Of a stretch of 56,852 bases of DNA, positions 1 through 56,852 are shown piece after piece. The stretch's first letter is position 1. Each line of letters opens with the position of its first letter. This DNA is from Allobosea sp. GTDB taxonomy: Bacteria > Pseudomonadota > Alphaproteobacteria > Rhizobiales > Beijerinckiaceae. Made by a program: the position numbers and the translations under genes. The stretch is taken from positions 1 through 56,852 of the forward strand of contig NZ_JAFKFX010000048.1 of NCBI RefSeq assembly GCF_017308075.1, written 5' to 3'. Below the pieces are notes generated by a model, which was not told the origin of the DNA, did not search any database, and worked only from the letters and a program-made list of their open reading frames with translations.

Positions 1-150
1 ATCGCGACCGCAACGCTATCGAGCGTATGTTCTGCCGCCTCAAGGACTTCCGCCGTGTCGCAACCCGATACGACCGAAACGCCGTCAACTTCCTCGCCGC
101 CGTCTGCATCGCAGCGATCGTCAGCTACTGGTTATGAGTCTGGGCCCTAA
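1..150 (+). mobile_element. IS5-family (IS427-type) element, 3' end only
   Basis: The first 150 bases are the right end of an insertion sequence whose body lies outside the window. They carry the last codons of a DDE transposase (3-137), then a terminal GAGTCTGGGCCCTAA (136-150) that resembles the end repeats of IS427-type IS5 elements. Immediately after it the AT-rich caspase gene begins in mid-domain, so the element appears to have inserted into, or deleted into, that gene. The other end and any target duplication cannot be seen here, so the exact junction base is an inference. Confidence 0.75.
3..137 (+). pseudogene. IS5-family transposase, C-terminal fragment
   Basis: The frame from base 3 reads RDRNAIERMFCRLKDFRRVA, then TRYDRNAVNFLAAVCIAA and IVSYWL, ending at TGA 135-137. 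This is the characteristic C-terminus of IS5-family transposases: the 'RN.IER.F..LK..R..ATRYD' block holds the last catalytic Glu, followed by the alanine-rich tail. The protein catalyses cut-and-paste transposition of its own element. Only the last 44 residues are in the window; the gene may be complete upstream, so 'fragment' here describes the view and not necessarily the genome. Confidence 0.85.
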
Positions 151-269
151 GTGGGTGCGTTAATGACGCCGCCTCAATCGCTAATACGCTTGCAAGAAAT
201 GGGGACGGATCTCCCAATTTCGGTGTCAAACTTCTAACAAGTAATGGCGTTCACGTATCGACCGGTGTC

Positions 270-1091
270 TTGCATGAGGCAATAGTCGATCTGTTCAAGG
301 CTGATGCTGAGATTGCGCTTTTATTCTTTGCCGGTCATGGTGTTATAAATACCGAGACGAACGCTGGATACCTTGTAAGTCAAGATGGTCAAAAGCCTTC
401 TTGGGGAATTTCGCTTAGTGATGTTATTGATTTGGCAAATAAGGCATACCCAAGAATAAAATCTACAGTAATCATATTGGATAGCTGCCAATCTGGATAT
501 GCTGGAGAAATACAAGGAATCTCGGGATCTGCATCTGCTTTGATCGGTAACGGAGTGACAATTCTCACAGCTTGCCATCGCGACGGCTTCGCTAGCGAGT
601 CTGGAGGACATGGTCTCTTTACAGGCTTGCTACTTGATGGCTTGAGTGGTAGTGCCGCAGATGTATGCGGGCGTATTACGCCGGCTGGTCTGTACTCACT
701 GATCGACCAAACCCTCGGTGAGTGGGAGCAGCGGCCGGTTTACAAGGCCAATGTGCAGCATTTTGTTGTTCTCCGGAGCGTCGCGCCGAAGGTTCCTCTG
801 GAGGTTTTGCGGCGGCTGCCGGACTATTTTCCGGATCCGGGCTACGAGTTCCCACTCGATCCGTCGCATGAGCCCGATAGAAATTCCCTCTCTCCCGAGC
901 AGAAAATTAGCTTCCCAGAGGACGAGGATAAGCAGAGGCTCTTCAAAGAGCTTCAGATGTGCAACAGGCACGGGCTCGTGGCTCCAGTCCATGCAGATCA
1001 CATGTTTTTTGCTGCTATTGAGGAAAAATCTTGCAAATTGACCGCATTAGGTGCCCACTATAGAAATTTGGCTGTACTAAAGCGGATCTAG
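270..1091 (+). CDS. Caspase-like protease (peptidase C14), 5'-truncated by an IS
   Basis: The catalytic dyad of the caspase/metacaspase fold is visible: His23 in LLFFAGHG and Cys73 in STVIILDSCQSG (numbered from the TTG at 270). The C-terminal ~110 residues after the protease core are unassigned and could be a ligand-sensing or effector part. The reading frame is open upstream of 270, back to the IS stop codon at 135-137. It encodes SGCVNDAASIANTLARNGDG, matching the conserved 'L.GCVNDA' block near the start of caspase-like domains. The true N-terminus (the first strand before GCVNDA) is therefore missing, and the TTG at 270 is only a nominal start. It sits 17 bases before the TIR gene and shares its AT-rich composition, as expected for a two-gene TIR-caspase defence system. 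Loss of the 5' end and promoter probably makes it inactive unless the IS drives it. Confidence 0.8.
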   Translation: MHEAIVDLFKADAEIALLFFAGHGVINTETNAGYLVSQDGQKPSWGISLSDVIDLANKAYPRIKSTVIILDSCQSGYAGEIQGISGSASALIGNGVTILTACHRDGFASESGGHGLFTGLLLDGLSGSAADVCGRITPAGLYSLIDQTLGEWEQRPVYKANVQHFVVLRSVAPKVPLEVLRRLPDYFPDPGYEFPLDPSHEPDRNSLSPEQKISFPEDEDKQRLFKELQMCNRHGLVAPVHADHMFFAAIEEKSCKLTALGAHYRNLAVLKRI

Positions 1092-1108
1092 ATTAGCCGG
1101 AGGATGAA

Positions 1109-1585
1109 TTGCTTAGAGTTTTTATATCTCACAAAAAAGAAGACAGTGGAACTGCGACAGAGATCGCAGCTTATCTAAAATTAAATGGAATGGATGTTTA
1201 TCTTGATACAATTGATAGTCAGTTAGCACTTTCTGGTCCAGATTTGGCGGATTATATCCGCGAACAGCTTGAAAAATCTACTCAGCTACTGGCAGTTATA
1301 AGTCCAGTAACGCAGGCTTCTTGGTGGGTTCCTTGGGAGATTGGTGTCGCTACCGAAAAAGAGCGGTTTTTGGCATCCTTCGTAGCCAACAACGCCGCAG
1401 TTCCAGAGTATCTGGCGAAATGGCCATATCTCAGGAGCCGCTCAGATCTTGATGTCTACATCCGCGAATCAAAGAAGGCCCAAATGGTGGTCGAAGAACG
1501 CACGCGGAGTGGCTATCGAACGACTGCCCAGGCTACGGGCTTTAGGTCCTTCCATACCAATTTGAGAGCGGCCTTGCGCCAATAG
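1109..1585 (+). CDS. TIR-domain protein, probable NAD-derived signal synthase (ThsB-like)
   Basis: A 158-residue single-domain protein. It opens with LRVFISHKKEDSGTATEIA, the box-1 strand of TIR domains, and carries SWWVPWEIGVA, in which Glu77 corresponds to the catalytic glutamate of NAD-cleaving TIRs. The start is the TTG at 1109, preceded by GGAGG at 1099-1103. The overlapping ATG at 1104 is in another frame. In Thoeris-type systems such a TIR makes a cyclic-ADP-ribose isomer on infection, which activates the partner effector. Here the neighbour is a caspase-like protease, which is the type IV Thoeris arrangement. The residues after about 115 are basic and may be partly disordered. The role in defence is inferred from domain and context. 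Confidence 0.8.
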   Translation: MLRVFISHKKEDSGTATEIAAYLKLNGMDVYLDTIDSQLALSGPDLADYIREQLEKSTQLLAVISPVTQASWWVPWEIGVATEKERFLASFVANNAAVPEYLAKWPYLRSRSDLDVYIRESKKAQMVVEERTRSGYRTTAQATGFRSFHTNLRAALRQ

Positions 1586-1738
1586 CGCATCCGGACTTTC
1601 ACCGGCCAATGCTCTGAACCAGCCACGGCGATAGCTGCAATGCAATAACTGCACTGCTCGAACCGGAGAGCGACACTTCGGCCGCCAGTTCAATAAACCC
1701 GGGCACAGTGTTGCGGCCGGTATCGCCGCATAGCGGCG

Positions 1739-4729
<2,991 letters not shown>

Positions 4730-4870
4730 TTCGGTGTCCGGTTCGGGTAAGCCGTAGAGATAGGGCAAATGCCGGGTCCTGCCAGTGCGGCCCGACGAAA
4801 GGCTGGCATGAGTAGCACGCAGCCGCGGATGTTGCCGCATTGTTCTTGTCGCGCTTGCTGACAGGCGCTG

Positions 4871-6070
4871 TCAGGAGCGTGGCAGGCTGCGGAAGCGCCT
4901 GCGGAGCAGGATCGCGGAGGCGAGCATGGCGAGCGCCAGCGTCCCGGACAGGATCAGCGCCGCCGGCGCGCCATGGCGTTCGATTAGCAGGGCAAAACCG
5001 AGCGGGGAGGCGGCCGAGAGGACGAAGCCCGGCGCCAACAGACGCCCGACATAGGCGCCATAGCTCTTCGGATCGAACAGCATCAGCGGCAAGGTGCCGC
5101 GCGTGATCGTCAGCACGCCATTGCCGGCGCCATAGCAGAAGGCGAAGGCGAGCGCGGCAAGGGCGCTCGCGCCGCCGGCGAGGCCGAGGACGAAGCAGAG
5201 CGGCAGGACGAGGCAGGCGATAAGGTTGAGGTCGAACGGACTGGTCCGCGCGCCGAACAGCACTTCGCCGAGCCGCGCCAGCGACTGGCCGATGCCGCGC
5301 GTCGCGCCGATCCAGACTGCGATCGCGGCGGGCAGGCCGAGCCCGGCGAGGATGCCGATCATATGGGCGGACATGCCGGCATTGAGGATGCCGGCGAAGG
5401 TGACGATCAGCGCATAGAGCAGGCCGGCGAAGCGGGTGTCGGCCGGGCTGAGAGAGACGAAGGGCTTCGCCGCGGCCGCGTCGGACAAAGGCCGTGCCGA
5501 GGCAGTCGGCAGCGTCAGGTGCAGTGGCAAGGTGAGGAGCGCAAAGCTGGCATAGACGAGCAGCGCGCCGCGCCAGCCGAAATGCTCGGCGAGCGCATGG
5601 CCGAGCGGCCAGAACACGGTCGAGGCGAGGCCGCCGAGCAAGGTGATCTGGGCGATCGGCCGGCGCGCGGCGCTGCCGCCGATCCGGGCCAGCGCCGCGA
5701 AGGCGGCATCGTAGAGGCTGAGCCGCATGGCGAGGCCGAGACAGATCCAGGCGGCGTAATAGGCGGGGATCGTCTGGGCGAAGGCGAGGCCGGCGATGCC
5801 GGCCGCCGTCAGCAGCGAGCCCAGGCACATCACGGCGCGGCCGCCATGGCGGTCGATCAGGCGGCCGACAGTGCCGGAGGTCAGTCCCATCACCAGGAGG
5901 CCGGCCGAGAGCCCGCCATGGATGATCGCCTGCGACCAGCCGAGCTCGTTGCCGATGAGCTCGCCGAAGGCGCCGACCAGATAATAGGAGACGCCCCATG
6001 AGATGAGCTGCGCCAGCCCGAGGCAGAAGACGGTGCGGTGGGAGATCACCTGGCCGATCCGGCCGCCCAT
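4871..6070 (-). CDS. Major facilitator superfamily transporter
   Basis: A 399-residue, strongly hydrophobic protein with about twelve predicted membrane segments, and the MFS loop 2-3 motif G-x-x-x-D-R in TVGRLIDRHGGRAVMCLG. It is therefore an inner-membrane secondary transporter of unknown substrate. The start ATG at 6070 (MGGRIGQVISHRTVFCLG) lies inside the end of the upstream acetyltransferase gene, a 25-base overlap, so the two are probably co-transcribed and translationally coupled. The longer open frame up to 6268 is the shadow of that gene. Substrate cannot be told; the acetyltransferase neighbour hints at small-molecule or antibiotic handling, but this is a guess. Confidence 0.85.
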   Translation of the reverse strand: MGGRIGQVISHRTVFCLGLAQLISWGVSYYLVGAFGELIGNELGWSQAIIHGGLSAGLLVMGLTSGTVGRLIDRHGGRAVMCLGSLLTAAGIAGLAFAQTIPAYYAAWICLGLAMRLSLYDAAFAALARIGGSAARRPIAQITLLGGLASTVFWPLGHALAEHFGWRGALLVYASFALLTLPLHLTLPTASARPLSDAAAAKPFVSLSPADTRFAGLLYALIVTFAGILNAGMSAHMIGILAGLGLPAAIAVWIGATRGIGQSLARLGEVLFGARTSPFDLNLIACLVLPLCFVLGLAGGASALAALAFAFCYGAGNGVLTITRGTLPLMLFDPKSYGAYVGRLLAPGFVLSAASPLGFALLIERHGAPAALILSGTLALAMLASAILLRRRFRSLPRS

Positions 6071-6840
6071 GGCTGTGGCAGCGTCTGGTCTCCCGGGCCG
6101 AGGCTGCGTTGCATCAGCACGGTGTCGACCCAGCGGCCGAGCTTGAAGCCGGCCGAGCGCAAGGTGCCGACCGGCTCGAAACCGAAACGGCGGTGCAGGC
6201 CGATCGAGCCGGCATTGCCGCTGTCGCCGATCACCGCGAGCATCTGGCGCCAGGGGCCGGCCTCGCAACGGGCGATCAGCGCGCCGAGCAGCGAACCGCC
6301 GATGCCGCGGCCGGCCTGTCCTTCTGCGACGTAGACCGAGTCCTCGATCGTGTGGCGATAGGCCGGGCGGGGGCGGTAGAGGCTGGCATAGCTGTAGCCG
6401 ACGACGCGGCCATCGAGCTCGGCTGCGAGATAAGGCAGGCCGAGCCCGAGCACCGCCTGCCGGCGCGCCAGCATCTCCTCGATGCTCGGCGGCGTCTCCT
6501 CGAAGCTGGCAAGGCCGTGCAGGACATGGTGGCGGTAGATCGCCTGGATCGCGGCCATGTCGTCCTCCTGGGCATCACGGACGAAGATGGGCGGCGTGGT
6601 ATGGCCGGCGAACTCGGTCGTCGTCATCGCAGTTGTTCCGGCCCCGCAGGGCCGCCTTTCCGTCTGGTCGGGGCGCCCGGTCAGCGCCTCTTGTCGCGTC
6701 ACGCCGATATCGGCGAGCTGGTGGTCGTCGAGGTCGCGCAGGGCCCGCAATTGCTGATAGCGCGAATGCCGGGAGGCGCCGAGATAGGCGGCGGCCTCGC
6801 GCAGCACGCTTCGCCCTGCATCGCACAGCCTCGTTTTCAT
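6046..6840 (-). CDS. DUF1127-GNAT acetyltransferase fusion (phosphinothricin acetyltransferase-like)
   Basis: Residues ~25-55 (RYQQLRALRDLDDHQLADIG) form the short helical DUF1127/YjiS motif that is usually a stand-alone small protein in alphaproteobacteria. Residues ~85-250 are a GNAT domain of the phosphinothricin/MddA type: AIQAIYRHHVLHGLASFEE, VVGYSYASLYRPRPAYRHTIEDSVYV, then the acetyl-CoA loop QAGRGIGGSLL and the NAGSIGLHRRFGFEPVG tail. The frame is unbroken, so it is read as a fusion. An internal ATG at 6627 (MTTTEFAGH) could start a normal-length GNAT instead. It probably acetylates the amino group of a small molecule. It overlaps the MFS gene downstream and is divergent from the LysR gene. 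Confidence 0.8.
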   Translation of the reverse strand: MKTRLCDAGRSVLREAAAYLGASRHSRYQQLRALRDLDDHQLADIGVTRQEALTGRPDQTERRPCGAGTTAMTTTEFAGHTTPPIFVRDAQEDDMAAIQAIYRHHVLHGLASFEETPPSIEEMLARRQAVLGLGLPYLAAELDGRVVGYSYASLYRPRPAYRHTIEDSVYVAEGQAGRGIGGSLLGALIARCEAGPWRQMLAVIGDSGNAGSIGLHRRFGFEPVGTLRSAGFKLGRWVDTVLMQRSLGPGDQTLPQPWAAGSAR

Positions 6841-6847
6841 GAGACGC

Positions 6848-6953
6848 CGTCATTCCGGCCGCTGCGAAGCGGAGCGCCGGAAGCCATCTTTGGGCTCGGC
6901 GTCCTGCGATCGATTCCGGAGCTGCGCGCCTGTGGCGCTTGTCCGGAATGACG
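6848..6953. repeat. Palindromic intergenic repeat (CGTCATTCCGG family)
   Basis: Perfect 11-base inverted arms CGTCATTCCGG (6848-6858) and CCGGAATGACG (6943-6953) enclose about 85 bases that hold further short palindromes. It fills most of the gap between the divergent GNAT and LysR genes. A related half copy begins at 10622, and the same CGTCAT...ATGACG framing recurs at 17857-17949 and 34369-34474. It resembles the REP/MITE-like dispersed repeats of Rhizobiales genomes. The strand is arbitrary. Confidence 0.7.
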
Positions 6954-7082
6954 TGACACCAGATCGCAGCAGCGCATGACCTTGCGACAGCCTCCAACTT
7001 CTCAACCGGGTGTCAGCTTGCGCTTTGCCCAGCCATAAATGAAGCTTCTCGAAATTATGCAGAGCATAAGAAACTCTTTGAG

Positions 7083-7967
7083 ATGCGCGACCTCCGCCTC
7101 GACCAGCTCGACAGCTTCCGCCAGGTGATCGCGCTCGGCAGCTTCTCGGCGGCGGCCGAGAGGCTCGGCCTGAGCCAGCCGGCCGTCAGCCTGCAGATCC
7201 GCGAGCTCGAGCGGCGGCTGGGCGTGACCCTGATCGAGCGCGTCGGGCGCCGGGCGCAGCCGACCGCGGCGGGCACCGAATTGCTCGACCATGCCGGGCG
7301 GATCGAGGCGGCAGTTGCGGCGGCGCAAGAAGCGATGGCACGGCATGCGACCGGGGCGATGGGCCGGGTGCGGATCGGCACGGGCGCCACCGCCTGCATC
7401 TTCCTGCTGCCGCCGCTATTGCGAGACCTGCGCCAGCGCCACCCGACGCTGGAGATCACGGTCAGCACCGGTAACACCTCGGATATCGTCAAGGCGATCG
7501 AGGACAACCAGATCGACATCGGCCTGGTCTCGCTGCCGGCCGCCGGTCGGAGCCTCGACGTCACCCCTCTGCTGGAGGATGAGTTCGCCGTGATCGCTCC
7601 GCCGGGCATGGAGCTGCCAGCGCGCCTGACGCCGGAAGCGCTGGCCCGCCTGCCTGTCCTGCTGTTCGAGCCCGGCGGCATCACCAGGCGCATCGCCGAT
7701 GAATGGTTCGCCCGTGCCGGCGTGACGCTGAAGCCGGTGATGTCGCTCGGCAGCGTCGAGGCGATCAAGCGGCTGGTCGGTGCCGGCCTCGGCTGCGCCG
7801 TGCTGCCCGGCATGGCGGTGCGCGGCGAGAACGACGGGCTCGTGGTGCGTTCCCTGTCGCCGCGGGTGCATCGCACGCTCGGCCTCGTCCTGCGCAAGGA
7901 CAAGCCGCTGCATCGCGGCCTGCGCGAAACGCTGAAGGCGCTGCGGGCGCTGGGCACGCCCGGCTGA
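7083..7967 (+). CDS. LysR-family transcriptional regulator
   Basis: The N-terminal winged helix is classic: LDSFRQVIALGSFSAAAERLGLSQPAVSLQIRELERRLGVTLIERVGRR (residues ~8-58). The C-terminal periplasmic-binding-like effector domain follows, with GRVRIGTGATACIFLLPPLLRDL...HP.LEI and SVEAIKRLVGAGLGCAVLPGMAV. At 294 aa it has the normal family length. It is transcribed divergently from the GNAT-MFS pair across 242 bases, the usual arrangement for LysR control of a divergent operon, so those genes are the most likely targets. The co-inducer is unknown. Confidence 0.9.
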   Translation: MRDLRLDQLDSFRQVIALGSFSAAAERLGLSQPAVSLQIRELERRLGVTLIERVGRRAQPTAAGTELLDHAGRIEAAVAAAQEAMARHATGAMGRVRIGTGATACIFLLPPLLRDLRQRHPTLEITVSTGNTSDIVKAIEDNQIDIGLVSLPAAGRSLDVTPLLEDEFAVIAPPGMELPARLTPEALARLPVLLFEPGGITRRIADEWFARAGVTLKPVMSLGSVEAIKRLVGAGLGCAVLPGMAVRGENDGLVVRSLSPRVHRTLGLVLRKDKPLHRGLRETLKALRALGTPG

Positions 7968-7982
7968 GCGCAAACAGCAACA

Positions 7983-8106
7983 AGCCCTCATCCTGAAGAG
8001 CAGCCGATAGGCTGCGTCTCGAAGGATACTCCAGCTGGTTCTGGAGCCTCTTGGAGCATCCTTCGAGACGCCATTCCTGACAGAATGGCTCCTCAGGATG
8101 AGGGCT
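7983..8106. repeat. Palindromic intergenic repeat (AGCCCTCATCCTGA family)
   Basis: Perfect 14-base outer arms AGCCCTCATCCTGA (7983-7996) and TCAGGATGAGGGCT (8093-8106), with perfect 12-base inner arms GTCTCGAAGGAT (8016-8027) and ATCCTTCGAGAC (8058-8069), give one long cruciform-capable element. It occupies the start of the 348-base gap between the LysR gene and the ABC binding protein. The remainder of that gap (8107-8315) shows no gene. This type of repeat is abundant in Rhizobiales intergenic regions; here it may also act as a transcription barrier. Confidence 0.8.
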
Positions 8107-8315
8107 CGGAGCATGGAAACTATCGCCCAATGCTGCTGACAGGCGCGGTCGGCGGAGCGGTCCATGTCATCACCCGTTTGCGCAGTGCCCTGGGCGGGAA
8201 GTGGCGCTAATGTCGTCGCCTGTCGGGCGGAACATTTCGCTCGCTTTCGCGCTTCGTGGACCTGCCCAAACGTCAAGTGCCCGGACCGGGGCACAGCAGC
8301 CAGCGGGGGATCGTC

Positions 8316-9311
8316 ATGATGAAAGCCGTTCTGCGCACTGCAACTCTGCTGCTTGGTCTCGGGCTGGCCGCGCCCGTTCTCTCCTGCGAGCTCGACAGGC
8401 CGCTGAAGATCGCCGGGCTCGACTACGATTCGGCCGCCTTCCACACAGCCGTGGCGCGGGCGGTGGTCGAGAAGGGGTTTGGCTGCAAGGTCGAGCGCGT
8501 GCCGGGCGTGGTCGCGCCGCTGGTCAACGGGCTGGCGCGCGGCGATGTCGACGTGATCATGGAGATCTGGCTGGCGAACCCGGTCGAGGCCTGGACCAGG
8601 GCGGAGGCCTCCGGCAAGGTGATCCCGCTCGGCACGACCTTTCCCGACGCCAATGAGGGCTGGTACGTGCCGCGCTATCTCGTCGAGGGCGCGGATGCCA
8701 AGGCGAAGGACCTGAAGACCGTCGCCGATCTCAAGCGCCACAAGGCGCTGTTCCCCGACCGGGAGGAGCCGGGCAAGGGGCGCTTCTACAATTGCGTCGC
8801 CGGCTGGGTCTGCGAGGGCATCAACACCAAGAAGCTTACCGCCTATGGGCTGGCGGACGACTATAACAATGTCCGTGGCGGCTCGGGCGAGGCGCTGGTC
8901 GCGGCGATCGAGGCGAACCTGAAGCGCAAGCAGCCGGTGCTGTTCTACTATTGGAGCCCGAGCTGGCTGATCGGCGCCTATGATCTGGTCAAGCTCGGCG
9001 AGCCGGCCTTCGACCCGGCGATCTGGGCCGAGCTGAAGGCGAGCGACAAGCCGACCAGGGCGACCGCCTATCCGGTCAGCAAGGTGGTGATCGGCGCCAA
9101 TCTCGCCTTCACCCAGTCGGCGCCGCAGATGACGAGCTTCTTCAAGAATTACGGCATCAGCAGCGCGCTGACCTCGCAGATGCTGGGCGAGGCTCGCAAG
9201 GCCGGGATCACACCGGAGGAGCAGGCGCTGCGCTTCCTCAAGGACCGGCCGGATGACTGGCGCCATTGGCTCACCGCCGAGGTCGCTGCGAAGGTTCAGG
9301 CCGGCTTGTGA
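8316..9311 (+). CDS. Glycine betaine/proline-type ABC transporter, substrate-binding protein (OpuAC/ProX-like)
   Basis: A signal peptide (MMKAVLRTATLLLGLGLAAPVLS) is followed by an OpuAC-type binding domain: RPLKIAGLDYDSAAFHTAVARAVVEKGFGC, GDVDVIMEIWLANPVEAW, FYYWSPSWLIGAYDLVKL. The aromatic residues (Trp in EIWLAN, Tyr-Tyr-Trp in FYYWSPSW) are the kind that form the cation-pi cage for quaternary amines. The start is ATG 8316 (a second ATG follows at 8319), with GGGGGA at 8305-8310; the upstream open frame from 8256 lacks a ribosome site. It delivers the osmolyte to the permease encoded next, whose GTG start overlaps this stop codon. Choline or proline betaine are alternatives. Confidence 0.88.
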   Translation: MMKAVLRTATLLLGLGLAAPVLSCELDRPLKIAGLDYDSAAFHTAVARAVVEKGFGCKVERVPGVVAPLVNGLARGDVDVIMEIWLANPVEAWTRAEASGKVIPLGTTFPDANEGWYVPRYLVEGADAKAKDLKTVADLKRHKALFPDREEPGKGRFYNCVAGWVCEGINTKKLTAYGLADDYNNVRGGSGEALVAAIEANLKRKQPVLFYYWSPSWLIGAYDLVKLGEPAFDPAIWAELKASDKPTRATAYPVSKVVIGANLAFTQSAPQMTSFFKNYGISSALTSQMLGEARKAGITPEEQALRFLKDRPDDWRHWLTAEVAAKVQAGL

Positions 9312-10180
9312 GCGCTGGCCTGCTGCCCGATCTCGGCAAGCCGCTCCAGGGCGTCGTCAACCGGCTGGTCGATGCGCTGGTCACCGGTTCCGGCGACAAG
9401 CTCGATGCCGTTTCGGACGGGCTGACAGCGCCGGTCAGGCTGCTCGAAAGCGCGCTGGCGCAGGTGCCGCCGGAGGCGGGTATCGCCATGGTCGGGCTTG
9501 CGGCCTGGCTCGCCACGCGACGGATCGCCTTCGCCACCGGCATGGCCGCGCTCGTGCTGATGCTAGCTCTGCTCGGGGTCTGGCCGGCCGCGATGCAGTC
9601 GCTGGCGCTGATCGTCGTCGCCGTCGTGCTGGTCGTGCTGCTTGGGCTGCCGCTCGGTGTCGTAGCGGCGAGGACGCCACGGATCTCGCGGGCGCTGACG
9701 CCGCTCTACGATTTGATGCAGACCGTGCCGAGCTTCGTCTACCTCATCCCCGTCGCGATGCTCCTCGGGCTCGGTCGCGCGCCGGCACTGGTCGCGACCC
9801 TGATCTATGCCCTGCCGCCCTTCGCCCGCCTGACCGAGCTCGGCCTGCGCGAGGTGGACGGGCGCGCCGTCGAGGCGGCACGGGCGCTGGGTCTGAGCGC
9901 AAGGCAGAGCCTCTGGCTGATCGAGCTGCCGCTCGCCCGCCCGGCGATCCTGCAAGGGCTCAACCAGGCGATCATGATGGCGCTCGCCATGGTCGTCGTC
10001 GCTTCGATGATCGGCGCCAAGGGGTTGGGCGAGACCGTTCTCCTCGGTCTGCAGCGCGCCGATCCTGGGCTCGGCTTCGTCGGCGGGCTCGGCATCGTGC
10101 TGCTGGCGGTGCTGCTCGACAGGCTCGCCCAGGCGATCTTTCGCGCACAGCGTTCGCCGCGCCGGCCCGGCGTGCCCTAG
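9308..10180 (+). CDS. Betaine-type ABC transporter permease (ProW/OpuAB-like)
   Basis: The inner-membrane permease of the same transporter: about six hydrophobic segments and the EAA-type coupling loop REVDGRAVEAARALGLSARQSLWLIELPLARPAILQGL, typical of ProW. The GTG start at 9308 overlaps the stop of the binding-protein gene (GTGA), so translation is coupled. The open frame beginning at 9266 is out of context and was not used. Length 290 aa. There is no ATPase (ProV-like) gene on either side, so this transporter must borrow one from elsewhere or is incomplete. Confidence 0.85.
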   Translation: MSAGLLPDLGKPLQGVVNRLVDALVTGSGDKLDAVSDGLTAPVRLLESALAQVPPEAGIAMVGLAAWLATRRIAFATGMAALVLMLALLGVWPAAMQSLALIVVAVVLVVLLGLPLGVVAARTPRISRALTPLYDLMQTVPSFVYLIPVAMLLGLGRAPALVATLIYALPPFARLTELGLREVDGRAVEAARALGLSARQSLWLIELPLARPAILQGLNQAIMMALAMVVVASMIGAKGLGETVLLGLQRADPGLGFVGGLGIVLLAVLLDRLAQAIFRAQRSPRRPGVP

Positions 10181-10290
10181 GGAGTAGTTCGCTCCCGAAA
10201 GGCTGCTGACACTTGCCGTCAGGGAGCCGATTGCGCATGCCCCGGCGCTTCGGCAGCGTGCCGCCCGCAAGGAGAGCGGGGAGAGGCGCC

Positions 10291-10585
10291 ATGTATGGTT
10301 TGATTGGACGGATGCTGGCCAAGCCCGGCGAACGCGAGGCGCTGATCGGCCATGTCCTCGGCAGCAGCGCGGCGATGCTGCCTGAGCTATGTCGTCGCCC
10401 GCGATCCCGCCAATCCCGACGCGATCTGGGTGACCGAGGTCTGGGATCGGCAGGAAAGCCATGCCGCCTCGCTGCACCTGCCGGCCGTGCAGGCGGCGAT
10501 TGCCAAGGCCCGCCCGCTGATCGCAGGCTTCGACAATCACACCGTGACCGAGCCGGTGGGTGGGCATGGCTTGGCGCCGGGCTGA
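10291..10585 (+). pseudogene. Antibiotic-biosynthesis-monooxygenase (ABM) family protein, frameshifted
   Basis: Starting at ATG 10291, the frame reads MYGLIGRMLAKPGEREALIG and HVLGSSAAM, the start of an ABM-fold small protein (putative quinol monooxygenase). The homologous continuation CLSYVVARDPANPDAIWVTE, VWDRQESHAASLHLPAVQAA, ending AKARPLIAGFDNH..., is in the next frame. The switch is at about 10377-10380 (ATG C TGC CTG AGC): one extra base, or a loss of two or more, separates the halves. Together they make a normal ~97-residue protein, so this is a recent frameshift or a sequencing error. GGAGAG at 10271-10276 and GGGGAGAGG at 10278-10286 could serve as ribosome sites. Confidence 0.7.
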
Positions 10586-10752
10586 GTGTCGGCTTGGACT
10601 TGTCTTTCCGCTCTCTCCAGACGTCATTCCGGAGCGGCTCCGTTTCGATGTGACGGCAGTAGCGGGCCGGGCATGACCAGTGCGGCTTCCGCTGGCGGAT
10701 TGCACGGGCTAAGAGCCTCGCAACGCAGCCGAACGGCGAGGGCGAGCCTGTC

Positions 10753-12036
10753 ATGACCGATTCCGAAGTCCGCAAACTCACCATCGTGCCCTTCGCCGGG
10801 GCACTGCGCGGCAAGGTGACGCCGCCGGGCTCGAAGTCGATCACCAACCGGGCGCTGCTCGTCGCGGCGCTGGCCAAGGGCACCAGCCGGCTTTCGGGTG
10901 CGCTGAAGAGCGACGACACACGCTATATGGCGCAGGCGCTGCGGGCGATGGGCGTCACCGTCGAGGAGCCGGACGCGACCAGCTTCGTCGTCACCGGCGA
11001 TGGCCGTTTGCGGGCTCCTGCGGCGCCGCTCTTCCTCGGCAATGCCGGCACGGCGACGCGCTTCCTCACCGCCGCGGCGGCGCTGGTCGAGGGGCAGGTC
11101 GCGGTCGATGGCGACGAGCATATGCGCAAGCGGCCGATCGCGCCGCTAGTCACGGCTTTGCGCACGCTCGGCGTCGCGGTCGAGGCGCCGAGCGGCTGCC
11201 CGCCGGTGACCGTTGCGGGGCAGGGCGGCTTCGCCGGCGGCCGCGTCGAGGTCGATGCCGGGCTCTCCAGCCAATATGTCTCGGCGCTGCTGATGGCCGG
11301 CGCCTGCGCACGCGGGCCGGTCGAGGTTGCGCTCAGCGGCTTGGGAGACAGCCAGGAGATCGGCGCCCGCGGCTATGTCGACCTGACGCTCGCGACGATG
11401 GCGGCCTTCGGCGCCAAGGTTTCGCAGCCGGATCCCGCGACCTGGCGGATCGAGCCGACCGGCTACCGCGCCGCCGATTATCTGATCGAGCCCGACGCCT
11501 CGGCCGCGACCTATCTCTGGGCGGCGGAAGTGCTCACCGGCGGCAAGATCGACCTCGGCGTGCCGGCGGCCGCCTTCACCCAGCCCGATGCCAAGGCGCA
11601 TGCGCTGATCGCCGCCTTCCCGAACCTGCCGGCCGAGATCGACGGCGCGCAGATGCAGGATGCGGTGCCGACGCTCGCCGTGCTCGCCGCCTTCAACAAA
11701 ACGCCGGTGCGCTTCACCGGCATCGCCAATCTGCGCGTCAAGGAATGCGACCGAGTCTCGGCGCTGTCGCAGGGCCTGTCGCGGATCCGGCCGGGGCTCG
11801 GGGTGGAAGAGGGCGACGATCTCCTCGTCGCCTCCGATCCGTCGCTCGCCGGGCAGACCCTGCCGGCCGAGATCGACACCTTCGCCGACCATCGCATCGC
11901 GATGAGCTTCGCGCTGGCCGGGCTGAAGATCGGCGGCATCACCATCCTCGATCCGGCCTGCGTGGCGAAGACCTATCCGGACTATTGGCGGGCACTCGCC
12001 GCGCTCGGCGTGCGCTTCGAGGGCGAGGCGCCCTGA
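10753..12036 (+). CDS. aroA: 3-phosphoshikimate 1-carboxyvinyltransferase (EPSP synthase)
   Basis: Joins phosphoenolpyruvate to shikimate-3-phosphate in the shikimate pathway. Visible active-site blocks: PGSKSITNRALL (Lys28), LGNAGTATRF (99-104), EHMRKRPI, GLSSQYVSALLMAG, NLRVKECDRVSAL and TFADHRIAMSF (the E. coli RVKETDR and NDHRMAM equivalents). The sequence is of the class I type, as in E. coli, and not the GDKSISHR class II type usual for rhizobial aroA beside cmk and rpsA. Neither of those genes is present here. The position matching E. coli Pro101, near the glyphosate site, is Phe104. Length 427 aa, near the E. coli size. It could be a second, acquired copy. Confidence 0.92.
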   Translation: MTDSEVRKLTIVPFAGALRGKVTPPGSKSITNRALLVAALAKGTSRLSGALKSDDTRYMAQALRAMGVTVEEPDATSFVVTGDGRLRAPAAPLFLGNAGTATRFLTAAAALVEGQVAVDGDEHMRKRPIAPLVTALRTLGVAVEAPSGCPPVTVAGQGGFAGGRVEVDAGLSSQYVSALLMAGACARGPVEVALSGLGDSQEIGARGYVDLTLATMAAFGAKVSQPDPATWRIEPTGYRAADYLIEPDASAATYLWAAEVLTGGKIDLGVPAAAFTQPDAKAHALIAAFPNLPAEIDGAQMQDAVPTLAVLAAFNKTPVRFTGIANLRVKECDRVSALSQGLSRIRPGLGVEEGDDLLVASDPSLAGQTLPAEIDTFADHRIAMSFALAGLKIGGITILDPACVAKTYPDYWRALAALGVRFEGEAP

Positions 12037-12267
12037 GCGGGCAATTCCCATGTGGGCTGCGATCTGAAATCTGGTCGAGGCGGAGCGAAATGAAGGCGGT
12101 TGGCGGGCCGGCTCGAGGCCCGTCCTGAGGCGTGAAGTGTCGCCGAAGCGAAGGCGCGCGCTTGCCAGCCGGGCGCTATGACGGCAATCTCAGCGCGACG
12201 ATACCTTCAGCGGGCCTATGCCGAAGCAGTTCCTCTTCGCGCAACAGGACATGGGAAGTCCGGAAAC

Positions 12268-12978
12268 ATGAGCATGGACGATAGCAATGCCGGCGCCGGC
12301 AAATGGGGCGTGGCCGCCTTGCGCGAGCCTCGGATCGGGAGGCTCGACCGCCGGTCGTTTCTGGCCGGCTCGGCCGCCGGTCTCGGCGCGCTGGCGCTGG
12401 GCGGCTGCGCGACATCCGACGGCATGAGCCTCGCCGAGGCGCAGAAGCTCTACGGGCCGGTGCCGGAAGAGAAGTTCCCGGTTCCGGCGATCGACGTCAG
12501 CAAGGTCGATCCGAAATATTTCCGGCGCACGGTCGCCTATGACAGCAAGGAGCCGGCCGGCACGATCATCGTCGATCCCGCCAATTACTATGTCTATCGC
12601 GTCGCGGGCGACGGCACCGCGACCCGCTATGGCGCCAATGTCGGGCGCGACGGCTTCCGCTGGAACGGCAACGCCTATGTCGGGCGCAAATCCGAATGGC
12701 CGACCTGGACGCCGCCCAGGGAGATGATCAAGCGCCAGCCCGAGGTGGCGAAATATGCCCGCGGCATGCCGGGGGGGCTCGAGAACCCGCTCGGCGCGCG
12801 CACGCTCCATCTCTACCAGAACGGCGCCTACACGCTCTACACGATCTATGCGTCGCTCGACGCCGAATCGATCGGCAACGGCATCACCAGCGGCTGCGTC
12901 GGCCTGCTAACGCAGGACATGATGCACCTCTACGCTCAGACCCCGGTCAAGACGAAGGTGGTCGTGCTCCCGGCATAG
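12268..12978 (+). CDS. L,D-transpeptidase (YkuD/ErfK family), Tat-exported
   Basis: Makes or breaks 3-3 peptidoglycan cross-links or attaches proteins to peptidoglycan in the periplasm. A twin-arginine-like leader DRRSFLAGSAAGLGALALGGC is present near residues 26-46; its final Cys could also be a lipobox. The YkuD fold follows: GTIIVDPANYYVYRV, and the catalytic block IGNGITSGCVGLLTQDMMHLY with the nucleophilic Cys in SGCVGL. The usual His upstream (HGT) is replaced by IGNG, as in a subset of the family. I prefer ATG 12268 (MSMDDSNAG) because it puts the leader near the N-terminus; an upstream ATG at 12178 remains possible. Confidence 0.85.
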   Translation: MSMDDSNAGAGKWGVAALREPRIGRLDRRSFLAGSAAGLGALALGGCATSDGMSLAEAQKLYGPVPEEKFPVPAIDVSKVDPKYFRRTVAYDSKEPAGTIIVDPANYYVYRVAGDGTATRYGANVGRDGFRWNGNAYVGRKSEWPTWTPPREMIKRQPEVAKYARGMPGGLENPLGARTLHLYQNGAYTLYTIYASLDAESIGNGITSGCVGLLTQDMMHLYAQTPVKTKVVVLPA

Positions 12979-13223
12979 GCGAGAGCTGACGAAACAGCTG
13001 CGACGATGTGAGGCAATGCGCCGCCGCTTCCCGGAAGCGGCGGCGTTGTCGTTCTGGCCGCGCTCGACGGGTGGAGCGCAACGAGAAGCGGTCCCGGCCG
13101 GCCTGTTCCGCAGGGCTACCTCCGAAGAGCCATGGCCTTGGGCGAGCCGCGTCGCCAACATGGCAGCCGCAAGCTGCGTATGTGCCGGGCGCCTGCCGCG
13201 CCGAGGTTGGGGCTTTCGCCGGA

Positions 13224-14375
13224 ATGAGCATGGACGGCAAGTTCAGATATTTCCTGTGCCGCCACGCGCATGATCCCGTCGAGATCAATCTGTCGGATTA
13301 TGTCGACCCGTTCGCCGATGTCTTCCTGGCCTACTGGGTCGGCGTCCTGAAGATGCTCGAGCCTCTCCTCGAGGCCGATGGCCTGATCTTCTACATCGTC
13401 TGGGGCACGGAGACGGTGCGGGAGCTGCCGAGCTATGGGAGGAACGTCGTCGTCCTGCTCCTGATGGAGGAGTTCTGCGAGATCCCGCCCTATTTCGACA
13501 AGGTGCGCTACGTCTTCAAGACGCATGGCTTCTTCCCCTATGTGAACACGCTTCAGATCGGCGCCGGCCTGGCGCTGCTGGCGAAGACGGTCCGGGACGC
13601 GCTGCGCTGGGCCTGGAGCAGCGGGCTGCTGGCACTCCGGCACAAGGATGCGATCGCCCGAGAGGAGGGCGGCATGACCGTTCCCCTCGGCTATGCCAGA
13701 CAGACCGACCTGCCCGGCAAGCCCTTCGCCGAGCGCCGTTACGCCGTCTCCTTCATCGGCAGCGTCAAGCAGCGCGCCTATCATCCGCTCTCGATCCGGG
13801 CGCTGCTGGGAACGCCGAAGGATATTGCGCGCTCGTGCATGCTCGAGGAGTTGCAGCGGCTCGCCGCGGCAATGCCGGGCGAGGTGTTCTGGGCCGACAC
13901 CGGCTCCTACATGAATGGGATCCTCTCCGATGGGGTCCGCTATTCCGAGCTGATGGCCGATTCCAAGATCTGCCTCGCGCCGCGCGGTTCCTCGACGGAG
14001 ACTTTCCGGCTGTTCGAGGGCATGCGACAGGGCTGCGTCGTGATCTGCGACCGGGTGCCCCGGCACTGGTTCTTCGCGGACTGCCCCTTCATCCAGCTCG
14101 ACGACTGGTCCGAGCTCGGCCCTTGCGTGAACGGCCTGCTCGCCGACCCGGAGCGCCTCGCCGAACTGCACAGGAGCGCACTCGACTGGTGGCGGCGGCG
14201 CTGCTCGTCCGAGGCGCTCGCTGGCGTCATGGCGGAGCGGCTTTCACGATTGGCGCGGGCCGAGGGCGGAGCGAAGCTCGCCGCTGCAGGGCCGGAGCCG
14301 CAGGTCCGGACGGCGGAAGGTGCCGAGAGTTGGCGAGTGGCTCCGGCCGTGCGATCGTCGCGTGCTGGGGGGTGA
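13224..14375 (+). CDS. Exostosin-like glycosyltransferase family protein
   Basis: About 383 residues. The C-terminal half contains the signature of exostosin/GT47-like proteins: SELMADSKICLAPRGSSTET, FRLFEGMRQGCVVICDRV and PRHWFFADCPFIQLDDW, where a conserved Pro-Arg-Gly loop and an acidic residue bind the nucleotide sugar. The N-terminal half (FRYFLCRHAHDP...VFLAYWVGVLKMLEPLLEADGLI) is less recognisable. It probably transfers a sugar in surface polysaccharide synthesis, in the cytoplasm, as there is no signal peptide. ATG 13224 was chosen; the open frame extends to 13008 but the added 72 residues are Arg-rich and unlike a protein. The last ~30 residues are low-complexity. Confidence 0.7.
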   Translation: MSMDGKFRYFLCRHAHDPVEINLSDYVDPFADVFLAYWVGVLKMLEPLLEADGLIFYIVWGTETVRELPSYGRNVVVLLLMEEFCEIPPYFDKVRYVFKTHGFFPYVNTLQIGAGLALLAKTVRDALRWAWSSGLLALRHKDAIAREEGGMTVPLGYARQTDLPGKPFAERRYAVSFIGSVKQRAYHPLSIRALLGTPKDIARSCMLEELQRLAAAMPGEVFWADTGSYMNGILSDGVRYSELMADSKICLAPRGSSTETFRLFEGMRQGCVVICDRVPRHWFFADCPFIQLDDWSELGPCVNGLLADPERLAELHRSALDWWRRRCSSEALAGVMAERLSRLARAEGGAKLAAAGPEPQVRTAEGAESWRVAPAVRSSRAGG

Positions 14376-14390
14376 ACAGGCGAGGGCGCT

Positions 14391-14600
14391 ATGGATACGG
14401 ACCCGGTGGCCAAGGACCGCGTCACGCAGATGCTCAGGAAGCATCTGGAGCTCGCGCAGGAACAGCTCGACATGGCCGAGCGCGGCGTCCTTCTGTCGAT
14501 CGACGGCGCGCCGGAGGGCGTCAACCTGACCAGGGAAGCCCTGGCGATCCGCGTCGAGCAGTTGCAGGGCGCGCTGGATCGGCAGAGAGGGCGCGGTTGA
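14391..14600 (+). CDS. Small hypothetical protein
   Basis: A 69-residue, highly charged, mainly helical protein (MDTDPVAKDRVTQMLRKHLE, then LAQEQLDMAERGVLL...) beginning 15 bases after the glycosyltransferase gene, with GCGAGGG before the ATG. I recognise no family. Heptad-like spacing of Leu/Val (VTQMLRKHLELAQEQLDMAE) suggests a short coiled coil. The third-position G/C bias fits a real gene, and co-transcription with the preceding gene is likely. Confidence 0.5.
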   Translation: MDTDPVAKDRVTQMLRKHLELAQEQLDMAERGVLLSIDGAPEGVNLTREALAIRVEQLQGALDRQRGRG

Positions 14601-14625
14601 AGTCTTCGGCGGCGGCTCGGAAGCC

Positions 14626-14928
14626 CTATTTGCCCGGGCTTCGATTTGCTCTCAGGTCCAGCGAACGGCCGATCTCGGCGGCAATGGTGCTGTAGTCGAG
14701 CGGGCCGGCATCGTCGCGCAGCGCCTGGCGCAGGAAGCGTATCGGAAAGCGGATTGCCTCCTGATTGGCATCGGAGAGCTCCGTCGCCCGGGCGGAGGCG
14801 CCCTGGTCGGCACGATCGAGCGCCGCCTCGATCTGGCTGCTGTCCAGCTGGCCTTTTCGCTTCAACTCTCCGAAGAGGGCAGCGGCCGCGAGCAAAAGAC
14901 CTTCGAGTTGGAGATTTGCAGTGTTCAT
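14626..14928 (-). CDS. Hypothetical protein
   Basis: A 100-residue acidic protein with no membrane segment or signal peptide: MNTANLQLEGLLLAAAALFG, ELKRKGQLDSSQIEAALDRA, and so on. It looks like a soluble four-helix fold. It converges on the small gene at 14391-14600 (25 bases between stops). GGAG lies about ten bases before the ATG. No family recognised. Some GC-rich shadow frames look similar, but the amino-acid composition here (balanced, with helical periodicity) is that of a real protein. Confidence 0.55.
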   Translation of the reverse strand: MNTANLQLEGLLLAAAALFGELKRKGQLDSSQIEAALDRADQGASARATELSDANQEAIRFPIRFLRQALRDDAGPLDYSTIAAEIGRSLDLRANRSPGK

Positions 14929-15006
14929 CCTGAACTCCGAATGATCGCCGGACCGAGGATTGCCGATGAACTCTAAATCTCCGGGCTGAAGCGCGCCAGA
15001 TCGTCG

Positions 15007-15093
15007 CGCGTCCGAATGGACGCGCGGCGATCTATCTCATTGTTATCGCATCGGAGTTTTCCGAAAAGTGGCTTCCACTTTTTGGTCCGATGC
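15007..15093 (+). repeat. Dispersed repeat, copy 1 (CGGCGATCTATCTCATTG family)
   Basis: Matches, in inverted orientation, the stretch at 31109-31200. Shared blocks are a GCGTCC/GGACGC palindrome, CGGCGATCTATCTCATTGT, ATCGCATC, a TTTTCCG-AAAA palindrome and GGTCCGATGC at the far end. It sits in the 386-base gap between the hypothetical gene (14928) and ssb. The rest of that gap holds only the ssb regulatory region. Confidence 0.7.
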
Positions 15094-15209
15094 CACAGGA
15101 CCCTGCCGTGCCCAAGCCGATGCGGGCGCCGATGCCGCGGCGGATTTCAGGCCTGGGGAACGGACGGACCGGTTGCGAATCTCCGGGGACAACTCGGGAT
15201 TTTATGCTT

Positions 15210-15224
15210 GAACAAAACGGGAAC
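15210..15224 (+). promoter_or_regulatory. LexA (SOS) box upstream of ssb
   Basis: GAAC-AAAACGG-GAAC, a perfect match to the alphaproteobacterial LexA operator (GTTC-N7-GTTC read on the other strand), 91 bases before the ssb start codon. It implies that ssb is induced by DNA damage through LexA/RecA. No comparable site was found at uvrA. Confidence 0.7.
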
Positions 15225-15314
15225 ATCATTGATAAAGCGATGATGGATCGCTAGGGTCCGCTTCCGGTCGATCGGCCGGTTCGTGATGAAGTGCGCAGGA
15301 AAACGGAGCCTGTC

Positions 15315-15866
15315 ATGGCTGGTAGCGTCAACAAGGTCATTCTGGTCGGCAATCTCGGGCGCGACCCCGAGGTGCGGCGCCTCGGAAGTGGCGAGCCGGT
15401 CGTCAATCTGCGCATCGCCACCTCGGAAACCTGGCGCGACAAGCAGTCGGGTGAGCGCAAGGAGCGCACCGAGTGGCATTCGGTGGTGATCTTCAACGAG
15501 AACCTCGCCAAGGTCGCCGAGCAATATCTGAAGAAGGGCTCGAAGGTTTACATCGAGGGCCAGCTGCAGACCCGCAAATGGCAGGACCAGCAGGGCGTCG
15601 AGAAGTACACGACCGAGATCGTGCTGCAGCGCTTCCGCGGCGAACTCACCATTCTCGACAGCCGCGGCCAGGGCGGCTCGGATGAATATGGCGAAGGCGG
15701 CGGCGGTTCCTTCGAGGATCGCTCCTCCGGCGGCGGCTCTTTCGGCCGCCAGAGCCCGATGGGCGGCAGCGGCGGCGGCTCGCGCCAGCCGGCGATGTCC
15801 GGCGGCGGTTCGGGCGGCGGCTCCTCGCGCTCGTCGAGCCATCTCGACGACGATATCCCGTTCTAG
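15315..15866 (+). CDS. ssb: Single-stranded DNA-binding protein
   Basis: Coats single-stranded DNA during replication, repair and recombination and recruits partner proteins. The OB fold occupies residues 1-112: [76 protein letters not shown] disordered Gly/Ser-rich linker of about 65 residues follows, and then the acidic interaction tip DDDIPF at the C-terminus. Length 183 aa. The ATG at 15315 is chosen over an open frame from 15291 because MAGSVNK is the standard start and GGAG lies at 15305-15308. An SOS box lies upstream. Confidence 0.97.
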
Positions 15867-15909
15867 TTTCTCGCTGTTTGGGGGCGGCGTTGTCGCTCTG
15901 TGGTTCAGG

Positions 15910-15937
15910 GAGGCGTCTCGCAGGAGGCGCCTCTTTT
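15910..15937 (+). terminator. Rho-independent terminator of ssb
   Basis: Inverted arms GAGGCG (15910-15915) and CGCCTC (15928-15933) are followed by TTTT (15934-15937), starting 43 bases after the ssb stop codon. Confidence 0.55.
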
Positions 15938-15981
15938 CGTATGCTGCGAGATGAGACGCGAGCCGGGGCGAGAAGCGGGGC

Positions 15982-16620
15982 ATGCTGAGACTGGACCATC
16001 TCACCGTGATCGCGCCGACGCTCGCCGAGGGCGTCGCGCATGTCCGCGCCTGTCTCGATCTCGATGTCCCCTTCGGCCAGCACCATCGCTACATGGGCAC
16101 GCATAATCACCTGCTTCAGCTCGGCGACGGCGTTTATCTGGAGATCGTGGCGCTGGATCCCGAGGGTGAGGCGCCCGGCCGGGCGCGCTGGTTCGGCCTC
16201 GACGATCAAAGCCAGGTGAGGGCCGATTGGGAGGAGGGGCGGCGCCTGCGCGGCTGGGTGGCGCGAACCGATGCGATCGATACCGTGCTCGCAGGCCGCG
16301 GCGGTGTCTTCGGCCGCAAGGTCGCGCTTCCGGCGAACGGCCCGGCCTTCGATTTCGCCATTCCCGACGACGGTGCGCTGCCGCTCGACGGGGCGGTGCC
16401 CTCCGTGATCGACAGGCGCGGCAAGCCGCGCTCGATGGCGGCGATCGCCGATCTCGGGGCACGCCTGCGCGGCTTCTCGCTAGCGCATCCGGAGCCGGGC
16501 CCGATCGCCGCGCTCTATCGCGAGCTGGCGATCGAAGGCGCTCCCGCGCTGATCCAGTGGCCAAGGCTGCGCTATCATGCGCAGATCGAGACGCCGGCCG
16601 GGCTGCGGCAGCTGAGCTGA
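15982..16620 (+). CDS. VOC-superfamily protein with glyoxalase-like domain (Glyoxalase_3 type)
   Basis: A 212-residue soluble protein. The N-terminal part, LRLDHLTVIAPTLAEGVAHVRACLDLDVPFGQHHRYMGTHNHLLQLGDGVYLEIVALDPE, is the glyoxalase-like fold with His5 and Glu in YLEIV as the expected metal ligands. The C-terminal half (SLAHPEPGPIAALYRELAIEG, ending in YHAQIETPAGLRQL) completes the second half-barrel. Probably a metal-dependent enzyme of unknown substrate; the family name does not imply glyoxalase I activity. It follows ssb by about 115 bases across a terminator, so it is likely a separate unit. Confidence 0.8.
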   Translation: MLRLDHLTVIAPTLAEGVAHVRACLDLDVPFGQHHRYMGTHNHLLQLGDGVYLEIVALDPEGEAPGRARWFGLDDQSQVRADWEEGRRLRGWVARTDAIDTVLAGRGGVFGRKVALPANGPAFDFAIPDDGALPLDGAVPSVIDRRGKPRSMAAIADLGARLRGFSLAHPEPGPIAALYRELAIEGAPALIQWPRLRYHAQIETPAGLRQLS

Positions 16621-16732
16621 GCGCGCCTGCCCGCGGACCGCAGGGCCGCTGCCCGCCAGCGGCGATGGACAAAGCCGGCGAAATGGCCAATCTCCCCGGT
16701 ATCGCCACGCTGTCCTGCGAAACCAAGCCATC

Positions 16733-17848
16733 ATGACCATTCACGATCCCGCCGTTCCCGCGCTCTCCGTCTGGGTCGCGCTGGAGAGCCCCACCCATCA
16801 CGTGCCCGGCGTCAACGGCATGATGGACCTCGTCGCCAGGGAGGTCGAAGGCCTGCCGATCGCCGTCGAGCGCATCCCCGGCCGTGACGGGCTCGGCGAC
16901 AGCCTGGTGCTGCGCGCCGGCGTCGACAATGGCGAGAAGGCGGTCGCGCTGATGTCGCATCTCGACACGGTCCACCCTGTCGGCACCAGCGCCAAGGATC
17001 TGCCGGTCCGGGTCGAGGGCGACCGGCTTTATGGCCCCGGCGTCTACGACATGAAGGGCGGTGCATGGCTGGCGCTGCAGGCCTTCAAGGACGCCGCCAA
17101 GGGCGGCTCGGCTCGCCGGCCAATGGTCTTCCTGTTCACGCCGGACGAGGAGATCGGCTCGCCGACGACGCGCGGGCTGATCGAGGATATCGGACGCCGG
17201 TCGATGGCGGTTCTGGTCACCGAGCCGGCACGCGAGGGCGGCAAGATCGTCACGGCGCGCAAGGGCGTCGGCCGTTTCGAGGTGAAGATCGAGGGGCGCC
17301 CGGCCCATTCGGGCTCGCGCCATGCCGATGGCCGCAACGCCATCCGCGAGGCGGCACATCAGATCCTCGCCGTCGAAGGCATGACCGACTATTCGCGCGG
17401 CATCACCACCACGGTCGCGCTAGTCGGCGGCGGCACCGCGGCGAATGTCGTGCCGCAGCATGCCTGGTTCAGCGTCGATTGCCGCGTCACCACCGTCGCC
17501 GACGGTGCGCTGATGGAACAGCGCATCCTCGGCCTCAAGCCGCATGACCCAGATGTGAAGGTCACGGTCAGCGGCGGCATGAACCGCCCGCCCTATGAGA
17601 AGAGCGCCGAGGTCAGCGCGCTCTTCGAGAAGGCACGGGCGATCGCTGCCGCAAACGGCTTCGACCTGCAGGACTGCCCGATGACCGGCGGCGGCTCCGA
17701 CGGCAATTTCACCGCGGCGCTCGGCGTCCCGACGCTGGACGGGCTCGGCATCGATGGCGATGGTGCCCACACCCTGCAGGAATATGGGCTGATCCCGTCG
17801 ATCGCTCCGCGCCGGGCGCTGATCAAGGGGCTGCTCGAGACGCTATAG
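16733..17848 (+). CDS. M20-family metallopeptidase (glutamate carboxypeptidase-like)
   Basis: Hydrolyses a C-terminal amino acid, probably glutamate, from small peptides or folate-like compounds. The di-zinc site is visible: SHLDTVHP (His and base Asp), GPGVYDMKGG (bridging Asp), FTPDEEIGS (catalytic Glu-Glu), LVTEPA (Glu/Asp ligand) and GDGAHTLQEYG (last His). The dimerisation domain (residues ~180-290) contains GVGRFEVKIEGRPAHSGSRH. At 371 aa it has carboxypeptidase G2 size and layout, but there is no signal peptide, so it is cytoplasmic. The ATG at 16733 has no strong ribosome site. Confidence 0.88.
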   Translation: MTIHDPAVPALSVWVALESPTHHVPGVNGMMDLVAREVEGLPIAVERIPGRDGLGDSLVLRAGVDNGEKAVALMSHLDTVHPVGTSAKDLPVRVEGDRLYGPGVYDMKGGAWLALQAFKDAAKGGSARRPMVFLFTPDEEIGSPTTRGLIEDIGRRSMAVLVTEPAREGGKIVTARKGVGRFEVKIEGRPAHSGSRHADGRNAIREAAHQILAVEGMTDYSRGITTTVALVGGGTAANVVPQHAWFSVDCRVTTVADGALMEQRILGLKPHDPDVKVTVSGGMNRPPYEKSAEVSALFEKARAIAAANGFDLQDCPMTGGGSDGNFTAALGVPTLDGLGIDGDGAHTLQEYGLIPSIAPRRALIKGLLETL

Positions 17849-17856
17849 CGCTCCGT

Positions 17857-17949
17857 GTCATGGTCGGGCTTGTCCCGACCATCTACGTCTTCCTTCCTAC
17901 AATGTGCTGTTCAAGACGTGGATGCTCGCCACAGGGGCGAGCATGACGG
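17857..17949. repeat. Palindromic intergenic repeat pair (BIME-like)
   Basis: Two hairpins face each other: ATGGTCGGG/CCCGACCAT (17860-17868, 17874-17882) and ATGCTCGCC/GGCGAGCAT (17922-17930, 17936-17944), framed by GTCAT on the left and ATGACG on the right. It lies between the M20 peptidase gene and the next gene and is the same kind of element as at 34369-34474. Confidence 0.6.
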
Positions 17950-18033
17950 GGGCAAGCCCTCTTCCGTTAGCCGGCCAAATCCGCTCTGATCCGCTTCATG
18001 GCCGAGAAGCCGGCCGGAGCAAGGGAGCGCGGC

Positions 18034-19212
18034 ATGAAGGGCTGGATCGCGGGCGTGTTGGGTGTCGTCGGGATGATGGTCACGGGAATGGCGGACGCTC
18101 AGGAATTGCTGGTCGAGAAGAAGGTCTTCGATCTCCCGAGCTTCACCACGCAGGGCGGGCGCACGCTGAAGAACGTCAAGGTCGGCTGGGAGAGCTATGG
18201 CACGCTCAACGCCGACAAATCGAACGCGATCCTGATCTGCCATTTCTTCTCGGGCAATTCGCACGCAGCCGGCAAATATGCGGCCTCGGATGCGGCGCCC
18301 GGCTATTGGGACGCCATCATCGGCCCCGGTAAGGCGATCGACACCGACAAATATTTCGTCATCGCCTCCGACACACTGGTCAACCTCAACACCGGCGATC
18401 CGAAGACCACGACCACAGGCCCGGCCTCGATCGATCCCGACACCGGAAAACCCTACGCGCTCGACTTCCCGGTCGTGACCATCGGCGATTTCGTCAATGT
18501 CCAGAAGGCCCTGGTCGAGAGTTTCGGGATCAGGAAGCTGGCGATGGTCGCCGGCCCGTCGATGGGCGCGCTGCAGACCTATGAATGGGCGGCGAGCCAT
18601 CCCGACATGGTCGGCAAGGCTATGGCGGTGATCGGTGCGGCCGAAGCCGACGCGCAGCTGATTGCCTGGCTCGATGTCTGGGCCGCGCCGATCCTGGTCG
18701 ATCCCAACTGGAACAAGGGCGATTATTACGGCAGGACGCCGCCCAATGCCGGCCTCGCCAAGGCACTGACCGTCGTCACGCTGCAAGCCAATCACGGCGA
18801 CTGGACCAATGGCACCTTCGGCCGCCGCCCGGCCAAGGAGGGCGAGGATCCGGCCAAGGCGCTCGGCAACAAGTTCCAGGTCCAGAGCGTGCTCGACAAT
18901 GCCGGCGAGGCGCGCGCGAAAGTCTCCGACGCCAACCATTTCCTCTATCTGGTCAAGGCGAACCAGCTCTATGCCGCCGGCGGCAAGTCGCTCGCGGACG
19001 GGATGAGCCGGATCAGGGCGCCGCTGCTGATCGTCAGCCAGCCGAAGGACCTGGTCTTTCCAGACGAGATGATCCAACGCAGCGTCGCGGAAGCGAAAAA
19101 GGCCGGGCGCGACGTAACCCACGTCACGATCAACGGCAGCCGCGGCCATCTCGACGGGGTGATCTCAATGAAGCAGGCCGAAGGGGCGGTGAAGGCCTTT
19201 CTGGAGAAATAG
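18034..19212 (+). CDS. Secreted alpha/beta hydrolase, homoserine O-acetyltransferase-like
   Basis: An alpha/beta-hydrolase with the sequence features of the MetX family. It has GWESYGTLNADKSNAILICH, the nucleophile elbow GPSMGALQTYEWAASHP (Ser in GPSMG), the acid in QPKDLVFPDEM and the base in SRGHLDG. Unlike biosynthetic MetX, it begins with a signal peptide (MKGWIAGVLGVVGMMVTGMADAQ) and is therefore periplasmic or secreted, which argues for an esterase or acyltransferase role outside methionine synthesis. Start ATG 18034 is preceded by AAGGGAG; the open frame reaches 17998. Length 392 aa. Confidence 0.82.
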   Translation: MKGWIAGVLGVVGMMVTGMADAQELLVEKKVFDLPSFTTQGGRTLKNVKVGWESYGTLNADKSNAILICHFFSGNSHAAGKYAASDAAPGYWDAIIGPGKAIDTDKYFVIASDTLVNLNTGDPKTTTTGPASIDPDTGKPYALDFPVVTIGDFVNVQKALVESFGIRKLAMVAGPSMGALQTYEWAASHPDMVGKAMAVIGAAEADAQLIAWLDVWAAPILVDPNWNKGDYYGRTPPNAGLAKALTVVTLQANHGDWTNGTFGRRPAKEGEDPAKALGNKFQVQSVLDNAGEARAKVSDANHFLYLVKANQLYAAGGKSLADGMSRIRAPLLIVSQPKDLVFPDEMIQRSVAEAKKAGRDVTHVTINGSRGHLDGVISMKQAEGAVKAFLEK

Positions 19213-19309
19213 GCCGGCGCGCGCCCGCGTCGCCCCGTTGCGAGCCGGCCAGTCCCGCAGCTGAGCCGGCTGAGCCGGTCACAGCGTCTTGGGGCCGGCC
19301 GATCCTGCC

Positions 19310-19942
19310 TCAGCCGGCCCTGATCACCGCGCGCATGCCGTCGATGACGAACTGCACCGCGAGTGCTGCGAGGATGACGCCGAGCAGGCGCGTCAGCACG
19401 ACATTGCCGGTGACCCCGAGCAGGCGCGCGATCGGTACGGCCAGCAGGAAGGTGGCAAGGCAGGAGAGGATGACGAGCCCGCAGATCACGGCGAGGGAGG
19501 TGAGCATCGCGATGTCGCCGCCGGCGCGGCCGGCCAGCAGCATGACCGCGGTGAGGGCGCCAGGGCCTGCCATCAGCGGGATCGCCAGCGGGAAGGCGGC
19601 GACATTGCGGATATGGTCCTGGGTGATCGCGGTCTCGGCCGTCGCCTGCTTGCGCTCGTTGCGGCGCTCGAACACCATCTCGAAGGAGATCCAGAACAGC
19701 AGCAGCCCGCCAGCGATGCGGAAGGCCGGCAGCGAGACGCCGAGGGCCTTCAACACGATGTCGCCGACCAGCCCGAAGAAGGCCAGGATGCCGAAGGCGA
19801 TCAGGCAGGCGCGCACCGCGACCTGGCGGCGCTCGTCATTGGTCATGCCGCGCGTCAGCGACAGGAAGATCGGCGCGAGCCCCGGCGGATCGAGCGTGAC
19901 CAGCAGCGTGACCAGGGCGGAAGTGAGATATTCGAGGAACAT
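19310..19942 (-). CDS. MarC-family integral membrane protein
   Basis: 210 residues with six hydrophobic segments and the family motifs TLDPPGLAPIFLSLTRGMT near the N-terminus and NVAAFPLAIPLMAGPGALTAVMLL in the middle. An inner-membrane protein of unknown function; the old link to multiple antibiotic resistance has not held for the family. It converges with the hydrolase gene (97 bases between stops) and is divergent from gyrA. The sequence is full length. Confidence 0.9.
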   Translation of the reverse strand: MFLEYLTSALVTLLVTLDPPGLAPIFLSLTRGMTNDERRQVAVRACLIAFGILAFFGLVGDIVLKALGVSLPAFRIAGGLLLFWISFEMVFERRNERKQATAETAITQDHIRNVAAFPLAIPLMAGPGALTAVMLLAGRAGGDIAMLTSLAVICGLVILSCLATFLLAVPIARLLGVTGNVVLTRLLGVILAALAVQFVIDGMRAVIRAG

Positions 19943-20153
19943 GCGGGGAGCTTACGCATGGCGCAATGCCGGCGTCACGCGCGAAACATGGCGAGATTGC
20001 GGTCCGGTTGCCGAACCGATTCAAGAATGGCGCGTAAGGCACTGAAAGATCAGAGGCTTATTTTCACCCGATCGAATCGTGTTTCGCTGGCCTCGAAGCG
20101 TGGAATCGGGTAGCCAGAAAGCTGAAAAACTGGGTTGAATCGGGGCTTTTCCC

Positions 20154-22955
20154 TTGAGCGAAGACAACGACGACAAGCGCGACGACGGCCCGCAGTTCGG
20201 CGGCGAGATCAAGCCGATCGCGATCACCGACGAGATGAAGAAGAGCTATCTCGATTACGCGATGAGCGTGATCGTGAGCCGCGCTCTGCCCGATGTCCGC
20301 GACGGCCTGAAGCCGGTGCACCGGCGCATCCTGTTCTCGATGCACGAGAACAAGAACCTGCCCGAGCGGCCCTACACCAAATGCGCCCGCATCGTCGGCG
20401 ACACGATGGGTAAATACCATCCGCACGGCAATCTCGCGGTCTATGACGCGCTGGTGCGCATGGCGCAGGACTTCTCGCTGCGCCTGCCGCTGATCGACGG
20501 CCAGGGCAATTTCGGCTCGATGGACGGCGACAGCCCGGCGGCCGATCGCTACACCGAGGCGAGGCTCGACAAGGCGGCGATGCCGCTGCTCGAGGATCTC
20601 GACCTCGACACGGTCAACTTCCAGCCGAACTATGACGGTAAGGAGCATGAGCCGACGGTCCTGCCGGCGCGCTATCCGAACCTGCTGGTCAATGGCGCCG
20701 GCGGCATCGCGGTCGGCATGGCGACGAACATCCCGCCGCATAATCTCGGCGAGGTCATCGACGCCTGTATCGCGCTGATCGACAATCCCGAAATCACGAT
20801 CGACGAGCTGATCGAGATCGTGCCCGGCCCGGATTTCCCGACCGGCGCCTCGATCATGGGCCGCAGCGGCATCCATTCGGCCTATCACACCGGCCGCGGC
20901 TCGATCGTGATGCGCTCGAAGACGCATATCGAGGAACTGCGCAAGGAGCGCGAGGCGATCGTCGTCACCGAGGTTCCCTATCAGGTGAACAAGGCCTCGA
21001 TGGTCGAGAAGATCGCCGATCTCGTCCGTGAGAAGCGGATCGAGGGCATCTCGGACCTGCGCGACGAGTCGAGCCGCGAGGGCGTGCGCGTCGTCATCGA
21101 GATCAAGCGCGACGCCGTCGCCGACGTGGTGCTGAACCAGCTCTACCGTTTCACGCCGCTGCAGACCTCGTTCGGCGCCAACATGGTGGCGCTGAATGGC
21201 GGGCGGCCGGAGGTGCTGAACCTCCGCGACTTCATCTCCGCCTTCGTCGAGTTCCGCGAAGAGGTCGTCTCGCGGCGCACGCGCTATCTGCTCAACAAGG
21301 CGCGCGAGCGCGCCCATGTGCTCTGCGGCCTTGCCACCGCCGTCGCCAATATCGACGAGGTCATCCGCCTGATCCGCACGGCGCCGACGCCGTCGGCGGC
21401 GCATGAGGCGTTGATGGCGCGCGACTGGCCGGCCGACGACATCGCGCCGCTGATCGCGCTGGTCGACGATCCGCGCCATCCGATGAATCCGGATGGCACC
21501 TACCGGCTCTCCGACGCGCAGGCCAAGGCGATCCTCGAGCTGCGCCTCGCCCGCCTGACCGCCCTCGGCCGCGACGAGATCGGCGACGAGCTCGAAAAGC
21601 TCGCCAAGGAGATCGCCGACTATCTCGACATCCTGCGCTCGCGCCAGCGCATCCAGGAGATCATCAAGACCGAGCTCTCCGAGGTGAAGGCCGCCTTCGC
21701 CACGCCGCGCCGGACCGAGATCATGGACTGGGGCTCGGATCTCGACGACGAGGACCTGATCGCCCGCGAGGACATGGTCGTCACGGTCAGCCATGCCGGC
21801 TACATCAAGCGCGTGCCGCTCTCGACCTATCGGGCGCAGAAGCGCGGCGGCAAGGGCCGCTCGGGCATGGCGACGCGCGAGGAGGATTTCGTCACCCGCC
21901 TGTTCGTTGCCGACACGCATACGCCGATCATCTTCTTCTCCTCGCTGGGCCAGGCCTATAAGGAGAAGGTCTGGCGCCTGCCGCTCTCGGCGCCGAATGC
22001 GCGCGGCAAGTTCCTCAACAACATGCTGCCGCTGGACAAGGACGAGCGCATCACCACGGTGATGCCGCTGCCGGAGGACGAGGAGAGCTGGAGCCGTCTC
22101 GACGTGATGTTCGCGACGAAGACCGGCAATGTCCGCCGCAACAAGCTCTCCGACTTCGTCCAGGTCAACCGCAACGGCAAGATCGCGATGAAGCTCGACG
22201 AGGGCGACGCCATCGTCGACGTGCAGATCTGCTCCGAGCATGACGACGTGCTGCTGACGACGGCGGAAGGCCAGTGCATCCGCTTCGCGGTGCCGGAGGT
22301 GCGGGTCTTCAAGGGCCGTGACTCGACCGGCGTGCGTGGCATCAACCTCGCCAAGGGCGACGAGGTGATCTCGCTCGCGATCCTGCACCATCTCGATGCG
22401 ACCGCCGATGAGCGTGCCGCCTATCTCAAGCTCGCTTCGGCGGCGCGCCGCGCCGTGACCGGCGATGGCGAGGAGGCGGCGGTGCCCGCGGCCGAGGCGG
22501 AGGAAGCTGCCGGCGATATCGAGCTCGGCCAGGAGAAATATGCCGAGATGGGCGCTTCCGAACAGTTCATCCTGACCGTTTCGGAAAACGGCTACGGCAA
22601 GCGCTCCTCGTCCTTCGAGTATCGGGTCACCGGACGCGGCGGAAAGGGCATCGTCGCCATGGTGGTGAACGAGCGCAATGGCCGGTTGGTCGGCTCCTTC
22701 CCGGTCGAGGATCGCGACGAGATCATGCTGATCTCCGATGGCGGCCAGACCATCCGCATGCCGGTGGAAGGCGACAAGCCGATTCGCATCGCCGGGCGCT
22801 CGACGCAGGGCGTCACCATCTTCAACACCGCCGAAGGCGAGAAGGTGGTCTCGGTCGAGCGCATCGGTGACAGCGGCGAGAGCGAAGGCGAGGGCGGCGC
22901 CGAAGCCGGTGATACCGGCGTGGCTGAGGGCGGGGAGCCCGGCGCCGAAGCCTGA
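20154..22955 (+). CDS. gyrA: DNA gyrase subunit A
   Basis: Catalytic breakage-reunion subunit of gyrase, which with GyrB introduces negative supercoils. Tyr133 in AADRYTEAR is the DNA-attacking tyrosine; the C-terminal beta-pinwheel carries the GyrA box QKRGGKG. An insert with acidic Glu/Ala-rich residues (~765-790) and an acidic C-terminal tail make it 933 aa, longer than E. coli (875). The quinolone region reads [17 protein letters not shown]: Leu94 and Asn93 match E. coli Ser83 and Asp82, while Asp98 (Asp87) is kept. The start is the TTG at 20154, since an in-frame stop (20136-20138) lies just upstream and no ATG fits. Confidence 0.97.
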
Positions 22956-22995
22956 ACCGGGACAGGACCGGGCCAAAATCGCGACAAGTCTGGGA

Positions 22996-23032
22996 CCGCC
23001 CCGCATCCTTCGATGCGGGGCGGTTTCTTTTT
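22996..23032 (+). terminator. Rho-independent terminator of gyrA
   Basis: A strong stem CCGCCCCGCAT (22996-23006) with ATGCGGGGCGG (23013-23023), a six-base loop, and TTTCTTTTT after it. It starts 41 bases past the gyrA stop. Confidence 0.9.
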
Positions 23033-23165
23033 GAGTTGCCTGCGGGCAGTTCGGCGGTTGCCGCGCAGCGGTGCGGAAAGGGCGAAATTCAGAAAACGGG
23101 AGGACGCACTCGCTGCTGCGATCCCCCTCCTCGGTGGCGGGTGGCGGTGGCGCTTTCGGGCGGCG

Positions 23166-24914
23166 TCAGCGCCCCAGAGGGGAGATCGAGCCCGTCGGGT
23201 GGAACGTGGCCTCGAAAGTCGGCGTGAACACCGCATCGTTGAACGGGCCGCGAATCTCGAGCGGCGTGCGGGCCGAGCCATTGGCCGCACTCAGCAGGCC
23301 GGTGAGTTCCAGCCAGCGGCGCCCGAGATCGGCGCTGCCGCTGAGCGACAGCGTGAAGCCCGGGCCGGTCATCTGTGCCTCGGTCAGGGTGAGGACGCCG
23401 CGGTTCGCCAGGGCGGCGAACTGGGCGATCTCGAAGCTGGTCTTGCCATGGCGCCATTCGCGTGCGGCCGGAGGCTTTTCGGTGCGGCGCAACAGCTCGG
23501 CGAAGGCGACCCCCTTGAACTCGCCCTGGCGCAGGCTCGCATTGGCACGGCCGGTCAGGGAGCCGACGACCTGCTCGAGGCTGTCGCCGGTACCGTCGAG
23601 CGCGATCTGGCCGGTGGCGAAGCCGGTCAGGCCGCCGAGCAGCTCGGGCAGGTCGGCACCAGCCTGGCCGAGGTTGACGCGGTCGAGCCCGGCCTGGAGC
23701 TTGACCTCGGCGCCTGACGGAACCGCGGTAGCCAGCAGCTTGGCACGCGCGACGCCGCCATAGGCGGAGGCGCGCAGGATCGCCGCCTCGAAGCGCCCCT
23801 TGCGGACCATGAGCTGCGCGGCGAGCTCGCCGAGCCGGGCCGAGCCGAGCCGGGCAGCATCGAGCGAGACGCGCAGATCGACGTCATGGGCCGTCCAGCT
23901 GTCGAATTCGAGCGGGGTCTCGCCCGGCTCGCCGGTTCCGGGCGGCTTCTGATAGCCACCCTGCCGGAACAGGCGCGCGAGATCGAAATCGGCACCGGCC
24001 AGCGTGCCCGACAGCACCCGCCGCGCGCCGCCGCCGTCAATCTTCAGCGCGCCCTCGAGCTGGTCGCCGTCGAGCTTGGCGATGACGTTGCTGAGCGAGA
24101 TGTTGTCGCCGGCGAGCTGCGCCTCGGCGGTGAGCTCCACCTGCCGGACCAGGGTGGCGATCCGGGGGCGCGGGCCGATCCAGGCGAGCGCATCGGGCAG
24201 CGAGCGGCTGGTGAACTCGACCTGACCGGTCGTCACGCCCTGCGCGGCGGTACGCGCGCCGTTGAGGCGGAAGCTCAACAGATTGGAAGAGACCGCCAGG
24301 GCGATCCGCGAGCGCTCGCCCGTCACCGGCCAGAGCAGATTGACCTTGGTGGGCTCGCCGCGCCAGGTGAAGCTGCCGGCGAAGGCGACGGGCTCGGCTT
24401 CCTCGCGTTCCTCGATGACGAGGTTGACGTCGCGCAAGGTGGTCAGGATCGTGTTCCCGGAGCGCGCCATCAGGCTGCCGGAGCTGATCACGAGCCGGGT
24501 TTCGCCCGTGAGGGCGGCGAGATAGGCGAGCGGCGGCGCGACCCAGTTACCGTAATTCTCAGGCTCACCGGGGACGGCGATGTCGATCTCGGGCCCGATC
24601 AGGTCGACGCGGTCGAAGTCGAGCTGGCCGCCGACCAGCGAGAGCAGGCGGGCGCGGGCGCGCAGCCTGAGCGCCGTCCCGGACAGGGTTCCGTCGGCCG
24701 CGCCGAAGCTGACTTCCGAGAGGCTGACGCGCGGCATCGGCAGAAAGGCGATCTCGGCGCGCTTCAGCGAGGTCACCTTCAGGCCGACGCGCTTCTCGAT
24801 ACCCGCGACGACATGCCGCTCGACCAGCGCCTGTGCCAGTCCCCAGGATTTCAACCCGAGCGCGACCAGGATCGCGACGGCCGCCAGGCCGAGAATGGAG
24901 TTGCGTCGTGACAT
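23166..24914 (-). CDS. AsmA-family envelope protein
   Basis: 582 residues. An N-terminal membrane anchor (SILGLAAVAILVALGLKSWGLA) is followed by the AsmA N-terminal strand pattern VERHVVAGIEKRVGLKVTSLKRAEIAFLPMPRVSLSEVSFG. The C-terminal AsmA_2 region (residues ~430-560) has LTGFATGQIALDGTGDSLEQVVGSLTGRANASLRQGEFKGV. These proteins are built of repeating beta-strands, lie in the periplasm, and are linked to lipid transport between membranes and outer-membrane assembly. ATG 24914 (MSRRNSILG) is chosen because the anchor follows directly; the frame is open to 25091 but without protein-like content. It converges with gyrA. Confidence 0.85.
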   Translation of the reverse strand: MSRRNSILGLAAVAILVALGLKSWGLAQALVERHVVAGIEKRVGLKVTSLKRAEIAFLPMPRVSLSEVSFGAADGTLSGTALRLRARARLLSLVGGQLDFDRVDLIGPEIDIAVPGEPENYGNWVAPPLAYLAALTGETRLVISSGSLMARSGNTILTTLRDVNLVIEEREEAEPVAFAGSFTWRGEPTKVNLLWPVTGERSRIALAVSSNLLSFRLNGARTAAQGVTTGQVEFTSRSLPDALAWIGPRPRIATLVRQVELTAEAQLAGDNISLSNVIAKLDGDQLEGALKIDGGGARRVLSGTLAGADFDLARLFRQGGYQKPPGTGEPGETPLEFDSWTAHDVDLRVSLDAARLGSARLGELAAQLMVRKGRFEAAILRASAYGGVARAKLLATAVPSGAEVKLQAGLDRVNLGQAGADLPELLGGLTGFATGQIALDGTGDSLEQVVGSLTGRANASLRQGEFKGVAFAELLRRTEKPPAAREWRHGKTSFEIAQFAALANRGVLTLTEAQMTGPGFTLSLSGSADLGRRWLELTGLLSAANGSARTPLEIRGPFNDAVFTPTFEATFHPTGSISPLGR

Positions 24915-25062
24915 GGGCCTCGATCTGCACTGCGGCTGCCGTTTCGGGCCACGGTGCGCGGGGATAATCGCAAGCGAATCGGCGTCGAACGGGCCGTAAC
25001 GGCGCTCGCGCGGCAACGGGTTTATTCCGACCGCTCGGGAATGTCGAGTTGCCGGCCCGGAA

Positions 25063-26757
25063 TCAGCTTCCCGCGGCCAGCTTCTCGCCATTGCCGGCGC
25101 GCGCCAGCATGATCGCGGGGTAGATGCCGATCAGCACGATCAGGAGCGCCGCCAACGCGCCATCCTCGAAGACGCCGCGCGAGGCGTGACCGTAGACCTG
25201 GGTCGCCAGCGTTTCGAAGTTGAGCGGCCGCAGGAGCAGCGTCATCGGCAGCTCCTTCATGCAGTCGACGAAGACCAGGAGCGCTGCTGCGGCGATCGCC
25301 GGACGGGTCAGAGGCCAGTGCAGTCGGCGCAGCAATTCGCGCCGTCCGGCGCCGAGAGAGCGGGCGGCATCGTCGATACGCGGCGAGATGCGGGCGAGCC
25401 CGCTTTGCGTGCCCGCCAGCGCGATCGACAGGAAGCGGACGAGATAGGCGATCACCAGCGCCGCGCCGGAGCCGAGCAGGAGCAGGCCGGGGCTGGCGCC
25501 GAAAACGGCCCGGCTGGCATCGGCGACGAGATTGTCGAAGGCGGCGAGGGGGACGAGCAGGCCGAGCGCCAGCACGGTTCCGGGCAGGGCGTAGCCGAGC
25601 GAGGCCAGCCTGGCGACAGCCGGAAGCCAGGGCTCGCGCCCGAGCCTGACCGCGGCCGCGACGCCGACCCCGACGGCGACGACGATGGCCGTCGCGGCGG
25701 CCGAGATCGCGAGCGTGTTGGCGAGCGAGCGCAACATCGCCGCATCAGCCTGGGCGATCAGGTCGCGCCGCAGGAATTCGCCGAAGAGAAAGGCGAGGGG
25801 CAGGATCGCGCCGAGCAGAACCGGCAGCGCGCAGGCCGCGCTCGCCGCCCAGGCGGCGCCGCGCGGCAACGGGCTGCGGCCGACCGGTCGCAGGCGCTTC
25901 ACCGGCAGGGAGAAGCGCCTGGCGCCGCGGCTTTGCATCTCGACCAGGATCAGCCCGACGACGACGAGCAGCATGACGCAGGCGATCTGCGCGGCGCCGG
26001 GCAGCGACGAGCGGTTGAGCCAGGTCGTGTAGACCGAGAGCGTCAGCGAGCGGACGCCGAGATATTCGCTGGCACCGATATCGTTGAGGGTTTCGAGCAG
26101 AGCGAGGGTAAGCCCCGCGGCCAGGGCCGGGCGGGCCATGGGCAGGGCGACGCGCCGGAACAGCGTCCAGCGCGAGGCGCCGAGGGTACGTGCCGATTCG
26201 ACGATGGCGGCACTCTGCATGCCGAACAGCGCCCGGACGCTGAGATAGACGTAAGGGTAGAGCACGAGGCCGAGGATCAGGATCGCGCCGGTGAGGTTGC
26301 GCGGGTCCGGGAACCAGTAGTCGCGCAGCGAGCGGTAGCCTGTCAGCGCCCGGAAGAGGCTCTGCAGCGGGCCCTGGAAGCCGAGAATTTCGACGTAGAC
26401 ATAGGCGGTGATGTAGGTCGGCATCGCCAGCGGCAGCACCAGCAGCCATTCCAGGTTCTTCCGTCCGGGGAATTCATGCTGGGTCACGAGCCAAGCGGTG
26501 CCGACGCCGACAATGCCGCAAAAGACGGCGACGCCGGCGAGCAGCAGCAAGGTGTCGCCGAGAGCCGCCGGCAGGACATTGGCGGTCAGATGCGGCCAGA
26601 CCGCCAGGGCCTCGCGCGACAGGGCGGTGAGGCCGAGCGAGAGAACCGGCAGAGCGACCAGCGCCGCAGCGAGCGCGGCGAGCAGGGCAAGACGCGTCGA
26701 CGGCCGCCACAGATGTGACGGCCGTCCATTGGCGGGGCTGATGACAGCCTGACTCAA
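25063..26757 (-). CDS. fbpB: Ferric iron ABC transporter permease (FbpB/SfuB-like)
   Basis: An inner-membrane permease of double length (564 aa) with two repeated six-helix halves. Each half carries an EAA-type loop: ESARTLGASRWTLFRRVALPMARPALAAG (~225-255) and DDAARSLGAGRRELLRRLHWPLTRPAIAA (~480-510), the layout of FbpB/SfuB iron permeases. The start is the TTG at 26757 (MSQAVISPANG), overlapping the stop of the binding-protein gene (TTGA). The open frame continues to 27141 only as a shadow of that gene. No ATPase (fbpC) follows; downstream is the AsmA gene. Confidence 0.88.
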   Translation of the reverse strand: MSQAVISPANGRPSHLWRPSTRLALLAALAAALVALPVLSLGLTALSREALAVWPHLTANVLPAALGDTLLLLAGVAVFCGIVGVGTAWLVTQHEFPGRKNLEWLLVLPLAMPTYITAYVYVEILGFQGPLQSLFRALTGYRSLRDYWFPDPRNLTGAILILGLVLYPYVYLSVRALFGMQSAAIVESARTLGASRWTLFRRVALPMARPALAAGLTLALLETLNDIGASEYLGVRSLTLSVYTTWLNRSSLPGAAQIACVMLLVVVGLILVEMQSRGARRFSLPVKRLRPVGRSPLPRGAAWAASAACALPVLLGAILPLAFLFGEFLRRDLIAQADAAMLRSLANTLAISAAATAIVVAVGVGVAAAVRLGREPWLPAVARLASLGYALPGTVLALGLLVPLAAFDNLVADASRAVFGASPGLLLLGSGAALVIAYLVRFLSIALAGTQSGLARISPRIDDAARSLGAGRRELLRRLHWPLTRPAIAAAALLVFVDCMKELPMTLLLRPLNFETLATQVYGHASRGVFEDGALAALLIVLIGIYPAIMLARAGNGEKLAAGS

Positions 26758-27767
26758 TTGTCGAAGCCGACCTTGTCGACCAGTTCGGAAGCAGCCTTGC
26801 GGTTCTTGGCGATGTCGCCGAGCGGAGTCGTGTCGGGCGTCAGGGCGCCGAGCAGCTTGACCGAGGCGGCTTCCTTGACGTCGGCATTGACCGGGTACTC
26901 GAAATTGCCGTCGGCATAGAGATGCTGGGCCTTCTCGCCGAGCATGTACTCGACCAGCTTGACCGCGTTCTCCTTGTTCGGCGCATTCTTGGCGATCGCC
27001 GCGGCCGAGACGTTCACATGGGTGCCGCCGCCGGCGAAGCTGCTCTTCAGCGGCTTGATCGCCTCGTACCAGCCCTTCTGCTCGTTCTTCGCCTGGCTCA
27101 TCAGTCCGATATAGTAGGTGTTGATGATGGCGATGTCGCACTGGCCGGAGAGAATGTCACGCGCGACGTCGCGGTCGCCGCCGCCGGGCTTGCGGGCGAC
27201 ATTGGCCTTCAGGGCCTTGAGATAGGCCTCGGTCTTCTCGGCGCCGTTGCGGGCGAGATAGGCCGCGAAGAAGGCGTTGTTGTAGGGGTGCTGGCCGGCA
27301 CGGATGCAGAACTTGCCCTTCCACTTGGGATCGGCGAGCTCCTCATAGGTGATCGCATCCTGCTTCACCCGGTCCTTCGAGGCGACGACGATGCGGGCGC
27401 GCTGGGTCAGCGTGACCCAGTTGTTGCCGGGGCCGCGCAGCGCGGCCGGCGCGGTCTTGTCGACGAGCGCCGACTGGATCGGCTGGGTGATGCCGGCATC
27501 AGCGGCTTCGTTGATCTGGCCGACATCGACCAGCAGCATCACGTCGGCCGGGCTGTTGGCGCCCTCGGCCTTGATGCGCTCCTGCAGACCGTCCTTCAGG
27601 AAGACGGCGTTGACCTTGATGCCGGTATCCTTGGTGAAGGCCTCGATCACCGGGTTGAGCAGGGCCGGCTCGCGCGTGGTGTAGAGGTTGACGCTCTGTG
27701 CGAAAGCCGGGCCGGCGAGCAGGCAGGAAGTCAGCGCTGCGGCATAGAGGCGGGACTTTACGGACAT
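26754..27767 (-). CDS. fbpA: Ferric iron ABC transporter, periplasmic binding protein (FbpA-like)
   Basis: 337 residues: signal peptide MSVKSRLYAAALTSCLLAGPAFAQ, then SVNLYTTREPALLNPVIEAFTKDTGIKVNAVFLKDG and the paired tyrosines in AIINTYYIGLMSQ that coordinate Fe(III) in the FbpA/FutA class. It captures ferric iron in the periplasm and hands it to the permease encoded next, with which it overlaps by four bases. AGGAGTG lies just before the ATG. The upstream region is AT-rich with TTCTAA-like half sites, fitting iron control. Confidence 0.92.
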   Translation of the reverse strand: MSVKSRLYAAALTSCLLAGPAFAQSVNLYTTREPALLNPVIEAFTKDTGIKVNAVFLKDGLQERIKAEGANSPADVMLLVDVGQINEAADAGITQPIQSALVDKTAPAALRGPGNNWVTLTQRARIVVASKDRVKQDAITYEELADPKWKGKFCIRAGQHPYNNAFFAAYLARNGAEKTEAYLKALKANVARKPGGGDRDVARDILSGQCDIAIINTYYIGLMSQAKNEQKGWYEAIKPLKSSFAGGGTHVNVSAAAIAKNAPNKENAVKLVEYMLGEKAQHLYADGNFEYPVNADVKEAASVKLLGALTPDTTPLGDIAKNRKAASELVDKVGFDN

Positions 27768-28293
27768 GCTTCACTCCTAGTGCGGGCCCGAATGGCCTCG
27801 GGCGTCGGCTATGCAGGTAGAGCGCCATCCGTTGACGGTCAAGGAAATATGTAGCTTTATCAATGGGTTATATCGATTCTAAACTGGCTTCATTTTGGAT
27901 TAATTCTAATAATTAGGCTGAGGAGCCGGCGTGGCCGGACTGCCGCGGCGGTGAAATGCCGCCACCCTTGGGATGCTTCGGTGCATGCAAGAAGACGGCG
28001 CTGTAAACATTGCGCCAGTCGTTAAAATTCGTGACATTTCTACAACAATTGATCGGATTGCAGCGGCGGCAAAGCTGAGCGCGGCAATTGCCGCGATGCC
28101 GCCACAAAGCGCTCCCAGCAAATGAACCTGCCAATTCGTCGCGGTATGGAAGATTTGAGATTGATTTTCCGGGTTTCCGGAAAGGATTTCAGGCTTCCTG
28201 CAGGCGGAGGGGGTGGCGTTGCGTCCCGCGATGGCCGCGTGGCACATCGGGTCGCGCAGAAGGCGCGGCTTGCGGTCAGGAAGACAGAGTACG
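27768..28293. promoter_or_regulatory. AT-rich divergent control region between fbpA and ilvD
   Basis: 526 bases without a convincing gene. The part next to fbpA (27841-27915) is strikingly AT-rich for this genome and holds two TTCTAA-type half sites (27877-27882 and 27904-27909), similar to halves of the Irr iron-control element, and likely the fbpA promoter. Neither is a full palindrome. A minus-strand open frame (28247 to 27906) with one hydrophobic stretch is possible but unsupported. AGGAAG at 28277-28282 serves ilvD. Confidence 0.35.
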
Positions 28294-30024
28294 ATGGACG
28301 GACGCGTTTTCGATAAGTCTAAGCTCCCCAGCCGGCATGTCAGCGTCGGCCCGGCCCGCGCTCCGCACCGTTCCTATTATTACGCCATGGGCATGACCGC
28401 GCGGCAGATCGCGCAGCCCTTTGTCGGCGTCGCCTCCTGCTGGAACGAGGCCGCGCCCTGCAACATCGCGCTGATGCGCCAGGCCCAGGCTGTCAAGAAG
28501 GGCGTCGCCTCGGCCAGCGGCACGCCTCGCGAATTCTGCACCATCACGGTCACCGACGGCATCGCCATGGGCCATCAGGGCATGAAGTCCTCGCTGGCCT
28601 CGCGCGAGGTCATCGCCGACTCGGTCGAGCTCACCATGCGCGGCCATTGCTATGACGCGCTCGTCGGGCTCGCCGGCTGCGACAAGTCGCTGCCGGGCAT
28701 GATGATGGCGATGGTGCGCCTCAACGTGCCCTCGATCTTCATCTATGGCGGCTCGATCCTGCCCGGCAGCTTCAAGGGCAAGCCGGTGACGATCCAGGAC
28801 GTGTTCGAGGCCGTCGGCAAGCATTCGGTCGGCGCCATGTCGGACGAGGATCTCAAGGAGTTGGAGGAGGTGGCCTGCCCGTCCTCCGGCTCCTGCGGCG
28901 CCCAGTTCACCGCCAACACCATGGCGACGGTCGCCGAGGCGATCGGCTTGGCGCTGCCCTATAGCTGCGGCGCGCCGGCGCCCTACGACGTCCGCGACAC
29001 CTTCTGCTACACCGCCGGCGAGATGGTGATGGAGCTGATCGTCCGGAACATCCGGCCGCGCGACATCGTCACCCGCAAGGCGCTCGAAAATGCCGCCATG
29101 GTCGTCGCGGCCTCCGGCGGCTCGACCAATGGCGCGCTCCATCTGCCGGCGATCGCGCATGAATGCGGCATCGATTTCGATCTCTTCGCCGTGGCCGAGA
29201 TCTTCAAGAAGACGCCCTACATCGCCGATCTGAAGCCGGGCGGGAAATATGTCGCCAAGGACATGTTCGAGGTCGGCGGCATTCCGCTGCTGATGAAGAC
29301 CCTGCTCGACCACGGCTATCTGCATGGCGACTGCATGACGGTCACCGGCCGCACCATCGCCGAAAACCTCGCCTCGGTGAAATGGAATGACGAGCAGGAC
29401 GTGATCCGTCCGGCCAACAAGCCGCTTTCCGACAATGGCGGAGTCGTCGGCCTGGTCGGCAATCTCGCGCCCGAAGGTGCGATCGTGAAGATCGCCGGCA
29501 TGCCGGCCGAGAGCCTGGTCTTCAACGGCCCGGCGCGCTGCTTTGACTGCGAGGAGGACGCGTTCAAATGCGTCGCCAACCGCGAATACAAGGTCGGTGA
29601 CGTGCTGGTGATCCGCTATGAGGGCCCCAAGGGCGGCCCCGGCATGCGCGAAATGCTGGCGACGACCGCGGCGCTCTACGGCCAGGGCATGGGCGACAAG
29701 GTCGCGCTGATCACCGACGGGCGATTCTCGGGCGCGACGCGCGGTTTCTGCGTCGGCCATGTCGGCCCGGAGGCGGCTGTCGGCGGGCCGATCGGCCTGA
29801 TCCGCGACGGCGACATCATCGAGCTCGACGCCATCACAGGAAAGCTCGCAGTCCGCCTTTCTGATGCCGAACTTGAGGAGCGTCGTAAGGCCTGGAAGCC
29901 GCGCGGGACCGACTACAACTCCGGCGCGCTCTGGAAATACGCGCAGACCGTCGGCTCCGCCAAGGGAGGGGCCGTCACCCACCCCGGAGGGGCGGCCGAG
30001 ACCCATTGCTATGCGGATATCTGA
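28294..30024 (+). CDS. ilvD: Dihydroxy-acid dehydratase
   Basis: Dehydrates dihydroxyisovalerate and dihydroxymethylvalerate in branched-chain amino-acid synthesis. Fe-S ligands and the metal site are visible: Cys56 in NEAAPCN, Cys129 in AGCDKSLPG, and the Cys of [15 protein letters not shown], plus [20 protein letters not shown] near the C-terminus, which carries the catalytic serine. The three-cysteine pattern fits the [2Fe-2S] plant/bacterial branch. Length 576 aa. The ATG at 28294 ([13 protein letters not shown]) has AGGAAG upstream; an open frame from 28213 adds only Arg-rich residues. It overlaps the next gene by 14 bases. Confidence 0.95.
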
Positions 30025-30967
30025 AACCATCCTAGCCGGAGCCCTGTTCGTCCTGGGCTGCCAGCCGGTAGCCTGGGCGCAGGAGCTGAACGGGCAGCGC
30101 GGGCTGGTCCCGCCGCGTCCGATCCCCGGCATCGCCCTGCCTGAGCCGGAGGATGGCGCGGTCGGCGAGCCGTCTCCGCTCGCCGGCGGGCGGGCCATCG
30201 CGCCAGCGCCGAGCGGGCCGGTCGCCCACACCGCCCTGCCGCTCGCACCCTTCAGCAGTGCACGCGACGCGCTGAAGGCCTGGATGCGCGATTCCTCGGC
30301 CGGCGACCAGGCCGGCGCAGTGCGCGCGCTCGAATTCGCCGCCTCGCGCGGGCATCTCGCCGCGCAGTTCAAGCTTGGCCGCGTCTATGCCAGTGGCGAC
30401 GGCGTTCCGGTCAATGATCTCAAGGCTTTCGAGTATTTCTCGAAGATCGCGGATGAGAATGCCGACCAGATCCCCGGCACCTCGGATGCGCGCATCGTTG
30501 CCAGCGCCTTCGTCGCGCTCGGCGGTTATTTCCTCGACGGCATCAAGGGCACCTATGTGAAGCCCAATGCCGACCGCGCCTTCGACATGTTCCACTATGC
30601 CGCCTCCTATTTCGGCGACTCGGATGGCCAGTACAATCTCGCGCGGCTCTATCTGAACGGCACCGGCGCACAGCGCGATCCGCGCCAGGCGGCGCGCTGG
30701 ATGAAGCTCGCCGCCGAGAAGGGCCATGCCCCGGCGCGCGCGGTTTTCGGCGACATGCTGCTGCGCGGCGGCGATGGCGTCCCGCGCCATCCGATCCTCG
30801 GCCTGATGTGGCTGGCACTGGCTCGCGAGGGCGCTGACGCGACCCGCGAGGGCTGGATCGTCGAGCGTTGCGACGCCGCCTTCGGAGCAGCGAGCCCCGC
30901 CGACCGGACGGCGGCGCTCGCCCTGGTCGAACGCCAGCAGGTGGCTGGGCGCGGCGCGCGGCGCTGA
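30011..30967 (+). CDS. exoR: Sel1-repeat periplasmic protein, ExoR-like
   Basis: A signal peptide ([24 protein letters not shown]) and, after a Pro-rich stretch (~30-75), Sel1/TPR-like repeats: [33 protein letters not shown]-type, [34 protein letters not shown]-type, and [38 protein letters not shown]. Order and wording ([34 protein letters not shown]) closely match my memory of Sinorhizobium ExoR, the periplasmic inhibitor of the ExoS/ChvI two-component system controlling exopolysaccharide and motility. It begins 14 bases inside ilvD. If the match holds, an exoS-chvI pair should exist elsewhere. Confidence 0.75.
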
Positions 30968-31108
30968 GGCCTGTATCCAGGCGCGCTGGTCGCCTCAGCG
31001 CGAATCCCGATCGGCATCGGCCTCTTCGGACGGGGAGGGATGTGTTTTTCCCGGCATGCGGCGGCTCGCCCAGATGACGATGTCCGTGCGTCGAGCGCGC
31101 TGCACTTC

Positions 31109-31200
31109 GCATCGGACCGGAGAATGGAATCCGTTTTCCGGAAAATTCTGATGCGATCACAATGAGATAGATCGCCGTGACCGCGTCCGAACGGACGCGC
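31109..31200 (-). repeat. Dispersed repeat, copy 2 (CGGCGATCTATCTCATTG family)
   Basis: Reverse-complement counterpart of 15007-15093, sharing GCATCGGACC, a TTTTCCGGAAAA palindrome, GATGCGATCAC, AATGAGATAGATCGC and a GCGTCCGAACGGACGC palindrome. It fills the gap between the exoR-like gene and the next gene, and a further short GGCGATCTAG (31201-31210) runs into the stop codon of that gene. Confidence 0.7.
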
Positions 31201-31206
31201 GGCGAT

Positions 31207-31497
31207 CTAGGCGCCGAAGGCATCCATCAGGATGAAGGTGCCGTCCTGTCTTTGATGGCGGTTGATCAGGGGCACCAGCCGGGTGAAGTGCTCCGTCCGG
31301 CAATGGGCGTCGAGCGCGGCGCGGTCCGGCCATTCCTCGACGAAGATGAAATGGCCCGGGTCCTTCCGGTCGACGAAAAGCTCATAGCCGAGGCATAGCG
31401 GCTCGGCCCGCGTCTTCTCGACGAGTTCGCGATAAAGCGGCGCGACCAGTTCCAGCGCGTCCAGCCGGATGAAGTCCTGGGCGATCACCTTCAGCAC
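31207..31497 (-). CDS. ABM-fold putative quinol monooxygenase
   Basis: A 96-residue single-domain protein of the antibiotic-biosynthesis-monooxygenase (YgiN-like) family: LKVIAQDFIRLDALELVAPLYRELVEKTRAEPLCLGYELFVDRKDPGHFIFVEEWPDRAALDAHCRTEHF. It forms dimeric ferredoxin-like barrels that act on quinones or other aromatic compounds without cofactor. It lies 40 bases upstream of nothing but is followed on the same strand by no gene; the preceding same-strand gene is xth (31538). Its stop codon TAG at 31207-31209 lies within repeat-derived sequence. Confidence 0.85.
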   Translation of the reverse strand: MLKVIAQDFIRLDALELVAPLYRELVEKTRAEPLCLGYELFVDRKDPGHFIFVEEWPDRAALDAHCRTEHFTRLVPLINRHQRQDGTFILMDAFGA

Positions 31498-31537
31498 GCG
31501 CTTGCCCCGATGGTCATGGCGAGAACGGCAGTGCCGG

Positions 31538-32317
31538 TCAGTTGAGCTCGATCAGCACCGGGACATGGTCGGAGGCCTTTTCCCAGCCGCGGACATGCTT
31601 GGCGATGGAGACGCCGGCGAGCCGGTCGGCCGCCTGCGGCGAGAGCAGCAGATGGTCGATGCGGATGCCATTGTTCCGCTGCCAGGCGCCGGCCTGATAG
31701 TCCCAGAAGGTGTAGAGGCCGGGCGCGTCGGTCGAGGCACGCAGGGCCTCGGTGAAGCCGAGATTGACGAGCTTGCGGAAGGCGGTGCGGGTCGGCGGCA
31801 GGAACAGTGCATCGCCAGCCCAGGCGGCGGGATCGCGCGCATCGCGCGGCTCGGGGATGACATTGTAGTCGCCGGCGAGCACCAGCGGTTCCTCATGGGC
31901 GAGCAGGCCGCGTGCATGCACGGTCAGGCGCTCCATCCAGGCGAGCTTGTAGGGATATTTCTCGGTGTTGGGCGGGTTGCCGTTCGGCAGGTAGATCGAG
32001 GCGAGCCGGACGACGCCGTCGCCATGAGGCAGGACGCCTTCAAGATAGCGCGCCTGTTCGTCGCCATCATCGCCCGGCAGGCCGCGCCTGACATCCTCGA
32101 GCGTGCTGCGCGAGAGGATGGCGACGCCGTTGAAGGCCTTCTGGCCATGGGTCGTGACCTGCCAGCCGGCCTCCTCGATCTCGGTCCGCGGAAAGTCGCC
32201 ATCGACGCATTTCAGCTCCTGCAGGCAGAGCGCATCGGGCTCGGCCTCCTTCAGGAAGGCGAGCAGGTGCTGAAGCCGCTGGCGGACCGAGTTGACGTTC
32301 CAGGTGGCGATACGCAC
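31538..32317 (-). CDS. xth: Exodeoxyribonuclease III / AP endonuclease
   Basis: Cleaves DNA at abasic sites and degrades 3' ends in base-excision repair. Catalytic blocks of the EEP fold: RIATWNVNSVRQRL (Asn7), DALCLQELK (metal-binding Glu34), the tyrosine in ASIYLPNGNP, GDYNVIP (Asp and Asn), NNGIRIDHLLLS and SDHVPVLIEL (catalytic His). The start is the GTG at 32317; the longer open frame to 32629 adds non-family residues. GGAG lies about ten bases upstream. Length 259 aa, close to E. coli ExoIII (268). Confidence 0.93.
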   Translation of the reverse strand: MRIATWNVNSVRQRLQHLLAFLKEAEPDALCLQELKCVDGDFPRTEIEEAGWQVTTHGQKAFNGVAILSRSTLEDVRRGLPGDDGDEQARYLEGVLPHGDGVVRLASIYLPNGNPPNTEKYPYKLAWMERLTVHARGLLAHEEPLVLAGDYNVIPEPRDARDPAAWAGDALFLPPTRTAFRKLVNLGFTEALRASTDAPGLYTFWDYQAGAWQRNNGIRIDHLLLSPQAADRLAGVSIAKHVRGWEKASDHVPVLIELN

Positions 32318-32561
32318 GGGCTGACTCCGGATTCTCAGGGCTCGCCACCATAAGGACCCCGGCGCGCGCCAAGGCAAGTCAGCAGGCGTGTCAGGCAGCG
32401 AGGGCGGCGCGTTTCTCCGGGAAGACGCCGGACCATCTTCGCCGGCCCGGCTCACGACGCGCCCGGCGCGACCTAGAAGAGGAGCCGGAGGCCGGGTGGT
32501 CGGCTCCCGACCCCTTGCGGAACTCAACCGGTGACGGTCACGATGTTCCTTCGGTGAGGCA

Positions 32562-32987
32562 ATGGAGCTACGGGTGTCGCGCAATAGGACAGTTAATATC
32601 GTCTCATCTGTTTTATCGGCCGGGATCACGGTGTTTTTTGGGAGCCTAGCCTATGAGGCCCACACCGACGCGCGCGTCTTTGCTCGTTCTCCGCACGCTG
32701 ACGCGACAATCATCTCGGTCGAGACCTCAAAGGGCGGAGCATTCGGCCGCATCCGATTTTCAGCGGAACGCAACATTGACGGCGGCGACTGCGAAACTAG
32801 CGTCCGGCTTGGCAGCTCTTCGGACGGTTTCCGTCTTGGCCAAAATGTGCCGATTGTCCTCCGAGACCGTCCCTGCTCGCCTCCTATTGTCGGCACGGCG
32901 CTACAAACTCCGTACTTCTACGTTGCAGTCTCCTTGGCAGGTTTGATCGGAGTTCTTGTCTATGGAGCTCGTGCAGCGCGCCCGTGA
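32562..32987 (+). CDS. Membrane protein of DUF3592-like type
   Basis: 141 residues with two membrane helices (VNIVSSVLSAGITVFFGSLAYE and YFYVAVSLAGLIGVLVYGA) flanking a beta-rich loop with ATIISVETSKGGAFGRIRFS and GQNVPIVLRDRPCSPPIVG. That is the layout of DUF3592 proteins, which have one OB-like domain between two helices. Function unknown. Codon use is less GC-biased than in the neighbours (ATA, TTA, TCT codons appear), suggesting a more recent arrival. The start could be ATG 32562 or GTG 32574; GGAG lies 5 bases before the latter. Confidence 0.6.
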   Translation: MELRVSRNRTVNIVSSVLSAGITVFFGSLAYEAHTDARVFARSPHADATIISVETSKGGAFGRIRFSAERNIDGGDCETSVRLGSSSDGFRLGQNVPIVLRDRPCSPPIVGTALQTPYFYVAVSLAGLIGVLVYGARAARP

Positions 32988-33055
32988 CTGCTGACGTCAG
33001 CTCCCGACCCATCTCGGACATGCGCAGCCCAAGGCGCTCCGCTTTGGCCATAACG

Positions 33056-33084
33056 AAAAAGGCCTCCCCATGCGGGAAGGCCTC
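33056..33084 (-). terminator. Rho-independent terminator of the BA14K gene
   Basis: On the minus strand GAGGCCTTCCC, a GCAT loop, then GGGGAGGCCT and TTTTT, located 28-56 bases beyond the BA14K stop codon. One mismatch in the stem. Confidence 0.75.
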
Positions 33085-33111
33085 GATGCGAACCGGAGCT
33101 GCGCCTGGCGC

Positions 33112-33552
33112 TTACGGGCAGGCGCGGACCACGCCGCCGGTGCCGATATAGGTGCCGGTCTCGGGGTCGTAGGTGCGGAATCGGCGCGAGCAATAGGCGA
33201 TCGCGTCGGCGTCCGGCGTGGCGTAGGCCGGGCCGCGATAGGGCGGGGGCACCGGCTCGGCATAGACCGGGCCGGGCGCGAGCAGGGCCCCGGCGGCCAG
33301 AGCGCCGATCGCGCCAGCCGCGATGCCGGCACCGACCGCGGCGCCGCGATTATAGCGATAGCCGCCATAATAGCCGCCGCGGTAACCGTAGCGCGGACCG
33401 TAATAGCGGCGATACTGCACGGTCTCGACGAGGCCCGCATCGGCGGCCGCGGTGACGGCGGCAGTCGCGGGCGCCAGCGGCGCTGCATTGGCCGGGGCGG
33501 CGAGAACGAACGCGCCTGCGGCAGCGGCTGCGATCATGGTCGTCCTGAACAT
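33112..33552 (-). CDS. BA14K-family exported protein
   Basis: A 146-residue protein with an Ala-rich signal peptide (MFRTTMIAAAAAGAFVLAAPANA), a Tyr/Gly/Arg-rich stretch (YRRYYGPRYGYRGGYYGGYRYN), a hydrophobic glycine-zipper-like segment (GAGIAAGAIGALAAGALLA), and the C-terminal signature AIAYCSRRFRTYDPETGTYIGTGGVVRACP of the Brucella BA14K immunoreactive, lectin-like proteins. It is likely associated with the outer surface or envelope. Its own terminator follows. Confidence 0.88.
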   Translation of the reverse strand: MFRTTMIAAAAAGAFVLAAPANAAPLAPATAAVTAAADAGLVETVQYRRYYGPRYGYRGGYYGGYRYNRGAAVGAGIAAGAIGALAAGALLAPGPVYAEPVPPPYRGPAYATPDADAIAYCSRRFRTYDPETGTYIGTGGVVRACP

Positions 33553-33784
33553 CGAAAAACTCCTTTCCTCTCCAATGCGAGAGGAACGCTGACTGTTCCC
33601 CCGGGGGCTGCCGCCGCTATCGGCGTCGACGGCGCATCGCCGAATGCACTAATCGTCAAAAGCGGCGAAAGTTCAACGTTCTCGATGCGTATTCGGTATT
33701 TTTGCTTGCGAAAATCGCGGGAACTCACCATTTCGCGCTGCACAAGGCGCTTGGCGTCCGATTCCCCAGAGGCCCGAACCCGAC

Positions 33785-34357
33785 ATGTCGCACCCCGTCG
33801 AACCCACCGGCGCGCTGCCGGCCGCCACGCTGAAGCCGCTTCCGATGATCATCTTCGCCTCGCGCTGGCTGCAGGTGCCGCTCTATCTCGGCCTGATCGT
33901 GGCACAGTGCGTCTATGTCTTCCTGTTCCTGAAGGAACTCTGGCACCTCGTCACCCATGCCTTCGACTTCAGCGAGCAGCAGATCATGCTGGTCGTGCTC
34001 GGCCTGATCGATGTGGTGATGATCTCCAACCTGCTGATCATGGTGATCGTCGGCGGCTACGAGACCTTCGTCTCGCGGCTGAAGCTGCAGGGCCATCCCG
34101 ACCAGCCGGAATGGCTCAGCCACGTCAATGCCTCGATCCTCAAGATCAAGCTGGCCATGGCGATCATCGGCATCTCGTCGATCCACCTGCTGCGGACCTT
34201 CATCGAGGCCGGCAATATCGGCATCGCCGGGCGCACCGCGAACTACACCGAGACCGGCGTGCTGCTGCAGACGCTGATCCATGTCGTCTTCATCTTCTCG
34301 GCGATCGGCATCGCCTGGGTCGACAAGATGACGATCGGCAACGGCAAGGGACATTGA
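33785..34357 (+). CDS. UPF0114 (YqhA-like) membrane protein
   Basis: 190 residues. It begins with FASRWLQVPLYLGLIVAQCV and has about four membrane helices. The family motifs are VVLGLIDVVMISNLLIMVIVGGYETFVSRL and NASILKIKLAMAIIGISSIHLLRTFI. Inner-membrane protein of unknown function. It is divergent from the BA14K gene with 232 bases between them, where no other gene is seen. Confidence 0.9.
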   Translation: MSHPVEPTGALPAATLKPLPMIIFASRWLQVPLYLGLIVAQCVYVFLFLKELWHLVTHAFDFSEQQIMLVVLGLIDVVMISNLLIMVIVGGYETFVSRLKLQGHPDQPEWLSHVNASILKIKLAMAIIGISSIHLLRTFIEAGNIGIAGRTANYTETGVLLQTLIHVVFIFSAIGIAWVDKMTIGNGKGH

Positions 34358-34368
34358 TCTGACGCGCG

Positions 34369-34474
34369 TCATGCTCGGGCTCGACCCGAGCATCTCTGGC
34401 CGTAAAGGGCGCTGACTGGAGCCTTCTCGTCATGAGATTCTCGGCCCCCCGCGACGCTGCGGCCGAGAATGACG
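34369..34474. repeat. Palindromic intergenic repeat pair (BIME-like)
   Basis: Hairpin ATGCTCGGG/CCCGAGCAT (34371-34379, 34385-34393) and hairpin ATTCTCGGCC/GGCCGAGAAT (34437-34446, 34461-34470), framed by CGTCAT and ATGACG. It lies between two convergent genes, where it could also end transcription from both sides. Same family as 17857-17949. Confidence 0.65.
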
Positions 34475-34477
34475 TAA

Positions 34478-35986
34478 CTACCCCCGCGCCCGGCGCGGCG
34501 GCAGGCCCTTGATCTGCGGCGAGGCGAGGCCGGGAGCGGTCTCGACGCCGAGGGTCGGCAGGGCCAGCGTGCGTTGGCCGCGGAAGTCGACATGGCAGAC
34601 GAGGAGCCCGCGCTCTTCGATATAGCCGAGCAGCCGGCGGGCCCGGCTCGGCGAATGGCTGCCATAGGCCTCGGCCAGCTCGGCGTCGGAGGGGCTAGGG
34701 ACGCCCTCGATCGCGCTGCGGGCGATGAACAGGAAGAGCCCGTGCAGGTCCTCCGGCAGCGTCTCGGCGGCGGTGAGCGCCTTCTCCCAGGCCTCGGAGG
34801 ACAGCACTGCCTCGCTCGCCCCGGCGCGGGCGACGGCGAGCCGCTTGCGGAAGGCCTCCAGTCCGGTTTCGGGGCCGCTGACGCGGCGCATGCGGCAGCG
34901 CACGGTGAAATCCTGGTAGAGCACCGCGACCGGTCGGTCGCGCGCCTCGGTGTCGTCGAGCAGCTCGTTGAGGATTTCGACGAGCGCCGCCTCGCGCTCT
35001 TCCGGTTCCATCTCGATCTCGGGCTCCGGGGGCGGCATGGGCGGCTGGTGCGTCTCGATCCGGCGGATGATCTCGGGGGCGACGGCCGGGCGCGGGCGCG
35101 GCTGGCGCGGCCAGGGAGCAGGGGCGACCTCGTCCTCGCCGGCGGTGAAGATCAGCTTGCTGGCATCCTCCGGCGCCTGCTCGGGCAAGGGCAGCAGGCT
35201 GGGCGCTCCACCGCGGTCGACCGAGGCGACGGAGCCGATCCGCACCGGCAGGGGGCGGCGCGACAGGGCCGGGCCGAGCGCGACGAACTGGCCGCGTTCG
35301 AGATCGCGGAACATCTCGGCCTGGCGCCGGTCCATGCCGAGCAGGTCGGCGGCGCGCTGCATGTCGATGTCGAGGAAGGTGCGGCCCATCAGGAAGTTCG
35401 AGGCCTCGGCCGCGACGTTCTTGGCGAGCTTGGCGAGGCGCTGGGTCGCGATCACGCCGGCCAGCCCGCGCTTGCGACCACGGCACATCAGATTGGTCAT
35501 GGCGCCGAGCGAGAGGCGGCGCGCCTCGTCGGAGGCTTCGCCGGCCATCACCGGGGCGAAGAGCTGCGCCTCGTCGACGACGACCAGCATCGGATACCAG
35601 TTGGAGCGGTCGACATCGAACAGGCCGCCGAGGAAGGCGGCGGTGGCGCGCAATTGCTCGTCGGCGTCGAGCTCCTCGAGATTGAGCACGACCGAGACGC
35701 GGTGCTGGCGCACGCGCAGCGCGATTCGCTGCAGCTCGGGCGGGCTCGCCGTGCCGTCGACGACGACATGACCGAACTGGTCGGCCAGCGAGACGAAGTC
35801 GCCTTCGGGGTCGATCACCGCCTGCTGCACCAGCGGCGCGCTCTGTTCGAGCAGGCGGCGCAGCAGATGCGATTTTCCCGAGCCGGAATTGCCCTGGACC
35901 AGCAGCCGGGTCGCCAGCAGTTCGGCGAGATCGAGCTCAGCGGGCTCGCCGCTGCGCGTCGAACCCATGTCGATGCCAGTCTTCAT
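34478..35986 (-). CDS. HerA-like (DUF87) ATPase
   Basis: 502 residues. The N-terminal ATPase has Walker A LLVQGNSGSGKSHLLRRLLE (~28-47), AVIDPEGDFVSLADQFGHVV, Walker B YPMLVVVDEAQLFAP, and the arginine region LMCRGRKRGLAGVIATQRLAKL, all typical of the HerA/FtsK-related DUF87 group. The middle (~300-350) is Pro/Glu-rich and the last ~150 residues carry a winged-helix-like segment (AELAEAYGSHSPSRARRLLGYIEERGLL). No NurA nuclease gene is adjacent, so its partner and DNA role are unknown. ATG 35968 (MGSTRSGE) is an alternative start. Confidence 0.85.
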   Translation of the reverse strand: MKTGIDMGSTRSGEPAELDLAELLATRLLVQGNSGSGKSHLLRRLLEQSAPLVQQAVIDPEGDFVSLADQFGHVVVDGTASPPELQRIALRVRQHRVSVVLNLEELDADEQLRATAAFLGGLFDVDRSNWYPMLVVVDEAQLFAPVMAGEASDEARRLSLGAMTNLMCRGRKRGLAGVIATQRLAKLAKNVAAEASNFLMGRTFLDIDMQRAADLLGMDRRQAEMFRDLERGQFVALGPALSRRPLPVRIGSVASVDRGGAPSLLPLPEQAPEDASKLIFTAGEDEVAPAPWPRQPRPRPAVAPEIIRRIETHQPPMPPPEPEIEMEPEEREAALVEILNELLDDTEARDRPVAVLYQDFTVRCRMRRVSGPETGLEAFRKRLAVARAGASEAVLSSEAWEKALTAAETLPEDLHGLFLFIARSAIEGVPSPSDAELAEAYGSHSPSRARRLLGYIEERGLLVCHVDFRGQRTLALPTLGVETAPGLASPQIKGLPPRRARG

Positions 35987-36113
35987 GCCGGGAGATATGC
36001 TACCTTCGATCCACGCTGGCCAGCCCCGCCAGCAAGGCGCGGGCCGCGCGCCCGTCTAGCATGGCAAGCGGTCGCTGGAGGACGACCCCGCCCGGCATCC
36101 ACAGCAAATGGCC

Positions 36114-36422
36114 TCAGCGCGGGCAGCCATGGGTGCGCTCGACGCGCTGGATGTCGGCGATCTGCCGGCGCTGACTCGTCGAGAGCGGGACGTCCTCGAC
36201 ATTGTCATAGGCACAGCCGGCATTGCCGAAGGCGCGAATGGCGCGCTCGGTGCGGAAGCAATAGCCCTGGGCCTTGTAGATCTCGTTGCGCTGGTACCAG
36301 AGATCCTCGCAGGTCTGGGCCGCCGCCGGGTGGATGATGGCGAACGACGACAGGGCGAGGCCTGCGCCGACTGCCAGGAGCAGCGATCTCGGCATGGGAC
36401 GGCGCGCGTTTTCAGTCACCAT
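36114..36422 (-). CDS. Small exported YARHG-domain-like protein
   Basis: 102 residues: signal peptide (RSLLLAVGAGLALSSFAIIHPAAAQ) and a compact Cys-containing domain TCEDLWYQRNEIYKAQGYCFRTERAIRAFGNAGCAYDNVEDVPLSTSQRRQIADIQRVERTHGCPR. The 'LWY.RN.IY...GYCF' block is the YARHG signature; four cysteines could form two disulfides. Periplasmic, function unknown. Start ATG 36422 has AGGAGG upstream; an in-frame extension to 36506 is less likely. Confidence 0.85.
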   Translation of the reverse strand: MVTENARRPMPRSLLLAVGAGLALSSFAIIHPAAAQTCEDLWYQRNEIYKAQGYCFRTERAIRAFGNAGCAYDNVEDVPLSTSQRRQIADIQRVERTHGCPR

Positions 36423-36556
36423 TGTGAAAGCCTCCTGCTTCGGGCGAGAATTGTCTTCGCTTCGCCGCCACGACCGCATCATGATCCTGCGGCAAAGGGC
36501 TGGCAAAACCGTGAATTGACGCCTCCGTCCGCCAGGAACGACAAGACCGCGAAGCC

Positions 36557-37990
36557 ATGAATGCCGAACCTGCTATCGCCTTCCCATGCCTGCAAGCCCG
36601 CCGCCGCCCGGCGCGGACGCTTCGGCGCGTGCTGGCGGTGCTCGGTGGCGCGCTGGCAGCCTTCGCTCCGGCCCATGCCCAGGCCCAGAAGCGCTCGATC
36701 GCGCTGATCCGCGATGCCGAGATCGAGCAATTGCTGCGCGACTATGCGACGCCGATCTTCAAGGCGGCCGGAATCAATGCGCGCGGGACCCGAATCATCC
36801 TGATCAACGACCGCGCCTTCAACGCCTTCGTCGCCGACGGCAAGTCGATCTTCGTCAATATCGGCGTGCTGATGGATGCCGCGACCCCGAACGAGGTGAT
36901 CGGCGTGCTGGCGCATGAGAGCGGCCATCTCGCCGGCGGCCATCTCGCCCGGCTGCGCCAGGAGATCCAGGGCGCGCAGATCCTCTCGATCGCCGGTCTG
37001 TTGGCCGGCGCCGGCGCCGTCGTCGCCGGCGCGCGTGGCGGCGGTGGCTCGATGGGCAATCCCGGCATCGGCGCGATGGGCGCCCTGACCGGGCCGCAGG
37101 AACTCGTCCGCCGCTCGCTGCTCGCCTATCAGCGCTCGGAGGAGCAGGCGGCCGACCGGGCCGCGGTGCGCTATCTCGGCGCCGCCGGCATGTCGGCGAA
37201 GGGCATGCTCACCGTCTTCGGGCGCTTCGCCGAGAACAGCGCCTTCCTGACGCGCAGCATCGACCCCTACACGATCAGCCATCCGATGCCGACCGAGCGC
37301 GTCGCCCAGCTCGAGACGCTGGCCAAGGCCAGCCCGCATTTCAACAAGGCCGATCCGCCGGAGCTGCAGGCACGGCACGACCTGATGCGGGCCAAGCTGA
37401 TGGGCTTCGTCGAGCGGGAATCGGGCGTCGCCCGGCGCTATGGCATGGCCGACCAGTCGATGGCGGCACGCTATGCCCGCGCGATCAGCGATTATCGCTC
37501 AGGCCGGATGGCGCAGGCCCTGGCGGCGATGGACAAGCTCAGCGCCGAGCAGCCGCGCAACGCCTATTTCCTCGAACTCAAGGGCCAGGCGCTGCTCGAG
37601 GCGGGCCGCGCCCGCGAAGCCGTGCCGGTGCTGCGCCAGGCGGTCGCGCTGGCGCCGCAGGCCGGGCTGATCCGGCAGATGCTCGGCCATGCGCTGCTCT
37701 CGACCGGGCAGGCGGGTCTGCTGGACGAGGCGATCCGCGAACTCTCGAACGCCGCTTCGCGCGAGCCCGATTCCGCCGAGGTGCACCAGCACCTCTCCAA
37801 TGCCTATGCGGCCAAGGGCAACATCGCCATGGCCGAACTCTCGGCGGCGCAGTATGCCTTCGCCAAGGGCGACTGGACGGTCGCGCATACGCAAGCCAGC
37901 CGGGCGCTCGGCAAATTGCCGCAGGGATCGCCCGCGGCGCTGCGCGCGCGCGACATCGTCGACTATGTTCCTCCCGACAAGCAACGCTAG
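36557..37990 (+). CDS. M48 zinc metalloprotease with TPR repeats (BepA/YfgC-like)
   Basis: A periplasmic protease and chaperone that probably handles outer-membrane protein assembly. After an N-terminal signal (RVLAVLGGALAAFAPAHAQ) comes the peptidase domain with HESGH at residues 120-124 (zinc ligands and catalytic Glu) and the third ligand in RSEEQAADRAA (~195). Residues ~300-470 form TPR units (YARAISDYRSGRMAQALAAMDKLSAEQPRN...). 477 aa matches BepA. The next gene, a DsbA-like protein, is 36 bases downstream and probably co-transcribed, a sensible pairing since BepA substrates need disulfides. Confidence 0.9.
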   Translation: MNAEPAIAFPCLQARRRPARTLRRVLAVLGGALAAFAPAHAQAQKRSIALIRDAEIEQLLRDYATPIFKAAGINARGTRIILINDRAFNAFVADGKSIFVNIGVLMDAATPNEVIGVLAHESGHLAGGHLARLRQEIQGAQILSIAGLLAGAGAVVAGARGGGGSMGNPGIGAMGALTGPQELVRRSLLAYQRSEEQAADRAAVRYLGAAGMSAKGMLTVFGRFAENSAFLTRSIDPYTISHPMPTERVAQLETLAKASPHFNKADPPELQARHDLMRAKLMGFVERESGVARRYGMADQSMAARYARAISDYRSGRMAQALAAMDKLSAEQPRNAYFLELKGQALLEAGRAREAVPVLRQAVALAPQAGLIRQMLGHALLSTGQAGLLDEAIRELSNAASREPDSAEVHQHLSNAYAAKGNIAMAELSAAQYAFAKGDWTVAHTQASRALGKLPQGSPAALRARDIVDYVPPDKQR

Positions 37991-38026
37991 CGGCCGCCGG
38001 CCGTGGCCCTGAAAGGACCTACACCA

Positions 38027-38815
38027 ATGCTGCTTTCCCCGCTTCGCCGCCTCGCCATGGCCGGCCTCGCTGCGGCCGCGCTCGGCCTCGGTGCCATGCC
38101 GGCCAAGGCCCAGGCCCCGGCGCTGACGCCCGAGCAGCGCCAGGCCGTGGTCGATCTCGTCCGCGAGACGCTGCTGAAGAATCCGGAGCTGATCCAGGAG
38201 GCGATGGTCGAGCTCGAGCGGCGTAACCAGCTCGCCCAGGTCGAGGCGCAGCGCAATGCGCTCTCCGCCGAGAAGGCCAGCCTCGTCGACCCCGCGACCT
38301 CGGTCATCGCCGGCAATCCGCAGGGCGACGTCACCATCGTCGAGTTCATGGATTACAATTGCGGCTTCTGCAAAAGGGCGATGGAAGACGTCAACACGCT
38401 CGTCAAGGCCGATCCGAAGCTGAAGGTCGTGATCAAGGACTTCCCGATTCTCGGGCCGGATTCGGTCGAGGCCAGCCGCGTCGCGATCGCCGCCAAGGCG
38501 CAGCTTCAGGGTCAGAAATACTGGGACTTCCATCTCAAGCTGATGGGCACCAAGGGTCGCATCAACGGTGCCAAGGCGATGGAGATCGCCAAGGAGGCCG
38601 GCGCGGACATCGAACGGCTGAAGAAGGACATGGAGGCGCCGGCGACCCGCGCCGTGATCGAGCACACCGTGGCACTCGGCGACAGGCTCGGCCTGACCGG
38701 CACGCCGGCCTTCGTGATCGGCGACGAGGTCGTCTTCGGTGCGGTCGGCGCGCCCGCCCTGAAGCAGAAGATCGAATCGGTCCGCAAATGCGGCAAGGCG
38801 ACCTGCAGCGGCTGA
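38027..38815 (+). CDS. DsbA-family thiol:disulfide oxidoreductase
   Basis: 262 residues. Signal peptide (LLSPLRRLAMAGLAAAALGLGAMPAKAQ), a helical N-terminal arm (~33-85, with the ScsC/Com1 type LVRETLLKNPELIQEAMVELERR trimerisation-like stalk), then a thioredoxin fold with the redox motif Cys112-Gly-Phe-Cys115 (EFMDYNCGFCKRAM) and the cis-Pro loop GLTGTPAFVIGDEVVFG. It oxidises or isomerises disulfides in the periplasm. Start ATG 38027 with AAAGGA before it. The Arg/Gly/Ala extension upstream (38003) is not used. Confidence 0.9.
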   Translation: MLLSPLRRLAMAGLAAAALGLGAMPAKAQAPALTPEQRQAVVDLVRETLLKNPELIQEAMVELERRNQLAQVEAQRNALSAEKASLVDPATSVIAGNPQGDVTIVEFMDYNCGFCKRAMEDVNTLVKADPKLKVVIKDFPILGPDSVEASRVAIAAKAQLQGQKYWDFHLKLMGTKGRINGAKAMEIAKEAGADIERLKKDMEAPATRAVIEHTVALGDRLGLTGTPAFVIGDEVVFGAVGAPALKQKIESVRKCGKATCSG

Positions 38816-39064
38816 ACGGCAGGGAGGACCAACCGGACGGGATCGGAGGCGGCGCTACGCTTTTCTGGGGCGCTGCAGGCGATTTTCGCCGGCAAACGGG
38901 GGGAGGCGGTCGCCTTCTCCCTTCCCCTGAACCGCCGTTCCGGCTAAGACGCGCCGACGCGGCGCGGCCGCCGGCTTGATCCGGCGCCATTCATTCGCAT
39001 ATCCGCTTTTCCTTCGGGACGTGCCGTCCCATCCATCGAGCTTACAAAGACGGTGAAGTCCGCC

Positions 39065-39526
39065 ATGGCGACCAAGAGCCCCATCGATCCGGAACTCGTG
39101 CGCGAAATGGCGCAGCTGATCAACGAGACGGACCTGACCGAGATCGAGGTGCAGAAGGGCGATCTGCGCATCCGCGTGGCGCGCACCATCACCGCGACCG
39201 TGATGGCGCCGGTCGCTTCAGCGCCGGTCATGGCAGCCGCGCCGGCACCTGTCGCCGCCGCGCCGCTCGAGGCCAAGGCCGCAGCCGCGCATCCCGGCAC
39301 GGTGAACTCGCCGATGGTCGGCACCGCCTATCGCCGGCCCTCGCCCGATGCCAAGCCCTTCATCGAGATCGGCCAGGAGGTTAAGGCCGGCGAGCGCGTG
39401 CTGCTCGTGGAAGCGATGAAGACCTTCAACGACATCGTCGCGCCGCGCGCCGGCAAGGTCATCGCCATCCTGGTCGAGGACGGACAGCCGGTCGAATACG
39501 GCGAGCCGCTGCTGGTGATCGAGTGA
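39065..39526 (+). CDS. accB: Acetyl-CoA carboxylase biotin carboxyl carrier protein
   Basis: Carries biotin between the carboxylase and carboxyltransferase in malonyl-CoA formation, the first step of fatty-acid synthesis. The biotin domain at the C-terminus has the attachment lysine Lys119 in [14 protein letters not shown], with the thumb region [16 protein letters not shown]. An Ala/Pro linker spans ~45-80. 153 aa. ATG 39065 ([15 protein letters not shown]) is the usual start. accC follows after a 29-base gap. The 249 bases before it lack the aroQ gene found there in many relatives. Confidence 0.95.
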
Positions 39527-39555
39527 GGCCGGCGCCGGACGGGAGCGGGCTGAAG

Positions 39556-40920
39556 ATGTTCGACAAGATCCTGATCGCAAACCGCGGCGAGATCGCCCTG
39601 CGCGTGCTGCGCGCCGCCAAGGAACTCGGCATCGCCACGGTCGCCGTGCATTCGACCGCCGATGCCAACGCCATGCATGTGCGCCTGGCCGACGAGAGCG
39701 TCTGCATCGGCCCGCCGCCGGCACGCGAGAGCTATCTCAACATTCCCGCCTTGATCGCCGCCTGCGAGATCACCGGCGCAGATGCGGTTCATCCCGGCTA
39801 CGGCTTCCTCTCCGAGAATGCCCGCTTCGCCGAGATCCTCGAGCGGCACAACATCACCTTCATCGGCCCCAAGGCCGAGCATATCCGCAGCATGGGCGAC
39901 AAGATCGAGGCCAAGCGCACCGCCAAGCGCCTCGGCATCCCCTGCGTTCCGGGTTCGGAAGGCGGGGTCGCCGATGACGAGGAGGCGCTGCGCATTATCA
40001 GAGAGATCGGCCTGCCGGTCATCATCAAGGCGGCGTCCGGCGGCGGCGGCAAGGGCATGAAGGTCGTGCGCAGCGAGGACGAGATATCCGTCCTGCTCGC
40101 CACCGCTCGCAGCGAGGCCAAGGCCAATTTCGGCGACGATGCCGTCTATATCGAGAAATATCTCCAGAAGCCCCGCCATATCGAGATCCAGGTGCTCGGC
40201 GACGGCAAGGGCCGGGCGATCCATCTCGGCGAGCGCGACTGCTCGCTGCAGCGGCGTCACCAGAAGGTCTGGGAGGAGGGGCCGTCGCCCGCCCTCAATG
40301 CCGGTGAGCGCGACAAGATCGGTAATATCTGCGCCAAGGCGATGGCCGATATGGGCTATCTCGGCGCCGGCACGATCGAGTTCCTCTACGAGGACGGCGA
40401 ATTCTACTTCATCGAGATGAACACCCGTATCCAGGTCGAGCATCCGGTCACCGAGATGATCACCGGGATCGACCTGGTCAACGAGCAGATCAGGATCGCG
40501 GCCGGCGCGCCGCTCTCGATCCGCCAGGAAGACGTGATCATCGAAGGCCATGCCATCGAGTGCCGCGTCAACGCCGAGCATCCGTCGACCTTCCGGCCGT
40601 CTCCGGGGAAGATCGCCTCGTTCCACACGCCGGGCGGTCTGGGCGTGCGCGTCGATTCGGCGGCCTATCAGGGCTATGTCATCCCGCCGCATTACGACTC
40701 GCTGGTCGGCAAGCTGATCGTGCACGGCCGCAACCGCGACGAATGCCTGATGCGCCTGCGTCGCTCGCTCGACGAGTTCGTCGTCGACGGCGTCGACACG
40801 ACCCTGCCGTTGTTCCGCACCCTGGTGCGCAACCAGGACATGCTGAACGGCGACTACAACATCCACTGGCTGGAGAAGTTCCTGGCCAATGGCGGCATGG
40901 GGCAGCCCATCGAGGGGTGA
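39556..40920 (+). CDS. accC: Acetyl-CoA carboxylase, biotin carboxylase subunit
   Basis: ATP-dependent carboxylation of biotin on AccB. Features in order: [20 protein letters not shown] (~1-20), [11 protein letters not shown], the glycine-rich ATP lid [49 protein letters not shown], the active-site [18 protein letters not shown] (catalytic Arg), and [17 protein letters not shown] near the C-terminus. 454 aa, a normal length. I chose ATG 39556; a GTG at 39523 overlapping the accB stop gives an unusual extension. Confidence 0.97.
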
Positions 40921-40930
40921 GCCTTTCCTT

Positions 40931-41057
40931 CTCCCCTTGCGGGAGAAGGTGGCGCGCAGCGCCGCATGAGGGGTCGCGCCAGGCTTTCCGCTTCGGCATG
41001 ATGGCGAGATTGCAAGGTCGCGAAACCCCTCACCCCAACCCTCTCCCGCAAGGGGAG
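40931..41057. repeat. Palindromic intergenic repeat (CTCCCCTTGCGGGAGA family)
   Basis: Perfect 16-base arms CTCCCCTTGCGGGAGA (40931-40946) and TCTCCCGCAAGGGGAG (41042-41057). Each arm is itself a small hairpin, and inner arms ATGAGGGGT / ACCCCTCA pair as well. It fills the gap between accC and aat and is a well-known kind of dispersed repeat in Rhizobiales. It may act as a transcription attenuator between the two genes. Confidence 0.8.
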
Positions 41058-41115
41058 AGGGGGCTGGTCGCGACCCTGGTTTGACAGGCTGGCGCGCCCG
41101 CGCTCCCATCACTGC

Positions 41116-41808
41116 ATGAAGGCCCGTTCCAGACCCGTGCGCGCGCCCACGATCACGCCGGAAATCCTGCTGCGCGCCTATGCCGGCGGGGTCTTCCCAA
41201 TGGCCGAGAGCGCCGAGGATCCCGGCCTGTTCTGGGTCGAGCCCGAGATTCGCGGCATCATCCCGCTCGATGCCTTCCACGTCCCCGGCAGGCTGCGGCG
41301 CACCGTGCGCTCCGATCGTTTCGAGATCCGCGTCGACCACGACTTCGAGCCGGTGATCGCAGCCTGCGCCGAAAGCCGCCCGGATCGCGAGGAGACCTGG
41401 ATCAACCGGCGCATCCGCGCGCTCTATGGCGAGCTTTTCGCTCTCGGTTTCGTCCACACCGTCGAGTGCTGGCGCGAGGGACATCTGGTCGGCGGCCTCT
41501 ACGGGCTTTCGCTCGGCGGGGCCTTTTTCGGCGAGAGCATGTTCCATCGCGAGACCGATGCCTCGAAGGTAGCGCTGGTGCATCTCGTGGCGCGGCTGCG
41601 GCGGGGCGGCTACCGGCTGCTCGACGCCCAGTTCCAGACCGCCCATCTCGCCCAGTTCGGTACACGCGAGCTGCTGCGGGAGATCTATCGCAGCTTGCTC
41701 GAGCCGGCGATCGCCAGCGAGGCGCAATGGTGGAGCTGGCCGCGGGAGAAGCGCGTCAGCGGCAGCGAGGCGCTGGCGGAACTGGAGAGCGTGCCCGGCG
41801 CGCGCTGA
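41116..41808 (+). CDS. aat: Leucyl/phenylalanyl-tRNA--protein transferase
   Basis: Adds Leu or Phe to N-terminal Lys/Arg of proteins, marking them for ClpS-ClpAP degradation (N-degron pathway). The family signature runs throughout: [113 protein letters not shown]. 230 aa. Conserved association with accBC in this order. Confidence 0.95.
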
Positions 41809-41893
41809 AGATTCGGCAGTCACGGGAAAAGGACGGACTCGCGGCAAGGCGAGGGGCTTGATCTTGGCCGTGTCACGCAACATATGAAGTTCC

Positions 41894-42355
41894 ATGAAGC
41901 GCGACAGCCGATTGTCCGGGGTGCTCCATGTCCTGCTGCACATGGCGGAACAGGATGGCCCGGTGACCTCCGAAGTCCTCGCCAGGGCGATGGCGACCAA
42001 TCCCGTGGTGATCCGGCGGGTGATGGCGGGCCTGCGCGACCAGGGCTATGTCCGCTCCGAGAAGGGGCATGGCGGCGGCTGGACCATTGCCTGCGATCTT
42101 TCGAAGGTGACATTGCGCGACATCTACGACGCGCTCGGCAGCCCCTCGCTGCTGGCCATCGGCAACCGGACGGAGGCCCCCGGCTGCCTCGTTGAGCAGG
42201 TGGTGAACGCGGCGCTCGACCAAGCCTTCGCCGATGCCGAGGCCCTGCTGCTCGCCCGCCTCGGCGAGGTGACGCTGGCTGGACTGAGCGCCGGCTTCCA
42301 TGCGCGGCTCGTCGCCCGTGGCGGCCGCCACGATCTGGAAGCTTCCCATGGTTGA
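41894..42355 (+). CDS. Rrf2-family transcriptional regulator (YwnA-like, no Fe-S ligands)
   Basis: 153 residues with the Rrf2 winged helix: [79 protein letters not shown]. The three-cysteine cluster of IscR/NsrR is absent (only scattered Cys at CDLS and GCLVEQ), so it probably senses redox or a small molecule through single cysteines, as YwnA/YwgB members do. The methyltransferase gene follows by 81 bases and is the most likely target. Confidence 0.88.
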
Positions 42356-42436
42356 AGCAGTCTGCCGTCGTCTGGCCGCATGGCAGTGGAGCGCTGGTTC
42401 TTGCCGCTTTCAGCAGCCGAAGACGAGGCCGATCTC

Positions 42437-43120
42437 ATGAACGCATCGACGGCGCCATTCTCGGACCCCGCGGCGGTTGCCCGCTATGCGGAAGGCCCGC
42501 CGCGCTTCGTGCCCGGCTTTCACGATCTCCATAAGATGACCGGCATCCTGCTGGCGGAACGGGCTCCGGAAGACGCCCGGGTGCTGGTCCTGGGGGCAGG
42601 GGGCGGGCTCGAGCTCAAAGCCTTGGCGCAGGCCCGGCCGGGCTGGGTCTTCGACGGTGTCGATCCGGCGGCCGAAATGCTGAAGCTAGCCGGCCAGACG
42701 CTGGGGCCGCTCGGCAGGCGCGTCGATCTTCACGAGGGCTATATCGAGGATGCGCCGGAAGGGCCGTTCGATGCGGCGACCTGCCTGCTGACCCTGCATT
42801 TCCTGGCGCCTGAAGACAGGCGGCGCACGCTGGGCGAGATCCATCGCAGGCTGAAGCCCGGGGCGCCCTTCGTCGCCGCCCATGCCAGCTTCCCGCAGGA
42901 GGAGGGCGAGAGGGGACGCTGGCTCTCGCGCTACGCCGCCTTCGCCACGGCTTCGGGGATGGACCCGGCCAAGGCGGAGAACGCCCGCGCGGCGGTCGCA
43001 GCGCATCTCCAGCTGCTCAGCCCCGAGGAGGACGAGGCAATCCTGCGGGATGCCGGGTTCTCGCAGGTCAGCCTGTTCTACACGGGCTTCAGCTTCCGCG
43101 GCTGGGTCGGCTACGCCTGA
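42437..43120 (+). CDS. Class I SAM-dependent methyltransferase
   Basis: 227 residues. SAM-binding motif I is VLVLGAGGGLELKAL, motif II GVDPAAEMLKLAGQTL, and post motifs include FDAATCLLTLHFLAPEDRRRTLGEIHRRLKPGAPFVAAH. The C-terminal part (LSPEEDEAILRDAGFSQVSLFYTGFSFRGWVGYA) matches Tam/UbiE-like proteins. Substrate unknown. ATG 42437 (MNASTAPFSDPAAVARYAE) is preferred to 42380. It ends 10 bases inside the converging VOC gene. Confidence 0.85.
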   Translation: MNASTAPFSDPAAVARYAEGPPRFVPGFHDLHKMTGILLAERAPEDARVLVLGAGGGLELKALAQARPGWVFDGVDPAAEMLKLAGQTLGPLGRRVDLHEGYIEDAPEGPFDAATCLLTLHFLAPEDRRRTLGEIHRRLKPGAPFVAAHASFPQEEGERGRWLSRYAAFATASGMDPAKAENARAAVAAHLQLLSPEEDEAILRDAGFSQVSLFYTGFSFRGWVGYA

Positions 43121-43497
43121 TCCTCAGGGGTAGGGAACGCTTCCGGCGCGGGCTGCCAGAGCTCGATCGGATTGCCCTCGGGATCATGGATGCGGCAGAA
43201 GCGGCCAACCTCCGAATCCCATTCGGGGCGGGTTTCCACCGCGATGCCGGCGGCCTTCAACGCTGCCATCATCGCGTCGAGATCGTCGACGCGGAAATTC
43301 ACCATCCATTGCTGCTCGGGCCGGCCGAAATAGTCGCTCGTCGCGGCAAAGGGGCCGAAAATGGTCGGGCCTGCATCCTGGCGCCAGACCGCCTTGGCGA
43401 GGTCGTCGATACCGAGATGACGCTCATACCAGGCGGCAAGGGCCTGCGGGTCACCGGCGCGGAAGAAAAGACCGCCTATGCCGGTGACGCGCGCCAT
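43111..43497 (-). CDS. VOC-family protein (glyoxalase/bleomycin-resistance-like)
   Basis: A 128-residue single VOC domain: RVTGIGGLFFRAGDPQALAAWYERHLGI at the start, NFRVDDLDAMMAALKAAGIAVETRPEWDSEVGRFCRIHDPEGNPIELWQP at the end, the last carrying the metal-ligand Glu in PIELW. Metal-dependent enzyme or small-molecule binding protein, substrate unknown. The coding ends overlap the methyltransferase gene tail-to-tail by 10 bases. DUF2155 lies upstream on the same strand, three bases from its start. Confidence 0.85.
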   Translation of the reverse strand: MARVTGIGGLFFRAGDPQALAAWYERHLGIDDLAKAVWRQDAGPTIFGPFAATSDYFGRPEQQWMVNFRVDDLDAMMAALKAAGIAVETRPEWDSEVGRFCRIHDPEGNPIELWQPAPEAFPTPEDQA

Positions 43498-43500
43498 GGT

Positions 43501-44124
43501 TCAGTTTCCGCCGGTCGGGTCGCGGCCACCGCCGGCCGGGTTGGTCGGGAAGAAGCGCTGCGTCGGGGCACGCGGCTGCACCGGCACGCCCTGCGGCGGA
43601 GCGACGTCGATGCGCTGATTGCTGCCCGGCGCGCCCGGGGGCGGCGTCTCGCGGGCCGGTCGCACCGGGCGCTCCGGACGCTGGCCCGCGGTCGGCGGCG
43701 GGGTGGCCTCCGGCTCCTTGGGATCGACGACCAGCTCAGTGCCGCCTTTGCAGTCGGTCAGCCAGACATCGTAGATCGCGTGCTCGACGCCGTGCAGGCC
43801 GGGGCTCGCCGCATACATCCAGCCGGTGAAGATCCGCCGGTATTCGTTGTTGAAGGTGACCTCGTCGACCTCGGTGAAGCTCGTGGTCTGCGGCGCCTCG
43901 GTCGGCGGCCGCGTCCAGCAGACGCGCGGCGTCAGCTGCAGGGCGCCGAACTGCACGGTCTCGTCGATCGCGACCTCGAAGGAGATGATCCGGCCGGTGA
44001 TCTTGTCGAGCCCGGCAAAGACCGCGACCGGATTGCGGATGCGGTCGGCCTTGGCAGGGGCCGCCAGCGCGAGCGCGGCGCCGGACAGGGCGACTAAGGC
44101 TAGGCTTCTGCGGAGCGAGGGCAT
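43501..44124 (-). CDS. DUF2155 exported protein
   Basis: 207 residues: signal peptide (SLRRSLALVALSGAALALAAPAKA), then DRIRNPVAVFAGLDKITGRIISFEVAIDETVQFGALQLTPRVCWTRPPTEAPQTTSFTEVDEV, ending in IFTGWMYAASPGLHGVEHAIYDVWLTDCK, which is the DUF2155 signature. A Pro/Arg-rich C-terminal tail of about 70 residues is longer than usual. It is an alphaproteobacterial periplasmic protein of unknown function, normally beside aat and the NDUFA12 gene; here mntH has come between. Confidence 0.88.
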   Translation of the reverse strand: MPSLRRSLALVALSGAALALAAPAKADRIRNPVAVFAGLDKITGRIISFEVAIDETVQFGALQLTPRVCWTRPPTEAPQTTSFTEVDEVTFNNEYRRIFTGWMYAASPGLHGVEHAIYDVWLTDCKGGTELVVDPKEPEATPPPTAGQRPERPVRPARETPPPGAPGSNQRIDVAPPQGVPVQPRAPTQRFFPTNPAGGGRDPTGGN

Positions 44125-44247
44125 GCTGGCTTGCGATTCTCTTCCAGCGCGGCGTAGCCGCGTCGGCGCGGACGTAGCACGGCAATCGCAGCGGAAAAAG
44201 GGCGGAGGACGGAGAGGGCCAGTGCCCGATGCGTGGCTGCAATGCTC

Positions 44248-44290
44248 TTGCGATCCATTCGCAACTGTTTATCTTGCGAATAGATCGCAG
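44248..44290 (+). promoter_or_regulatory. Tandem palindromic operators upstream of mntH (Mur/MntR-type)
   Basis: Two 17-base sites of the form TTGCGA-N5-TCGCAA: TTGCGATCCATTCGCAA (44248-44264, perfect) and TTGCGAATAGATCGCAG (44274-44290, one mismatch), 26 bases apart centre to centre and ending 17 bases before the mntH ATG. The placement over the likely promoter suggests repression by a manganese-responsive regulator (Mur of the Fur family in Rhizobiales, or MntR). Which one binds is an inference. Confidence 0.65.
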
Positions 44291-44307
44291 TTGCAGATTG
44301 GACGGCA

Positions 44308-45654
44308 ATGGACGCACGGGTCGACAGGCCGCAGCCCGGCTGGCGCAGCGAGCGGGGCGAAGCCTCCCTCTCAGACGTCCACCGCTCGATCGCGGTGCGC
44401 CAGACCGGCCCCGGCTGGCGGCGCGCCGCCGCCTTCGTCGGGCCGGGCTATCTCGTCGCCGTCGGCTACATGGACCCCGGCAACTGGGCGACCTCGCTCG
44501 CCGGCGGCTCGAAATTCGGCTACACGCTCCTCGTCGTCGCGCTGGTTTCCAATATCATGGCGATCGTGCTGCAATCGCTGTGCGCCCGCCTCGCCATCGC
44601 CTCCGGCCGCGACCTCGCCCAGGCCTGCCGCGACGCCTATCCGAAGCCGGTTTCCTTCGTCCTGTGGCTCCTGGCCGAGATCGCGATCATCGCCACCGAC
44701 ATCGCCGAGGTGATCGGCACGGCGATCGGCCTGAACCTGATCTTCGGCATTCCGCTCGAGCTCGGCGTCATCATCACGGCGCTCGACGTCTTCCTGATCC
44801 TCTATCTGCAGAAGCTCGGATTCCGCTGGGTCGAGGCTCTGGTGATCACGCTGCTCGGCGTGATCGCACTGTGCTTCGCGATCCAGATCGCGCTCGCCGA
44901 TCCCGATTGGGGGCAGGTGGTTCGCGGTTTCGCGCCGACGACCGAGATCGTCCGCAATCCGGAGATGCTCTATCTGGCGCTCGGCATCCTCGGCGCGACG
45001 GTGATGCCGCATAATCTCTACCTGCATTCGGGCATCGTGCAGACCCGCGCCTATGGCAAGAGCCTGCTGGAAAGGCGCCAGGCGCTGAAATACGCGACTA
45101 TCGATTCGACGGTGGCGCTGATGTTCGCGCTGACCATCAACGCCTCGATCCTGATCCTGGCGGCTGCGACCTTCCACAGGACCGGACAGACCGCCGTCGC
45201 CGAGCTCGGCGATGCCCACAAGCTGCTCGGCCCGCTGCTCGGACTGGCGATCGCCCCGACCCTGTTCGGCATCGCGCTGCTCTGCTGCGGCATCAACTCG
45301 ACGGTGACGGCGACGCTGGCCGGCCAGATCGTGATGGAGGGCTTCCTCAAGATCAGGCTTCCGCCCTGGCTGCGCCGGCTGATCACGCGCGGCATCGCCA
45401 TCATCCCGGCGGCGGCGGTGACGATCTGGTATGGCGACAGCGGCACGGCGCAGCTGCTGATCCTGACCCAGGTCGTGCTCTCGCTGCAGCTCTCCTTCGC
45501 TGTCTTCCCGCTGGTGATGTTCACCGCCGACAGGACCAAAATGGGCGAACTCGTCGCGCCGCTCTGGCTCGTCGCCTTCGCGGTGCTGATCGCGCTCGTG
45601 ATCGCGGCGCTGAACGTCAAGCTGCTGGTCGATTTTGCCAGCGGGGCCGGATAA
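44308..45654 (+). CDS. mntH: Nramp divalent metal transporter (manganese uptake)
   Basis: Proton-coupled Mn(II) (and Fe(II)) importer in the inner membrane. Eleven or so helices; the metal site is visible as the DPGN motif in [13 protein letters not shown] (Asp56, Asn59; helix 1) and the MPH motif in [16 protein letters not shown] (helix 6). 448 aa, slightly longer than E. coli MntH (412), with a ~40-residue hydrophilic N-terminus. The ATG at 44308 lies right after twin operator-like palindromes. It is transcribed opposite to the conserved DUF2155/NDUFA12 pair it separates. Confidence 0.93.
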
Positions 45655-45740
45655 GGCGGGTCTGGTCCGGACAAGCAAAAGCACGCGACCCCGAGGGCGC
45701 GCGCTGCATCAGGGATCGACCGCGCCGAAGGGCGGTGTGC

Positions 45741-46151
45741 TCAGCGGCCGGGCGTCCAGGCCTCGTAATCGCCGGTCGCCGGCGGGCGCTCATTCTCGGC
45801 CAGGGTCGAGCCGGAGGGGCGATAGGCGAGGGCGGTGCCGGTATGGTTCGGCTGATGCGGCTGCTCCCAGTCGCGCGCAGCGTATTTCTCTTCGGAGGGC
45901 GCGATGTCGACGGTGTGGTGCAGCCAGCCGTTCCAGCCGGACGGGATCGTCGAGGCCTCGATCGGGCCGTTATAGACGACCCAGCGACGCTGGATGCCGA
46001 GGGCCTTGTCCTTGGCGCCACCCTTGGTGCGATAATAGATGTTGCCGAACTGGTCCTCGCCGACCTTCTCGCCGAAGCGCCAGGTGTGGAAGCGCGTGCC
46101 GAGGGTCTGGCCGTTCCACCAGGTGAAGATCTGAAGCAGGGTCTGGTTCAT
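45741..46151 (-). CDS. NADH:ubiquinone oxidoreductase subunit NDUFA12 family
   Basis: 136 residues, the bacterial homologue of the 17.2-kDa accessory subunit of complex I: FTWWNGQTLGTRFHTWRFGEKVGEDQFGNIYYRTKGG, RRWVVYNGPIEASTIPSGWNGWLHHTVDIAPSEEKYAARDWEQPHQPNHTGTALAYRPSGS. Found in alphaproteobacteria and mitochondria, it acts on the peripheral arm of complex I. No signal peptide. Usually next to DUF2155 and aat. Confidence 0.93.
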   Translation of the reverse strand: MNQTLLQIFTWWNGQTLGTRFHTWRFGEKVGEDQFGNIYYRTKGGAKDKALGIQRRWVVYNGPIEASTIPSGWNGWLHHTVDIAPSEEKYAARDWEQPHQPNHTGTALAYRPSGSTLAENERPPATGDYEAWTPGR

Positions 46152-46992
46152 CGCTCTTGTCCGGAGGCGCTCGGGCTCGCGCGACTTATGGCCGTGCCGG
46201 GCCGGGCTGTCCAGTGTGGCCCGGCAGGGCGCGGCATTTCGCGCGGTCCAGGCGTCAACCCATCCGTGCGGGCGCGTGCCGCCATTTCGTGCGGAGGCCT
46301 ATCGCCATGAGTGCGCGAGAATCTCCGGGGAAGATAAGCGGAGTGCTGTCCTGCCCTCGTCCCGGCCGGTGCGATTCGCTTTGACCGCAGGAAGCTGTGG
46401 ACAGGCTGGGGCAGGGATGGACGCAGCCAAGGCTTTCGCGGTTTCAAGCACTTGCGAGACCGCGCGCAGACGCTGCTTTCGCGGCCTGCAGGCACGAGGC
46501 GGCATTAACCCGCCCGCAACCATGACGCTTCGGATTTTATGGGTTCCTCCGGCGGCAGCCTGGAGGCATCTTCAGGCGCCGATCGCGATTCAGCGCGCGA
46601 TTCCCAAGGCTTAGCCGGAGCCTTGAAACTTATCCCCATAACTCACATTTCTCTACCATATGTCGTGTCCGTTCGCTTTGTGGTGCACTAATCCTTGACG
46701 CGGGGCGCCGATCAGGACTAAATTTTGAGGGTCGCGAGACGGCTGGCGGAGACGCCTTCGATCCCCGCGAACGAGTTCCCAGACGGGTCGAAGCGATCAC
46801 CGCGGCGCGCCGATATCGGCGACGGCGAACGGCGACCTGCGGCCCGGCTGGTCGCATCCGGAGTTTCGATGGCGGGGTCACACCGCTGCGGGACCCAGGG
46901 CATCAAACCGAGTTGGGCTGACATCAGGAGCCGGTGAGCAACCGGCCGCGCGTGGCTTTCCCGAGCCCGCGGCACGCATTGGGGATGAAGAC
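46152..46992. promoter_or_regulatory. 841-base intergenic region with a candidate nrdJ promoter
   Basis: No convincing gene on either strand. A sigma70-like pair TTGACG (46695-46700) and TAAATT (46719-46724), 18 bases apart, could be the nrdJ promoter with a leader of about 270 bases. The stretch 46625-46680 is AT-rich and includes TTATCCCCA, one base from a DnaA box. I looked for a B12 riboswitch and NrdR boxes and could not make a clear case for either. Confidence 0.35.
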
Positions 46993-50721
<3,729 letters not shown>

Positions 50722-50759
50722 TTGGTCCGAGCGGCTGAAGGCCGACCCAAAGATCCGCA

Positions 50760-50798
50760 CCTAGCAGCCAAAGTTTTGTTCTAGCTCTGGCTGCTAGG
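50760..50798. terminator. Hairpin after nrdJ, cut by the IS481 insertion
   Basis: Perfect 11-base arms CCTAGCAGCCA (50760-50770) and TGGCTGCTAGG (50788-50798) with a 17-base loop, 39 bases after the nrdJ stop. It has no T tract now, because IS481 sequence begins at its foot (the CTAG at 50794-50797 is the target). It may be the nrdJ terminator whose tail was displaced to beyond the window. Confidence 0.45.
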
Positions 50799-50807
50799 TG
50801 TTCAGTC

Positions 50808-50812
50808 CCGGC
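50808..50812. repeat. 5-bp target duplication CCGGC, left copy
   Basis: CCGGC here and again at 55840-55844, exactly outside the two TGTGA... transposon ends. Five bases is the duplication length of Tn7 and Tn5053-type transposition. Deleting one copy and everything between restores the IS481 reading frame. Confidence 0.9.
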
Positions 50813-50844
50813 TGTGAGTGTGAGTGGAACCATAATTTGCCTTT

Positions 50845-50887
50845 TTGACGCATCAGCGCACCGCAATTGACACATCAGCCTGCCGCA
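50845..50887 (+). repeat. Left-end tandem 21-bp repeats (TnsB/TniA binding-site-like)
   Basis: Two direct copies at 50845-50865 and 50867-50887, a 22-base period (two helical turns), 17 of 21 bases identical, each of the form TTGAC.CATCAGC...CCGCA. Inverted relatives lie at the right end (55728-55748, 55750-55770). Such arrays are where the DDE transposase binds in Tn7-like elements. Confidence 0.75.
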
Positions 50888-50938
50888 CCTCGCGGCAGGC
50901 TTTCTCGGGCCCTCCTACTGCATCGCAGGCGTCAGAGA

Positions 50939-51038
50939 ATGGCGCGTACGCGGTTGACGACGTCGCCCTGCGGCGCGCCCCGCAGTCCGGGGGCGGTTCA
51001 GCCCAGTGAGATAGCGGCCGTGCATCTCCACGCCCCTA
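50939..51038 (+). pseudogene. Possible displaced 5' end of tniA
   Basis: ATG 50939 opens a frame (MARTRLTTSPCGAPRSPGAV, QPSEIAAVHLHAPR) that is cut at the TA where the IS630 remnant begins. It is at the expected place and strand for the start of tniA, between the left end and the transposase body, but the residues are too few for a firm homology call. Confidence 0.3.
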
Positions 51039-51177
51039 GAGCGTCGGACCTGAAATCGGAATCTGTGGGATTCCCCTGAGAGCGGCTTTGTGATTCACCG
51101 TTTGGGGAGGTGGATCATGGGTCGCAGCTATTCGGACGATCTTCGCGTGCGTGTTGCCGGCTTTGTCGAGGCTGGTC
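51039..51177 (+). mobile_element. IS630-family remnant (left end and first codons of its transposase)
   Basis: Starts after a TA dinucleotide (51037-51038) with GAGCGTCGGACCTG and runs to a transposase start at ATG 51117 reading MGRSYSDDLRVRVAGFVEAG, the standard N-terminus of IS630-type transposases of Rhizobiales. Homology stops at about base 51177, where the tniA body begins. The rest of the IS and the native start of tniA are both missing, so a deletion followed the insertion. Confidence 0.75.
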
Positions 51178-52743
51178 AACCGCGAGTTCAAGCTCCCCGA
51201 GCAGGTCCGTCACCTGATCGCGGAACACGCTCCCAGCTACTGCGACGATCGCAAGGTCACGGGCAGGAGTATCTGGAAGAAGGTCGAGGAGGAGATCGCG
51301 AAGCTCAACGTCGCCAGGGCGGGCATGAACATGCCGGCTCTGCCGGTTCCCAGCGAGAAGGCGATCTACCGCGCCATCAAGAAGCTCGATCCCTTCCGCG
51401 TCATGGCCGGCCGTGAAGGGTCGGAAGTTGCGCAGCGGAAGTTCGCGATCGTCCACGAGGGCATTCGCCCGCAGCGCCTGCTCGAGCGCGTGGAGATGGA
51501 CGTTTGGAAGGTGACGATCACGGCCCTCTTGGTCGATACCGAGACCTGGGAACGGGTGACTCCCGTCGAACGCAAGCAGGTCACCCGGGTTCGCTGCTAC
51601 ATTACGGCGGCCATCGATTGCGCTTCGCGCTGCCTGCTGGCGCTCTACCTTCACGTCGATGCACCGTCCGGCGCCTCTTCGATCGCCGCACTCCAGATGA
51701 TCACGGAGAACAAGGCGCGCCTGTCGGAGTCGACCGGTCTGTCGACCGTCTGGTTCATGCGCGGGCGGCCCGAGCTGTTGGTGACGGACGGCGGTCCTGA
51801 GTTCAAGGATCACCGCTTTCGCGGCGTCGTTGCAGATCTGAGGGTCGCTCATCAGTTCGCGCGGCCGAAGCATCCCCAGGACCGCGGGACGATCGAGCGC
51901 TTCTTCGAGACGCTCGAGGAATACCTCTCGGCCGAATTCAGTGGCCGGACGTTCCGCAATGTCGGGGAGCGTGGCGAGTACGAGGCCGGAGACCAGGCCA
52001 GCCTCACCGTCGACCAGCTCCGCGAAGTCCTCCCGATGATCGTGAACCGGTACCACAACACGCCGAATGAAGGTCTCGGCCGGGAAACGCCTCTCGACGC
52101 CTGGAAGCGCCTGGCGCGCGAATGCTCGGTCCGCCCCGCTCCTAGCCCGAGCGAGGCGCGCAATATCTTCGGCATCCGCACCGCCCGCCGCATCAGCGGC
52201 CGCGGCGTCCGCTTCCTGGGCCTGCACTACCAGTCCGAGGACGTCCAGGAACTGCGCCGAACGATCAACCAGCGTGAAGCTCAGATCCGCGTCGACCCGT
52301 ACGATCTCGGTGAAATCTCGATCCAGACCGAGAAGGGCTGGGTTTCGGTCAAGTGCGTCGAGGACTTCGCGAAGGGAGTTAGCGCGGCAGAATGGATCGC
52401 GGCCAACGCCCGGCTGCGTCAGCGTTTTGCCGCTCAGGCGGCCGTCGCGCGCCCGGCGCTGATGGAGGCAATCGAGGCGATCCGCGAGATCGCCCGTAAC
52501 GCTCATCGTACCGCCGGGCTGAAGCCGACTGTCATCACGGAAGGCGATTTCAAGACGGCCGAACAGAACCTGCTTCGGACGTTCCGGATTCGGGAAGAGG
52601 CCGCGAGCCCGGCAACCGACAACGACATCCTCGGCCTCGCGGAGGCAGATGACCTCTCGTCCGACGGCAACGACCTTCTCGAGGAAGGCGACGAGGAACA
52701 CGACGACATCGCCGAAGACGGCGACATGAGCCTGGAGGACTGA
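51151..52743 (+). CDS. tniA: TniA/TnsB-like DDE transposase, N-terminally truncated
   Basis: Catalyses strand transfer of the transposon. The retroviral-integrase core is complete: Asp117 in LERVEMDVWK, Asp213 in LLVTDGGPEFKDH, Glu249 in HPQDRGTIERFFETLE, then a beta-barrel and an acidic tail (EEGDEEHDDIAEDGDMSLED). The frame begins at a GTG at 51151 that lies inside the IS630 remnant, so residues 1-10 or so are foreign. Homologous sequence starts at NREFKLPEQVRHLIAEHAPS, roughly 90 residues into a normal TniA. The DNA-binding helix-turn-helix region that reads the end repeats is therefore lost. The stop overlaps the tniB start (TGATG). Confidence 0.85.
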   Translation: MLPALSRLVNREFKLPEQVRHLIAEHAPSYCDDRKVTGRSIWKKVEEEIAKLNVARAGMNMPALPVPSEKAIYRAIKKLDPFRVMAGREGSEVAQRKFAIVHEGIRPQRLLERVEMDVWKVTITALLVDTETWERVTPVERKQVTRVRCYITAAIDCASRCLLALYLHVDAPSGASSIAALQMITENKARLSESTGLSTVWFMRGRPELLVTDGGPEFKDHRFRGVVADLRVAHQFARPKHPQDRGTIERFFETLEEYLSAEFSGRTFRNVGERGEYEAGDQASLTVDQLREVLPMIVNRYHNTPNEGLGRETPLDAWKRLARECSVRPAPSPSEARNIFGIRTARRISGRGVRFLGLHYQSEDVQELRRTINQREAQIRVDPYDLGEISIQTEKGWVSVKCVEDFAKGVSAAEWIAANARLRQRFAAQAAVARPALMEAIEAIREIARNAHRTAGLKPTVITEGDFKTAEQNLLRTFRIREEAASPATDNDILGLAEADDLSSDGNDLLEEGDEEHDDIAEDGDMSLED

Positions 52744-53819
52744 TGATGAGCATGCAGTTTCAGCACATCCTCGAGGCGCCTGCGGACGACGCCACCGATT
52801 TCCGTACACGCCATGCGTCCGACGCGGTCCGTGCCCGTCGTGTCGCCGCCCTAGAGAAAGTTCACCGCAGCTACCTGAAGACCGACCGTGATAGCGTGCT
52901 CGAGGCAGAATTCGATCGCTTGATCGACACCTCATCGCTCGTGTTCAACGGTCGCCGTGCTGAGGGGCGCGCCCTCGTCGTGGTTGGTCAGAGCGGCGCA
53001 GGCAAGACCCACGCGATCAGGCGGCTGATCGAGGGGCGCCGCGAACTGCTTCCCGAGAACCTTACGCTCGGGATGTCGTTGCCAATCGTATCGATCACGG
53101 CGCCGTCGCCTTGTACTCTCAAGCAGCTCGGCATCGAGCTGTTGCGCTTGCTGGGGTACCCGATCGATCGCGACGTTCGCGAAAACGTCGCCTGGAACCG
53201 GGTCCGCGAGCAGCTTCGGCTCCGGAAGGTCCAGATCGTGCACATCGACGAGGCGCAGCACGCCGTGCGCCTCATGAACGACCATGAGATCCAGAAGCTC
53301 TCCGACACCTTCAAGAACGTGATGCAGCAGCCTGACTGGCCCGTCTGCCTCGTGCTTTCGGGGTTGCCTTCCCTCGTCCAGTTCGCACAGCGGGACGTCC
53401 AGTTCGGCCGCCGCTGCCGCTTCTTGAGCTTCGACGGCATCTCGTTTCCGAGGGACATCAAGCGACTGCGCTACATCGTCGAGGCGATCTCGACCAAATG
53501 CGCTGCCCTCCCGTCCGAGGGCCTGGAGAGCGACGAGTTTCTTGCCCGCCTCTGCCGCGCGGCGGAGGGCCAGTTCGGGCGTGTCATCCAGATCTGCCGG
53601 TCGGCGGCGGAGGAGGCCATTTTCGCAGGCGCTCACACACTCACCGTCAGGCATTTCGTCGACGTCTACGCCGCCGCAACCGGCTGTTCGCCGGATGCCA
53701 ACGTCTTTGCCGTGCGCGACTGGGAATTCGTGCCTACGGGCGTCTCTGGCATCGCTGCGCCGCTTGATGGCGAGGAGGGCGGATCGACCGAACCCAAGCG
53801 CCGCAAGGGGAGGGGCTGA
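52743..53819 (+). CDS. tniB: TniB/TnsC-like AAA+ ATPase, transposition regulator
   Basis: 358 residues. Walker A GQSGAGKTH (82-90), Walker B VHIDEAQH (167-173), sensor region WPVCLVLSGLPSLVQFA, and the C-terminal lid GQFGRVIQICRSAAEEAIFAG. It would polymerise on target DNA with ATP and pass the chosen site from TniQ to the transposase. It starts on the last base of the tniA stop and ends two bases before tniQ, so the three genes are translated as a unit. Codon use is similar to its neighbours. Confidence 0.92.
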   Translation: MMSMQFQHILEAPADDATDFRTRHASDAVRARRVAALEKVHRSYLKTDRDSVLEAEFDRLIDTSSLVFNGRRAEGRALVVVGQSGAGKTHAIRRLIEGRRELLPENLTLGMSLPIVSITAPSPCTLKQLGIELLRLLGYPIDRDVRENVAWNRVREQLRLRKVQIVHIDEAQHAVRLMNDHEIQKLSDTFKNVMQQPDWPVCLVLSGLPSLVQFAQRDVQFGRRCRFLSFDGISFPRDIKRLRYIVEAISTKCAALPSEGLESDEFLARLCRAAEGQFGRVIQICRSAAEEAIFAGAHTLTVRHFVDVYAAATGCSPDANVFAVRDWEFVPTGVSGIAAPLDGEEGGSTEPKRRKGRG

Positions 53820-53821
53820 CC

Positions 53822-55642
53822 ATGCATGCTTCGCTCGCCATGTCCCTTCCGCCCGGCGCGGAAGAGACGCCGACCAGCTTTGCCTCTCGCCTCAGTGCGC
53901 TGCACGGCTGCCCGACCTTCAACACGTTCTGCCTCGACATGGGCTTCTCAGCCTCCGAGCTCATTCGGGGCCACGACGCGGCTCTTGCGCGATTGCAGCA
54001 CGTCGGAGGCGTGCCCGAAGGCACGCTGCGTCCGTATAGTCTCCGGCACTCGAAGGACGGCATCCTGCTCAATGGCGAGGTGCTGCGGCAGCAGTCCTCG
54101 CGGTGCAAGCGGGTTCACATCTGCCCCTCCTGCATCATCGATGACTTGGCCGTCCAGCCCGGCCCCGTCGCAACTCGCCCGTTCGCACGGGCGTCGTGGT
54201 CGCTTGCCTCCATCCGGTCCTGCCACCGCCATGGCATTCCCCTGGTCCCCCTGCACGAACATCGTGCCGGCATCCACGCCTACGACTTCGTCAGGGTCAT
54301 CGAGCCGGTGATCGACACTATCGGCACCCTCGTCGAGCAGGTGGATCCCGCTCCGCATTCGACGCTGGAACGTTATCTGCTGGGGCGCCTGTGGGGCCCC
54401 GCGGTCAACGTAGCGCTGCTTGACACGCTGCCCTGGTATGCGGCGGCCCGTTCCTGCGAGATGACTGGCGCCGTATCCCTCTTCGGCGCGCAGGTTCGCC
54501 TGGCCCGGATGTCTCAGGCCGATTGGTCGCGAGCTGGCGCAGAGGGGTTCCGCATCGCTCAGGGCGGTCCGGTAGCAATCGCGGACCTGATGGCCAACCT
54601 CCGGGCCTCGTCGACGCCTCGCGACTGGGGCCTGCGCACCACCTTTGGCCGGCTATACGAGTGGCTCGCCTACGAGAACAGCGATCCGGTCTATGATCCG
54701 CTTCGCGACGCCATCAGGACCTGCGCCATCGAGACGATGCCGCTCGGCCCCGACGACGAGGTCTTCGGGAAACCCGTGAGCGTTCGGCGGGTGCATTCCA
54801 TCCGGTCGGCGCATCTCCAGACGGGCCGCCATCCGAAGCGGCTGCGCAAGCTTTTGCTCGAGGCCGGGATCATTCGCGACGCCCACATGAAGTCGCCGGA
54901 CAACCACGTCCTGTTCTCGGCGGATCGCGCAGCCGCCTTGCTCGAAGAGGCGCCGGGCTCGATGTCCCTGAACGCGGCGGGCACCTATCTGAATGCCCCG
55001 CGCCTGCACGCCAGGATGTTGTTCGAGCACGGCTTCATCAGGCCGCTCGTCGAAGGAAAGGTCGGCAGCCACGCATTCGCCCGCGGCGAGCTGGACAGCT
55101 TCAGGGACCGCCTCCTCGGGCAGGCGATGCCCATCGCGAAACTCGGCGACGACCAGGCGATCATCCCCGATGCCGCGAAACAGGCCTGCTGCTCGGCGAT
55201 GGAGATCGTCAGGCTGGTCCTCGACGGTCGCCTTGGCTGGGTCGGAAGGCTTGATGGGCGGCGCGGCTATCTCTCCGTCGCCGTCGATGTCGCCGAGATT
55301 CGAGAGCACGTGCGGCTCGAAGATCATGGCGGGCTGTCGCTGAGGGAGGTCGAGCGTCGGTTGCGGACCAGCACCAAAGCCGTCGAGGCGTTGACCGGGC
55401 GCCAGGTCCTTTCGTCTCGTATTGCCAGGAACCCGACAAACCGCAGCCCGCAGACCATCGTCATGCCGGAGGATCTCGCAGCATTCCAGGCGGACTACGC
55501 GAGCCTCGCTGAATTGTCGTCCGATCGGGACGTCACTTCCCGCCGCCTCAAGCGGTCACTCGACGAGGTCGGCATCCATCCGGCCTTCGACCCCGAAACC
55601 GTGCAGGGCTATTTCTATCGCCGGGCCGATCTGCCCTTTTAG
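53822..55642 (+). CDS. tniQ: TniQ/TnsD-like target-selection protein
   Basis: 606 residues, long like TnsD and unlike the short TniQ of CRISPR-associated elements. The N-terminal TniQ domain has FASRLSALHGCPTFNTFCLDMG (~20-41) and a zinc site formed by Cys101 and Cys104 (HICPSC) with Cys134 and His137 (CHRH). The remaining ~400 residues are unassigned; LRTSTKAVEALTGRQVL and SAMEIVRLVLDGRLGWVGRLDG look like helix-turn-helix segments that could read a target sequence. It chooses the insertion site and recruits TniB. Last gene of the transposon. Confidence 0.88.
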   Translation: MHASLAMSLPPGAEETPTSFASRLSALHGCPTFNTFCLDMGFSASELIRGHDAALARLQHVGGVPEGTLRPYSLRHSKDGILLNGEVLRQQSSRCKRVHICPSCIIDDLAVQPGPVATRPFARASWSLASIRSCHRHGIPLVPLHEHRAGIHAYDFVRVIEPVIDTIGTLVEQVDPAPHSTLERYLLGRLWGPAVNVALLDTLPWYAAARSCEMTGAVSLFGAQVRLARMSQADWSRAGAEGFRIAQGGPVAIADLMANLRASSTPRDWGLRTTFGRLYEWLAYENSDPVYDPLRDAIRTCAIETMPLGPDDEVFGKPVSVRRVHSIRSAHLQTGRHPKRLRKLLLEAGIIRDAHMKSPDNHVLFSADRAAALLEEAPGSMSLNAAGTYLNAPRLHARMLFEHGFIRPLVEGKVGSHAFARGELDSFRDRLLGQAMPIAKLGDDQAIIPDAAKQACCSAMEIVRLVLDGRLGWVGRLDGRRGYLSVAVDVAEIREHVRLEDHGGLSLREVERRLRTSTKAVEALTGRQVLSSRIARNPTNRSPQTIVMPEDLAAFQADYASLAELSSDRDVTSRRLKRSLDEVGIHPAFDPETVQGYFYRRADLPF

Positions 55643-55666
55643 TCACGGCGACACGTTCGAACGATC

Positions 55667-55695
55667 AGCCCTTGGGTTCGCCCAAGGGCTTTTTT
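55667..55695 (+). terminator. Rho-independent terminator of the tniABQ operon
   Basis: AGCCCTTGGG (55667-55676), TTCG loop, CCCAAGGGCT (55681-55690), then TTTTT. A perfect ten-pair stem, 25 bases after the tniQ stop. Confidence 0.9.
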
Positions 55696-55727
55696 CATGG
55701 CCGAAGCCTCACGACGGACCGGAGAAC

Positions 55728-55770
55728 TGCGGCAAGCTGTTGCGTCACTTGCGGCGATCCCAGCTGTCCC
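55728..55770 (-). repeat. Right-end binding-site-like repeats (inverted)
   Basis: On the minus strand, 55748-55728 matches the left-end repeats at 17 of 21 bases (relative to 50867-50887), with GTGACGCAACAGC and TGCCGCA. A weaker copy follows at 55770-55750 (about 12 of 21) at the same 22-base spacing. Orientation is opposite to the left end, as expected for the two ends of one transposon. Confidence 0.65.
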
Positions 55771-55834
55771 AACAGAAATCGACCCAAGCAAATACAATGG
55801 CTTAGAGAAATTTTGCGGCAAACCTCGGTTCCAT

Positions 55835-56791
55835 TCACACCGGCATTTGGTGGATTGGATTGAGCCTGAATCGTTCTGGCTCCGAAGTCCAACATTTGCA
55901 GATGAACTCGTAGGGGGTGAGGCCTCGCAGCGTCTTGAGGCGGCGGCCGAAGTTGTAGGCTGAGACGAAGTCGGCGAGGTGCGTTTCGAACTGCTGGTGG
56001 TCGTCGTAGTGGAAGCGCTTGACGGTGGCGTCCTTGATGGTCCGGTTCATCCGCTCGACCTGGCCGTTCGTCCAGGGATGCCTCACCTTTGTCAGGCGGT
56101 GCTCGATGCCGTTCTCGCGGCAGCGCATGGCGAACATATGCGTGGCGTACTGAGCGGTCGGACCGTCGGCGTAGCGCGGCGGGAACGTGAACTGGATACC
56201 GTTGTCGGTCAGGACGGTATGGATCCGGTAAGGCACCGCCTCGATCAGGGCCATGAGGAAGGCGGAGGCGGATGCTCGGCCGGTCTTGCGAACGACCTGG
56301 ACGAAGGCGAACTTGCTCGCGCGATCAATCGCGACATAGAGGTAGAGCTTACCTTCGGCCGTCTGCACCTCGGCGAGGTCGATGTGGAAGTAGCCGATGG
56401 GGTAGGCCTTGAACTTGCGCCTGACCGGCTTGTCGCCTTCGACGTCGGGCAGTCGCGAGATGCCATGCCGCTGGAGGCAGCGATGCAGCGACGAGCGCGT
56501 CAGATGCGGGACCGTGGCCTGAAGCGCATAGAGGCAATCATCCAGCGGTAGGAGCGTGTGGCGTCGGAAGGCGACGATGACGGCCTCATCCGCGACCGAC
56601 AGAACCGTCGATTTCGGTTCGGCCGGTCCTGTCTTGCGGTCGGCCGTCGAACTTCGCTTTTTCCACTTCGCGACGGTCTTCTGATTGATGCCATGGCGCT
56701 TGGCGAGTTGCCTCAGGCTCTCTTGACTATGCTGTATCGCTCGACGGACCGCCTCTGTCGTGCGGGCGCTCCCGTGCAGAACCTGTCCCAT
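55835..56791 (-). pseudogene. IS481-family transposase, C-terminus interrupted by the transposon
   Basis: 318 residues in the present frame. An N-terminal helix-turn-helix (SLRQLAKRHGINQKTVAKWKK) is followed by an rve core with the DDE residues in YFHIDLAEVQT, VLTDNGIQF and HPWTNGQVERMNRTIK, and the closing TSEPERFRLNPIHQMP. The reading then runs into transposon sequence (V, stop). Joining base 55840 to 50807 gives GLNT and a TAG at 50796-50794, the family's usual ending. Only four residues are changed, so it may still function as a protein, but its element's end is now 5 kb away. Start ATG 56791 has AAGGAAG upstream. Confidence 0.88.
55840..55844. repeat. 5-bp target duplication CCGGC, right copy
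   Basis: Right partner of 50808-50812; it lies directly after the transposon end ...TTCACA and inside the IS481 transposase codons for Met-Pro-Gly. Confidence 0.9.
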
Positions 56792-56824
56792 AGCGCTTCC
56801 TTCCACTCGCGCGAAAAGACTGCA

Positions 56825-56847
56825 CCATCAAAGCCTGGGATCAAACA
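56825..56847 (-). repeat. IS481 terminal inverted repeat, right end
   Basis: Read on the minus strand it begins TGTTTGATCCCAGGC and matches the left end that begins at 50799 and resumes at 55845. The four bases CTAG after it (56849-56852) repeat the CTAG at 50794-50797. Confidence 0.75.
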
Positions 56848-56852
56848 ACTAG

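Follow-up and report, generated by a model that had tools for sequence, protein, structure and literature searches.

Tn7 (TnsABC plus TnsD) homes to the 3' end of glmS, and the part of PMC11406308 available to us lists glmS, yhiN, comM, parE and tRNA genes as known attachment sites (Table 1), places Tn5053 in plasmid res sites, and describes Tn5469 as a TniQ element without cargo genes. The latter was mobile, since it was found through spontaneous gene inactivation. Tn5053/Tn402 elements combine tniABQ with a resolvase, and the Tn7-like defence-island transposons, in the accessible part of PMC8649781, carry long cargo with defence genes. In this work, we analysed a stretch of 56,852 nucleotides (hereafter the window) from Allobosea sp., contig NZ_JAFKFX010000048.1, in which a compact tniABQ transposon lies behind nrdJ. 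We consider it very probable that this element is dead and derives by internal deletion from a TniABQ transposon whose intact relatives home about 20 bp behind nrdJ. Sequence comparison leads us to interpret the nrdJ 3' end as a place where TniABQ (Tn7/Tn5053-like) transposons attach, apparently an undescribed attachment site.

The window gene nrdJ (46993..50721, + strand) encodes a class II (B12-dependent) ribonucleotide reductase (Pfam PF02867, PF08471, PF12637) and is followed by a segment with a stem-loop (50722..50793, +), delimited by sequence comparison, which recurs past the right end of a 38-kb element in genome G013 (51 bp, 90%). Allowing up to 3 mismatches, this stem-loop occurs in 3 of 67 genomes of the genus; it may be the terminator of nrdJ itself, or it may be part of some other element's left end or of an integrase-type island. 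The transposon spans 50813-55839 (5,027 bp) and interrupts the end of a transposase gene of the IS481 family. Its left end (50813..51035, +) opens with the tip TGTGAG, which is repeated, and contains the inverted-repeat core (50819-50841) and subterminal repeats near 50845 and 50867; repeat comparison showed that the right end holds the subterminal repeat in inverted orientation (55731..55748, -), and tip comparison placed the right-end inverted repeat, with last bases TCACA, at 55817..55839 (-).

An earlier sequence-only reading had proposed complete boundaries for this element, with TGTGA.../...TCACA ends, inverted repeats matching at 18 of 23 bases and a CCGGC target-site duplication. The ends and the duplication are correct: TGTGA stands at 50813, TCACA ends at 55839, and the two copies of CCGGC (no strand assigned), located by tip comparison and flank joining, occupy 50808..50812 and 55840..55844. 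The 18/23 match also exists, but it applies when the left tip is set at 50819, whereas the duplication abuts 50813; the window carries an additional TGTGAG at its left tip. With the tip placed at 50819, the 5-bp flanks differ. A match of this quality was reached by 4 of 20,000 random segment pairs drawn from the window, and random window 5-mers agreed by chance at a rate of 0.0022. Furthermore, joining the flanks with one CCGGC recreates the empty site, an IS481-family open reading frame of 326 aa with a normal C-terminus (QMPGLNT*) resembling those of the intact copies L155 (QMPGLNT*) and L154 (FPGLNT*), and a coincidental CCGGC match is ruled out because of this restoration. The interrupted IS481-family element, delimited through the restored frame, thus consists of a left piece of the terminal 19 bp, ending in the duplication copy (50794..50812, -), whose tip is similar to that element's other end, and a main piece (55840..56852, -), at the tip of which the contig ends.

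Inside these boundaries, the element had been read as holding only three genes, a minimal unit of transposition. The genes tniA, tniB and tniQ are indeed there, but they are accompanied by what is left of an IS630-family element's left end (51036..51184, +; matched at 99, 99 and 87% identity by three other places in the genome), and tniA is damaged. The remnant measures about 145 bp, with its right limit somewhere in 51178-51184, and the sequence departs from the IS630 copy of contig C60 at 51179. As defined by alignment to relatives, the 5'-truncated tniA (51179..52743, +; mechanical open reading frame 51151-52743) retains the catalytic region; its start falls within the IS630 remnant, and compared with the aligned relatives it lacks 195-200 residues at the N-terminus (11/11). 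The alignment covered 11 of 15 intact frames, omitting L002 (a near-duplicate of L003), L019 and L022 (near-duplicates of L021) and L027, and these four likewise extend 182-191 residues further than the window tniA. A minimal working unit is therefore not what the window holds, since its tniA is headless and fused to the IS630 stub; lacking a complete, working transposase, the element is a derivative of the TniABQ family and not a working member.

Truncation could also be simulated by an assembly artefact, if the true locus had an intact tniA and cargo and the contig had been misjoined at a repeated IS630 or IS481. Both are repeat elements at which contigs C51, C60, C6 and C15 terminate, and the window itself ends at an IS481 tip. 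Nevertheless, neither a second tniA nor any fragment of its missing part was found in a whole-genome search (E<=10), and the IS481 flanks with their duplication join perfectly, making a misjoin a highly improbable explanation.

The remaining genes place the element in a recognisable family. The product of tniB (52743..53819, +) is a predicted AAA ATPase (PF05621, 8e-14), and tniQ (53822..55642, +) encodes 606 aa with a TniQ domain at residues 9-141 (PF06527, 6.7e-15) and a long C-terminal part after it; together they represent a TniB/TnsC-type ATPase and a TniQ-domain protein. The window TniA matched PF09299 (4.9e-05, above the cut-off) and PF00665 (1.3e-06, below the cut-off), while TniA of the intact relative L017 matched solved TnsB chains (1.9e-32 to 5.9e-13), pointing to a TniA/TnsB-type DDE transposase with a Mu-type C-terminal domain. 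The group apparently corresponds to Tn7/Tn5053-like transposons that lack TnsA. The Tn5053 TniQ is shorter than that of the window. A search of the window TniQ against solved structures returned nothing up to E=1, and its plasmid matches comprised 50 records, each below 60% identity. Cas effector genes, the mark of CRISPR-associated transposons, were found neither among the window open reading frames nor among the sampled cargo frames of G013 and G027, and the sampled cargo of relatives contained one weak match to a CAS-IV-A DinG helicase. The window element, with only the truncated tniA, tniB, tniQ and the IS630 stub, leaves no room for a resolvase reading frame, and the resolvase family was absent from the sampled cargo frames of G013 and G027.

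The sequence-only reading had suggested collecting full-length copies through the end repeats and TniQ homologues. We identified four complete relatives (38.0, 74.1, 76.3 and 41.4 kb) from three congeners and Chelativorans sp. Marseille-P2723, all with long cargo and a target behind nrdJ. Each is bordered by equal 5-bp flanks, and the distances between the nrdJ stop codon and the element start are +23, +19, +20 and +17 bp. Of the 13 genomes of the genus with both genes on one contig, 9 have TniQ on the nrdJ strand at most 100 kb past nrdJ and none has it in a control position, counts that do not represent independent events because these genomes are related; in the order sample, the same arrangement was found in 2 of 8 same-contig genomes, and one (G271) had TniQ on the control side. 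Insertion is thus recurrent behind one gene in one orientation, at a fixed distance in the complete relatives (+17 to +23, n=4). TniQ lies elsewhere in four genomes of the genus (G027, G028, G039 and G058). The position count omits 4 of 36 TniQ rows (the window's own, two further G429 pieces and one further G360 piece) and a weak nrdJ row of G360; apart from the window's own, none of the omitted rows shares a contig with an nrdJ match. The nrdJ end was readable by sequence pattern at 17 of 30 loci, and end types were assigned by eye at nine of them: at six, an end of type A, B or C lies no more than about 35 bp away (G065, G001; G022, G038; G018, G061), two carry the window's type (the window and G029), and one (G007) has an A-like tip overlapping the nrdJ stop codon.

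In the complete relatives, the interval from the left end to tniA measures 33-71 kb (4/4), whereas the window has 223 bp plus the IS630 stub. The long interval of G016 and G018 may hold additional elements. Defence genes are abundant in the sampled cargo: the phage-defence genes of the Ssp type and ThsB in the 38-kb element of G013 (24 open reading frames listed and 11 scanned, not counting the two-locus frame that separates sspC from sspF), and Vsr, a C5-methylase and McrBC. Of the two origins that had been offered for the compact form, these observations argue for a loss of cargo and not for an ancestral core. A naturally minimal TniABQ element, ancestral or insertion-sequence-like, that never carried cargo and in which IS630 merely damaged tniA, would agree with the clean ends, the duplication and the presence of tni genes alone, and Tn5469 offers a cargo-free precedent that tempers the earlier description of such an element as unusual (PMC11406308, available part). 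However, the IS630/tniA fusion stands exactly where all four complete relatives hold their long interval, and with tniA truncated we rejected natural minimality as the main reading and consider it very unlikely. The analysis recovered no intact, two-ended element that has the window's end type, so the former cargo of the window copy is deduced from relatives with TniQ identities of 39-42% or less.

According to the deletion reading that we favour, intact relatives insert about 20 bp past nrdJ in a single orientation, with the left end facing nrdJ, tniABQ at the far end and long cargo between the left end and tniA. By analogy with Tn7, the long C-terminal part of TniQ would recognise the nrdJ 3' end, TniB would recruit TniA, and TniA would join both ends with a 5-bp stagger. 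For the window copy, we propose that an IS630 element landed near the left end and that a subsequent deletion took most of it, anything up to tniA and the first ~195 tniA codons.

The window copy itself does not keep the Tn7-type fixed distance, as it starts 91 bp past the nrdJ stop, within IS481; therefore, its own homing to nrdJ is only likely. Copies with the window's end type occupy variable places, and this type might be an 'end hunter' that ignores nrdJ and takes as its target the left ends, or the sequence directly past them, of other transposons already parked there, a reading that we find doubtful. Of the G027 copies, one begins within a C-type left end, 26 bp in, and another begins 58 bp past an earlier copy of the window's type; a G011 copy starts 80 bp past a C-type tip, and the window and G029 copies are preceded by a segment that may be the left end of a different element. 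Conversely, both nrdJ-adjacent copies (window, +91; G029, +79) have the left end facing nrdJ, like the homing relatives, one G027 copy starts 32 bp past nrdJ-tail-like sequence (by eye), and stacking is equally expected if every new element homes to nrdJ. The combined view likewise seems unlikely: here the nrdJ 3' end would serve several genera and several end-type lineages as a general attachment site and stacking hub, with a fixed offset of ~20 bp, and elements with the window's end type would be specialists that land in or behind parked transposon ends, comparable to the res-site hunting of Tn5053.

If nrdJ is indeed a landing site, whole Tn7-like islands and their cargo could be found and delimited from one marker gene, and it would be added to a short list of attachment sites, aiding the understanding of how TniQ proteins read DNA; the accessible part of PMC8649781 makes no mention of nrdJ. 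The window element also warns that a neat 5-kb transposon, even one whose ends are perfect, can be the scar of a deletion.

Compared with the known systems, the window copy differs from the mobile Tn5469 in its truncated transposase and apparently lost cargo. The relatives resemble the defence-island transposons of PMC8649781 (accessible part) in their long cargo with defence genes, although the window copy itself has none. With Tn5053/Tn402 the element shares the TniA/TniB/TniQ set and order, TGT..ACA-type ends, the 5-bp duplication and the lack of a visible TnsA; it differs in having no tniR or res site, and in its target, an IS481 gene behind nrdJ in the window and the region behind nrdJ in the four complete relatives. 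Like Tn7, the relatives lie in one orientation at a fixed short distance past the 3' end of a conserved gene, with a 5-bp duplication and long cargo; unlike Tn7, the gene is nrdJ and not glmS, TniA, TniB and TniQ occur without an observed TnsA, and TniQ would be the protein that recognises the target.

The transposon downstream of nrdJ (46993-50721, plus strand) occupies 50813-55839 (5,027 bp) and is flanked on both sides by CCGGC, the chance match rate of random 5-mers in the window being 0.0022. On its right side lies a transposase gene of the IS481 family (NF033577, 5.6e-83) which the element interrupts, leaving a C-terminus that reads QMPV*. When the flanks are joined with one CCGGC, an IS481-family ORF of 326 aa ending in QMPGLNT* is restored, and the intact IS481 relatives at loci L155 and L154 end in QMPGLNT* and FPGLNT*, respectively. 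This restored empty site is the decisive evidence for the boundaries and the target-site duplication (TSD), both of which the sequence-only reading had placed correctly. The 18-of-23 inverted repeat proposed with them does exist, being the best 23-base match of the tips and reached by 4 of 20,000 random segment pairs drawn from the window; it begins, however, at 50819 and not at 50813, where the TSD abuts. In its other copies, this left end has TGTGAGTGGAACC only once, hence the left tip of the window element (50813-50824) has an extra TGTGAG, and therefore inverted repeat and TSD do not abut; this extra motif is perhaps a later duplication. Of the subterminal repeats, two copies lie in the left end and one, in inverted orientation, lies in the right end; the search pattern was composed after the repeats had been seen, and at least three matches to it were found in 1 of 100 shuffles. 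The window itself, which is the whole of contig C36, terminates at an IS481 tip (56849-56852), and the ends of contigs C6 and C15 (L033, L034) carry IS481 starts with two different flanks, so that there is more than one candidate right neighbour.

Within the element, TniB (PF05621, 8e-14) and TniQ (PF06527, 6.7e-15, 606 aa) appear complete, whereas TniA does not: tniA is joined directly to IS630 sequence. The latter (51036-51184) recurs at three other places in the genome (99, 99 and 87% identity) and corresponds to the left end of an element assigned by eye, on the model of IS630-type proteins, to the IS630 family; the copy on contig C60 diverges from the window only from 51179 onward, and C52 holds a longer copy that can be read. 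Eleven TniA relatives, whose start codons were chosen in a script, are 711-751 residues long and have 195-200 residues ahead of the position that aligns with residue 11 of the window protein. The catalytic region is retained, and the missing part is the region in which TnsB-type proteins have their end-binding domains. A whole-genome search with an intact TniA relative (E<=10) returned no tniA besides the window copy, matched from query residue 210. The window transposase is very probably not functional. As a separate observation, a copy of the IS630 element on G000:C60 splits a CRISPR-like array (L037, about 1200-1503) with a repeat around GCTGGACCGCGATCTCTGAAACGCTAATCT and, by eye, regular spacing.

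The collection of copies through TniQ homologues and end repeats, as had been suggested, yielded complete relatives behind nrdJ and, for some elements, part of their cargo. Four complete elements were delimited: G013 (38,008 bp, TSD TGCGG, 23 bp after the nrdJ stop), G016 (74,059 bp, CTCCC, 19 bp), G018 (76,334 bp, TCTCA, 20 bp) and the Chelativorans element G069 (41,366 bp, ACGTG, 17 bp). In each of the four, the two 5-bp flanks are identical to one another; as the tips were placed with knowledge of these flanks, each leaves one or two bases to choice (two in G069). All four are oriented with the left end toward nrdJ and tniABQ distal to it. The segment that follows nrdJ in the window is found again immediately past the right end of the G013 element (51 bp, 90%), so that nrdJ and this segment were separated by the 38-kb insertion. 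The distance between left end and tniA is 32.8 kb (G013), 68.8 kb (G016), 71.0 kb (G018) and 36.2 kb (G069) in the relatives, whereas in the window 223 bp and the IS630 stub lie there. The window copy, with its IS630 stub and headless tniA, is a deletion remnant, and the idea of a minimal, cargo-less element was not borne out. A second small, independent deletion derivative at the nrdJ site is found in G003 (L029, G003:C16, reverse strand; ~4.76 kb, 23 bp after the nrdJ stop), whose flanks agree only with the right end shortened by one base; it keeps both ends and only the C-terminal part of TniQ.

Relatives of TniQ were detected in 25 of the 67 genus genomes (E<=0.001) and in 26 of the 397 genomes of an order-wide sample (E<=1e-5), the window's own being counted in both, as well as in four named loci, two of them from Chelativorans. 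In 13 genus genomes, TniQ and nrdJ share one contig, and in nine of these (G000, G003, G013, G016, G018, G029, G051, G057 and G063) TniQ lies on the same strand within 100 kb downstream of nrdJ, G057 being a weak match (5.7e-4) and G051 and G003 fragments. In the control positions, upstream or on the opposite strand within the 100 kb, none of the 13 had TniQ; in G027, G028, G039 and G058 it lies farther away. For 15 of the 34 TniQ matches, the contig differs from that of nrdJ or the nrdJ of that genome was not placed. Among the eight same-contig genomes of the order sample, two fit (G180, 56 kb; G451, 44 kb), and G271 has TniQ upstream, on the control side. With the chance assumed to be 2% in each genome, binomial estimates are 3e-13 (genus) and 0.01 (order sample), although related genomes do not count as independent events. 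Chelativorans sp. Marseille-P2723 (G069) also fits, and in L003 and L004 both genes are apparently on separate contigs. We read nrdJ as the putative attachment site for relatives of the window element, a more interesting result than the remnant itself.

The window's left-end type was matched in 7 of the 67 genus genomes, its own included. It lies 91 bp from the nrdJ stop in the window and 79 bp in G029; farther downstream of nrdJ, four copies occur in G027 (77-139 kb) and one in G048 (62 kb), and in G011, G037 and G062 it is found on contigs other than that of nrdJ. This spacing is less strict than in the four complete elements (17-23 bp). One G027 copy begins 26 bp inside another left-end type, and in G011 one begins 80 bp behind a tip of this kind; one G027 copy begins 32 bp after nrdJ-tail-like sequence (by eye). 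This end type may recognise either nrdJ or ends already parked there. Copies of the nrdJ tail also occur elsewhere: G000:C15:474041-474067 (L109), ~580 bp from the contig end, belongs to 41 bp identical to window 50695-50735 (the final 27 bp of nrdJ and 14 bp more), beyond which the sequence differs and contains a stem-loop; it resembles the distal attachment site of an integrase-type island or else a decoy target. Others are in G063 (47 bp, 87%) and G043 (78 bp, 78%).

Regarding cargo, 11 of the 24 listed ORFs of the G013 element were scanned, 10 per library, revealing SspA, B, C, F, G and H (E from 2.3e-59 to 0), ThsB (1.3e-126), a helicase with a ResIII domain, an HD-domain protein and an AAA/M41 protein. 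Eight ORFs scanned behind a window-type left end in G027 comprised Vsr, a C5-methylase, McrBC, two AAA proteins, an AAA/M41 protein, TniA (weak integrase-core match) and one without match; neither TniB nor TniQ was found in this 150-kb stretch at E<=0.001, so this element may be damaged too. In the G013 element (L074 and L073) as in that of G027, an AAA/M41 protein of ~700 aa is encoded upstream of tniA; its gene may be conserved and accessory and not part of the cargo.

Cargo is carried by 96% of 6,549 Tn7-like transposons, with median lengths of 14-29 kb (PMC8649781). No word beginning with "nrd" or "ribonucleotide" occurs in the main text of PMC8649781, PMC10293859 or PMC11406308, and a literature search that covered few subscription journals, and so is no proof of novelty, had no paper on nrdJ as a Tn7-like/TniQ site among the matches listed. 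As the window element showed no TnsA, its transposition would be replicative, the product being resolved by some further route. In loci with two TniQ/TnsD-type proteins, one of >400 aa suggests direct target selection, and for many such proteins assignment is hard (PMC10293859). In Tn7, TnsD reads the 3' end of glmS (PMC11406308); by analogy, the long TniQ would read the 3' end of nrdJ, with insertion shifted downstream.
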